Positions 1 through 39,620 of a stretch of 39,620 nt of DNA are shown here, piece by piece. The position numbers were made by a program, and so were the translations under genes. This stretch comes from a virus: the IMG/VR virus record IMGVR_UViG_3300027996_002167, positions 1-39,620 of that record; one strand, 5' to 3'. The stretch's first letter is position 1. Every line of letters starts with the position of its first letter. The notes under the pieces are model-generated. The model made no database searches, had not been told where the DNA came from, and was given only the letters and a program-made list of their open reading frames with translations.

Positions 1-48
1 TTCCCAGTAACCATCTCTTTCACCATCCTTATATTGATTCTTTTTCAT
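1..48 (-). CDS. MORN-repeat protein, N-terminus only (cut by window edge)
   Basis: Only 16 codons are visible before the left edge. They read MKKNQYKDGERDGYWE, the same start as the other MORN-variant proteins in this window (MKKNQ or MIKNQ, then KDG, then GYWE). The start codon overlaps the last 20 bases of the gene at 29-382, so it is the last visible member of the first MORN cluster. Function unknown; see the MORN entries that follow. Confidence 0.75.
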   Translation of the reverse strand, partial: MKKNQYKDGERDGYWE

Positions 49-382
49 CATGATTAATTTTGAATAATTCATAAACACTATTTTCTGTTTTAAACTTAAT
101 ATAGTCATCCTTTTGTTGGATTATTTCAATGATTGGTGTTGTCAACCATGTGAAGCTTTTATCACCAAATGGAGACATCATTAAGCTTGTATTAATGAGT
201 GGTTCATCATGTTTTTGTTTGAAGGTATTATCTTCATTCCATTCAATAAAAAGGATGGCGTTTGATGTTTTGGTTAGACCATCACGTTCTCTTATTAATT
301 TCCAATTTGAGATGGTCATTAAGTAATTCACTTCAGTTACTATATGTGTTAATTTTTTATGTATATTTTCTTCTTCACTCAT
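29..382 (-). CDS. Hypothetical protein, 117 aa
   Basis: Not recognised. It is a soluble, slightly acidic protein with no signal peptide or membrane segment and no repeat. It begins MSEEENIHKKL and overlaps the gene upstream (375-572) by 8 bases, so it belongs to the same transcription unit as the MORN genes. The middle contains NAILFIEWNED and a Trp-rich stretch, compatible with a small beta-rich fold, but no function can be assigned. Confidence 0.7.
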   Translation of the reverse strand: MSEEENIHKKLTHIVTEVNYLMTISNWKLIRERDGLTKTSNAILFIEWNEDNTFKQKHDEPLINTSLMMSPFGDKSFTWLTTPIIEIIQQKDDYIKFKTENSVYELFKINHDEKESI

Positions 383-572
383 TTTTTTTCAAGTTTATTA
401 ACATTATTAGTTCTAGCTCAGTTAATTTGCTATATATTTTTTTAAGGTTATTCCTAAACCCTGGTGGTTCGTGTTCATATGTACCGTTACAACATTTTCT
501 AATGCATCTAAATGCTGATGTATCAATAAGTGTTAATTGATTTATAAGTTGTTCTTTTATTGTATTTTTCAT
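375..572 (-). CDS. Hypothetical small Cys-containing protein, 65 aa
   Basis: Not recognised. The centre holds CIRKCCNGTYEHEPPGF, a Cys-x3-Cys-Cys cluster that could bind a metal, flanked by predicted helices (TIKEQLINQL at the start and KLTELELIMLINL at the end). It overlaps the upstream MORN gene (569-901) by 4 bases in an ATGA-type arrangement and the downstream gene by 8 bases, so the reading frame is well supported by context. Confidence 0.65.
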   Translation of the reverse strand: MKNTIKEQLINQLTLIDTSAFRCIRKCCNGTYEHEPPGFRNNLKKIYSKLTELELIMLINLKKNE

Positions 573-901
573 ATATAAAATTGTTTTATTGTGTTATCTT
601 CTTCATATATTAGTTTACCATTCATGTAGGTGCGCTTGAATATTAACTTTCCATTAGACCAATATCTTTCAGTGAAGCCATGTTCTATCCCATTGACATA
701 AGTTATTTTATATCTTAGTTGACCATTAGGCCAATATCTTTCTGCATCCCCATGAGGTTTATCATCAACATACATGGTTTTATTTTCCAAGTAACCATCC
801 TCACTATATGTTTCTGTGATACCATGTCTAGTATCATCTTCTTTAAGGGTTTCCTTAGAATATAATGCACCATTTGAATAATATCTTTTAACTTGTTTCA
901 T
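569..901 (-). CDS. MORN-repeat variant protein, 110 aa
   Basis: It carries about four units of the YwqK/MORN_2 type (pattern: W or Y, NG, L, K, then Y, NG, H, G), for example RYWPNGQLRYKITYVNGIEHG. It lacks the MKKNQ start of its paralogs and begins MKQVKRYYSNG, but it ends in IKQFYI like them. MORN_2 repeats form short beta-hairpins; in bacteria the repeat is found in proteins annotated as antitoxin YwqK. The role in a phage is unknown. Its start codon overlaps the stop of a vanished upstream MORN gene (898-921). Confidence 0.8.
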   Translation of the reverse strand: MKQVKRYYSNGALYSKETLKEDDTRHGITETYSEDGYLENKTMYVDDKPHGDAERYWPNGQLRYKITYVNGIEHGFTERYWSNGKLIFKRTYMNGKLIYEEDNTIKQFYI

Positions 902-921
902 ATATAAAATTGTTTAATGTT
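898..921 (-). pseudogene. Remnant C-terminus of a MORN gene
   Basis: Immediately upstream of, and overlapping, the start codon of 569-901 the minus strand reads codons for N-I-K-Q-F-Y-I-stop, the same ending and same ATGA overlap seen at the junctions near 1112 and 1273. A stop codon lies two codons before this stretch, so no open reading frame remains. It looks like the tail of a deleted paralog. The stretch from here to 1006 holds nothing else recognisable. Confidence 0.5.
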
Positions 922-1006
922 ACATTAATAAGTGATTGGTGTGAGTGCAATATAGGTTAATTATTTTACTTATGCAAGTAATTTGAATAATATTAAAAAA
1001 AAATGT

Positions 1007-1114
1007 TTACCAACCGAAGTGGATAAACAAAATTAATGTTATTAATACAATGATAACCATGAATAAAAAATCTGAGGTTAATATATCTTTTAAGAATTTT
1101 ATTATATTTTTCAT
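1007..1114 (-). CDS. Single-pass membrane microprotein, 35 aa
   Basis: The frame reads MKNIIKFLKDILTSDF followed by a hydrophobic run (LFMVIIVLITLILFI) and the end HFGW. The start codon overlaps the stop of the upstream MORN gene (1111-1275) as ATGA, the same coupling used between MORN genes, which argues for real translation. A short amphipathic N-terminus plus one transmembrane helix. Function unknown; it might anchor or accompany the MORN proteins. Confidence 0.55.
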   Translation of the reverse strand: MKNIIKFLKDILTSDFLFMVIIVLITLILFIHFGW

Positions 1115-1275
1115 ATATAAAATTGTTTTGTTTGGTCACCATTGTGATGATAGTATTCCCAATATCCATGTTGTTCACCATTCTTATAATTTCCTTTAAA
1201 ACATGGCTTGCTATTGGAATCATAATATTCCCAATAGCCATATCGTTTACCATCCTTGTATTGATTCTTTTTCAT
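1111..1275 (-). CDS. MORN-repeat variant protein, 54 aa
   Basis: A short paralog of the MORN cluster. It starts MKKNQYKDGKRYGYWEYYD, has two repeat units and ends GDQTKQFYI. The last ten residues are identical to the end of the gene at 1272-1508, showing recent duplication. It overlaps both neighbours by 4 bases (ATGA). Soluble; no catalytic motif. Confidence 0.75.
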   Translation of the reverse strand: MKKNQYKDGKRYGYWEYYDSNSKPCFKGNYKNGEQHGYWEYYHHNGDQTKQFYI

Positions 1276-1508
1276 ATATAAAATTGTTTTGTTTGGTCAC
1301 CATTGTGATGATAGTATTCCCAATACCCATCTCTTTCGCCATCCAGATATTTACCTTTATGCCATACCTTACCATTAGAATCATAAGATTTAAAATACCC
1401 CTGTTCTTTACCATCCTTAAAATATCCTGTATACCATGGCTTGCTATTAGGATGATACCTTTGCCAGATGCCATGTCGTTTACCATCCTTATATTGATTC
1501 TTTATCAT
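1272..1508 (-). CDS. MORN-repeat variant protein, 78 aa
   Basis: Three MORN_2-type units: GIWQRYHPNSKPW, GYFKSYDSNGKVW and GYWEYYHHNGDQT, each followed by a KDGK or DGER turn. It starts MIKNQYKDGK. Its end (NGDQTKQFYI) is shared with the next gene downstream. The stop overlaps the next start (ATGA) and its own start overlaps the upstream stop, consistent with translation along one polycistronic message driven from about 2041. Confidence 0.8.
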   Translation of the reverse strand: MIKNQYKDGKRHGIWQRYHPNSKPWYTGYFKDGKEQGYFKSYDSNGKVWHKGKYLDGERDGYWEYYHHNGDQTKQFYI

Positions 1509-1744
1509 ATATAAACTTCTTTTGTTAACTTACCACAGGGCCAATAAACTTCCCAATAACCATGTGGTTTGTCATCCTTAAAATTACGTTTAGACCATAG
1601 CTTACCACTTGGGAAAGTAAATGTGCCATAGCCATGTCGTTTACCATCCTTAAAATATCCTTTATCACTTATGGTTCCATTGGAATGATACACTTCCCAG
1701 AAGCCATGTGGTTTACCATTCTTATTTCTTTGATTCTTTTTCAT
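1505..1744 (-). CDS. MORN-repeat variant protein, 79 aa
   Basis: Three repeat units (GFWEVYHSNGTIS, GYGTFTFPSGKLW, GYWEVYWPCGKLT). The middle unit, GYGTFTFPSG, resembles the classical eukaryotic-type MORN motif (GxGxxxxxxG) more than the variant. It ends KEVYI, matching the gene upstream (1741-1995); the two are evidently a duplicate pair. No signal peptide or catalytic site. Confidence 0.8.
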   Translation of the reverse strand: MKKNQRNKNGKPHGFWEVYHSNGTISDKGYFKDGKRHGYGTFTFPSGKLWSKRNFKDDKPHGYWEVYWPCGKLTKEVYI

Positions 1745-1995
1745 ATATAAACTTCTTTTGTTATCTTACCACAGGACCAATAAACTTCCCAATAACCATG
1801 TGGTTTGTCATCCTTATAATTACGTTTCATCCATAACCATCCATTGGAATGATAACATTCCCAATAGCCATATCGTTTACCATCCTTGTAATATCCTTTA
1901 TCACTTATGGCCCCATTGGCATGGTATTCTTCCCAAAGGCCATCTCGTTTACCATCCTTAAATTCACCTTTAAACATGTTTTTTAAATTAACCAT
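1741..1995 (-). CDS. MORN-repeat variant protein, 84 aa, first gene of the cluster
   Basis: Three units (GLWEEYHANGAIS, GYWECYHSNGWLW, GYWEVYWSCGKIT). It starts MVNLKNMFKGEFKDGK, unlike the MKKNQ start of the others, and lies 46 bases downstream of repeated element A (2041-2124), which probably supplies its promoter or leader. It is the promoter-proximal gene of the cluster extending to the left edge. Function unknown. Confidence 0.8.
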   Translation of the reverse strand: MVNLKNMFKGEFKDGKRDGLWEEYHANGAISDKGYYKDGKRYGYWECYHSNGWLWMKRNYKDDKPHGYWEVYWSCGKITKEVYI

Positions 1996-2040
1996 AATTA
2001 TATTGTTTACTCAAGTCGGTTACGGTGATTATTTGTTTCA

Positions 2041-2124
2041 GTTCAGTCCTTCTTATATACTATGGTATAATTGGTTATTGAGTGGATTAATCCCTCAACT
2101 TAGGGGGGCTGAACCACCCCAAAA
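2041..2124 (-). promoter_or_regulatory. Repeated intergenic element, copy A
   Basis: On the minus strand: TTTTGGGG, GGTTCAGC, then the palindrome TTGAGGGATTAATCC/ACTCAA, AATTATA, and the core TATAAGAAGGACTGAAC at 2041-2057. It lies upstream of the MORN cluster (first start at 1995) and overlaps the last 10 codons of the metallophosphoesterase gene. The core is near-identical to copies at 2976, 3010, 3040, 4492, 4527, 9089 and 11705. Promoter/operator or structured leader; mechanism not shown. Confidence 0.7.
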
Positions 2125-2859
2125 TATTTCTTTTAATTCATTAATATCTAGCAATAAAAATTCTGTATTTTCATATATCATAGAATTGCTTCGATGGAAG
2201 TGACCATATATCCATTTAATAATATTATTATTCTTATTAAGGATTTCATACATGGTTGTTAGGTTTTGTCTTTCTTCATTTAAGTCAGCTATAAGTGTTT
2301 CATCATCTTCCGCATAATTGGAAACGATAGCACCTTTATTTACTGGGTCAGCGAAGTGTGGTGAAGTATGTGTAATAACATAAGAGATATCTCTTATATC
2401 GTTTAGTATTTCTTCATCAAGTATAAATTCTTCACCATACCAATATAGTTCTCTATTTGTGCCTCTACTTGCCATAAGTTGTTGGTCATAGAGTCTTGGT
2501 ATTCTATCTATGCTTATTGCACCACCAACCATAAGGATATTAACACCATCAAGATTAATGATTGTATAATCTGGCACAAGATGCAGATTGGAATAATCCC
2601 TGGAGCCATCAAAGTAATCTGGGTTATCATGATTACCACGAATCACATAGAGTTGACAATTATGTTCTTTTAGTCTATCGTTTAACTTGATTAGACTAGT
2701 TTCATCATTTACTTTATTAAAGCCAACTCCAAAATCACCAACATGGAATAATGTGGTATCATAAATCTTAGAAAGTTTAAGTCTATACATGATGTATTTA
2801 AAATTTCCATGAGTGTCACCGATTACTATAAAGCTATTTAATTTATTCAATTCAGTCAT
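2095..2859 (-). CDS. Calcineurin-like metallophosphoesterase, 254 aa
   Basis: It should hydrolyse phosphoester bonds using two metal ions; the substrate is unknown. The five family motifs are visible in order: GDTHG (residues 14-18), GDFG (41-44), GNHD (75-78), THTSP in the middle, and GHFH near residue 220. The length is normal for the single-domain family. No signal peptide, so cytoplasmic. The C-terminus EIFWGGSAPLS is encoded inside repeated element A, so the element or the gene has encroached on the other. It follows tRNA-Arg on the same strand. Nucleic acid or nucleotide substrates are typical of phage members, but this is inference. Confidence 0.85.
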   Translation of the reverse strand: MTELNKLNSFIVIGDTHGNFKYIMYRLKLSKIYDTTLFHVGDFGVGFNKVNDETSLIKLNDRLKEHNCQLYVIRGNHDNPDYFDGSRDYSNLHLVPDYTIINLDGVNILMVGGAISIDRIPRLYDQQLMASRGTNRELYWYGEEFILDEEILNDIRDISYVITHTSPHFADPVNKGAIVSNYAEDDETLIADLNEERQNLTTMYEILNKNNNIIKWIYGHFHRSNSMIYENTEFLLLDINELKEIFWGGSAPLS

Positions 2860-2879
2860 TGTTCGTTTGGTTTTTTTAG

Positions 2880-2953
2880 TACTCCGAGTAGGGCTTGAAC
2901 CTACAACCTATAGATTAGAAATCTATTGTTCTATCCAGTTGAACTATCGGAGC
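2880..2953 (-). tRNA. tRNA-Arg (anticodon UCU)
   Basis: The minus strand folds as a cloverleaf: acceptor GCTCCGA/TCGGAGT, D-arm with TTCAACTGGATAGAAC, anticodon stem ATAGA/TCTAT with loop TTTCTAA (anticodon TCT), T-arm TGTAGG-TTCAAGC-CCTAC, discriminator A. CCA is not encoded. It reads AGA/AGG codons; AGA is the common arginine codon in this AT-rich sequence. It lies between repeated element B (23 bases upstream) and the phosphoesterase gene. Confidence 0.93.
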
Positions 2954-2975
2954 GAATGACAAATGTGTATACATC

Positions 2976-3118
2976 GTTCAGTCCTTCTTATATACGCCAA
3001 AAACATCCAGTTCAGTCCTTCTTATATATTTAAACGTAGGTTCAGTCCTTCTTATAATATATAATTGGTTGTTGAGTGGATAAATCCCTCAACCTAGGGC
3101 CGCTGAACCGACCCAAAA
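2976..3118 (-). promoter_or_regulatory. Repeated intergenic element, copy B, with three tandem cores
   Basis: The full element lies at 3039-3118: TTTTGGGTCGGTTCAGC, then CCTAGG, then the TTGAGGGATTTATCC/ACTCAAC palindrome, then the core. Two further cores follow downstream (3010-3028, 2976-2994), spaced 34 and 30 bases start to start. The tRNA-Arg gene begins 23 bases after the last core. The 3' end of tnpB is 14 bases upstream. GGTTCAG and CTGAACC can pair to enclose the inner hairpin. Confidence 0.75.
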
Positions 3119-3131
3119 TATTAAGACTTAA

Positions 3132-4439
3132 TTAATCAACTAAGATTGTTTTTGAGTCAGAATGTTTTTTAATTAACTTTTTATATTCTTTTGTATTTGC
3201 TATTGAAATATTTTTTGCTGCGTTATGGTCAGCATTATCTTTATGCCCACAATTTGTGCATTCAAACTGTTCTTGAGTTTTTCTATTATCTCTATCTATG
3301 TGACCGCATTCAAAGCATCTTTGTGATGAGTATTTAGGTGTAACTTTATTTACGGTTATACCATATTTTTTTGCTTTATCGGTTATAAATTGTTGTAATT
3401 GAAAGTAGGACCAATTGCTAAGGACAAAGGTATTAATATTATTACCAATACCTTTTAGGTCTTCAATATTAATTGTTTTGCATTTAGTTTTAAGTGCAAA
3501 TTCTATTACTTGTTTAGAGAGTTTATGGTTATATGTTGTGACCCAATTTTTTTCTGTTGTATTTAATCTATCCAGTGCTTTCATTTTTTGTTTTCTACCT
3601 CTACCACCAGTATTAAATCTTAAGTTTCTTTGTAGGTCTTTTTTCCTTCTCTTTAGCGTTAGTCTTTGATTTAAGAAGTTTTCTCTTGACCCTATTGCTA
3701 ATGATTCATTAGTTGTATTAACTGAAGCATATAGTGGAATATTTAAACCTAAGTCAATACCAAGTGTTTTGTTTTCATCCAGTTCAGCTATTTCTTTTGG
3801 TATTTTAACAACCATTAGGAAGAATAGTTTATTTTTTTTGAATTGTATTGACGAGTCACACATTTTATATTCGCCAGAAGCAATTCTATCCAAGATTGTT
3901 TCATTATCACTTTTATCTCTACCCAATCTTGTTGACATTGGTATGCCAGGGGTTTTGCGAGTTCCAAATATTGTGAAGGTATAGTTTTTATTATTATCTA
4001 ATTTTTTTAGATTATTTATTGTCGTTGACTGAAATGGTATTGGTATACCTCTTCTGTAATTTCTAATACTTTTTCTACCACACAGCACATCTTTTTTATC
4101 TGAGTTATAATTTTTGTGTATAACTGAATTAAGTGTTGACCTAATTATAGATGGGAGAATATTATAAGTTTCTTCATTAATAAATTTGTAACCAATATTT
4201 CTTTCTGAGCATTCAAATATTGTTGATACTTTTTCAGATATTTCTTTTGGGGTGATTATATTTTTACCAGCACCCAAACCAGTTCTGAGTATATCTTTCA
4301 AATAGTTGAGTTGGACTATTTGATTTGCATATTTAAATGTATGATATTCATAATCTCTTAATTGTTTATAGAAATTTTTTCTTTGGTCATTATCTTTTTC
4401 GTTGACAAATATTTCAACTTTTCTTGTTATTATAATCAT
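3132..4439 (-). CDS. tnpB: TnpB-family RNA-guided nuclease (IS200/IS605-type), 435 aa
   Basis: TnpB proteins are RuvC nucleases guided by an RNA made from the 3' end of their element. The RuvC acidic residues look intact: D229 in LGIDLGLN, E326 in NIEDLKG, D404 in NADHNAAKN. A zinc ribbon is formed by C375/C378 and C394/C397. The N-terminal wedge-type region (about 1-200) is present, so the protein is full length. No TnpA transposase is adjacent. Copies of the repeated element flank the gene (C about 53 bases upstream of the start, B 14 bases after the stop). A guide RNA, if any, should arise from the region around 2950-3250 on the minus strand. In phages, TnpB can act as a homing-type nuclease or a repurposed regulator; intact catalytic residues favour a nuclease. 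Confidence 0.88.
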   Translation of the reverse strand: MIIITRKVEIFVNEKDNDQRKNFYKQLRDYEYHTFKYANQIVQLNYLKDILRTGLGAGKNIITPKEISEKVSTIFECSERNIGYKFINEETYNILPSIIRSTLNSVIHKNYNSDKKDVLCGRKSIRNYRRGIPIPFQSTTINNLKKLDNNKNYTFTIFGTRKTPGIPMSTRLGRDKSDNETILDRIASGEYKMCDSSIQFKKNKLFFLMVVKIPKEIAELDENKTLGIDLGLNIPLYASVNTTNESLAIGSRENFLNQRLTLKRRKKDLQRNLRFNTGGRGRKQKMKALDRLNTTEKNWVTTYNHKLSKQVIEFALKTKCKTINIEDLKGIGNNINTFVLSNWSYFQLQQFITDKAKKYGITVNKVTPKYSSQRCFECGHIDRDNRKTQEQFECTNCGHKDNADHNAAKNISIANTKEYKKLIKKHSDSKTILVD

Positions 4440-4491
4440 TTTTACTTTTTTATGTATTTAAAAAATAATTTCATCCAGCTATTAAGCAGAG

Positions 4492-4610
4492 GTTCAGTCC
4501 TTCTTATATACTATTAGAGTATACTAGTTCAGTCCTTCTTATATACTATGATATAATTGGTTGTTGAGTGGATTAATCCCTCAACCTAGGGCCGCTGAAC
4601 CGACCCAAAA
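4492..4610 (-). promoter_or_regulatory. Repeated intergenic element, copy C, with two tandem cores
   Basis: The full element is at 4527-4610 with an extra core at 4492-4510, 35 bases away. The palindrome here is the perfect-looking form TTGAGGGATTAATCC/ACTCAA, followed upstream by CCTAGG, GGCC and GGTTCAGC. It lies between the ParB-like gene (stop at 4623) and tnpB (start at 4439), in the position of a promoter or leader for tnpB. Confidence 0.75.
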
Positions 4611-4622
4611 ATGATTATCTTA

Positions 4623-5561
4623 TTAAATAAGGTGTGGTATGTAATCGTTTGGTAGTCTTATGTTTTTACATTTTTCATTATTTCTATACTTATTCCAAAC
4701 ATATGTTATTAACAACAATAAGTCTAAATTAGTTAATCTATAATTTTTATCAAACTTAGTTTTAATTATTTTATTTCTTAAAGCGTTAATTGGGGATTTT
4801 TCCGTTAAATTAAAACCATTGCATAGGCTTGTTAAGAATTCCTTTGCATCATTTTCATCAATTTCAGCCATTAGATAATAAAGTCCACTAACCAATCTTG
4901 GTCTTAACAAACCACTTGATTTAACACTATTATAAAATTTAATACACCGAGTAATCTTAGCCTCACCTAAGCTATAATAATATTCTAGTAAATCACTATT
5001 GCTAAGGGTTCTATGTGAATGCAAATTTGAACCATATTTACCATTTTTAAACGAATAAATAAATTTAACTGTTGCGGCAACATGAGCAGCGTTTGGAACA
5101 TTATTAACCCCTAAGACATCAGAAGCGGAACGGTTGGTCCCAGTATCAATTGTTTTAAATGTATCTGGATTTAGACCAGTAATTGTAAGTGTGAGTATTG
5201 GTATACCTGTGGCAATAACTGCCAAAAGTCGGTGTTGTCCATTGGTTAAATCACCCTTATAATCAAAAGTAATGGTTTCACCATTTAATTTCCAATTACC
5301 ACTTTCCATTTCACTAATTAAAAAATTAACATTATATTTTTTAATTTTCCTATTTTCATTATTATGGTTTTCTAATAATTCTACAGCTAACTCTGGGGTA
5401 AATGAAACCATACTTCCCTTTAACCCATAATGTTTCCATTCAAATGAAGTGGTACCATCAATGATGTGTGATTCTAAAAGGGTGTTTAATTTAGCCACTC
5501 TAGTAGCGTTGGTAGTTTTTGTAGCACCATTTTTTCTATAAGCAATTTCCTTTTGTAACAT
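4623..5561 (-). CDS. ParB/sulfiredoxin-like domain protein, 312 aa
   Basis: The central block GDLTNGQHRLLAVIATG resembles the ParB N-terminal/sulfiredoxin fold signature (G-x-HR), and the following FKTIDTGTNRSASDVLG is typical of a phage ParB-like family. I chose the ATG at 5561; the frame extends to a TTG at 5633 but that would add 24 residues with no support. The C-terminal 150 residues are helical and unassigned. No partner ParA or parS-like site was seen, so partitioning is unlikely; members of this fold bind DNA or act as nucleotide-dependent enzymes. A separate ParB-like protein occurs at 21932-22699. Confidence 0.7.
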   Translation of the reverse strand: MLQKEIAYRKNGATKTTNATRVAKLNTLLESHIIDGTTSFEWKHYGLKGSMVSFTPELAVELLENHNNENRKIKKYNVNFLISEMESGNWKLNGETITFDYKGDLTNGQHRLLAVIATGIPILTLTITGLNPDTFKTIDTGTNRSASDVLGVNNVPNAAHVAATVKFIYSFKNGKYGSNLHSHRTLSNSDLLEYYYSLGEAKITRCIKFYNSVKSSGLLRPRLVSGLYYLMAEIDENDAKEFLTSLCNGFNLTEKSPINALRNKIIKTKFDKNYRLTNLDLLLLITYVWNKYRNNEKCKNIRLPNDYIPHLI

Positions 5562-5648
5562 AATGTTGTTTTTTAAGTTTATTAAATAATTTAATTGTTT
5601 TACAAATGTATTAATTTTTTCACTATTAACCAAATTTTGGTAAAAAAT

Positions 5649-6101
5649 TTATATGTTAAATAGTTTTTTTAAGTTATTGGAATGGTAATTTTCACATAAG
5701 CCATGTTCGTAACCATCCTTATAATTAGCTTTATAAGATAGCTTACCATTGGAATGGTAAGCTTCCCAATAGCCATGTAGGTTGCCATCCTTATAATTAC
5801 CTTTAGAAGATAGCTTACCATTGGAATGGTAATTTTCACATAAGCCATGTTCGTAACCATCCTTATAATTAGCTTTAGAAGATAGCTTACCATTCCAATG
5901 GTAAGCTTCCCAGAAGCCATGTAGGTTGCCATCCTTATAATTAGCTTTATAAGATAGCTTACCATTGGAATGGTAAGCTTCCCAATAGCCATGTAGGTTG
6001 CCATCCTTATAATTAGCTTTATAAGATAGCTTACCATTCCAATGGTAAGCTTCCCAATAGCCATGTGGTTTACCATCCTTATTATATTGATTCTTTTTCA
6101 T
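5649..6101 (-). CDS. MORN-repeat variant protein with near-identical 24-aa repeats, 150 aa
   Basis: After the family start MKKNQYNKDGKPH come five full 24-residue units (pattern G[YFL][WC]E, YH, NGKLS, K, NYKDG, H) and a partial sixth ending LKKLFNI. Units are almost identical at DNA level, with two alternating versions (GYWEAYH and GLCENYH), so the array has expanded by recent unequal exchange or slippage. The repeats should form a regular beta-solenoid or hairpin sheet. No catalytic site. It overlaps the upstream MORN gene by 4 bases (ATGA). Confidence 0.85.
   Translation of the reverse strand: MKKNQYNKDGKPHGYWEAYHWNGKLSYKANYKDGNLHGYWEAYHSNGKLSYKANYKDGNLHGFWEAYHWNGKLSSKANYKDGYEHGLCENYHSNGKLSSKGNYKDGNLHGYWEAYHSNGKLSYKANYKDGYEHGLCENYHSNNLKKLFNI
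5703..6062 (-). repeat. Tandem 72-bp repeat inside a MORN gene, five copies
   Basis: Five in-frame copies of a 72-base unit, each encoding one 24-residue MORN-type unit. Copies share long identical stretches such as CCATCCTTATAATTAGC on the plus strand. Two alternate sequence types (YEHGLCEN versus NLHGYWEA) are interleaved. Copy number is likely to vary among relatives. Confidence 0.85.
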
Positions 6102-6409
6102 ATGTGAAATTGTTTTATTAGGTTATTTCCATTATTATAATGTTCCCAATATCCATCTTGTTTATCATCCTTATAATTTCCTTTATAATATGGGTTACCA
6201 CATGAAGTATACGTTTCCCAGAAGCCATGGTCTTTACCATTCTTATAATTAGTTTTAGCACTTAACTTACCATCGGAATGATAATCTTCCCAAAGGCCAT
6301 GTGCTTTACCATCCTTATAATTTCCTTTAGAAGATAGCTTACCATTGGCATAATAATACTCCCAATAACCATCTAAATCACCATCCTTATTCCTTTGATT
6401 CTTTTTCAT
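6098..6409 (-). CDS. MORN-repeat variant protein, 103 aa
   Basis: Four units (GYWEYYYANGKLS, GLWEDYHSDGKLS, GFWETYTSCGNPY, GYWEHYNNGNNLI), then the end IKQFHI. I placed the start at the MKKNQRNKDG methionine because nearly all paralogs begin there; an upstream in-frame ATG (6424) would add five residues. It overlaps the gene at 6387-6656 by 23 bases and the next MORN gene by 4. Confidence 0.8.
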   Translation of the reverse strand: MKKNQRNKDGDLDGYWEYYYANGKLSSKGNYKDGKAHGLWEDYHSDGKLSAKTNYKNGKDHGFWETYTSCGNPYYKGNYKDDKQDGYWEHYNNGNNLIKQFHI

Positions 6410-6656
6410 AAGATTTGGTTTCAAAACTATTTAATATGTTTATAAAATCTTCCAGGTCTTTTAAATTTTTAAAGTAATCATTTGTGTGTCCAACAAAAAC
6501 CTTCCATGTTTTATCTTTAACTGAATCATTGGAACATGTTATCAAGTCAATATATTCAGTATCATAGACATAATAGTGGAACTTTTCACCCATATCATCC
6601 GATTCTTCCTTTTCAAACCCTAACTTTATTAATGTTTCTTCAGTTATCATAATCAT
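6387..6656 (-). CDS. Hypothetical acidic protein, 89 aa
   Basis: Not recognised. It begins MIMITEETLIKLGFEKEE and continues with a beta-rich middle (FHYYVYDTEYIDLI, TWKVFVGH) and a helix (LKDLEDFINILNSF). This layout is common among small phage proteins of unknown function that start with an Ile/Thr-Glu-Glu helix. It precedes two MORN genes and overlaps the first of them, so it is likely co-transcribed. Confidence 0.65.
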   Translation of the reverse strand: MIMITEETLIKLGFEKEESDDMGEKFHYYVYDTEYIDLITCSNDSVKDKTWKVFVGHTNDYFKNLKDLEDFINILNSFETKSYEKESKE

Positions 6657-6713
6657 TTTAATTTAGTTTATATAAAAAATTCCTCCATTATTTATTTGAT
6701 TCTTCATATATAA

Positions 6714-6947
6714 TTAATTAGACCATCTAGGACCAGCTTCACAATCATAATCAGTGGCCCTATACAATGATTCAATATGTGTGGTTTCATCTGGGGTTAA
6801 TGTAATGGTTATTGGACAATCCTCCTTTGTGTGTTTATCCAACTTATTGGTTAGCCATGGGAATATGGTGAAAAATAATGTATCTTCTCTACCATATATT
6901 ATTGCAACACAATAATATTTATCCCAATCTGTTATTTGTATTTCCAT
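6714..6947 (-). CDS. Hypothetical protein, 77 aa
   Basis: Not recognised. Soluble, acidic, aromatic-rich (YYCVAIIYGRED, FFTIFPWLTNK), three Cys spread along the chain. Its start shares one base with the stop of the upstream gene (6947-7189), consistent with coupled translation. No motif supports a function. Confidence 0.65.
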   Translation of the reverse strand: MEIQITDWDKYYCVAIIYGREDTLFFTIFPWLTNKLDKHTKEDCPITITLTPDETTHIESLYRATDYDCEAGPRWSN

Positions 6948-7189
6948 TATTTTTTTTGGTGTTTTAATATCATTATATCTTTAGTGGGATATGATGATAC
7001 AAGTTCTTTTTTATAATAAGGGTAAAAATATAAGGTACCATCCTTGTTTTTACCCACTTTTTCAAATACACCTTGCACATCTACCCAGTGACCTTCCTTT
7101 ATCACATCACCAAACTTATCTTTTAGTTGTTCTATTTCTTCACACATCATCTTTTGGTTTATCGAAGAATATCCAATTTGCTTTTCCAT
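6947..7189 (-). CDS. Hypothetical protein, 80 aa
   Basis: Not recognised. The N-terminal third is helical and charged (MMCEEIEQLKDKFGD); the rest looks like a small beta barrel (GHWVDVQGVFEKVGKNKDGTLYFYPYY), as in compact nucleic-acid or RNA-binding folds, but no signature can be named. It may overlap a short alternative frame at 7140-7250. Confidence 0.6.
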   Translation of the reverse strand: MEKQIGYSSINQKMMCEEIEQLKDKFGDVIKEGHWVDVQGVFEKVGKNKDGTLYFYPYYKKELVSSYPTKDIMILKHQKK

Positions 7190-7250
7190 TTCTTCCTATT
7201 TTGGAAATTAAATTAGAAGCATCTTTAAGTTTATCAATTAGTTTCTTCAT
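7140..7250 (-). CDS. Possible 36-aa microprotein
   Basis: The frame reads MKKLIDKLKDASNLISKIGRN and ends FFDKPKDDV. It starts inside the 3' end of the gene at 7234-7707 (17-base overlap) and runs 50 bases into the gene at 6947-7189. The composition is protein-like, with an amphipathic Lys-rich helix, but the long downstream overlap is unusual for this genome. Either this or the annotated start of the next gene may be wrong. Confidence 0.3.
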   Translation of the reverse strand: MKKLIDKLKDASNLISKIGRNGKANWIFFDKPKDDV

Positions 7251-7707
7251 CTTTGTTTTGGTTTTTTAATTGTTTTACATTTTCAAAAAAACTAACCCCA
7301 TTTTCGTAAGATATTACATGCTCTTCTGGAACAACGGATGAGGTTCCAACCCTCTCGTCATTATAGCCCTTATCAAACCAATGTTTTTCCCTTTTAAAGA
7401 CATTTAAGTCCGTTTTAAGGGTTTCTTTTAATTCTTCCTCCCCAACATCACCAGAAAGAAAAGAATCAATTCTATCAGCATATATTTCGGCTAATCTAAG
7501 GTGTATCATACTACCCAAAAATATTTCTTTAATTTCAGATGAATAATCTTTATATTTCTTATCTTCTGGATACTTTTCGTAGTATTCTTTAGTATCAAAT
7601 AACTCATCTTCTGGTTTTTCTTTACCCATGCGACTAAGACATCTTTCAATTGTATCATGGATATCTCTTATTCTAAATTGATTGTAATCAAAAAAACCAC
7701 CACTCAT
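7234..7707 (-). CDS. Conserved phage protein of the MSGGFFDY type, 157 aa
   Basis: The start MSGGFFDYNQFRIRDIHDTIE matches a widespread phage family that begins MSGGHFDY and has a helical body. The function of that family is not established. Here the remainder is charged and helical (EEELKETLKTDLNVFKREKHWF), with no membrane segment. It heads a run of overlapping genes that continues through two hypotheticals to the second MORN cluster. Confidence 0.7.
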   Translation of the reverse strand: MSGGFFDYNQFRIRDIHDTIERCLSRMGKEKPEDELFDTKEYYEKYPEDKKYKDYSSEIKEIFLGSMIHLRLAEIYADRIDSFLSGDVGEEELKETLKTDLNVFKREKHWFDKGYNDERVGTSSVVPEEHVISYENGVSFFENVKQLKNQNKDEETN

Positions 7708-7719
7708 GTTTATATTGTT

Positions 7720-7896
7720 TTATATAATGTAAAATTGTTTTAAAATCTCACCACTTGTTTCATAATGTGCAACCCATTCCCAATAAGAGATTGGTTCACC
7801 GTTTTGATAATAACCTTTGAAACTTGATTGGTCAATGAAATCTTTTTCCCAGTATCCATCTTGATACCCTTGTTTGTCTAATTGATTCTTTCTCAT
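7720..7896 (-). CDS. MORN-like protein, diverged, 58 aa
   Basis: It starts MRKNQLDKQGYQDGYWEKD and has one clear and one diverged MORN-type unit (GYYQNGEPISYWEW), then the family tail ILKQFYII. Its start overlaps the stop of the gene upstream (7893-8057) as ATGA. Last gene of the third MORN group. Confidence 0.65.
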   Translation of the reverse strand: MRKNQLDKQGYQDGYWEKDFIDQSSFKGYYQNGEPISYWEWVAHYETSGEILKQFYII

Positions 7897-8057
7897 ATGT
7901 GAAACACTTTTACAAATCTACTGTACGAATAGTATTCCCAATATTCAGTTCTTTTACCATCCTCATAATTCCCCTTATAGATTAACTCACCATCAGCAAA
8001 ATACCTTTCCCAATATCCATATCTTTTACCATCCTTATTTAATTGATTAATTTTCAT
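7893..8057 (-). CDS. MORN-repeat variant protein, 54 aa
   Basis: It starts MKINQLNKDGKRYGYWERYFADG, has two units and ends KVFHI. Overlaps of 4 bases on both sides (ATGA) match the other MORN clusters. Soluble, no catalytic motif. Confidence 0.7.
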   Translation of the reverse strand: MKINQLNKDGKRYGYWERYFADGELIYKGNYEDGKRTEYWEYYSYSRFVKVFHI

Positions 8058-8284
8058 ATATGAAAATATTTATTTACCTTACCATTGTGATATATTATAC
8101 TGTATTGATGTTTTTTACCAAGTGTGTGGCGAACAATTTTATGAGGATTACCATTCCAGTAATATTCAACGAATACACCATCTCTTTTACCATTAGTAAA
8201 ATTACCTTCCCAAATTAAATGACCATTCCAATAATGTTTAACATAGCCATGTAATTGGTTTTTATTGTTTCTTGGAAGTTCCAA
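8054..8284 (-). CDS. MORN-repeat variant protein, 76 aa
   Basis: Units read GYVKHYWNGHLIWEGNF, TNGKRDGVFVEYYWNGN and YSIIYHNGKVNK, ending YFHI. The only available start is a TTG (TTGGAACTTCCAAG), giving MELPRNNKNQLHG, which retains the KNQ of the family start. First gene of the third MORN group, downstream of the small membrane protein at 8311-8571. Confidence 0.7.
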   Translation of the reverse strand: MELPRNNKNQLHGYVKHYWNGHLIWEGNFTNGKRDGVFVEYYWNGNPHKIVRHTLGKKHQYSIIYHNGKVNKYFHI

Positions 8285-8310
8285 TATTTTTAATTTGGTT
8301 TAAGAGGTTA

Positions 8311-8571
8311 TTAAAAAAATAATCCAAACATAAATAAAACAAAAAACACTATTATTAGCATTCTTATGATTGTTCTGGCTGGACCAATATGCCAAACTTT
8401 TTCTTCTTTGTCATATACATAACCATTAATCCATACTTCACCATCAACAACTGTTAAGTATGGGAATGTACCTCTAACATGCTTTGGTACATTATGTTCT
8501 TGACCATTAATATAAATTTTATCTTGTGCTGGGTAGCGCACTTCCAAATCATCTTGAATTATGTTAAACAT
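8311..8571 (-). CDS. Tail-anchored membrane protein, 86 aa
   Basis: The first 65 residues form a small soluble beta-rich domain (YINGQEHNVPKH, LTVVDGEVWINGYVYD, KVWHIG), and the last 20 residues are one hydrophobic helix (IIRMLIIVFFVLFMFGLFF). This is a C-terminally anchored topology with the domain probably cytoplasmic. Function unknown. It lies between DUF3310 and a MORN gene on the same strand. Confidence 0.65.
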   Translation of the reverse strand: MFNIIQDDLEVRYPAQDKIYINGQEHNVPKHVRGTFPYLTVVDGEVWINGYVYDKEEKVWHIGPARTIIRMLIIVFFVLFMFGLFF

Positions 8572-8596
8572 CTTGTAGATTTTATTGGTGAGGAAT

Positions 8597-8791
8597 TTAT
8601 TTTGTCTCTAATTCTATTAATTTATCCAGATATTCTTTGGCTTTTTTAAGGTCTTCAACCCCATTCTTATATTTCCATCTTGTAACATATTTAATAATAT
8701 TACCTTCATAGAAACTTAGGTTATGTGAATGAGCATAATCCCACATTTCAATACCATTATTATAATAATCTGGATGTTTAATTTTTGACAT
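8597..8791 (-). CDS. DUF3310 phage protein, 64 aa
   Basis: The whole protein matches the DUF3310 pattern: HPDYYN at the start, GIEMWDYAH, then GNIIKYVTRWKYKNGVEDLKKAKEYLDKLIE. The family is common in tailed phages, often near nucleotide-metabolism genes, and its biochemical role is not settled. Length is typical. The start overlaps the end of the long frame at 8778-9044. Confidence 0.88.
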   Translation of the reverse strand: MSKIKHPDYYNNGIEMWDYAHSHNLSFYEGNIIKYVTRWKYKNGVEDLKKAKEYLDKLIELETK

Positions 8792-9044
8792 ATTTTAAAT
8801 TAATTTGATTAGAAGCATGGGAAGGATTCGAACCTTCGACCTTGAGATTATGAGACTCATGAGCTGACCACTGCTCTACCATGCAATTTTTACTGTATGT
8901 TGTTGTGTGTAGGCTTAGATTTCTACTACCATACCATGCACCCTTACCACGACAACCTTTTCTTTTCTTATATGGGGTTCTACACCCTTGAAAAACAATA
9001 CTAAATAATATAAATACTATGATAATTTTAATAAAATTCTTCAT
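8778..9044 (-). CDS. Small lipoprotein whose frame runs through a tRNA gene
   Basis: The N-terminus is a lipoprotein signal: MKNFIKIIIVFILFSIVFQGC, with Cys21 as the lipidation site. The mature part begins CRTPYKKRKGCRGKGAWYG, a Gly/Lys/Cys-rich motif seen in small Bacteroidota phage lipoproteins. The frame has no stop before 8778, so roughly the last 34 codons coincide with the tRNA gene at 8813-8885 on the same strand. Either the tRNA has replaced the original gene end or the protein really has this extension. Its start is 45 bases downstream of repeated element D. Confidence 0.55.
   Translation of the reverse strand: MKNFIKIIIVFILFSIVFQGCRTPYKKRKGCRGKGAWYGSRNLSLHTTTYSKNCMVEQWSAHESHNLKVEGSNPSHASNQINLKYVKN
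8813..8885 (-). tRNA. tRNA with CAU anticodon (Met or lysidine-Ile)
   Basis: Minus strand: acceptor GCATGG/CCATGC (position 1:72 is a T-T mismatch), D-arm GAGC-AGTGGTCA-GCTC, anticodon stem TGAG/CTCA with loop CTCATAA (anticodon CAT), T-arm GAAGG-TTCGAAT-CCTTC. CCA is not encoded. It could be elongator Met or an Ile2 tRNA needing TilS modification; the sequence alone does not decide. The mismatch lowers certainty of function slightly. Confidence 0.88.
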
Positions 9045-9087
9045 TACTTAAGTCTTTTGGGGTTATAATCTTAATGATATTAAAGCA

Positions 9088-9172
9088 GGTTCAGTCCTTC
9101 TTATATACTATGATATAATTAGTTGTTGAGTGGATAAATCCCTCAACCTAGGGCAGCTGAACCTACCCAAAA
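9088..9172 (-). promoter_or_regulatory. Repeated intergenic element, copy D
   Basis: Complete form with one core (9089-9107), the palindrome TTGAGGGATTTATCC/ACTCAAC, CCTAGG and a terminal GGTTCAGC/TTGGGT block. The block is GGGTAGGTTCAGC here, and the core side ends CTGAACC, so the outer pairing GGTTCAG/CTGAACC is kept. It lies between asnA (stop 9185) and the lipoprotein/tRNA unit. Confidence 0.75.
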
Positions 9173-9184
9173 TATTAATTAATT

Positions 9185-10186
9185 TTAGAGTAATTCTATA
9201 CCCATTTCTTTTGCAGATTCAATCACATCGTCTGACCAAATACTTACTTGTACTTCACCAATATGTTTCTTTTGTAAAATAAGCATAGCTAATCTTGATT
9301 GACCAATACCACCACCAATACTTTGTGGTAATCTACCCTCTAACAATTCATTATGGAAATATAAGTTTTTTCTATCTAGACAACCTTCTATTTCTAATTG
9401 TCTAAGTAATGCAGTTTTATCAACTCTTATACCCATAGAAGATATTTCAAATGAAGTACCCAAAGCTGGGTTCCAAATAAGTATATCACCATTTAATCCT
9501 TTTAGTCCTTCTTCAGTAGGTGTAGACCAATCGTCATAGTCTGGGGCTCTACCATCATGTTTAACACCATTAGATAATTCACCACCAATACCAATAAGAA
9601 ATACTGAACCATACCTTTGAACTATTGCGTTCTCTCTTTCTTTGGGTGTTAAGTTAGGGAACTCTTTTATTAACTCTTCAGTATGTACAAATGTAATATC
9701 ATCTGGAAGTGATAGCGAATCCTCTGCCCAACCATTAATTAATGATATTTGATATGTATACTTAATAGCATTATAAATTTTATTAACAGTGCCTTTTAGG
9801 GTGTTAAGATTCCTATCTTCTTCAGATATATGTTTTTCCCAATCAAATTGGTCAACAGAAATTGAATGTATTTTTGACATTTCTTCATCTGGTCGAAGTG
9901 CTCTCATATCAGTAACGATACCATTACCTTCTTCAATACCATATTCTTTAAGTCTTAGACGTTTCCATTTTGCCAAAGAGTGTACCACCTCTGCTCTTTG
10001 TTCACCCATGTCCTTAATTGGGAAACCTACGGCCCTTTCTACACCATTTAGGTCATCATTGATGCCAGTACCTTTAAGCACCACTACTGGTGCAGATACA
10101 ACACTTAAATTTAATTCGTCACATAATTTATAAAGAAATGTGTTTTTAACCATTCTTATGGCTTGTTCTGCAATTAATTTGCTCAT
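9185..10186 (-). CDS. asnA: Aspartate--ammonia ligase (asparagine synthetase A), 333 aa
   Basis: It converts aspartate, ammonia and ATP to asparagine, AMP and pyrophosphate. The sequence matches AsnA along its length: start SKLIAEQAIRMVK, then LNLSVVSAPVVV, GVERAVGFPIKD, AEVVHSLAKWKR, an EGNGIVTDMRALRPDE block, SVDQFDWE, GLKGLNGDILIWN, and the C-terminal GGIGQSRLAMLILQKKHIGEVQVSIW. The length is close to the E. coli enzyme (330). It is a class II aminoacyl-tRNA-synthetase-fold enzyme without a tRNA-binding domain, cytoplasmic. A second Asn-related enzyme lies at 20002-20826. A phage copy would boost asparagine supply (inference). Confidence 0.96.
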   Translation of the reverse strand: MSKLIAEQAIRMVKNTFLYKLCDELNLSVVSAPVVVLKGTGINDDLNGVERAVGFPIKDMGEQRAEVVHSLAKWKRLRLKEYGIEEGNGIVTDMRALRPDEEMSKIHSISVDQFDWEKHISEEDRNLNTLKGTVNKIYNAIKYTYQISLINGWAEDSLSLPDDITFVHTEELIKEFPNLTPKERENAIVQRYGSVFLIGIGGELSNGVKHDGRAPDYDDWSTPTEEGLKGLNGDILIWNPALGTSFEISSMGIRVDKTALLRQLEIEGCLDRKNLYFHNELLEGRLPQSIGGGIGQSRLAMLILQKKHIGEVQVSIWSDDVIESAKEMGIELL

Positions 10187-10191
10187 GTTTT

Positions 10192-10392
10192 TTATTTTGT
10201 TGTTGAAGTAGTATCAATATTTTTTGTTAATGTGTCAATATTTGTTGTTGAAGTATCAATTCCAGACCTGGATATATGTTCAACATCTAGGTGTATAAGA
10301 TTAACTTGTGGTTCGATATCATTACATGATTGAACCATAATAAACCCTAATGCGCCAATAGTAAGTGTAATAAATAATTTTTTCATTTTCAT
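10192..10392 (-). CDS. Small lipoprotein, 66 aa
   Basis: The signal MKMKKLFITLTIGALGFIMVQSC ends in a lipobox-like VQSC, so the mature lipoprotein has about 44 residues, rich in Thr, Ser and Asp (IDTSTTNIDTLTKNIDTTST), with an imperfect NIDT repeat. It sits between asnA (5 bases downstream) and the glucosaminidase-like gene (4-base overlap). It may be a spanin-like or cell-envelope component of lysis, but there is no direct evidence. Confidence 0.6.
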   Translation of the reverse strand: MKMKKLFITLTIGALGFIMVQSCNDIEPQVNLIHLDVEHISRSGIDTSTTNIDTLTKNIDTTSTTK

Positions 10393-10994
10393 TTTAATTT
10401 AGTATTATAATTATTATAGTATTTAGTATCAATCCATTTAACAATGAACTGATATTGTTTTTTCATTCTGTTGCCATAGGTATTACTTGCGGCATATTTA
10501 TAACCATTAACATCTTTAAATTTATTTGAAAATAAATCAAATATGGTTTTTCTACCACAGTCTAAATAATTTATAGCAATAAGTTTATAGTATGCTAACA
10601 TCCCATCCTTTGTGGATTTGTATCTTAATACTGTTTTATTAGAATACTCACCCAAGTTACATGGATTGTTTTTTGGGCTCCTACCTTTTAACCCCATACC
10701 ACTTTCAAATTGTGCTTGTGCTAATGCAAGTTCAACTGGAATAAAAACCCCATATGAGTCATATGTTTCTCTAGCACAATCCGAAAGTATATCTCCACTT
10801 ATTGGTGATGGTTTGAACCTACTTCTACTTAAATAAATATCGGCTCGTTTGCAATAAGTTTCCCAATCAATATCATCTTCAATGGTTGTCTCAATAACCT
10901 TACCATTATCAGAAGAATTCATTTTTTGAGGGGTATTTGTTTGACCAAGTAATACCCAAGAAACCAATATAATAATAAAAATATTAATCTTCAT
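10389..10994 (-). CDS. Secreted glucosaminidase-like (GH73/lysozyme-like) enzyme, 201 aa
   Basis: An N-terminal hydrophobic signal (MKINIFIIILVSWVLLG) precedes a domain with the GH73-type pattern: PVELALAQAQFESGMG (putative catalytic Glu in FESG), NNPCNLGEY, LRYKSTKDGMLAYYKLI and a final helix. The family cleaves the glycan strand of peptidoglycan. It probably acts in the periplasm. It is one of three wall hydrolases in the window (others at 12726 and 37076). It overlaps the small lipoprotein gene by 4 bases. Confidence 0.75.
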   Translation of the reverse strand: MKINIFIIILVSWVLLGQTNTPQKMNSSDNGKVIETTIEDDIDWETYCKRADIYLSRSRFKPSPISGDILSDCARETYDSYGVFIPVELALAQAQFESGMGLKGRSPKNNPCNLGEYSNKTVLRYKSTKDGMLAYYKLIAINYLDCGRKTIFDLFSNKFKDVNGYKYAASNTYGNRMKKQYQFIVKWIDTKYYNNYNTKLK

Positions 10995-10996
10995 AA

Positions 10997-11209
10997 TTAT
11001 TTATTTTTGTTTATGAAATTGTTTACTTGGTTGAAATCAAAATCCCTATCTTGTTCTCTACCATAATATGGATATGAAACATAAGAGTTACCATCAATAA
11101 GTTCAATTGAGTTACCACTAACACCGCCTTTTGTGATATCTAGGTTGTTGGATAGGATATCTTTTAGGTCTTTTTCTAATGCTCTGTTTTTTAATTTGTT
11201 CTTTATCAC
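10997..11209 (-). CDS. Hypothetical protein, 70 aa
   Basis: Not recognised. It starts with GTG and reads MIKNKLKNRALEKDLKDIL, then a short beta-rich part (GNSIELIDGNSYVSYPYYGRE) ending in Lys/Asn. A Bacteroidota-type promoter lies 42-73 bases upstream (11251-11282), so it may be the first gene of the unit containing the glucosaminidase, lipoprotein and asnA. Confidence 0.55.
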   Translation of the reverse strand: MIKNKLKNRALEKDLKDILSNNLDITKGGVSGNSIELIDGNSYVSYPYYGREQDRDFDFNQVNNFINKNK

Positions 11210-11250
11210 AATTAAATATTTTTTTTGTTAATTAATTTTTTATCATAAAT

Positions 11251-11282
11251 CAAATATATAAAAAATATCTTAAAAAAACAAA
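11251..11282 (-). promoter_or_regulatory. Bacteroidota-type promoter
   Basis: On the minus strand: TTTG (11279-11282), a 20-base spacer, then TATATTTG (11251-11258), matching the TTTG/TANNTTTG pattern of the housekeeping sigma factor of Bacteroidota. Transcription would start near 11244 and run into 10997-11209 and onward to asnA. Confidence 0.55.
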
Positions 11283-11311
11283 TTATTAAACAATTAAATT
11301 AAAAATATATT

Positions 11312-11683
11312 TTATGTAATGTCTAATGCTTTTCTAACCCCAGTTAATTCATCCTCATCAAACTTATATATACTACCACTATCTGGGTTTTTCTTCCTAT
11401 GTAGCTTTTTATTAAATAGTGCTCTGTTTACCGCCTTTTTATCATCTGGAATACCAATGGATTTCATGACACCAACTTGAGTGGGTGCTGTTGGGTTTAG
11501 GTTTTTATTCATTGCTCGTCTAACATCTGGATATGTATCTATTTTCTTTTTCTTTCTTTTATTTTTACGGGTAGTCCCACCAGCTTTACTAGTGTCACTT
11601 TTTTTCCCTGGTTTTTGTTTGGTAGCAGATGCTTCTGGTATAAATGCCTCTCTAAGTAGCTTTTTTATTAAATCTTTTTTCAC
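11312..11683 (-). CDS. Basic protein with capsid-targeting-like leader, 123 aa
   Basis: The N-terminus MKKDLIKKLLREAFIPEA (GTG start) resembles the leaders MKKYIKRLLREGL and MKKYIKQRLRESL at 22.7-23.8 kb; LRE followed by a small residue fits the L/I-x-E cleavage rule of T4 prohead protease gp21. The rest is very basic (KNKRKKKKIDTYPDVRRAMNK), lacks membrane segments, and could bind DNA inside the head, like T4 internal proteins. It is placed just downstream of element G. Packaging is inferred, not shown. Confidence 0.65.
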   Translation of the reverse strand: MKKDLIKKLLREAFIPEASATKQKPGKKSDTSKAGGTTRKNKRKKKKIDTYPDVRRAMNKNLNPTAPTQVGVMKSIGIPDDKKAVNRALFNKKLHRKKNPDSGSIYKFDEDELTGVRKALDIT

Positions 11684-11704
11684 TATATTTTAATTTATAT
11701 TATA

Positions 11705-11746
11705 GTTCAGTCCTTCTTATACACCTTATTTAATTATTGACCCAAC
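11705..11746 (-). promoter_or_regulatory. Repeated intergenic element, short copy G
   Basis: The core GTATAAGAAGGACTGAAC is intact and a GTTGGGTC block lies 20 bases further upstream, but the GGTTCAG and inner palindrome are missing. It ends 22 bases before the start of the basic protein gene at 11683. This minimal form shows that only the core and the TTGGGT box are indispensable, which favours a promoter-like role. Confidence 0.65.
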
Positions 11747-11773
11747 CTATATATAAATATATCGATAAACGAT

Positions 11774-11809
11774 AAAAAATGCACATAATATTAATTGTGT
11801 GCATTTTTT
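11774..11809 (-). terminator. Rho-independent terminator after the sigma factor gene
   Basis: A perfect 12-base stem, AAAAAATGCACA/TGTGCATTTTTT, with a 12-base AT loop. The run of T lies on both strands, but only the minus strand has a gene (11820-12698) ending just before it. Confidence 0.85.
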
Positions 11810-11819
11810 ATTTCTTGTA

Positions 11820-12698
11820 TCAAAACATACAATGTGTTATCCCTAATCTATTACATTTATTCCTTAGCTTTCGCAATACTTTTTTTTGGGTTAGCCTAAC
11901 CGATTCCTTGCTTAATTTAAGTTCATCAGCAACATCATTTATTGTTCTTTGTTGACAACCCAACCCAAACATAGCACTTATTATTATTTTTTGTTTATCG
12001 GTTAAACTTGATAATAACAACCTAATTAACTCTGGATTTTTTTCATTTATCAAATCAGAATCAGTAGGGGTTAATTCAGATTCCAACATATCACCAACTG
12101 TAGAGCTACCTCTTTCATTAACCAATGGTTTATCCAATGAGGTCAAAGACATGTTTGAAATCTTTGAAATTGTATCAACTTTAGAATCACTATAGTTTGG
12201 TATCTCCCCAAGTATTTCTGAAACATCTGGGATGCGCTCCAGTTTTTGTGTTAATCTACTAACCTCAATATTAAACTTACTTAATTCAGCAAACCTATTT
12301 TGGGGTAATCTTATTTGTCTTGATGAATCCTTCAAGTATAAGAGCATTTCCTTTCTTATATACCATACAGCATAAGAAATAAACTTATACCCAGTTTCTG
12401 GTTTAAATTTTACAGCTGCTTCACATAAACCAATGTTACCTTGATTGACTAAATCCTCAAGTGGCGCATCTTTAGACTCGTACTTCTTACCAACACTAAT
12501 AACAAATCTAAGGTTTTTGTATACAAGTTCATTTAATGCATCAGTATCACCACCCTTAGCTTTAAATGCACATTTTAACTCCTCTTCTGTTGATTCAAAC
12601 AATGATATTCTAGACACCTCATTAAGGTACTTAGCAAATGATTTACTTTTAGTTCTATTGGTAATACTTCTTTCAATAACTTTAAAACCTCTTTTCAT
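11820..12698 (-). CDS. RNA polymerase sigma-70 family factor, 292 aa
   Basis: It directs host RNA polymerase to phage promoters. Region 2 is clear: NLRFVISVGKKYE, APLEDLVNQGNIGLCEAAVKF, GYKFISYAVWYIRKEM (the -10 binding helix). Region 3 follows (RQIRLPQNRFAEL). Region 4 ends in a helix-turn-helix, NDVADELKLSKESVRLTQKKVLRKLR, which would bind the -35. Region 1 is mostly absent, as in short primary-like sigma factors. The 12.7 kb gene stands alone, with a strong terminator after it. Its target could be the repeated TATAAGAAGGACTGAAC element (inference). Confidence 0.93.
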   Translation of the reverse strand: MKRGFKVIERSITNRTKSKSFAKYLNEVSRISLFESTEEELKCAFKAKGGDTDALNELVYKNLRFVISVGKKYESKDAPLEDLVNQGNIGLCEAAVKFKPETGYKFISYAVWYIRKEMLLYLKDSSRQIRLPQNRFAELSKFNIEVSRLTQKLERIPDVSEILGEIPNYSDSKVDTISKISNMSLTSLDKPLVNERGSSTVGDMLESELTPTDSDLINEKNPELIRLLLSSLTDKQKIIISAMFGLGCQQRTINDVADELKLSKESVRLTQKKVLRKLRNKCNRLGITHCMF

Positions 12699-12725
12699 TT
12701 CATTTCATTTAATTAGTTAAAAAAA

Positions 12726-13466
12726 TTATAAATCGTAACACTTTATTATTCTCCTTATTTTATCACTATAATAAACTTCATCCTCATCACGGTCATGGCA
12801 TGCTGAAGCATAAACACTTCCTCGGTTTTCAACAAATTCAATACTTTCCTCAAGTGTTTTACCACCACAAAGACTTTCTAACCAATTTTCTACTGTTGGT
12901 TCACCTTCTAATCGTTTCCAATACATACCCATCAATAATTTACTGTGAGCACGAAGTGAGAACCATTTTGATTCGAACACCCGAAATTTATCATCGGGCC
13001 CATCATCCTTAGCAGTCACATGTTGAGTAGAGTCTTTTCCCCAATATTTGTGACCATAAATGTTGTTTGCACTGAAGGCAACATACGAACACCCGTAGTT
13101 CGACTCAAGTATTGCTTGTGCGACATAAAGTTGATATGGTATTTGTGGGTATACTTTTGACTCTTCTTTAGCACCTTGAATAATATAAGTTAAAAATTTA
13201 TCTATTATTATCTTTTTTTCTTCTCTATCTAAAGCTTTCCATTCTGTTTCTGTATAATACCCATTCTCTTCTTCATCACCCTCGTTTTTTTCTTCATCCC
13301 TTCCAGGATATATTGGTTTTATTGGTCTTATAAACAATGAATCGTTGTTTGTCATTTTTAATTCATCTGATTCAACGGCTAAATTAGTTGATTGTTTATT
13401 TTGTGTTAGGTTTAAATAAATTAGGATTATTGTTGAAAATGCTACTAATAAAATAATTTTTTTCAT
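12726..13466 (-). CDS. Secreted glucosaminidase (GH73-like), 246 aa
   Basis: An N-terminal membrane segment (MKKIILLVAFSTIILIYLNL) is followed by an acidic linker (DEEKNEGDEEENG) and a GH73-type domain: YQLYVAQAILESNYG with the putative catalytic Glu, NNIYGHKYWG, FRVFESKWFSLRAHSKLLM, and a C-terminal SDKIRRIIK helix. It should cut peptidoglycan glycan strands from the periplasmic side. It is more canonical than the relative at 10389-10994. A promoter is visible at 13495-13525. Confidence 0.88.
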   Translation of the reverse strand: MKKIILLVAFSTIILIYLNLTQNKQSTNLAVESDELKMTNNDSLFIRPIKPIYPGRDEEKNEGDEEENGYYTETEWKALDREEKKIIIDKFLTYIIQGAKEESKVYPQIPYQLYVAQAILESNYGCSYVAFSANNIYGHKYWGKDSTQHVTAKDDGPDDKFRVFESKWFSLRAHSKLLMGMYWKRLEGEPTVENWLESLCGGKTLEESIEFVENRGSVYASACHDRDEDEVYYSDKIRRIIKCYDL

Positions 13467-13494
13467 AGTTTTTTTTAAAAAAATCGTTATAACA

Positions 13495-13525
13495 CAAATA
13501 TAACTAAAAAAAATTTAATATCGAA
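13495..13525 (-). promoter_or_regulatory. Bacteroidota-type promoter
   Basis: On the minus strand: TTCG (one mismatch to TTTG, 13522-13525), 19-base spacer, TATATTTG (13495-13502). It would start transcription near 13488, 22 bases before the glucosaminidase start codon. Confidence 0.5.
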
Positions 13526-13528
13526 GCA

Positions 13529-14068
13529 TTATCTGATATAAATTAAAAATTGTTTTATCATCTTATTATAATTAAAATTGGTAGCTTTAAATAGGTTGTG
13601 GGTTTCTTTGAGGTTATTTATATATAATTCTTTATTTGATGTTATATGTAGTTCCTGTGTTTGTGATATATGGAATTTTGTTTGGTTAATAAGATAAAAA
13701 ACTAATGATGCCCATCTATCAGCAAATAATTCTTCAGCAATAATGAATTCGTGAAAGCTTTTAAAATCTGAGGTGGTTAACATATTCAAATGGTAATCAA
13801 CCCCATGCTTATCAATTCTTTTTTTATGTGCAATTTCATGTAATAATATAAAAAAAACCTTGTGTAAATTTATTTCCCCAACACTTACTCTAGTCAGTAT
13901 ATCGTATATGTCAATATATATACAATCTAGTGTTGTCAAACCTACAATATCATCACTTAAACAGGCATTTATTATTTTTATGTTAGACTCATTAATGATT
14001 GTAAGTATTGTTTCAAAATTTAAAAGACTCATGTTATTAAGTCTATGTATAAAATCCTCAAAACTCAT
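13529..14068 (-). CDS. Zinc metallopeptidase-like protein (HEIAH), 179 aa
   Basis: A zinc-binding HExxH lies at residues 77-81 (LLHEIAHKKR), in a helix, and a second acidic helix follows about 30 residues later (AEELFADRW, E112/E113/D117), the usual place for the third zinc ligand. The N-terminal 75 residues are alpha/beta. No signal peptide, so cytoplasmic. Targets are unknown. It overlaps the HAD gene upstream by 4 bases. Confidence 0.65.
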   Translation of the reverse strand: MSFEDFIHRLNNMSLLNFETILTIINESNIKIINACLSDDIVGLTTLDCIYIDIYDILTRVSVGEINLHKVFFILLHEIAHKKRIDKHGVDYHLNMLTTSDFKSFHEFIIAEELFADRWASLVFYLINQTKFHISQTQELHITSNKELYINNLKETHNLFKATNFNYNKMIKQFLIYIR

Positions 14069-14601
14069 CTAATTTTACCATCTTTAACATGATAGATGTT
14101 AAATTCATCAATAAACCCCAATTTAATTAACTCACCACCAAATGTGTTGAATTGTGCTATGTGCGCATCTCTATCATCATACATTACAATTTTTTTTATG
14201 GTTGGGATTTCATTTACTAAATCAAAAATTTGGTCTTTCTTATTTATTAACGTGTTCCCACCATAATTATACATATATCTATCAAAATATGTAATACCAT
14301 TTTTATTTAACACAGCTTCAACATATTCACTTAAGTGAGTTTTTCTACCTGTTAACATAACGACAAGTATGTTTGGGGCATTAATAACTTTATTATAAAT
14401 GCCAACGACATCTGGTATTGGTATATGTGTAAATATATTGGTGTCTAATGATTCTTTTCTATCCCACCAACCACCCCAAGGCCAATTTTTACCAGTCTTT
14501 TCTTTATATATGTTTTTTTGTTTTTCGTCACCCTTACCAGTATTAATTAATGTACCATCAAAATCAAAGACATATAAAATTTCCGCATTTACCTTATCCA
14601 T
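14065..14601 (-). CDS. HAD-superfamily phosphatase of the RNA-repair (HAD_SAK) type, 178 aa
   Basis: HAD motif I is DFDGTL (Asp13 nucleophile, Asp15), motif II is MLTGRK near residue 90, and motif IV is YDDRD near residue 150. The sequence WPWGGWWDRKESLD after motif I is the mark of the HAD domain found in Swiss-Army-Knife RNA-repair proteins, where it is predicted to process phosphates at RNA ends. Overlaps of 4 bases with the peptidase gene and 13 with the gene upstream place it in one operon. A role in tRNA or RNA repair is a family-based prediction. Confidence 0.75.
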   Translation of the reverse strand: MDKVNAEILYVFDFDGTLINTGKGDEKQKNIYKEKTGKNWPWGGWWDRKESLDTNIFTHIPIPDVVGIYNKVINAPNILVVMLTGRKTHLSEYVEAVLNKNGITYFDRYMYNYGGNTLINKKDQIFDLVNEIPTIKKIVMYDDRDAHIAQFNTFGGELIKLGFIDEFNIYHVKDGKIR

Positions 14602-14972
14602 TTCACCTTAAATTTACTTAATAAATTATTTAATTTAAAATATAACCATTTAAATAATGATACCTGGGTCATAACCTCCAATTCAAATTCAACATCACCA
14701 TTTTCTGTTATTCTTCTAAGTATACTATCACCCTCATTAAAATATGTACTGTGAAATGAATAAAAATTGGTTGGTTTATCTTTGGGGGTGCATAGGATAT
14801 CGTCTGTTGTTTTGTTAACGACATGAAAATATAAAAAGTCTGAACCTATATGATAATTCTTAACATCCATCTTTATTATTTCACCATTATTAACACTATG
14901 CCATTCAAATGGTTTGGTGATGTAAAATTTACTTTTATCATATGTTATTAAATTCCTATCAAATTTTTCCAT
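14589..14972 (-). CDS. Hypothetical protein, 127 aa
   Basis: Not recognised. I chose the ATG at 14972 (MEKFDRNLITYDKSKF); a TTG two codons earlier would overlap the stop of the upstream gene. The first 100 residues look beta-rich, and the C-terminus is a basic aromatic helix (FKWLYFKLNNLLSKFKVKW) that might associate with membrane. It lies between the HAD phosphatase and the calcineurin-like gene. Confidence 0.6.
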   Translation of the reverse strand: MEKFDRNLITYDKSKFYITKPFEWHSVNNGEIIKMDVKNYHIGSDFLYFHVVNKTTDDILCTPKDKPTNFYSFHSTYFNEGDSILRRITENGDVEFELEVMTQVSLFKWLYFKLNNLLSKFKVKWIR

Positions 14973-14974
14973 AA

Positions 14975-16543
14975 TCAATCAATTGTTGTGTACTTCTTAT
15001 TCTCCCCAATGAAATTAATGTGTTGGCATTTACCATTTGGGAAGATGATTACATGTGATTGTAACCATCCAGAAGCACCCTTATTATAAGATAACCTAAG
15101 TTTTGTTGTTGTCCCTGTACATATAACATTATCAAATCTTGATGGGGAGTGTGTGTGTGCTGTAATCATCTTTGTATTTAGTTTCCTAAACTGTGTTGCA
15201 GAGCCTCTTGAACCATTGCTACCTAAATCACCATGCATTGCTATTTCATATCCACTAACCTTATACGAATCATTATATGTTAATGTTTTAAACTTAGGAA
15301 ACTTTCTATTTATTAATTCTGGTATAACACCCTTCACATTTCCATCTGCATGTTGCTCTAGTAATATTTTAGAATACTCCATATATTCTATTGAATTTTT
15401 GGGGGTTGATGATTTTCTCCAATCGTTTAATAAATACTTATCTAAATGCACATCATGATTAGACCTAACTATTATAACATTTTCAAAATCTTTAAACTTA
15501 TCTAACCCATCTAACATTATGTTTATTTCATCCTTTAATGAATTATTACCATTTACCTCCATGGCATATTGTATAAATGGATTATCCTTTGTATGGTGTG
15601 ATATTGATTTCCCATCAAACACATCATGCAATATAACACTCTTAGGTTTTAATTTTGTTAGTAACTCAAATGTTCTTGACAATACCTTTTCATCATGTTC
15701 ACCATAATGTAAATCCCCAATAACAACTCCAGATATTTTATCATTCTTCATTACTGAACCATCCTTAACATGAAAAAATAAATCATAAAATGACCCATTT
15801 TTATCGGTGGTGACTTGTCTTGAGTGAAATGTGTTCTCATCTTCAATCTCAACCACCACAAAACCATATTGATGGTGGAATTCTGACTTCTTCCCAGCCT
15901 TTGAATCTGTATAATTCATCTTTGTTATTGCACCAGTAGTCATCATCATCTTTGGGCTATAATTATTAAGAACTGGTATCATTTTCATGTGAACCTTTGG
16001 ATGACCAAATATACATGAATTGTCTCTACTCATACCTTCCATACCAGACATTGGATTTACCGCTGTTGGTTGAGTCCTAACATCAGACATTATTGTCATG
16101 TATTTATGTATGTCATGTCTTTTAGCACTTAAGTATTTTGTTAGACTATTATCCCAATAATCATTTGTTTTGTTAACCTTTAAGCTTGTTGGGTTATTAT
16201 ACCTACCAGCAATAACTATTATCTCAGCATCAAGAAATTTTGAATACGCTTCAATGTTCTTAAGTAGTTTTTTATGTACTGATGTGGCATTTTGTGCCCA
16301 AGTTATTATAAATCTTTTTTTATCCTTATTATGTGTTTTTGTTTTTGCCAATTCCATGTCTGGGGAATCTGCTAATTTTTTTTGTGTTAACCCAAGCTTA
16401 ACTGCCCATTTTCTAACAGTTCGCTCAGATTTTTTTGTTAACTCCATTAAAAGATACATTCGCCTATCCCAGCTAAGTTCTTTATCCCAGTATATCTTTT
16501 CAAAATAAAACTTATCATTATCACTTAATTCTTTGAACTTCAT
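14975..16543 (-). CDS. Large calcineurin-like phosphoesterase with N-terminal HTH, 522 aa
   Basis: The N-terminus (ELSWDRRMYLLMELTKKSERTVRKWAVKLGLT) looks like a helix-turn-helix. The C-terminal half holds the metallophosphoesterase motifs: GDLHYGEHD, LHDVFDG, VRSNHDVHLDKY, AMHGDLGSNGSRGS and TAHTHSPSRF. This layout recalls phage T5 A1-like proteins, which take part in host DNA breakdown and takeover; I offer that as a resemblance only. The middle (about 70-260) is unassigned. Substrate is probably nucleic acid. It is the first gene of a run ending at the peptidase. Confidence 0.75.
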   Translation of the reverse strand: MKFKELSDNDKFYFEKIYWDKELSWDRRMYLLMELTKKSERTVRKWAVKLGLTQKKLADSPDMELAKTKTHNKDKKRFIITWAQNATSVHKKLLKNIEAYSKFLDAEIIVIAGRYNNPTSLKVNKTNDYWDNSLTKYLSAKRHDIHKYMTIMSDVRTQPTAVNPMSGMEGMSRDNSCIFGHPKVHMKMIPVLNNYSPKMMMTTGAITKMNYTDSKAGKKSEFHHQYGFVVVEIEDENTFHSRQVTTDKNGSFYDLFFHVKDGSVMKNDKISGVVIGDLHYGEHDEKVLSRTFELLTKLKPKSVILHDVFDGKSISHHTKDNPFIQYAMEVNGNNSLKDEINIMLDGLDKFKDFENVIIVRSNHDVHLDKYLLNDWRKSSTPKNSIEYMEYSKILLEQHADGNVKGVIPELINRKFPKFKTLTYNDSYKVSGYEIAMHGDLGSNGSRGSATQFRKLNTKMITAHTHSPSRFDNVICTGTTTKLRLSYNKGASGWLQSHVIIFPNGKCQHINFIGENKKYTTID

Positions 16544-16580
16544 ATATAGTATTTATGAAAATCGTTATTTAGTGGAAATG

Positions 16581-16772
16581 CTACACTATCTTTTTAATAT
16601 AGTACTTGTAGCCACTATCTGAATTTGATTGGAAAATATCGGCTAAATTTTGAGCCTCATCCTTGTTATCAAATTCTATTATTTCCGAAAGACTATCAAC
16701 CAGTATAACATTTTGTTTAACGTTATTTGGTAATATCAATTCCTTTATTATACAATAAATATTCACTTTCAT
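16581..16772 (-). CDS. Hypothetical protein, 63 aa
   Basis: Not recognised. Short alternating strand-helix-strand protein (KVNIYCIIKELIL, VILVDSLSEIIEFDNKDEAQNLADIF, GYKYYIKKIV), compatible with a small alpha/beta fold often seen in phage accessory genes. It overlaps the next gene upstream by 4 bases. Confidence 0.6.
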   Translation of the reverse strand: MKVNIYCIIKELILPNNVKQNVILVDSLSEIIEFDNKDEAQNLADIFQSNSDSGYKYYIKKIV

Positions 16773-17119
16773 GATTTAACTTTTTTCCATTCACGATTAT
16801 GATACCGAGTTTTATATAACCCTGGTTCAAATGTTTGTTTATTTAGGATAACTTCAAGTGCTGTTGGCAACTCTTTAAGTAGTTTATCCATTTCAACTTT
16901 TTGTTCATTTGACCATTGAAATGGATTGCCATCGAATGGGTCAAAATCATTGGGCTTACCATATAATATAATACCCATGTCCTCATAATAATCAAAACCA
17001 CCAAATGGTGAGCCTTGGTCCGTTGTACTTATAAGGTTAGTATCTGTTAATTCAGCCCAACCTAAATGTTTAACTAACTTTATATGGTTACCCGTTAATT
17101 TAAATTTTATTATTGACAT
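16769..17119 (-). CDS. Hypothetical protein, 116 aa
   Basis: Not recognised. It begins MSIIKFKLTGNHIKLVKHLGW, contains an acidic aromatic loop (YGKPNDFDPFDGNPFQWS) and a helix (QKVEMDKLLKELPTALEVIL), and ends with a basic Tyr/Arg patch. Soluble. Overlaps on both sides (4 and 20 bases) support the frame. The loop composition is typical of conserved phage proteins, but no function is known to me. Confidence 0.6.
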   Translation of the reverse strand: MSIIKFKLTGNHIKLVKHLGWAELTDTNLISTTDQGSPFGGFDYYEDMGIILYGKPNDFDPFDGNPFQWSNEQKVEMDKLLKELPTALEVILNKQTFEPGLYKTRYHNREWKKVKS

Positions 17120-17300
17120 CTAAACTTTTTTTTAAAACACTAATTATTCTTTGGTATTCATCTTCCTTTTCCTTTAGCAACCCATAGTCATGAGGTCGTG
17201 TGGTTTCTATAAAGGAAATTATTTCATCAGACACATTGCTTCGGACAATAAGATAATTTTCTGAAAGTACTAATTTTTTTATTATTTCACCTAGTGTCAT
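17100..17300 (-). CDS. Hypothetical protein, 66 aa
   Basis: Not recognised. Mostly helical and charged (LGEIIKKLVLSENYLIV, LLKEKEDEYQRIISVLKKSL), possibly a small coiled-coil. Its stop overlaps the next start by 20 bases, and its own start shares one base (TAATG) with the membrane protein upstream. Confidence 0.6.
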   Translation of the reverse strand: MTLGEIIKKLVLSENYLIVRSNVSDEIISFIETTRPHDYGLLKEKEDEYQRIISVLKKSLDVNNKI

Positions 17301-17479
17301 TATTTTTGTTTTATATTATCTAATCTGTTTGCAATCGTATACCCAGAATAAAAAATGAAAATTAAAAAAATTAACATTAGTATAGGGTTATAGGTAGAAT
17401 ATAGACCTAATGTGGCTACTAAAAAACACATAATTAGATATCTACTCTTAAATAAAACTTGCTTTACTTGCTTATCCAT
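17300..17479 (-). CDS. Two-helix membrane microprotein, 59 aa
   Basis: The frame reads MDKQVKQVLFKSRYLIMCFL and has two hydrophobic stretches (LIMCFLVATLGLYS and ILMLIFLIFIFYSGY), followed by a basic tail ending IKQK. Start and stop are well placed: the stop TAA overlaps the start of 17100-17300 as TAATG. Function unknown; the topology would fit a holin or a small envelope protein, without further evidence. Confidence 0.55.
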   Translation of the reverse strand: MDKQVKQVLFKSRYLIMCFLVATLGLYSTYNPILMLIFLIFIFYSGYTIANRLDNIKQK

Positions 17480-17504
17480 AATTTAAATTAATTTATTATT
17501 ATAA

Positions 17505-18080
17505 TTATATATTGAAATAATTTCCAATCCCCCCCCAAAAGCCCTCTGTTAAAAAAAATATTGGTTCTGAGGACATAGTATCTATAACGAAAGGTATAAA
17601 ACCTGGAAGGATGTAATAAATAGATAATGGCCAAAATATTAAATTAAATTGTAAGGCCATAAAAAAGTTATCATCAATTGCTTCATAAAACCCGTTTAAT
17701 TCTTTATCAAGCCATAAACACAAAATTAATACATGTACAACACCTAAATTTAGCGCAACCACCCAATGAAGAACATGTAAATGGGTTGCTTCACCTTCAC
17801 CAGAATTAAAAAACAACCAAAGAAACCCACCAAACCAATAATCTAAAAGTAAAATTACACCAGATGCAATTCCAAGTTTTATCAACCCTACCCTATTTTC
17901 TTTGTGGTTTTCAGCTGGTAAAAGAAATAACACTAAAGGTGCAAAAAACCAATAAATAAAAAACCCAAAAAAAATGTATTTAAATATATTAATAACATAC
18001 TCCATCCCGACATCACCCATGCCCCATTCCATGCTATCAAAACCACCTCTACCATCTGGAAAACTTTTTAACCATTTCAT
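17505..18080 (-). CDS. Multi-pass membrane protein, 191 aa
   Basis: About five hydrophobic segments: IFKYIFFGFFIYWFFAPLVLFLL, LGIASGVILLLDYWFGGFLWLFF, VVALNLGVVHVLILCLWL, FMALQFNLIFWPLSIYYILPGF, and a Gly/Phe-rich end. The N-terminus is soluble and Gly/Met-rich (GGFDSMEWGMGDVGMEY). Not recognised. It lies downstream of the PrsW-like protease gene on the same strand, with a TATATTTG box at 18112-18119. Confidence 0.6.
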   Translation of the reverse strand: MKWLKSFPDGRGGFDSMEWGMGDVGMEYVINIFKYIFFGFFIYWFFAPLVLFLLPAENHKENRVGLIKLGIASGVILLLDYWFGGFLWLFFNSGEGEATHLHVLHWVVALNLGVVHVLILCLWLDKELNGFYEAIDDNFFMALQFNLIFWPLSIYYILPGFIPFVIDTMSSEPIFFLTEGFWGGIGNYFNI

Positions 18081-18145
18081 ATTTTATAATTTTTTTCATT
18101 AACTAATAAAACAAATATACATAAAAAAACAGATAAAAAAAATAT

Positions 18146-18421
18146 TTAGCCTCTTTTTTTAAGTTTTTTATAAAAATGGTATCCAATATTACCATCAATT
18201 GAATAGTACATCCACCTAAGTTCACCCTTGTAAACTCTTTTACCAATTTCTATAAATTTGTTTATTCTGGAGTTTTCACTGACCTTAAGGTAGTCACTTG
18301 GGTTAATCTTTCTATTTGTATAAAGATTTGGTTTTTTCTTCTTCTTTGTGGTTGTTTTCTTTCTTGTTTGTTTTTTAGGTTTTACTTTAGAAGTTTTTCT
18401 TGTTGGTCTTTTTTTTGCCAT
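18146..18421 (-). CDS. Lys/Arg-rich protein, 91 aa
   Basis: The first 35 residues are almost all Lys, Arg, Thr and Pro (KKRPTRKTSKVKPKKQTRKK), followed by a small folded part (KINPSDYLKVSENSRINKFIEIGKRVYKGELRWMYYSIDGN). It looks like a nucleic-acid-binding protein with a histone-like tail. The start overlaps the end of the PrsW-like gene by 35 bases. Confidence 0.6.
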   Translation of the reverse strand: MAKKRPTRKTSKVKPKKQTRKKTTTKKKKKPNLYTNRKINPSDYLKVSENSRINKFIEIGKRVYKGELRWMYYSIDGNIGYHFYKKLKKRG

Positions 18422-19199
18422 TTTTTTCTATCTTAAGCTTTTTAATGTATAAGTTATTGACGTTAATGAAACACCAAAATATACCTACTAAAGAAAAAAT
18501 AAGAAGCATATAGAGGGTTGTTAATCCATCGTGACCATTCAAATCAAGATGTAAATCATAAATACCATGAAGTATTGTAGCAACAAATAACCCGATAAAA
18601 CTAAATATACCTATTCTAATTTTTTGTTTATTTAAAACCATGATATCCAATAGTGACCTATTTTTAACCCTACCACCAATTCTACCAATGGCTATCCAAT
18701 AACCCATAAATAACCCAAACACTGTGTGACCTATAACTGCTGTTATTGACCTCCACATAATGGTTGTGGTTGGGTCCACTGCCCTTAACCCATAATGTAC
18801 ATTTTCAACAATAGCGAAGCCTAAAGAAACCATACCAACATAAAACATAGTGGCTAATGGGTGGTCATTTAACTTACCTTTCTTTCGTCTGTGTTTCTCT
18901 ATTATTAAAAACACCGCAAATTTAGATAACTCTTCAATAAACGCAATTTGAATAAAGTTTTTAAAATGTAAAAACTCAAGTGGGTTGAGCCAAGGAGCAA
19001 ATACACTCTCACTAATATGTCCCCAAAATGGTGTTATACCAAAAAAAGATAATAATAAAACTACAGATAAAAATCCACCGCATAAATAATGTAAAGCGAT
19101 TCTTGGTTTTATGGCATTATGGGGGACAACACTAAAAATTATAAATGCGTAAATTAGTGCTGGAACCAAAGATAATATTATGATAGTGATAATCCCCAT
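18387..19199 (-). CDS. PrsW-like intramembrane metalloprotease, 270 aa
   Basis: The family motifs sit in membrane helices: IEELSK (E89, E90, K93), FAIVENVHYG (E132, N133, H135), AVIGHTVFG (H158) and ILHGIYDLH (H211, D215). About seven to eight transmembrane segments. Bacterial PrsW cleaves the anti-sigma factor RsiW; some relatives act as CAAX-type proteases. A phage copy is unusual. The C-terminus is a basic tail (KKLKIEKNGKKKTNKK). The start codon lies inside a 10-bp hairpin (19191-19221). Substrate unknown. Confidence 0.85.
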   Translation of the reverse strand: MGIITIIILSLVPALIYAFIIFSVVPHNAIKPRIALHYLCGGFLSVVLLLSFFGITPFWGHISESVFAPWLNPLEFLHFKNFIQIAFIEELSKFAVFLIIEKHRRKKGKLNDHPLATMFYVGMVSLGFAIVENVHYGLRAVDPTTTIMWRSITAVIGHTVFGLFMGYWIAIGRIGGRVKNRSLLDIMVLNKQKIRIGIFSFIGLFVATILHGIYDLHLDLNGHDGLTTLYMLLIFSLVGIFWCFINVNNLYIKKLKIEKNGKKKTNKKNF

Positions 19200-19221
19200 A
19201 ATAATAAATACTATGGGGATT
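19191..19221 (-). promoter_or_regulatory. Hairpin enclosing the start codon of the PrsW-like gene
   Basis: A perfect 10-bp stem AATCCCCATA/TATGGGGATT with an 11-base loop. The 3' arm contains the ATG GGG ATT start of the gene. No T-run follows, so it is not an ordinary terminator. Sequestration of the start is a possible control of translation; no Shine-Dalgarno is visible upstream. Confidence 0.45.
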
Positions 19222-19242
19222 AGGTTTTCAGCTAATAATTTT

Positions 19243-19497
19243 TTATTTTTTCTCTAAAAAATTGTCATTCAAGTAGTTAACACACATCTTGGCAGATACT
19301 TTACTATCAACATAACCACTATCATTTGCTAATTGAATTAGTGTTCCAAGAGCATTACAAAGTGTTGTCATGTCTTCCAATACCATTTTTTTCGCTGATT
19401 CCTCATCGTTTACCTTATTAACAGTATCTTCAGTCTTTGTAATTCTAATGGGGTCTTCCCTTTCAGTATCCAAATCAATCAATAATGAATTTTTCAT
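19243..19497 (-). CDS. Conserved-looking phage protein, 84 aa
   Basis: Not recognised. N-terminus has alternating charge (LLIDLDTEREDPIRITKTED), followed by two helices (EESAKKMVLEDMTTLCNALGTLIQLA, KVSAKMCVNYLNDNFLEKK). This resembles helical phage accessory proteins. It overlaps the upstream UVR-motif gene by 4 bases. Confidence 0.6.
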   Translation of the reverse strand: MKNSLLIDLDTEREDPIRITKTEDTVNKVNDEESAKKMVLEDMTTLCNALGTLIQLANDSGYVDSKVSAKMCVNYLNDNFLEKK

Positions 19498-19907
19498 GAA
19501 TTTTTATTTTTATCATCACTAATAATATCTCTTAATTTTGCGGCCTCTTCATAATCTTCGGTCTCAATAGCAAGTTTTAATTGTTCTTCATAGCTAACTG
19601 AGTTGGGTTTGTCTATTGGTGATGATATCATTTCAACCTTAACTATCTGACCACCTTCAACATTCCAAGTGGTTTTTTGAAATGAAAACCCATTTTCCTC
19701 AAAAAAAATAACCTTGTCTGGTTCACCCAACTCATCTTCGTCTGGGTCAAAACCACTATCAGTTAAATTGAATGAATCTGTTAAATCATTTAATTTTTCT
19801 ATCATCTCAGCAAAACTATTAAGTTCTTCAGAATCTATTTCACTTCGTTTAGACTTACCAAAGTATTTTTCAAATAAAGACTCAAAGTCATCAAAATTAT
19901 CAAACAT
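19494..19907 (-). CDS. Acidic protein with a C-terminal UVR motif, 137 aa
   Basis: The C-terminus YEEQLKLAIETEDYEEAAKL followed by RD fits the UVR motif (a helical hairpin used by UvrB/UvrC and by McsA for protein contact). The N-terminal 60 residues are strongly acidic (DNFDDFESLFEKYFGK), with an acidic Asp/Glu stretch around residues 50-60. Likely an adaptor or decoy; the partner is not visible in the window. Confidence 0.65.
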   Translation of the reverse strand: MFDNFDDFESLFEKYFGKSKRSEIDSEELNSFAEMIEKLNDLTDSFNLTDSGFDPDEDELGEPDKVIFFEENGFSFQKTTWNVEGGQIVKVEMISSPIDKPNSVSYEEQLKLAIETEDYEEAAKLRDIISDDKNKNS

Positions 19908-19969
19908 ATTTTATATTTTTTCATATTTTGTTATTAAAAAAACATCACAAAAAAAAGACCAAACCAGTG

Positions 19970-19988
19970 TTAAGACAAATTGTCTTAA
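19970..19988 (-). terminator. Possible terminator after the AsnRS-like gene
   Basis: The palindrome TTAAGACAATTTGTCTTAA lies just after the stop codon of 20002-20826 in the minus direction; a run of eight T follows some 15 bases later. Weak as a rho-independent site. Confidence 0.35.
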
Positions 19989-20001
19989 TGTTGTGAAATA
20001 A

Positions 20002-20826
20002 TTATGCCATTTCTGCTTCTTTATGTAATTCCCATGCTCTACCCAATCTGGTTAAACCAATACCACCACCAAATCTTGGGAAAAAGTCATAAGATAAAAA
20101 TTCTTCAAGTTCGTTTTCAACTCTTTCCTTACCAAAGAGTTCAAAAAGTTTTGTTGCATAACCACCATCCATTATGGTATAAAAAAAGTTTCTCATCTCT
20201 TCAACATTGCAACTTCTCTCGGCAGACCCTATTGTTTCTTGTCCGAAAAGAATAACATCACACTTATTAAACTTATTATTACCAAGATATTTCATATTCC
20301 AGAATGGTGAAGTTCTATATGGGAATGTTTCTAAAGACACCGAATGACCAAGTTCCTTCCACATTTTTGATTCATGCTCATCCTCAAGAATCTTAACACC
20401 ACCATATTTTTCACAAGTCTCATCATAATCAATACTAACTGGTGTATCAAACCCTAAGTATTCAACTAATTCTTTGTTTAATTCTATTAAGTTTTCCATT
20501 TCACCTTTTGACTCAAATTCAAACATTGGGAATATCTTCTCATGTCTTCCAGGGATAGGTTCTTTTTCATCTCTATAAGAAGTGCTAATACAAAAACAAC
20601 CCTCCCATTCTGGGTTCTTAAGCATTTCATATTCAAGCCACATCTGACCAGTTTGTGGTAGTGGCCAAATCTCACCATCATATGTGAATGTTGCAACCGA
20701 ATATGGATTCTCACAAGCGGCAAGGATTGATTTTCTACTTTGAGTTGGTACCTCAACAAAGTTTTTAGATAAGAAGAAATCTCTTAATTTTTGTACAATT
20801 TCGTGATAAGTTTTTGTTTGTCTCAT
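20002..20826 (-). CDS. Asparaginyl-tRNA-synthetase-like/asparagine-synthetase-like class II enzyme, 274 aa
   Basis: The catalytic core of class II synthetases without an anticodon-binding domain. Motif 2: FCISTSYRDEKEPIPGRHEK with FPMFEFE; motif 3: FPRFGGGIGLTRLGRAW. Other blocks: NPYSVATFTYDGEIWPLPQTGQM and GQETIGSAERSCNVEEM. This is the arrangement of archaeal AsnRS-related asparagine synthetases (a paralog that makes free asparagine) and of stand-alone AsnRS-like proteins. Which reaction it catalyses cannot be told from sequence. With asnA at 9185 it makes two Asn-linked enzymes in one phage region. A terminator at 20874 separates it from the upstream gene. Confidence 0.82.
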   Translation of the reverse strand: MRQTKTYHEIVQKLRDFFLSKNFVEVPTQSRKSILAACENPYSVATFTYDGEIWPLPQTGQMWLEYEMLKNPEWEGCFCISTSYRDEKEPIPGRHEKIFPMFEFESKGEMENLIELNKELVEYLGFDTPVSIDYDETCEKYGGVKILEDEHESKMWKELGHSVSLETFPYRTSPFWNMKYLGNNKFNKCDVILFGQETIGSAERSCNVEEMRNFFYTIMDGGYATKLFELFGKERVENELEEFLSYDFFPRFGGGIGLTRLGRAWELHKEAEMA

Positions 20827-20873
20827 TTTACAATTTTAATGTTTTAATGTTTTAATTATTATATATACTAAAA

Positions 20874-20898
20874 AAAAGAACCAATAAATGGTTCTTTT
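20874..20898 (-). terminator. Rho-independent terminator
   Basis: Stem AAAAGAACCA/TGGTTCTTTT with loop ATAAA, followed on the minus strand by a T-run. It overlaps the stop codon of 20897-21124 and separates it from the AsnRS-like gene. Confidence 0.85.
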
Positions 20899-21124
20899 AA
20901 AAAATTCTGGTATCTTGTACAAATAAGCTTGGGTTGGATGTGACCCAATTTATTAAAAAGTTTTGAAGCCCTTTTGGGAGTGGGTACCCTCCCATATAAA
21001 TGACATCCGCAACAATGTGAAATTCTGCACCACCCTTAAATATAAGAGGTTGTGAATTTGGCACCCCTAGTGTATTGTCATGTTTTAATCTATAAACAAT
21101 ATTTGATATCTTAACCTTAGCCAT
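20897..21124 (-). CDS. Hypothetical protein, 75 aa
   Basis: Not recognised. A small beta-rich protein: VKISNIVYRLKHDN, QPLIFKGGAEFHIVADVIYMGGYPLP, then FLINWVTSNPSLF. It is a monocistronic unit bounded by the terminator at 20874 and a Bacteroidota-type promoter at 21196. The fold resembles small phage virion or accessory proteins, without firm assignment. Confidence 0.65.
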   Translation of the reverse strand: MAKVKISNIVYRLKHDNTLGVPNSQPLIFKGGAEFHIVADVIYMGGYPLPKGLQNFLINWVTSNPSLFVQDTRIF

Positions 21125-21195
21125 TATTACATTAATTTTGTTAACATTTAAACCTTATAATATTTATGTTAATTCTAATTTATTAACTATAAATA

Positions 21196-21230
21196 CAAAG
21201 ATAATTAACTTTATTTAAAAAATAAACAAA
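21196..21230 (-). promoter_or_regulatory. Bacteroidota-type promoter (long spacer)
   Basis: On the minus strand TTTG (21227-21230), 23-base spacer, TATCTTTG (21196-21203). It would start transcription near 21189, 65 bases before the gene at 21124. The spacer is longer than the 19-20 bases seen elsewhere, so a different -33 could be used. Confidence 0.45.
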
Positions 21231-21244
21231 AAATATAAATTATT

Positions 21245-21418
21245 TTATATTTCCACAAAAATAACAACATTTGCTCGTTCTTTTTGGAATTTTATTTTAC
21301 CATCGTATCCCATTTCTTTTGCTTTAGATTTATATTTATCATATAGCTTATCAAAATTCTCATCAAAAACTTTTATTTTTTCACTCCCTAGTTTTTTATA
21401 TTTACAAGCCATAACCAT
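21245..21418 (-). CDS. Hypothetical basic protein, 57 aa
   Basis: The frame reads MVMACKYKKLGSEKIKVFDE, then a helix (YDKYKSKAKEMGYDGKIKFQ), and ends NVVIFVEI. The second ATG (21412) is an equally good start. Basic, soluble, alpha/beta. It fills most of the otherwise empty stretch 21125-21498; the rest holds a weak GGGTTAAGTTACCC hairpin (about 21450) and nothing else. Function unknown. Confidence 0.5.
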   Translation of the reverse strand: MVMACKYKKLGSEKIKVFDENFDKLYDKYKSKAKEMGYDGKIKFQKERANVVIFVEI

Positions 21419-21498
21419 TATATTTTATCTAAAACTTTATTTTTTATATTATCGGGTAACTTAACCCTTATTAATAAATATAAAAACTTTCCCCAAAT

Positions 21499-21927
21499 TT
21501 AAAATTTTTTATTTTGTTTTATATCATTCCATGTTTCATAATCTATTATATGTAATTTTTTTATAAATTCTTTAGGTAATGGCTGTTTCAATGCATACCA
21601 TTTTTTATATTCTGAAAATTTGTGTGGTGGCCATAAATAAGGGTATCCTTCCCATTTTTTATTTGTTACGGGGATTTTAAATTCCAAGACCGCAGCAACA
21701 TTATCTTCATTCAAGTATGAATGGAATATGGCACTTTCAATATCTGAGGCTAATACATACCAATTAGCACTATCATAATGACCAATATTATTTTTTAACC
21801 CTGTCTCTTTTATTTTTTTTGCTTTATCGATAGTTGTCCCATGATATAGGGTAATAAATGTATCATCAATATTTTCCAATACTAATTGCCTTATATATTG
21901 TTTTATATATTCTCTGGTATTTAACAT
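21499..21927 (-). CDS. ADP-ribosyltransferase-like protein with capsid-targeting-like leader, 142 aa
   Basis: TFITLYHGTT (the H-G-T strand of ADP-ribosyltransferases) is followed by a helix ending KIKETGLK, then SANWYVLASDIESAIFHSYL, the region of the second conserved strand and helix, and a late PLPKEFIKKLHII region. The layout fits a small YHGT-type ART. The start at 21927 (MLNTREYIKQYIRQLVLE) is chosen because AAGG precedes it by about 10 bases and it avoids overlap with 21932. VLE is a possible prohead-protease site. T4 Alt is a packaged ART that modifies host RNA polymerase; a similar role is inferred. Catalytic activity is untested. Confidence 0.65.
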   Translation of the reverse strand: MLNTREYIKQYIRQLVLENIDDTFITLYHGTTIDKAKKIKETGLKNNIGHYDSANWYVLASDIESAIFHSYLNEDNVAAVLEFKIPVTNKKWEGYPYLWPPHKFSEYKKWYALKQPLPKEFIKKLHIIDYETWNDIKQNKKF

Positions 21928-21931
21928 GTTA

Positions 21932-22699
21932 TTAAACCTTATCATAATATCCTTTAAATTTATTTATGTCATCCTTAGCCAAGTTCAAACAAACATACTG
22001 TTCACCAGATTCGATAGCAGCCATAACTCTGTGGTGACCATCTCTTAATTGAACCATAAATTTACCTAAATCACCATCTTTATTTTCAACGGATACCTTT
22101 ATTCCATTTTCTATATTAATAAATTCATTAAATGTTTCATAATCATCAACATCAACATCCAATTGCTTAAATTCATCCAATAATTGTTTAGAAGTTTTCT
22201 TACTTTTTATGATTGATAATTTATGTTCTTTAAAAAATTCAATAACCTCATAAGAACTCACATAAAACTCATCTGAAATATATTCGTCATAACCTAAATA
22301 TTTATCATATTCTTCATCACCAGTAGTTGCTGGTTCGTCCTTTTGTTCATAATCCGTATCAAATGTACCATCATTATATGATGTTTGTTCTTCAATGACA
22401 TCCGTTAAATTTATTGTAAACCCAAGACCATAAGAACATTCTAGTTCAACGTTTTCGTCACTTCCTCTAATTAAGTCAACTAAATATTCCATTTTTTCTG
22501 GATAATAAATATTACCCCACATACCTTCAACTTGGTCTTTGTTAACCACTATCATTTGGTCTGGGTCACCATACCAGGTTACATTTCTACCAACATATTT
22601 ATGTGATAATCTCTTAATGTCATCTGATAATTTAGGGGTAAAATATTCCTCTTCCTTGATGAGTGATTCTCTAAGCCTTTGTTTTATATATTTTTTCAT
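21932..22699 (-). CDS. ParB/Srx-like domain protein with capsid-targeting-like leader, 255 aa
   Basis: The C-terminal VQLRDGHHRVMAAIESGEQY is the DGHHR signature of ParB/sulfiredoxin-like domains. The N-terminus, with the start at 22699, reads MKKYIKQRLRESLIKEEEYF, nearly the same leader as the kinase-like gene upstream; LRE is a possible cleavage site. The middle is very acidic (around residues 110-150). Start chosen at the conserved leader; an upstream ATG would add six residues and overlap the neighbour. Function unknown, presumably a nucleotide- or DNA-acting enzyme delivered with the DNA (inference). Confidence 0.65.
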   Translation of the reverse strand: MKKYIKQRLRESLIKEEEYFTPKLSDDIKRLSHKYVGRNVTWYGDPDQMIVVNKDQVEGMWGNIYYPEKMEYLVDLIRGSDENVELECSYGLGFTINLTDVIEEQTSYNDGTFDTDYEQKDEPATTGDEEYDKYLGYDEYISDEFYVSSYEVIEFFKEHKLSIIKSKKTSKQLLDEFKQLDVDVDDYETFNEFINIENGIKVSVENKDGDLGKFMVQLRDGHHRVMAAIESGEQYVCLNLAKDDINKFKGYYDKV

Positions 22700-22701
22700 A
22701 A

Positions 22702-23754
22702 TTATTCTGTTATACAAGTATCTTCTAGTGAACCGTATTTAACCCAAAATGAACCAAATTCATGAATTTGAATTATATTTCTATTTATATTATCATTGTT
22801 AATATTCTCACCACTATTAAATTCTTTAAGTTTATCAATTAAAAAATCTATAAAATTTTCTTTAATAACCTCAGTTTCCACTTTATTAGATAATGAACCA
22901 TAAGAACCAGCTATTACAAATTTTTCTTTATCCATATGATGCATACTGAAATATGAATTATCACAAATTTTGTCAGAACCAATTGATTTAATACCTTTTT
23001 TAAAATTTATAAATTCAGAACCAGCATATTTAACATTACTTAATAACCCTATAAAGCTTTTAGGTATATAAAAATAACCATAATACGAATAAATGCTTAA
23101 TTTGTCACCACCTCTCTTCTTTTTTTTACGAATTTTGGGGGGTTTAGTAATTGCCTCAACCTCTTCGTTGGTAATTGACTCATTTGCCATTCTATCATCA
23201 ATATCAAAAGCTTTAAGTGTCCCTTTGCTATCATATCCCATATTTTCTGGACGAATATCAGATGCCACAATCCCTAAATTACGGTAATCAACTGAAATAC
23301 CATAAACCCCATTTATAAATTCTTTAAGTTCTTCATAAATCTCACCATATTCATCTTCATATTCATCTTCATCAAAATTACCAACATATTGTGGTGGTAA
23401 TCCTTGTGTTTCTAATAACTCACTCATCTCATAATACAAATTTTCAATATCCGAATCTATATTAAGTAATTCTTGTAATATAATATAACCCTCCTTAGTG
23501 TCAGCAGCATCATATATTTCACCCATACTTGAAAATTGTTTAGCTTTACCAATTAATTCTTTAGCGATACGAAATTCACTCTTAGATGTTGTTATCTTAA
23601 CTACACGATTATCTTCAGTCTCATAAGCATTACCAAAATCACCACTACCTAACCAACTTAATTCCTCTGAATCTATATTATGTTTTTTATAAAAATCTTC
23701 TATATCTACCTTGTTAAGACCTTCCCTTAATAATCTTTTTATATATTTTTTCAT
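22702..23754 (-). CDS. Protein-kinase-like protein with capsid-targeting-like leader, 350 aa
   Basis: After the leader MKKYIKRLLREGLNK comes a kinase fold: glycine loop LGSGDFGNAY (36-44), VVK with K53, a catalytic-loop equivalent SDIRPENMG (D166, N171) and KAFDIDD (D184, like the DFG Asp). HRD is replaced by SDI, so it is an atypical kinase or phosphotransferase. A basic linker (KIRKKKKRGGDK) precedes a C-terminal domain of about 150 residues, unassigned, with YYGYFYIPKSF. No membrane segment. It follows the NTase-GNAT gene by five bases. Injection and host-protein phosphorylation are inferred. Confidence 0.7.
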   Translation of the reverse strand: MKKYIKRLLREGLNKVDIEDFYKKHNIDSEELSWLGSGDFGNAYETEDNRVVKITTSKSEFRIAKELIGKAKQFSSMGEIYDAADTKEGYIILQELLNIDSDIENLYYEMSELLETQGLPPQYVGNFDEDEYEDEYGEIYEELKEFINGVYGISVDYRNLGIVASDIRPENMGYDSKGTLKAFDIDDRMANESITNEEVEAITKPPKIRKKKKRGGDKLSIYSYYGYFYIPKSFIGLLSNVKYAGSEFINFKKGIKSIGSDKICDNSYFSMHHMDKEKFVIAGSYGSLSNKVETEVIKENFIDFLIDKLKEFNSGENINNDNINRNIIQIHEFGSFWVKYGSLEDTCITE

Positions 23755-23759
23755 ATTAA

Positions 23760-25139
23760 TTAATCATCTATTGTCATTAAAAATCTATTTGAGCCAATTT
23801 TTTCAACCACTTTAAAGTTATATTTATTTATAAGTATTTTGGCTAATTCTGGGGTTAAAATATCAACTTCCATATGAAAATCTATATCATCATCATCGTC
23901 TTGATGTTTTAAATCACCATATATTTCTTTATTATATTCATATTCATCAATTGCTGCATTAATAAGCATCTCAAATAACCCTTTATTATGGTAATGTTTA
24001 TCTATGACAATATCAAATGAAAAATAACTGCTATTTTGATTAACCCATAACCCACCAATAACTTTAGGAGGGACACTAGCATGTTTATCTTCTGATTCAT
24101 TATAGTCAATTAAAACTTGACTTAAGTCCTTATCCAGTGAAATTCTAATACCATTATCTTTTGCTATCTTATGTGCATCATCAGCAACCTCATCTTCATC
24201 AAGACCCACTTCAGAAAAATAATCATCACCTTCAGTATATCCCAATAACCCATACCTATCACCGTACCCTTCTTCATCATCTTCTTCATCATCATTAGGG
24301 GCTGGACCTGGAATTTGTTTCTCTTCCAATAACCCAACCCTTAATAAACCCCTTATATAGTTTTCTGTTAATTCACCCTCATCTATCGTCATCATATCAT
24401 CATAAGCATTAACTGCCAAGTCATTTAATTTTGACATTATTTCATTTCTTCTTAATAACTTAAACACAATATTCTCAATTGAAAATTGCCCACCACTTTC
24501 AAGACCAGACTTCCTCATGTTTTTTATCTTCTCTTTGATACTCTCAACTCTATTAATAATATCTTCATAGTCTTTTTTAGTGCCAAGGTCTTTTTCGATA
24601 TCATCTATATGACTAATCAACTTATTATACTTCTTCCTCACATTTGCCTTATCAATATTAACAACCATCTTCTCTGGTTTCTTAATCCATTCATCATTTA
24701 ATAACGAATACACGCCCGTTGAGTGGTGCGGTTGTCCTTCTGGTTGAAGATATATTTCAACCTCAAAATCTTTTATCTTTATATCATGTTGTGTGTTCCA
24801 GGTTCTGGTCTTACTATCTAGCAATTCCTTAATCAAATCATTATGTTCACCAAAGTTATCAAGGTTAAATATTATATGTAAATCAATATCTGAAAACCTT
24901 GACCAATTATAATTGGCCAAACTACCTGTTATGGTAATATCAATAATTGGTATACCTAAGTCAAGAGAGTCCCAATAGTATTCAGCAATACTAATTAAAT
25001 TATCCTTAACTTCTTCATTTATCTCATCATCAGAATTCCATATATCACCATTTAAGTTATCTCTAACTTTAAATGCTGAGAAATCTAACTTATCCTTTAT
25101 CTCAGTTAATAGTTGCTCTATTTGTATATTACGCTCCAT
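23760..25139 (-). CDS. Nucleotidyltransferase-acetyltransferase (GNAT) fusion, 459 aa
   Basis: The N-terminal domain is a Pol-beta-type nucleotidyltransferase: GSLANYNWSRFSDIDLHII gives GS at 72-73 and D84/D86, with a later acidic strand (FEVEIYL). A helical part with coiled-coil character follows (about 150-230). An acidic linker (NDDEEDDEEGYGD) joins a GNAT domain with SYFSFDIVIDKHYHNKGLFE, the acetyl-CoA-binding region, around residues 370-390. Between the two lies TENYIRGLLRVGLLEE, very like the leaders of the neighbouring genes (YIKRLLREGL), suggesting fusion of a formerly separate leader-bearing GNAT protein. Targets unknown. Confidence 0.75.
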   Translation of the reverse strand: MERNIQIEQLLTEIKDKLDFSAFKVRDNLNGDIWNSDDEINEEVKDNLISIAEYYWDSLDLGIPIIDITITGSLANYNWSRFSDIDLHIIFNLDNFGEHNDLIKELLDSKTRTWNTQHDIKIKDFEVEIYLQPEGQPHHSTGVYSLLNDEWIKKPEKMVVNIDKANVRKKYNKLISHIDDIEKDLGTKKDYEDIINRVESIKEKIKNMRKSGLESGGQFSIENIVFKLLRRNEIMSKLNDLAVNAYDDMMTIDEGELTENYIRGLLRVGLLEEKQIPGPAPNDDEEDDEEGYGDRYGLLGYTEGDDYFSEVGLDEDEVADDAHKIAKDNGIRISLDKDLSQVLIDYNESEDKHASVPPKVIGGLWVNQNSSYFSFDIVIDKHYHNKGLFEMLINAAIDEYEYNKEIYGDLKHQDDDDDIDFHMEVDILTPELAKILINKYNFKVVEKIGSNRFLMTIDD

Positions 25140-25141
25140 AA

Positions 25142-25693
25142 TTATTTTTCTTTATTATTACTATATTTAACACCCATGATGGTACCTATGATACTAAATG
25201 AATTTGTTAATAAGATACCAAAAAGATTACTCCATGTGGACCCAATTGTTTGTGTTTCCCTATCAAACGATATTGCAACAATATACATTATTGTTGTGAT
25301 TATCGCAACAGATACTATAACAACAAGTGACACCTTAACAATTACACCCATTAACTCAAATTGAGTTTTTTTTTGAAGCATTGTTAAATCATTTTCAACA
25401 GTTTCTTTAGCTTTACCAATATCTATTAATGATTGAGACAATTCGTCATTAACCTTTTCGTTTTCAATCTTAGCTAATTGTAATTCTTTATTTTGCTTTT
25501 GAATCTTCTTGGTAATTTCAAGTCTCTTAAGTCTTTTATCCCTATCACTGGATATACAATCCGTAACGTATTGTTTAAAGTTATCATCTTCTTCATCGTC
25601 TAAGGGTATTACCTTCAGTATATTCCCCTCTAATTGAATACTGTGTTTTTCGTATATCTCAAGTAATTTTTTCTTAGTATCATTACTAATCAT
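25142..25693 (-). CDS. Membrane protein with cytoplasmic coiled coil, linked to the two-component system, 183 aa
   Basis: Residues 1-115 are soluble and charged, with a coiled coil (KIQKQNKELQLAKIENEKVN, continuing to about 110). Two transmembrane segments follow: MGVIVKVSLVVIVSVAIITTIMYIV-type at about 115-140 and LFGILLTNSFSIIGTIMGV at about 155-175. It starts inside the end of the response-regulator gene (4-base overlap), so it is translationally coupled. It could be the output or a signal-relay partner of the two-component system; it has no recognised family. Confidence 0.65.
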   Translation of the reverse strand: MISNDTKKKLLEIYEKHSIQLEGNILKVIPLDDEEDDNFKQYVTDCISSDRDKRLKRLEITKKIQKQNKELQLAKIENEKVNDELSQSLIDIGKAKETVENDLTMLQKKTQFELMGVIVKVSLVVIVSVAIITTIMYIVAISFDRETQTIGSTWSNLFGILLTNSFSIIGTIMGVKYSNNKEK

Positions 25694-26121
25694 TTGTAAA
25701 TTTTAAATGGGGCCGTTCTATTTTTATATCCTTCAAAGTCTTTTCTAAATTCTTCAAGCCTTGGTTCAATTTCATCAGATTTAATAATCCAAAATTGTGC
25801 CCCAGCCTTAACTGCTTTAGCTTGTTCTTCTGCTTCATCTGATGATGAAATAATACCAATAACTAATGCGTTACCATATTCAAAGTTTATTTTTCTAACC
25901 AATTCTATACCATCAAAACTGGAACCGATAATATTTAAATCAATAAACGCACAAGCTGGTTTTTTGCCACCAGTATGAAACCATTTTTTAAACATTTCTT
26001 CCGCTTCCTCACAAGAAGATACTGAAGTTAAATTAAGTGTTATATCTAAGATACTACACGCATCTTCAAAAACTAAATGAAATAAGTTTTCATCATCAAC
26101 CAAAAGTATTGACTCAATCAT
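25690..26121 (-). CDS. Response regulator receiver domain, stand-alone, 143 aa
   Basis: A CheY-like receiver: acidic pair D9-D10, phosphorylation Asp D61 (AFIDLN), Ser at 92-94 (GIISSSDE), Lys K114 (WIIKSD). No DNA-binding output domain. An unusually short C-terminal extension (FEGYKNRTAPFKIYK). The start overlaps the stop of the kinase gene by 4 bases, so kinase and regulator form a cognate pair. As a stand-alone receiver it should act by protein contact, possibly with the coiled-coil membrane protein encoded next. Confidence 0.88.
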   Translation of the reverse strand: MIESILLVDDENLFHLVFEDACSILDITLNLTSVSSCEEAEEMFKKWFHTGGKKPACAFIDLNIIGSSFDGIELVRKINFEYGNALVIGIISSSDEAEEQAKAVKAGAQFWIIKSDEIEPRLEEFRKDFEGYKNRTAPFKIYK

Positions 26122-27371
26122 AATAATATTTTTATTTTTGTACCATTTTTTAATTTTTCACATGAAACTAAAAATCCATGCTCATTCATTATTGCTATGC
26201 ATATATTTAAACCTAAACCACTGCCAGATTCTTTGTTACCGTTCTTCCTTATATATGGTTTTGAATATTCTTCAAACTCTTGTTTACTCATACCCCTACC
26301 ATTATCCCTAACAATTAAATAGTCACCTTCCATGTAAACCACAATAAACTTACTCTTACTATCATTATATTTAAGACCATTCCGTATCAAATTATCAATC
26401 GCTGTACAAAATAATGATTGATTAACTTCCTTTTCTATTAACTTATCAATCTTAACTTGGTCTGAATATGATGTAGATTTTAAATGTTTCTTTAATATCA
26501 CACCAAGATTATGGGTGCTAATTTCTAACTTGGAATCTTTCTTAACGAGATTTGTAAATTCTTTAACACCTTCATATACTTTTTGTGTGTGTGCCAATCC
26601 CTCTTCAAGTAACCTCAATGGTGCCTCAATATTTAATAATTTTATTAAATCGTCATTTAGTCTTCTTTTTAATGAACGCAACCCTCTTGGTATGTATGTG
26701 TTTATTCCACTGTGCATATCATGTCTAAGTATCTTAGCCGCATGTTCCAAATAAGTATTTTTCTTTTCTAGTTCAAGCTTCTGGTTTACTGATTCTGTAA
26801 TATCGGTAACAATCTTCAATATCTTAATAATATCACCATCTTTATTAAAAATTGGGTTGTAGGTCCCATGTATGTGTACCTCTTCACCTAATTTAGTATA
26901 TCTGATGAAGTCACCAGCTTTAAATTTACCTAACCTTAAATCATCCCAAAACTTAATATATTTTTTAGACTTAACTACTCGTTTATTAACAAATATACTA
27001 TGTTTCTTACCAACTATATCTGAAATATTATAACCCATTATAGCTAAAAAATTTTCATTGGCTGTTATTATGCCACCATTAGGGCAGAACTCTATCACAG
27101 CATTAGATTTATTAATGGCGTTTAAGACATTTTTTATCTCTTCATTTTTGTCACTAAGTATTTTCTTAGTCTTTAAATATTCGCCCTTTCTCATTGAATT
27201 ACATAAAATTAAAAAGCATATTATTAAATAAACCCCAAGCACCCCGTATTCAAAATACATTATTGATGTTGTTTCAAATATAATGTTGGTTAATCCAAGT
27301 GTTTTTAACCCCAAAAACAAAATTAAAAGTGAAACACATAAGACCACATAACCCCTAATATTATATCTCAT
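26118..27371 (-). CDS. PAS-domain sensor histidine kinase, 417 aa
   Basis: Two transmembrane helices at about 8-28 and 42-57 with almost no periplasmic loop, then a PAS domain (about 85-190; NAVIEFCPNGGIITANENF, IMGYNISDIVGKKH, YNPIFNKDGDIIKILKIVTD), a DHp helix with H217 in ILRHDMHSG, and an ATPase domain with N-box IDNLIRNGLKYND, G1 VRDNGRGM and G2 GSGLGLNI. All elements for autophosphorylation are present. The start at 27371 (MRYNIRGYVV) is chosen because a longer TTG frame would begin inside the terminator hairpin at 27401-27424. It is coupled to the receiver gene. A complete two-component kinase on a phage is very rare. The sensed signal is unknown, perhaps intracellular via PAS. Confidence 0.92.
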   Translation of the reverse strand: MRYNIRGYVVLCVSLLILFLGLKTLGLTNIIFETTSIMYFEYGVLGVYLIICFLILCNSMRKGEYLKTKKILSDKNEEIKNVLNAINKSNAVIEFCPNGGIITANENFLAIMGYNISDIVGKKHSIFVNKRVVKSKKYIKFWDDLRLGKFKAGDFIRYTKLGEEVHIHGTYNPIFNKDGDIIKILKIVTDITESVNQKLELEKKNTYLEHAAKILRHDMHSGINTYIPRGLRSLKRRLNDDLIKLLNIEAPLRLLEEGLAHTQKVYEGVKEFTNLVKKDSKLEISTHNLGVILKKHLKSTSYSDQVKIDKLIEKEVNQSLFCTAIDNLIRNGLKYNDSKSKFIVVYMEGDYLIVRDNGRGMSKQEFEEYSKPYIRKNGNKESGSGLGLNICIAIMNEHGFLVSCEKLKNGTKIKILL

Positions 27372-27393
27372 ATATATAAATACTTTATATAAA

Positions 27394-27424
27394 TAAAAAA
27401 ACCCATACAAATATTTGTATGGGT
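27394..27424 (-). terminator. Rho-independent terminator of a small RNA unit
   Basis: Perfect 12-bp palindrome ACCCATACAAAT/ATTTGTATGGGT followed on the minus strand by seven T. It ends the non-coding unit starting near 27600 and lies 23 bases before the histidine-kinase start codon, so that gene needs its own promoter or read-through. Confidence 0.9.
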
Positions 27425-27600
27425 TTCTGAAATGAAAAAAATTTTAAAGAAATTAAGTAGGGGAGTCAGAAAGATATTAGTCCTGTTTGATAGATGTTAG
27501 TTGCGGTAATCTTTCTTTATTTTTACCCTATTCAGATTAATGTGTTTACATTTCCGATTGTATGTGTATTTGCTGAAATTAATCTTTATTTATTTCCTTG
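27395..27600 (-). ncRNA. Candidate phage small RNA, about 205 nt
   Basis: No ORF is present on either strand, but the segment has its own Bacteroidota-type promoter (27607-27637) and a strong intrinsic terminator (27394-27424). Inside, GAAAGAT (27509-27515 complement) and ATCTTTC (27469-27475 complement) can form a 7-bp stem enclosing about 33 bases. The transcript would contain short unpaired stretches, e.g. CCGCAACTAACATC. Not recognised as a known family. Alternatively it is a 5' leader with an attenuator for the histidine-kinase operon. Confidence 0.6.
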
Positions 27601-27606
27601 TTATAA

Positions 27607-27637
27607 CAAAGATAATAAAGTTTTTTTAAAAAACAAA
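27607..27637 (-). promoter_or_regulatory. Bacteroidota-type promoter of the small RNA
   Basis: TTTG at 27634-27637, 19-base spacer, TATCTTTG at 27607-27614 on the minus strand; a textbook match. Start expected near 27600. Confidence 0.7.
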
Positions 27638-27642
27638 CTTTT

Positions 27643-27867
27643 TTAATCTTTTTTTTCAAATAAATTATAATCATCTGTATATTCTTCAATGATTATGTAA
27701 ATATCTTGCATATGTCCAATGTTATGTACAATGTTCGCTACCCTATAATAAACACTATTAAGATATATTAGTTCATGTATTCTGGGTAAATATTTTAATT
27801 TTACATCAGAAGCCATTAATTCCCATTTTTCATTTAAAAATGATATCTTAATTTTTTTATTAAACAT
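27643..27867 (-). CDS. Conserved-looking phage protein, 74 aa
   Basis: Not recognised. Small beta-rich protein: KIKISFLNEKWELMASDVKLKYLPRIHE, then LIYLNSVYYRVANIVHNIG and DIYIIIEEY. The layout looks like a compact OB- or SH3-like barrel, as in phage accessory proteins, but no name can be given. It ends just before the small RNA promoter. Confidence 0.6.
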   Translation of the reverse strand: MFNKKIKISFLNEKWELMASDVKLKYLPRIHELIYLNSVYYRVANIVHNIGHMQDIYIIIEEYTDDYNLFEKKD

Positions 27868-27940
27868 AATTACTATTTATTTTATTATTATAATATTTAT
27901 TATTATACTAAATAACAAAAATACTAAAAATATTAAAAAT

Positions 27941-28024
27941 ATGTGTGGTTGCAAAAAAAAGAACAAGACAAAACCTAAAACAAAACCTAAAACAAATCAA
28001 ACACCCCCTAATGGGAAAAAATAA
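27941..28024 (+). CDS. Tiny Cys/Lys-rich protein, 27 aa
   Basis: The plus-strand frame reads MCGCKKKNKTKPKTKPKTNQ and ends TPPNGKK. Small MCGCxKK proteins of this kind recur in phages of marine and Bacteroidota hosts. It has an imperfect KPKT repeat and a CxC that could bind metal. It stands alone on the plus strand, followed by the hairpin at 28031-28066. Function unknown; the length makes it tentative. Confidence 0.4.
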   Translation: MCGCKKKNKTKPKTKPKTNQTPPNGKK

Positions 28025-28030
28025 ATCAAC

Positions 28031-28066
28031 ACCCAGTAACTTAAATATATTCAGAGGTTACTGGGT
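28031..28066. terminator. Hairpin between convergent genes
   Basis: A perfect 10-bp stem ACCCAGTAAC/GTTACTGGGT with a 16-base AT-rich loop. It is shared by the plus-strand microgene and the minus-strand holin-like gene. A T-rich stretch follows on the minus strand after about 12 bases; none on the plus strand. Confidence 0.5.
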
Positions 28067-28078
28067 ATTAGATTATCC

Positions 28079-28318
28079 TTATGGGGTTCCTGGTTTATTC
28101 TGTTTGCTAAATGATTTAATTACTGAAACACCTAACATGGTACCAGAAAACAATAACATTGAATTAAACATTTCATTGTTAATGTCATAAAAATGGAAAC
28201 CATCAACAATAAATGCAATAAATGCAAGTATTGAACCGATTATACCCATTGTCTTCTTTGATGAGAATTTACCCTCATTTTTATCTTCTGTGAAGATATC
28301 TTTTATAAAAGTTTTCAT
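28079..28318 (-). CDS. Holin-like two-helix membrane protein, 79 aa
   Basis: Start chosen at MKTFIKDIFTEDKNEGKFSSKK (28318). Two hydrophobic helices follow: MGIIGSILAFIAFIVDG and MLLFSGTMLGVSVIKSF, with a short Lys/Asn-rich tail. The charged N-terminus, SSKK before the first helix, and the FSGTMLG segment are seen in small holin-like proteins of Bacteroidota phages. It may be the lysis holin, but it is not near the endolysin (37076). Hydrophobic N-terminal extension in the longer frame is rejected. Confidence 0.6.
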   Translation of the reverse strand: MKTFIKDIFTEDKNEGKFSSKKTMGIIGSILAFIAFIVDGFHFYDINNEMFNSMLLFSGTMLGVSVIKSFSKQNKPGTP

Positions 28319-28365
28319 AATAAATTGTTTTATAATAAATATCCAATAAACCAAAAAAACTTCAT

Positions 28366-28923
28366 TTAGATTAAACCACGAAAACAATCACCCACAGAAA
28401 CAATCTCTAAATCAAAGATTAAATCCTCACCAGCCAATGGATGGTTGGCATCTAGAACAACGGTGTTCTCTCTAACCTCTTTAACTCTAACACTTATAAC
28501 CCCCATTTCATTTTTAGCTTCAAGCATTTGCCCCACTTGTATAGAGTCTGGTACATATTGTTTATCAACTTCCTGGTAATTATCTTTTATTATATCACCG
28601 TAGGCTTCGTTGCAAGGTATATTTATGGTCTTTTTTTCACCTTGTTTCATACCTTGTAATGCTTTCTCAAATCCAGGTATTAGTGAACCCTCACCCAGCG
28701 TAACAGTTAATGGTTCTCCCCCAGTAGATGAATCAAAAACTTCATCATTTGTTAATTTACCTGTGTAATGCACTGAAACGGTACTACCTTCTTTAATAAT
28801 ATTATTTTCTGTTGTAACATCTTCATCTTTATGATTAACAACATAACTTCTAATGGCTTCACCCAAATCATAGTCGTTGGGATGTTTTTTAACCATGTCT
28901 TTTAAAAATTCAATAGTTTTCAT
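28366..28923 (-). CDS. FKBP-type (SlyD-like) peptidyl-prolyl isomerase, 185 aa
   Basis: An FKBP domain with inserted-flap arrangement: VSVHYTGKLTNDEVFDSS, PLTVTLGEGSLIPGFEKAL, GMKQGEKKTINIPCNEAYG, then VVLDANHPLAGEDLIFDLEIV. This is the SlyD layout, which adds chaperone activity. The first 35 residues (TIEFLKDMVKKHPNDYDLGE) are an extra helical segment of a type found in T4-like phage proteins. Cytoplasmic. It may assist folding of virion proteins. Confidence 0.92.
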   Translation of the reverse strand: MKTIEFLKDMVKKHPNDYDLGEAIRSYVVNHKDEDVTTENNIIKEGSTVSVHYTGKLTNDEVFDSSTGGEPLTVTLGEGSLIPGFEKALQGMKQGEKKTINIPCNEAYGDIIKDNYQEVDKQYVPDSIQVGQMLEAKNEMGVISVRVKEVRENTVVLDANHPLAGEDLIFDLEIVSVGDCFRGLI

Positions 28924-28965
28924 TTTTTTAATTTTATTAAAACCTTATTATATAATCCATTTATT

Positions 28966-29271
28966 TTAAATCCCATCATAGTATGATTTATAAATGAATA
29001 CTGGAGTATTCTCACCAACCCAAGAACCTATGATATTAAAATTAAAATGTTCAAGTGCCATTTCATATCTCCTGGAATCTTGTTCTTCAACTGATAATTT
29101 TAATTCCTCATCATCCAAAGGCATGTCGGGTTTTAAAATATCAATTATCTTTTCAACATCATAGGCCGCAACACAAAGATTTATTCTTTGGGCAACCCCA
29201 ATTATTGCATCATCAAAACCATCACACAATAATGCTTCTTCGTTGTATTCTGCTACTTCTTCTCTTTTCAT
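28966..29271 (-). CDS. Conserved phage protein, 101 aa
   Basis: Carries EEALLCDGFDDAIIGVAQRI and CVAAYDVEKIIDIL, with NFNIIGSWVGENTPVFIY near the end, a combination common in conserved phage proteins of unknown role. Acidic, soluble, alpha/beta. It overlaps the upstream gene by 4 bases (ATGA). Confidence 0.72.
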   Translation of the reverse strand: MKREEVAEYNEEALLCDGFDDAIIGVAQRINLCVAAYDVEKIIDILKPDMPLDDEELKLSVEEQDSRRYEMALEHFNFNIIGSWVGENTPVFIYKSYYDGI

Positions 29272-29696
29272 AATATTTCGATTTCAGCTTCTTCTTCTTG
29301 CTCTTTGTTATAAATTGTTTTAACGCTTTCATATAGGACTTCATACCTATCATACCCATAATTTCTTAAAAAACCAGAAAATGTTTGGATGTCACCCTTT
29401 CGTATCTCCATCTTATCCTTTTCAAAGTTAAAGGAAATACCAGCTATTGATTCTTCGGCAACCATATGTTTTTGCCAATCCTCTAATTGGTCAAATACCT
29501 TTTCATTAATGATGATATAAACATCATTATTAGTTTCAAACTTAACCAATGGTGTTGATTTTTGTAATTTAAAAATGGTCTTTTGTCTATTATCACAAAG
29601 ACATTTTACATTTACAACCTCATTTAACCCAGCCTTAATTAAACATTCATTAAAAATTAAATTAATGTCACTTGAAGATTCTTCATACCTACTCAT
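29268..29696 (-). CDS. Phage metallopeptidase-like protein without HExxH, 142 aa
   Basis: Contains VYIIINEKVFDQLEDWQKHM and VAEESIAGISFN, which resembles conserved phage proteins with a peptidase-like fold. Here the expected zinc site is replaced by VAEESI, so it is unlikely to be an active peptidase. The N-terminal half has two Cys (CLCDN). First gene of a unit under the promoter at 29738, and divergent to 29812-30471. Confidence 0.6.
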   Translation of the reverse strand: MSRYEESSSDINLIFNECLIKAGLNEVVNVKCLCDNRQKTIFKLQKSTPLVKFETNNDVYIIINEKVFDQLEDWQKHMVAEESIAGISFNFEKDKMEIRKGDIQTFSGFLRNYGYDRYEVLYESVKTIYNKEQEEEAEIEIL

Positions 29697-29737
29697 AATA
29701 AAATTTATTTATGATTTATAAAATGTTATTTACACCA

Positions 29738-29769
29738 CAAAGATAATATTTTTTTTTTAAAACAATCAA
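29738..29769 (-). promoter_or_regulatory. Bacteroidota-type promoter
   Basis: TATCTTTG at 29738-29745 on the minus strand, with TTG boxes 17 and 21 bases further upstream (29763-29765 and 29767-29769). It would transcribe 29268-29696 and the following genes. Confidence 0.5.
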
Positions 29770-29811
29770 CTTTTATTTATTTTTGTTGGGTTATTTATTA
29801 TATTTATCATT

Positions 29812-30471
29812 ATGTATCGTATAATAGTAACACAAAACGGAGTAGTTAAAAAAACAATTTATAAATCTAAAGATATAGAAAAATCATTTATTAGATTTAG
29901 AGAAATAAAAAAAGAGAATAAATCAGTATTGTTCCCAAAAGAACATATTAATACCAACGCCATAATACCAGTGAAATTTAAAATGCACATCGTTAAAGAT
30001 ACTGAAGAAGGTGACAAGTTTAGAGTTATAAGAGATGAATATGGGAAAACTAAGATTGAAGAACCAATACTTGGTAAATGGACAGTACTGGATGACCACC
30101 CATATAGGGTAGAAGAAAAGTTTTGGATGTATGGTAGAGATTCTAAAAAAAATAGAATTACAATACATGAAATTGTTAAACCATTAATGTTACATGCCTA
30201 TAAGAAAACAATGGTTAAACAAGTTATCATTGTACATAATAAACTAATATTTTATAATGAAGATGAGTTTGGTATGGTATTGTGTAAGTGTAAGAAAGAT
30301 GCACAAAGACTACACCATGCATTAGCTAAAGCATGTAAGAAAAATAAAATACATAGCATTATGTTTATGGGTACAGCTTGTGAAGTTGTAATATCAAGAA
30401 TGTATGACCTAATTAAAGAAAAAACTGGTTGGCCAATGAGTAAGATATATAGGAGAACAACCAGACCATAA
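29812..30471 (+). CDS. Hypothetical protein, 219 aa, plus strand
   Basis: One of three plus-strand genes. It starts MYRIIVTQNGVVKKTIYKSK. The first 130 residues form beta-rich segments (KWTVLDDHPYRVEEKFWMYG), and the C-terminus is basic with helices (KKDAQRLHHALAKACKKNKI) and ends GWPMSKIYRRTTRP. Basic C-terminus suggests nucleic-acid binding. The plus strand is read from a divergent region (29700-29811). Not recognised, but looks like a conserved phage protein. Confidence 0.7.
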   Translation: MYRIIVTQNGVVKKTIYKSKDIEKSFIRFREIKKENKSVLFPKEHINTNAIIPVKFKMHIVKDTEEGDKFRVIRDEYGKTKIEEPILGKWTVLDDHPYRVEEKFWMYGRDSKKNRITIHEIVKPLMLHAYKKTMVKQVIIVHNKLIFYNEDEFGMVLCKCKKDAQRLHHALAKACKKNKIHSIMFMGTACEVVISRMYDLIKEKTGWPMSKIYRRTTRP

Positions 30472-30472
30472 A

Positions 30473-30616
30473 TTATTTAATCAACTTTTGTTGTAGAGTT
30501 GTAACTATCTCCCCTAACTTCTCCTGTTCTTCAAACTCAAAACCCTCAAGCTTTAACTCAAATAATAAGTCTTCAATCCTATATAACAATGCCAATAGTT
30601 GATTACCCTTATCCAT
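30473..30616 (-). CDS. Small acidic helical protein, 47 aa
   Basis: The frame reads MDKGNQLLALLYRIEDLLFE and ends TTLQQKLIK. Two amphipathic helices with Leu at heptad spacing, so probably a small coiled-coil. It overlaps the upstream gene by 8 bases (30609-30616) and converges with the plus-strand gene, one base apart. Unrecognised. Confidence 0.5.
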   Translation of the reverse strand: MDKGNQLLALLYRIEDLLFELKLEGFEFEEQEKLGEIVTTLQQKLIK

Positions 30617-30920
30617 CAATAATTATTTCATTGTTGGGGTTATTTTTACCTTCATCTGCACCCAAACCAACATCAAAGTTTTTTGATAAGTCTTGAATTA
30701 TTTTATCAACATTTTTCATTTGTGATTCAGATAACAATTTAGGGTTAAGACACTCAATCCTTTCTTCCCCATCTGTTGGCATAAAGAATACAAGAACATT
30801 TAAACCCTTTTTCTTTATTAAGTTATCAACCGATTCTGTAAATGGTATTATTATTTCTTTATTTGTCATTACCTCTCTGTCAAGATAAAAAACTATAACT
30901 AATGGATGGTCCTTTTCCAT
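30609..30920 (-). CDS. Conserved phage protein, 103 aa
   Basis: Start chosen at MEKDHPLVIVFYLDREVM (30920); a longer frame would overlap the gene upstream. The body has an N-terminal strand, ESVDNLIKKKGLNVLVFFMP, GEERIECLNPKLLSESQM and an acidic tail. This is a recognised type of small phage protein without a known function, possibly an alpha/beta fold. Start is only four bases after the upstream stop. Confidence 0.7.
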   Translation of the reverse strand: MEKDHPLVIVFYLDREVMTNKEIIIPFTESVDNLIKKKGLNVLVFFMPTDGEERIECLNPKLLSESQMKNVDKIIQDLSKNFDVGLGADEGKNNPNNEIIIDG

Positions 30921-30924
30921 AATA

Positions 30925-31146
30925 CTAATCTTTATATTTAATTTCTTCAATGTTATTTCTTAAATCTTCCATTTTGTTCACCCAATCATCTGGGACAAAA
31001 TACTCACATAGTAAATAATTGATTATTTTGCCCTTATTAGCCACTTTAACAATAAAACCTTCTATTGGTCTGCCGTGACTTGTATCGATTAAATATACTA
31101 TAAATTCTGAGCCATCTGGCTTAATCTCTTTTGATACTATTTTCAT
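30925..31146 (-). CDS. Hypothetical protein, 73 aa
   Basis: Start chosen at MKIVSKEIKPDGSEFIVYL (31146); a second ATG at 31155 (MGNMKIV) is possible. The longer frame would start inside the terminator hairpin. The protein is a small beta-rich domain (EGFIVKVANKGKIINYLL) with a helical tail (VNKMEDLRNNIEEIKYKD). Not recognised. Confidence 0.6.
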   Translation of the reverse strand: MKIVSKEIKPDGSEFIVYLIDTSHGRPIEGFIVKVANKGKIINYLLCEYFVPDDWVNKMEDLRNNIEEIKYKD

Positions 31147-31193
31147 ATTTCCCATAAAAACAATATAATAATAATAAATTAAAATGTAAACAT

Positions 31194-31224
31194 TAAAAAA
31201 CCCCACATATAAAAATATGTGAGG
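31194..31224 (-). terminator. Rho-independent terminator after the DUF2828 gene
   Basis: Stem CCTCACATAT/ATATGTGGGG on the minus strand (one G-U pair) with a TTTT loop and a T-run at 31195-31200. It ends the DUF2828 transcript. The 3' region 31225-31301 holds no ORF. Confidence 0.85.
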
Positions 31225-31301
31225 TAACTTTCAGAATGTAGAGGAAATTAAATTAATTGAATTTGATTTAGTTTAAGTTGCTGAAAACATTCTTTATGGG
31301 T

Positions 31302-32747
31302 TTATACTTTAATAGCTGAATATCTATCTTGGTTTATAGTTTCTAACATAATTGACATTGGTGTCATTTCTTTTCCACCCAATATACTCTTAAGTATTGA
31401 TGGTGAAAAACCACTAACAAGTGAAGTACCAACTTCATCAAACTTAACGGGACAATTATCCTGTCTTGAATTTAAGTTCCAATAAACTATTTTTGGTGTC
31501 TCATAACCATGTTCACTATATAATGACGTAATCATTTCTTGAGCAGTCATATCCCACCCATTAATATTGTCTTCATATTTGGTGGCAACATCAAATTCCA
31601 TGTCAGACAATATTAGGATAATAGTTGGCATATCTTCTTTAGCGACATTATTCTTAACGGACTTATCTAATATAAGTTTAAATACAGATTCTATGTTAGT
31701 ATTATACCCCCATTCTGAATCTGATAACTGATTAAATCTATCAACCAAATTACCCTTTAAGTGTTGCAATTCTGGTTCTGCGGAAAAAGTTATAAAACTA
31801 TCCTTAAATGGACCAACATTTCTTTCAGAAATATACAACCCTAATGAGATTGCCACATCCATACAACTTACATTACCACTTCTACCAACTGGGCAATCCA
31901 TTGAACCAGAAACATCAACAAGAGGTAAAACCATTTCTTTGTTACCATCCATGAAGTCTGGAAGATTATTCCATTGTTGCATAGCACCAATGGAATTACC
32001 AAACTTTAGGTTTGTTGTCACATCATATGGGTAAATAGCACCAGTATTTATCTTCTCTGTACCATTAGAAACAGATTCAAGATAGTCACTAAACCTATCA
32101 CCATCATTCTTTGTGAATGCTCTCATGTAGCCAGACATGGCTTTTGATGGAACCTTACCATATTCTATCTTAGAAAACTCCTTATTGCACATAAGATTCT
32201 CTACCGTAGCAGAAAGACTTGCAAGGAGTTTTCTGTACTCTTTTGGCGTTTTTTTAAGATATTCTCTAATAGCTTTCGCTTGCTTCTTCTTAACTTGGTT
32301 TTTACCATTACCTCTTGGAAGCCACTTGGCACATAACCCATCACCATTTTCCAAAGCATTGGCTATCAACTCTAAGGCATCCTTTTCAAGGTCTGTACCA
32401 ACTAGTGTTAATACATCATCCCATCTACCATACTCTGGCATTAAATGTATATTCTTCTGTAACCCAGAAGAATTATATAATGCAAGATATTCAACAATAT
32501 CTCTATATGTCTGTCTTTCACCAGCACCACCTCTCACATCTCTAACCCAAAAAAGGATTTTCATTGCAATCAATGGGTTTGAGTCAAAAGCCTTTGAAAA
32601 TAAAGATAATTTTCTACGCTTTTCTGAACCCCTTAAGGCACCAATTTGAAAAAATAAATCCACACAACTATTAAGAGTAGTTGAATGTGTTGGCATACCA
32701 TTTTCTGTGAAGGTATCTTTATTTCTAAGTGCATCTATAAAGTTCAT
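31302..32747 (-). CDS. DUF2828-like, Ro60/TROVE-like plus von Willebrand A domain protein, 481 aa
   Basis: N-terminal helical repeats with FWVRDVRGGAGERQTYRDIV and HLMPEYGRWDDVLTL resemble TROVE/DUF2828 repeats, which form a ring that binds structured RNA. The C-terminal vWA domain has the MIDAS motif PLVDVSGSMDC, then LILSDMEFD. The length is typical. In bacteria Ro60 relatives bind Y RNAs and help degrade or repair RNA; a phage copy might bind phage or host RNA. Promoter and element E lie upstream, a terminator downstream. Specific target not shown. Confidence 0.88.
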   Translation of the reverse strand: MNFIDALRNKDTFTENGMPTHSTTLNSCVDLFFQIGALRGSEKRRKLSLFSKAFDSNPLIAMKILFWVRDVRGGAGERQTYRDIVEYLALYNSSGLQKNIHLMPEYGRWDDVLTLVGTDLEKDALELIANALENGDGLCAKWLPRGNGKNQVKKKQAKAIREYLKKTPKEYRKLLASLSATVENLMCNKEFSKIEYGKVPSKAMSGYMRAFTKNDGDRFSDYLESVSNGTEKINTGAIYPYDVTTNLKFGNSIGAMQQWNNLPDFMDGNKEMVLPLVDVSGSMDCPVGRSGNVSCMDVAISLGLYISERNVGPFKDSFITFSAEPELQHLKGNLVDRFNQLSDSEWGYNTNIESVFKLILDKSVKNNVAKEDMPTIILILSDMEFDVATKYEDNINGWDMTAQEMITSLYSEHGYETPKIVYWNLNSRQDNCPVKFDEVGTSLVSGFSPSILKSILGGKEMTPMSIMLETINQDRYSAIKV

Positions 32748-32799
32748 AATTTTTAATTTTTAATGGTAATAATAGTTAATAAATCTTGTCCAGGTCAAA

Positions 32800-32876
32800 G
32801 TTCAGTTCTTATTATGATATATAATTGATTATTGAGTGAAAAACTTCCTCAACCTAGGGTTGCTGAACCAACCCAA
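32800..32876 (-). promoter_or_regulatory. Repeated intergenic element, diverged copy E
   Basis: The block TTGGGTTGGTTCAGC, CCTAGG and the TTGAGG/ACTCAA palindrome with a degenerated spacer (GAAGTTTTTC) are present; the core has lost bases (ATAATAAGAACTGAAC). The outer GTTCAG/CTGAAC pairing is kept. It lies between the Bacteroidota-type promoter at 32882 and the DUF2828 gene, so in this case it would be part of the 5' leader. Confidence 0.65.
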
Positions 32877-32881
32877 CAACA

Positions 32882-32912
32882 CAAAGATATATAAGTTTTT
32901 TTAAAAACCAAA
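32882..32912 (-). promoter_or_regulatory. Bacteroidota-type promoter
   Basis: TTTG (32909-32912), 19-base spacer, TATCTTTG (32882-32889) on the minus strand. The surrounding 45 bases are duplicated at 33205-33250. Start near 32875, just before element E and the DUF2828 gene. Confidence 0.65.
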
Positions 32913-32922
32913 CTTTTTATGG

Positions 32923-33153
32923 TTATTTTTTATTTTTTTTCACAAACCTAACTAACGTACCCCCAATTTCCACTTCTATTAACTCTCTATGTGTGAATTT
33001 AGTTTCGGATGGATTAGATTTATAAAATAAATGTTCATCCATTTGTTTATGTCTCTTCTCTTCCAACTCATATACTAAGACTAAACCATCCTTATATATT
33101 TTTTCATTGGTAATGATTTCTGAAACTGTCTGTATTAAATCTTTATAATTCAA
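32923..33153 (-). CDS. Hypothetical protein, 76 aa (TTG start)
   Basis: Not recognised. The frame starts with TTG (MNYKDLIQTVSEI), since no ATG lies near its beginning. Helical N-terminus, then FTHRELIEVEIGGTLVRFVKKN. It lies between two copies of the promoter/leader block (32870-32912 and 33205-33250) and downstream of short element F. Confidence 0.5.
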   Translation of the reverse strand: MNYKDLIQTVSEIITNEKIYKDGLVLVYELEEKRHKQMDEHLFYKSNPSETKFTHRELIEVEIGGTLVRFVKKNKK

Positions 33154-33168
33154 ATTAGTGTCTTTTTT

Positions 33169-33214
33169 GTTCAGTCCTTTTTATAGTATATAATAGGTTA
33201 TTGAACCAACCCAA
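33169..33214 (-). promoter_or_regulatory. Repeated intergenic element, short copy F
   Basis: TTGGGTTGGTTCA, a short AT segment, and the core as CTATAAAAAGGACTGAAC. The inner palindrome is missing. GTTCA/TGAAC pairing is still possible. It sits 16 bases upstream of the gene at 33153. Confidence 0.65.
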
Positions 33215-33219
33215 CAACA

Positions 33220-33250
33220 CAAAGATATATAAGTTTTTTTAAAAACCAAA
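33220..33250 (-). promoter_or_regulatory. Bacteroidota-type promoter (duplicate)
   Basis: TTTG (33247-33250), 19-base spacer, TATCTTTG (33220-33227) on the minus strand, identical in sequence to the promoter at 32882-32912. Start near 33213, so element F would be in the leader. Confidence 0.65.
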
Positions 33251-33270
33251 CTTTTAAGGATTATTTTTAA

Positions 33271-33579
33271 TTAAAATCTTGTGAAGATGTTTTTAATGAA
33301 TAGTTTTGTTTTCTGACCGAATGTTTTTTCAATCTTTTTTATTCTTGTGGGGGTTTCTTTTACCTTTTCACCTAGACTACCTTTTAATTCATTAATGAAG
33401 TTTTTTTTCTTTACATTGGTTGTATGTTCCATACCCTTTATATCGTTAAGGACAACTTCAAGGGTTTCCACCCTTTCAAGTTTTTCTTGGTTTTCTATGT
33501 TTTTAATAAATTCTTTGTTTTGTTCTTTAAATTTAAAGAGAACTTCTTCTAGGGGTATTATTCTATCTTTTTTACTCAT
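33271..33579 (-). CDS. Lys/Glu-rich coiled-coil protein, 102 aa
   Basis: Not recognised. Long charged helices, e.g. LEEVLFKFKEQNKEFIKNIE and LERVETLEVVLNDIKG, with Lys-rich end (FGQKTKLFIKNIFTRF). Overlaps the Nudix gene upstream by 4 bases, so it is co-transcribed with it. Likely a coiled-coil adaptor. Confidence 0.6.
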   Translation of the reverse strand: MSKKDRIIPLEEVLFKFKEQNKEFIKNIENQEKLERVETLEVVLNDIKGMEHTTNVKKKNFINELKGSLGEKVKETPTRIKKIEKTFGQKTKLFIKNIFTRF

Positions 33580-34013
33580 TGAAGTATATTTTTAATTTTA
33601 TCCAGTGTTCCTGGAAATAATGGTTGGGGTAATGTATTTAAATCACACCACACATAATCAAGATGTTCATTATTTAAATTTGGTTTAAATTCTTTTCCGA
33701 CATAACCTTCGTAATAATAAAAATCTAAATTTTTAGCATCAGAAGGTTCCTTGTCTTTAAATTTATATGTGATATAATTAGGGTCTATGTTTATTTCTTC
33801 TTTAACTTCTCTTTGAAGTCCATCTAATATTCGTTCATCAAATTCAATGGCACCACTAACCAATGACCATGTGTTGGGTTCATCACCAATATCACTTCTT
33901 AACAATAATAAAACCCTTTCAGTATTTATGCATTTTATCAACACACCAGCGGCTACGTTTCGATTAGTCAATTTTCTGTATTCTTTTAATTTTTTTTTTA
34001 TAAACCCTTTCAT
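33576..34013 (-). CDS. Nudix hydrolase with capsid-targeting-like leader, 145 aa
   Basis: It hydrolyses nucleoside diphosphates linked to other groups. The Nudix box is complete: GAIEFDERILDGLQ followed by REVKEEINI, matching GX5EX7REUXEEXGU. The N-terminus MKGFIKKKLKEYRKL resembles the leaders at 21.5-23.8 kb; LKE fits L-x-E. This could be another packaged enzyme. Other phage Nudix proteins act on nucleotides or decap RNA. Confidence 0.88.
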   Translation of the reverse strand: MKGFIKKKLKEYRKLTNRNVAAGVLIKCINTERVLLLLRSDIGDEPNTWSLVSGAIEFDERILDGLQREVKEEINIDPNYITYKFKDKEPSDAKNLDFYYYEGYVGKEFKPNLNNEHLDYVWCDLNTLPQPLFPGTLDKIKNILQ

Positions 34014-34112
34014 AAATATAAATATTTACTTATTGCTCTTATATTACTATATTTCAGTATTGATAAATTTTTTAGGTTGTTTAACAACCATACATTATAC
34101 AAAGAACAAAAA

Positions 34113-34436
34113 ATGAGTGTTATGCAATTTATTATTTTTATTTTATTAGCTTATGGTATTACAAATATAATTGTATTTGGTTCAATATTCAAAGAATTTA
34201 GAGATTTTTTCGAAAAAAATAACCCAAATTTCTTTGGGATGTTATTTACCTGTCCATTATGTTTGAGCACCTGGGTTGGATTTTTCTTATCATCCGTTTT
34301 TATTTATTTTAATTTATATACACCAATGTCAAGTTATGGTTTGGACTTTCTCCCATTAATTATTTTTTTTGATGGGTGTCTTACCTCTGGTTGTGTTTGG
34401 TTAATCCATACACTACAAGAAAAGTTGGAAGTTTAA
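34113..34436 (+). CDS. DUF1360-like membrane protein, 107 aa
   Basis: Plus strand; start at MSVMQFIIFILLAYGITNII. Two or three transmembrane helices and a CPLCLSTWVG motif (CPxCL-x-W), the hallmark of DUF1360-type proteins. Two further Cys (GCLTSGC) could complete a metal site. It converges with 34433-35401, overlapping by 4 bases. Function of the family is unknown. Confidence 0.7.
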   Translation: MSVMQFIIFILLAYGITNIIVFGSIFKEFRDFFEKNNPNFFGMLFTCPLCLSTWVGFFLSSVFIYFNLYTPMSSYGLDFLPLIIFFDGCLTSGCVWLIHTLQEKLEV

Positions 34437-35401
34437 TGCTCACCCATTTTTTTATTTATGCAATCACCTAACTCACTAGATTTTTCTTTACTTGAGTACT
34501 GTTTAAGTTTATCAATTGTTTGTCTAACCCCACCTGGATTCTCTAAACAATCGGCTAAAGTGTGTGCTAATTTACTAGGATTATAATTTTTATATTTTTG
34601 AACAAAAGTGGTTAGAAAAAATGATATCATAAATAAAATAACTTCATAAAGTTTTGCACCAGTTGTTATTAATTCAAATACTGCTGCAAGTGCACCTTGC
34701 CCAGTTCCGAACAAGAAAGTATGAATCTCAGCCGCACCTTTGATTCCAACAAAAACAATTGCAGCATAAAATAGTGCACTTGCGACATTTTCTATTAGAC
34801 CCTTATTACTAAGTTTATTAATTATTTGTTTTGAGTTCGCATGTATTTCTTTTTGTCCCTTGGCTGTTGTTGAACGATTGTTAAATTGATAAATTGCCGC
34901 TATAGTATGGGCTATCGGTTTTAAAATTAACCAAGCAAGCTTCTCAAACGTCTTTTTAACTATTTTTTGAAACCATGACCCCGTTTCTTCCCCTATATTT
35001 TTCTTACTTATTTGGTCACCTTTCATAATTCCCTTTCTTCTAAGGTAATTAACTATTTTTGTAATTAGAGACCCCAGTATTTCAATAACCTTACCACCAC
35101 TTAATATTGCAGCTGCACTAAGAATGGCAACTCCAGCCTCATCAATTCTCCCATTATTACTAATATTAATTTCATTTTCATTTTCATTTATTATTTCTTC
35201 AATATTCACACCATGCTCCTCACAGGCTTCTAATATAAATCTATTAAATAACTGTTCTTCATCATCACTATTCATAACTGATTCTATTAACAACCTATTC
35301 CTATAACTTTTGGATGTTAATGAAGCAGTTTCAAGTAGATATTCTTTTTCTATTGACTTATTCTTTTCACGAATATTCTTTAATTTATCAAATCTTCTCA
35401 T
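34433..35401 (-). CDS. Probable membrane-associated virion protein, 322 aa
   Basis: The first 90 residues are charged helices with possible prohead-protease sites (YLLE, LLIE). Then hydrophobic, Ala/Gly-rich segments: GVAILSAAAILSGGKVIEIL, LAWLILKPIAHTIAAIY, ASALFYAAIVFVGIKGAAEI, LYEVILFMISFFLTTFV. The C-terminus is helical with Cys. Not recognised. The Gly-Ala-rich segments and leader sites suggest a virion internal or injected membrane protein (inference). Confidence 0.55.
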   Translation of the reverse strand: MRRFDKLKNIREKNKSIEKEYLLETASLTSKSYRNRLLIESVMNSDDEEQLFNRFILEACEEHGVNIEEIINENENEINISNNGRIDEAGVAILSAAAILSGGKVIEILGSLITKIVNYLRRKGIMKGDQISKKNIGEETGSWFQKIVKKTFEKLAWLILKPIAHTIAAIYQFNNRSTTAKGQKEIHANSKQIINKLSNKGLIENVASALFYAAIVFVGIKGAAEIHTFLFGTGQGALAAVFELITTGAKLYEVILFMISFFLTTFVQKYKNYNPSKLAHTLADCLENPGGVRQTIDKLKQYSSKEKSSELGDCINKKMGEH

Positions 35402-35437
35402 TTTAATATATTTTAATAATAAATATTAATTAAAATG

Positions 35438-35463
35438 AAAAAAACCCCATTTCTGAGGTTTCT
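35438..35463 (-). terminator. Rho-independent terminator
   Basis: AACCTC/GGGGTT stem with loop AGAAAT on the minus strand followed by seven T. It ends the unit with 35467-36114. Confidence 0.75.
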
Positions 35464-35466
35464 TTA

Positions 35467-36114
35467 TTAATAACTTCCAATCTTTTCTTCTTCACATAAT
35501 GGACACACATCATTTGGGTCACACTTGCATTTAATATTCTTTGGTGGTTTATATTCCTCCAACTCAATTTTTTTATCCTTCTTTGGTGGAAACTCAATTT
35601 TTTGAGAGTTTAAGTTTGTTACCCTTCCAACCGTCTTAGTTTTTTTGGGTTTAGTTTTTTTTAGTGGTTTATCACTTGTTTCAACCTCATTAACTGGATG
35701 ATTGTTTAATACTGGTGGCTCATCTTTTTCTGTTAAATCAAAATCCATTATTGATTGCTCATATTCATTAAATGTAAATCTAAGTTTATTTAATTTTGAT
35801 AATGAATTATCTTTAAATAATTTTTGAAGTTCCTTAAACTTTTCCTTCAATAAAGTTTGTTTATTTTCCCTTTCAACATTCATATGTATTATTTCCTCAA
35901 CATAGTCCAATAAGTCATCTATGGTTATACCTTTTTTTTCAGTATAAAACATATAATAATTTTGTTTAGCATCAACCAGTTCTTTTTTTATTGTGTTTGA
36001 TTCTGGAACAACCCAACCTGTTTTAAATACAGCATCAACTATTTGAAGCCCTTTCATGTATCTTATACCGATTACATGTGGTTGTAACGAATCTAATTTT
36101 TCTTGTATGTTCAT
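35467..36114 (-). CDS. Phage protein with C-terminal Cys-rich knuckle, 215 aa
   Basis: N-terminal alpha/beta part (PHVIGIRYMKGLQIVDAVFK), a long helical middle (LLKEKFKELQKLFKDN), a basic Lys/Thr/Pro linker (KPLKKTKPKKTKTVGR), and a zinc-knuckle-like end with CKC and CPLC (about 12 residues apart). Unrecognised. It may bind nucleic acid or a protein partner through the Cys cluster. Confidence 0.6.
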   Translation of the reverse strand: MNIQEKLDSLQPHVIGIRYMKGLQIVDAVFKTGWVVPESNTIKKELVDAKQNYYMFYTEKKGITIDDLLDYVEEIIHMNVERENKQTLLKEKFKELQKLFKDNSLSKLNKLRFTFNEYEQSIMDFDLTEKDEPPVLNNHPVNEVETSDKPLKKTKPKKTKTVGRVTNLNSQKIEFPPKKDKKIELEEYKPPKNIKCKCDPNDVCPLCEEEKIGSY

Positions 36115-36116
36115 AT

Positions 36117-36338
36117 TTAATTAATTTGTATATATATTCCACTTATTATTTCTGCCAAGACATAACCTATGGAAATACTTAAAATCCATAATGATTCTTT
36201 GGTTAGTCTATATTTTATAGGGTTTTCTTCAGTAGATGCTACCCAGGCTTGTATTAAATAATATGCATGTCTAACTATATTTAAACATGACATAATGAAT
36301 AGTATTAATAGTACCCTGTTAAAAATCTCAATAAGCAT
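36117..36338 (-). CDS. Two-helix membrane protein, 73 aa
   Basis: Hydrophobic segments IFNRVLLILFIMSCLNIV and LWILSISIGYVLAEIISGIYI with a short polar loop between. Not recognised. It lies between a coiled-coil protein and the Cys-knuckle protein in a tight operon, 2-3 bases apart from each. Confidence 0.6.
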   Translation of the reverse strand: MLIEIFNRVLLILFIMSCLNIVRHAYYLIQAWVASTEENPIKYRLTKESLWILSISIGYVLAEIISGIYIQIN

Positions 36339-36340
36339 AG

Positions 36341-36541
36341 TTATGGTTGTTTTACTTCTGAAGTGTAATCATTCCACTTATTAATCATCTGGTCAATTAG
36401 AACTACTTCACGTAACTGATTTTTAATATCAATTATGTTTTGGTCTAAATCACCATTACTATTAATAAGTCTTTGTAATTTTTCTTCTGCCTTTATTTTA
36501 TCTGAAGCCAGTTCGGTTAGTATTATGGTTATTATTCTCAT
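36341..36541 (-). CDS. Coiled-coil protein, 66 aa
   Basis: Start chosen at the ATG at 36541 (MRIITIILTELASDKIKAEEK); a GTG two codons earlier is less likely. Hydrophobic start, then continuous helix (LQRLINSNGDLDQNIIDIKN). Could be a small spanin- or holin-associated protein, but without clear signal. Confidence 0.5.
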   Translation of the reverse strand: MRIITIILTELASDKIKAEEKLQRLINSNGDLDQNIIDIKNQLREVVLIDQMINKWNDYTSEVKQP

Positions 36542-36569
36542 AAACACTAATATATGAAAATAATTTTAA

Positions 36570-37073
36570 TTAGTAAAGTGTTGTTAATTTTTTTTGTCCA
36601 TCCTTAAGTGATTTATCAAGAATGGTATATATGACAATTAGATTATCCAATTCCAAATATGTCTTATTGTGTGAGTAATGGAATATTTCTTCCCATATTT
36701 TTTTTATCTTTTCATGGATGTGGGTCTTATTGGTTTTATCTTTAACAGAATAGAATACTTCAAACATAAATGCTAAGAAGTAATCATACGATTCTTCGGT
36801 ATAATCAAATGTAATACCTTCTTCATTAAAGTTGTCTCTATTCTTTTTCCAACACCAATCAAAGTGTGTTACCTTGTCTGTATCACTCATAACATCATCA
36901 CCCATGTATGTATCAAATATTAAAGATAATTGGGACTGAATGTAATCATTAAATAATTGACATTTTTCATATGATACCTTATTGGCGATATACATTTTAT
37001 TTATTGTGACCTCACTAAGTGGTGTATTGATATAGTTCAAGAATTTATTTATTTTACCATCATTATTTTTCAA
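36570..37073 (-). CDS. Conserved-looking helical phage protein, 167 aa
   Basis: The frame begins with TTG (MKNNDGKINKFLNYI); an ATG occurs only after 26 residues. Mostly helical with aromatic and acidic residues (HFDWCWKKNRDNFNEEGITF, YDYFLAFMFEVFYSVKD). No known motif. Lies 3 bases upstream of nothing but the endolysin stop, so likely co-transcribed with it. Confidence 0.6.
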   Translation of the reverse strand: MKNNDGKINKFLNYINTPLSEVTINKMYIANKVSYEKCQLFNDYIQSQLSLIFDTYMGDDVMSDTDKVTHFDWCWKKNRDNFNEEGITFDYTEESYDYFLAFMFEVFYSVKDKTNKTHIHEKIKKIWEEIFHYSHNKTYLELDNLIVIYTILDKSLKDGQKKLTTLY

Positions 37074-37075
37074 AA

Positions 37076-37957
37076 TTATAAACTTAATAACATGTCTAAT
37101 AATTCTGGGGATGGATACATATCAAATTTATCCTTACGTGTATTTGTATGTGTCCACATACCCTTTATTTTACCACAATAAGCATCAGTGTTGAATTCAA
37201 AACCCTTTGCACCCTTTTTCCTTACTTCTTCCACTAAACCCTTCCTAACGTCAATATTATCTCTATCTGCTATATATAGTATAAACTTTTTTAAGTTGCT
37301 TATTTGTTTGTCTGAATATTTATGCCAAACCTTATATCCTTTAAATGGTTCAGCTAATTCAACTGTTTGAGATGCTGAGGCTACTGTACCAGCATATGTC
37401 TTACCATGCTTTATATAACCAAAATTACACACTTCTATCCCAACTGAATGTGTATGCATATGTCTTGAACCGTTCTTACCTAAGTGCCAACCATAACAAC
37501 CTTCTGGAAAGCATTGTACCATCTCCCCATCGTGTTTATCATTATTACCTTTTATTGATTGACCACCCATCACAAATTCTGTGGCAACGGCACCTCTTGT
37601 GTCTCTACCCCATGAGTCAACAATTCTATATGGGTTTTGCCACCCAGCGGTATGATGCAAAAATAAGTATTCTTTATTGGTGGGGCCTTCTTTATATTCA
37701 TCTGTTGGTAAGTAATATCTATTTATTAATAAACCATTTTCAGTCATATATGTTTTTTCGGTACTATCTGTTGTTGCCAACCCCATAGCATCCCATGTTT
37801 TTGGGCCTATGATACCATCACTCATAAGGTTATTATTTATTTGCCATCTAATAACCACTGCTTCGGTTTTTGGACCGAAGTCACCATCAACATTTAAACC
37901 TAAAAATTCTTGAACTTCTTTTACTTCTCTTCCTTTTGAACCTAATCTTAATATCAT
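37076..37957 (-). CDS. Endolysin: peptidoglycan-binding domain plus N-acetylmuramoyl-L-alanine amidase, 293 aa
   Basis: The N-terminal PG_binding_1 domain (LRLGSKGREVKEVQEFLGLN, DGDFGPKTEAVV, DGIIGPKTWDAMGL) is followed by an Amidase_2 domain with YLFLHHTAGWQNP, RGAVATEFVMGG, CYGWHLGKNGSRHMHTHSVG and IEVCNFG. The amidase cleaves the bond between MurNAc and L-alanine. No signal peptide, so it needs a holin. Start at 37957 (MILRLGSKG); the longer frame begins in a terminator hairpin. Confidence 0.93.
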   Translation of the reverse strand: MILRLGSKGREVKEVQEFLGLNVDGDFGPKTEAVVIRWQINNNLMSDGIIGPKTWDAMGLATTDSTEKTYMTENGLLINRYYLPTDEYKEGPTNKEYLFLHHTAGWQNPYRIVDSWGRDTRGAVATEFVMGGQSIKGNNDKHDGEMVQCFPEGCYGWHLGKNGSRHMHTHSVGIEVCNFGYIKHGKTYAGTVASASQTVELAEPFKGYKVWHKYSDKQISNLKKFILYIADRDNIDVRKGLVEEVRKKGAKGFEFNTDAYCGKIKGMWTHTNTRKDKFDMYPSPELLDMLLSL

Positions 37958-38001
37958 AATATTTATATTTTTTTTACATTTATAAATATGTTGATATAAA
38001 T

Positions 38002-38030
38002 AAAAAAACCCCACTATTAAGTGAGGTTTT
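38002..38030 (-). terminator. Rho-independent terminator before the endolysin gene
   Basis: AAAACCTCAC/GTGGGGTTTT stem (one G-U pair) with loop TTAATA on the minus strand and a T-run at 38002-38008. It separates the unit beginning at 38915 from the endolysin gene. Confidence 0.88.
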
Positions 38031-38042
38031 ATATATAAATTG

Positions 38043-38915
38043 TTATCTCTTTATTGGTGTGCGAGTTTTAGGTTTTTTAGATGTAGGCCCAGCATCATCA
38101 CCTTTGTCTTTTGGTGCCTCATGACCCTTATCCTTATCTATCACTTCCTCTATTTTGTCATCACTGTTATTAATTTTTTTCATTATTTCAATTACTTTAG
38201 CAATAAGCCCCTTATCTTTATCTGTTAAAGGTTCGTCTTTGGGTAATTGTCTTAGTATATCTATTACCTTCGTTTCTTTCTTTGGTTTATCTTCTTTTTT
38301 ATCTTCCATTAAATCTAGTCTATCTCTAATTTTCTTTAGTTCTTCATCTGTGAATTTCTTTTTGGTAGGTTTTAAACGTTTTTGAATAGTTAACCCTGGT
38401 AATTCAATTGCTTCTAAATCATCTGCATTCCTTTCATTCAAATCTAGTCTATCTCTAATTTTCTTTAGTTCTTCATCTGTGAATTTATGTTCACTTGGAA
38501 CTTCTTCTTCTTTCTTTTTTTTTCTGTAATGTTTACTCCAGAAATCTTTTCTTTCTTTAGGGTCTCTAGAAAACATATTGGATTTATCATCATCACCCTC
38601 TTTAATTAATTTCTTTGTCTTATCCCAAACATCATTGAACACCTTATTTTCATTAATCCTTTCTTTTCCTCTAAGATTACCAAGGGTATCTTTTGAATTA
38701 TATTGCATAAGATGTTTCATCTTTTGCATATCTTCATTGATAAGATTTTTGTTTGATGCTGTTAGTATTGTTGGGGTCTTTTCCCATCTAACTCTATATG
38801 ATTCAATACCATCAGTTAGTTCAAATTCTTTACCATTAACCTTATATGATTCTGGTATTAATTTTAATGCATTATCCATTCCGTTAAATGGAGTTTTAAA
38901 TCTAAGTCTTTTCAT
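38043..38915 (-). CDS. Probable virion protein with duplicated motif, 290 aa
   Basis: The first 105 residues are a paralog of the next gene's N-terminus (PESYKVNGKEFELTDG, NEDMQKMKHLMQYNSKDTLG, RGKERINENKVFNDVW). The rest is Lys/Glu-rich and low-complexity, with two copies of KFTDEELKKIRDRLDL (about residues 145 and 190). LIKE followed by Gly is a possible prohead-protease site at about residue 105. No membrane segment. Likely a head-internal or structural protein. Confidence 0.6.
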   Translation of the reverse strand: MKRLRFKTPFNGMDNALKLIPESYKVNGKEFELTDGIESYRVRWEKTPTILTASNKNLINEDMQKMKHLMQYNSKDTLGNLRGKERINENKVFNDVWDKTKKLIKEGDDDKSNMFSRDPKERKDFWSKHYRKKKKEEEVPSEHKFTDEELKKIRDRLDLNERNADDLEAIELPGLTIQKRLKPTKKKFTDEELKKIRDRLDLMEDKKEDKPKKETKVIDILRQLPKDEPLTDKDKGLIAKVIEIMKKINNSDDKIEEVIDKDKGHEAPKDKGDDAGPTSKKPKTRTPIKR

Positions 38916-38953
38916 TTTTATAAGGAATCCTTTTCTTGTTTATTATTATTTTA

Positions 38954-39620
38954 CTATTCATAAAATCCTTCATCTTCCATCATCTCCATTGCAGTTTCTT
39001 TTGCACTCTCAAAGGCTTGTTCATACTCATCAGCCATTAGGAATTCTTCAACGGTGTCCAACCCATTTGCGAATATAGCTGTGTCACCCAAATCGGAACT
39101 ACCTAAACCAAGTTTACGCTGTAAAACAATGTCAATTATTTTTTTAGCTGCCCCTCTGTAATCATCTTCACCTATCCATTTTTGAATCGCAGATACAGCC
39201 TTTTTTGATAACCCTTCTTTTATATTTGTTTTTTCGGGGGTTTCTTCTTCATTCTCTTCTAAATTACCTTCGTTGGTAAACCCAAAACCAAATGCTGATG
39301 ATTCCTTAATTGATTTTGTTTTATTCCAAACATCATTGAATACCTTATTTTCATTAATCCTTTCTTTACCTCTAAGGTTACCAAGGGTATCTTTTGAATT
39401 ATATTGCATAAGGTGTTTCATCTTTTGCATATCTTCATTCATAAGAACTTTATCGGAAGCCTTAAGGATAATTGCACTACCCTCAGTAATATTTCCTTCC
39501 CATCTTATTTCATACTTTTCATTACCATCAGTCATTTGAAAGGTTTTGTTATTAACCTTATATGATTCTGGTATTAATTTTAATGCGTTTTCTACACCAG
39601 TAAATGGTTTTTTAAATCTA
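38954..39620 (-). CDS. Paralogous probable virion protein, N-terminus cut by window edge
   Basis: The frame runs past the right edge. Before the first visible ATG it continues upstream as RFKKPFTGVENALKLIPESY, matching the start of the paralog at 38043-38915. The shared region (KVNNKTFQMTDG, NEDMQKMKHLMQYNSKDTLG, ENKVFNDVWNKTKSIKE) is followed by an unrelated C-terminal half (KKAVSAIQKWIGEDDYRGAA, EDEGFYE). SIKE and NIKE are possible prohead-protease sites. Function unknown, probably a virion protein. Confidence 0.65.
   Translation of the reverse strand, partial: RFKKPFTGVENALKLIPESYKVNNKTFQMTDGNEKYEIRWEGNITEGSAIILKASDKVLMNEDMQKMKHLMQYNSKDTLGNLRGKERINENKVFNDVWNKTKSIKESSAFGFGFTNEGNLEENEEETPEKTNIKEGLSKKAVSAIQKWIGEDDYRGAAKKIIDIVLQRKLGLGSSDLGDTAIFANGLDTVEEFLMADEYEQAFESAKETAMEMMEDEGFYE

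Follow-up and report, generated by a model that had tools for sequence, protein, structure and literature searches.

Y RNAs are known from animals and bacteria, and Chen et al. (2014, RNA 20:1715) are said to have reported that they occur near Ro60 in bacteria and in mycobacteriophages. In the YrlA family of Rfam (RF02553) the tRNA-like module has a T-arm followed by a D-arm, and some Y RNAs are without such a module. For the Listeria phage CKA15, an RNA-binding protein with an HHpred match to D. radiodurans Rsr was detected in purified virions, and abundant ncRNAs near it were suggested to be Y RNAs (PMC12282133). Here we analysed a stretch of 39,620 nt of viral DNA (record IMGVR_UViG_3300027996_002167, hereafter the window), in which a unit on the minus strand, at 27395-27637, is very likely to be an independently transcribed phage Y RNA that carries two putative Ro-binding-type hairpins and is the partner of a Ro60-like protein encoded in the same window. 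The features of the locus are collected in Table 1.

Table 1. Features of the unit, of its neighbours and of the Ro60-like gene in the window.
Feature	Position	Strand	Remarks
Promoter	27637-27607	-	Bacteroidota type: TTTG at -33, 19-nt spacer, TATCTTTG at -7
Promoter boxes	TTTG 27637-27634; TATCTTTG 27614-27607	-	
Predicted small non-coding RNA, ~205 nt	27395..27602	-	putative transcription start; from ORF scan, indels and fold
Closing stem P1	27599-27593 with 27452-27446	-	7 pairs kept in the relative, two one-sided changes
Hairpin 1, putative Ro-binding-type motif	27585-27534	-	AGATTAAT-TT-CAGCAA ... ATTAATCT, then GA; motif scan
Hairpin 2, same putative motif	27516-27468	-	AGAAAGAT-TA-CCGCAA ... 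ATCTTTCT, then GA; motif scan
Hairpin 2 arm base, TAGGG/CCCTA	27458..27530	-	compensatory G-C to A-U in the relative
Intrinsic terminator	27428-27395	-	14 pairs including G-U (12 perfect), 4-nt loop, T-run
Small ORF directly upstream of the unit	27643..27867	-	L151, L153, L193 have comparable ORFs ahead of motif RNAs
PAS histidine kinase downstream of the unit	26118..27371	-	judged outside the Ro/Y RNA system
Third motif copy	31233..31293	-	just past the Ro-like stop codon; terminator 31225-31200 after it
Ro60-like protein, proposed partner	31302..32747	-	phrog_850 'RNA-binding protein', DUF2828 + DUF7788 (vWA)
Promoter copy upstream of the Ro-like gene	32882..32912	-	matches the unit promoter
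Second promoter copy, further upstream	33220..33250	-	matches the unit promoter

A first-pass annotation of this DNA had described a TTTG-19-TATCTTTG promoter, about 205 bases free of ORFs, a perfect 12-bp terminator with a T-run and a kinase start 23 bases past it, and all of these elements were recovered at the positions given in Table 1. The window has 3 occurrences of TTTG-18..20-TATCTTTG, versus 0.07 in shuffled sequences, and four further copies of the whole 35-bp promoter, 83-89% identical and on the same strand, lie near 32912, 33250, 29772 and 21230. Apart from the kinase frame, the ORF scan returned no minus-strand ATG frame longer than 31 aa overlapping the RNA, and the longest ATG frame on the opposite strand of this region is 50 aa.

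The sole full-length homologue that we found is in the sibling phage IMGVR_UViG_3300010151_000064 (L088/L096/L150), where the unit is 83% identical and its flanks 90%. The two units differ by indels of 2, 2 and 7 nt, which rules out that the unit is coding. In both RNAs, the predicted fold joins P1 and the two hairpins at a three-way junction, and one pair at the base of P3 has changed in a fully compensatory way, from G-C to A-U; the stem of hairpin 1 is conserved in L088 while its loop has diverged, and hairpin 2 has kept its 35-nt loop almost unchanged. The structure is richer than had been described: the internal stem of the first-pass annotation is present, with 8 bp rather than the claimed 7 bp, and the second 8-bp hairpin (hairpin 1) and the 7-bp closing stem had been missed. 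As a whole, the fold is more stable than that of shuffled sequences (z of -3.2 for the window and -4.1 for the relative), a difference that falls to -1.3 and -1.4, respectively, once the terminator is removed.

Neither a BLAST search of the unit region against named phages nor a covariance model of the whole unit gave a full homologue beyond the sibling phage. Rfam, at gathering as well as permissive thresholds, returned no credible family for the unit and no Y RNA match, RF02553 included. Three candidates were discarded: L094 and L012 match in the promoter alone, at the 5′ ends of coding genes, and a pattern match in L148 is a chance one inside a coding gene.

A covariance model built on the two sequences gave weak matches that clustered just downstream of phrog_850 genes, and from these we derived a hairpin motif. 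Precisely, the motif is (U)AA-RG-N8-CNGCAA; its initial 6-8 bases are paired to a 3′ arm that ends in YCU, after which comes G(A). Each arm of the unit RNA is a hairpin of this type, with an identical 10-nt spacing. The window holds exactly 3 copies (two of them in the unit RNA and the other immediately past the Ro-like gene), versus 0.13 in shuffled sequences. We counted 51 copies in the 600-nt stretches that follow Ro-like genes (23 kb from 40 phage loci), versus 24 elsewhere on the same strand of loci with such a gene (537 kb), hence a density about 49-fold higher, the p-value of which is not to be taken literally as the 40 loci are partly redundant. Other phage loci, 3.16 Mb in all, contain 4 copies.

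We also searched with the RNA pattern alone, and 49 viral contigs were found, 22 of them with a Ro-like protein. Among motif contigs of at least 60 kb, 13 of 16 encode the protein, versus 7 of 34 control phages (Fisher p 7e-5), although these controls were collected via two other genes and hence are no random sample. Tandem copies are common, and just 2 of the 105 copies in the 49 loci fall inside ORFs of at least 100 aa.

Of 30 5′ halves of the motif in the vicinity of Ro-like genes, 29 are closed by a stem of 6 bp or more with G after it, versus 8.4 when arms were swapped between loci (maximum 15) and 1.8 when arms were shuffled (maximum 6). For 40 non-redundant hairpins the covariation score was 0.668, versus 0.195 for shuffled and 0.05-0.17 for slid alignments, a value that is partly built in because the search required the first six stem pairs. 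The independent part consists of the swap test and of pairs 7 and 8, which are free of that requirement and are paired in 32 and 20 of the 40 hairpins, respectively. Seven of the eight stem pairs show changes on both sides, and beside this conserved, covarying stem CNGCAA is invariant.

The association extends over phages of several hosts. The Ro-like protein is encoded in 682 of 50,697 phage records, and some depositors annotate it as 'Ro-like RNA binding protein'. Beside its gene the motif is present five times in Vibrio phage PhiImVa-1, four times in E. coli phage Alf5, three times in Listeria phage LP-124 and once in Campylobacter phage NCTC12673; mycobacteriophage Wigglewiggle, which resembles the reported mycobacteriophage Y RNA loci, has it three times, in a slightly looser form, after a gene annotated with the name above. 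It was not found beside the gene in three other phages examined (L375, L382, L383). Six bacterial contigs (L200-L205) also have the motif near a Ro-like gene, and the Firmicutes/Synergistota clade of the protein is without it; many bacterial relatives of the protein (L199-L278) come from gut Firmicutes and Synergistota. Near canonical TROVE genes no copy was found within ~1.5 kb, and the Y RNA stems that go with canonical Ro60 (YrlA) have a different appearance. As regards other genes of these neighbourhoods, L151, L153, L183 and L187 carry tmRNA genes at 2.5-6 kb downstream of the one for the Ro-like protein, and in LP-124 (L384) an RtcB-like RNA ligase is encoded ~1.3 kb downstream.

The first-pass annotation had also considered that the unit might be a leader-attenuator of the two-component system downstream, with a terminator read through conditionally and an upstream structure sensing a signal. 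The unit and the kinase are on the same strand, the terminator is 23 nt (27394 to 27372) from the kinase ATG at 27371, no obvious promoter lies between them, and read-through into the kinase is possible. Yet none of the 80 phage kinase relatives that we fetched has the unit upstream, and in L153 and L193 syntenic motif RNAs, that of L153 with exactly the hairpin 2 stem AGAAAGAT, follow a similar small ORF but precede genes unrelated to the kinase (similarity of the small ORFs in L151, L153 and L193 to that of the window was judged by reading the translations). These two observations argue against a kinase leader; moreover, no antiterminator pairing was noticed on inspection of the sequence and folds, and what the hairpins match is a family of RNAs associated with a different gene. 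We consequently regard a leader-attenuator as improbable, and this part of the earlier proposal as not supported. The kinase and a receiver-domain protein (25690-27371) belong with a kinase family that has hundreds of viral-contig relatives (L008-L087).

An antisense small RNA, in which the conserved loop of hairpin 2 pairs with phage or host mRNAs, is slightly less probable still. The near invariance of that 35-nt loop in the relative, next to the diverged loop of hairpin 1, would be in keeping with it, but with the rest of the window the loop gave duplexes (-27.5 kcal/mol at best) that were no better than those of shuffled loops (-23.7 to -30.3 kcal/mol).

The profile of the proposed protein partner matched TROVE/Ro60 proteins at 92.5% over 414 columns, versus 8.9% for a CoxE-vWA control; the match is remote and is carried by the vWA half, in which a domain with a MIDAS gave an hhalign value of 93% to TROVE proteins versus 13.5% to the CoxE vWA. 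The N-terminal half alone had no significant profile match to TROVE/Ro60, and a single AlphaFold model from a five-sequence input was poor (pLDDT 42), with this half helical. The protein thus resembles Ro60/TROVE (Rsr) in its remote profile match, in a vWA domain with DxSGSM and, as far as a low-confidence model goes, in a helical N-terminal half, and differs from it in belonging to DUF2828/DUF7788 and in having no Pfam TROVE match. Pfam TROVE was likewise not matched in 26 members of the Ro-like family, nor in the motif-bearing records searched, nine phage and eight bacterial.

The region between 32747 and 32912 and the leader after the promoter at 33250 belong to adjacent transcription units with a near-identical 35-bp promoter, one of which leads to the Ro-like gene. 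Their leaders are similar (GGGUUGGUUCAGCAACCC and GGUUGGUUCAAUAACC, with CUGAAC later on), and the shared promoter and leader sequences make autoregulation possible. The window also encodes a HAD_SAK_1 domain (14065-14601), whose Pfam name derives from the 'Swiss Army Knife' RNA repair proteins, and a Nudix hydrolase (33576-34013).

A T-arm-like sequence was seen in 15 of 66 long-loop candidates, mostly ~40-50 nt from the start of the RNA; several have a D-arm after it, which is the order of RF02553; motif RNAs with such a permuted tRNA-like module include those of L168, L330, L355, L377, L378 and L380. The motif RNA of PhiImVa-1 (L377, 2132-2374) contains a pair of T-arms and a pair of D-arms, of which one set is annotated as a suppressor tRNA. 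The module is absent from the unit RNA and from the third copy of the window, the window being a genome fragment. With YrlA the unit RNA shares a paired Ro-binding-type stem that closes the RNA, and its long-loop motif relatives enclose the permuted module; it differs in having two motif hairpins instead of one, no tRNA-like module, another stem sequence, a promoter of its own, separated by 3.7 kb from the gene of the Ro-like protein, and no match to RF02553. Least probable of the alternatives are untranslated or processing hairpins, namely that the motif marks mRNA 3′ ends or tRNA clusters for processing instead of binding Ro: some copies lie ~9-30 nt past the Ro-like stop codon with no room for a promoter, and in Alf5 and L168 copies sit among tRNA genes. 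Several features speak against it: CNGCAA is sequence-specific and sits at a fixed spacing of 10 nt, the motif goes with Ro-like genes, some of its RNAs enclose permuted modules, and units such as that at 27395-27637 stand alone between a promoter and a terminator.

Like our window, CKA15 encodes a Ro-like protein (the LP-124 homologue has 35.8% identity), and in CKA15 highly transcribed ncRNAs lie nearby. LP-124 is related to CKA15, and its motif copies (2156-2417 of L384) immediately precede the gene of the Ro-like protein; the CKA15 transcripts are not established as motif carriers, because they probably map further upstream than these copies.

Our assignment of the unit to the phage Y RNAs is based on the tie of its motif to the Ro-like gene, the covarying stems and the YrlA-type module of its relatives. 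The unit RNA is in a genome with a Ro60-type gene, 3.7 kb away, and the association holds family-wide. The independent phage small RNA of the first-pass annotation, with promoter, non-coding body and terminator, is in this way upheld, and its interpretation is sharpened to an RNA with two copies of a hairpin associated with a Ro60-like gene, which the earlier reader had not seen.

In the mechanism that we propose, each hairpin would be a binding site for the phage Ro60-like protein, and RNA and protein would be made together from their near-identical promoters. One RNA may bind a pair of Ro-like molecules, or present two sites. It would more likely occupy, gate or stabilise the protein than tether a nuclease, the latter being less likely because the unit RNA is without a tRNA-like module. 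By analogy with the work on D. radiodurans Rsr and its Y RNA (PMC4726728, PMC12282133), the pair may act in RNA quality control or in the turnover of host RNA during infection. More tentatively, and with less confidence than in the Y RNA assignment, two-headed phage Y RNAs free of a tRNA module may form a class that holds or gates two Ro60-like molecules at once, may belong to a widespread phage RG-N8-CNGCAA family with no Rfam match, and may serve an RNA-surveillance or turnover particle of the phage.

An anonymous intergenic stretch thereby becomes a testable protein-RNA pair, and since such a pair is present in named phages, e.g. the E. coli phage Alf5 (host K-12), the question can be addressed directly. 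With a simple signature of sequence and structure, Y-RNA-like genes can be located in phages that infect many hosts. The existence of Y RNAs in phages has been proposed before; which site on them the protein binds, and what role they have for the phage, are the questions that this signature addresses.
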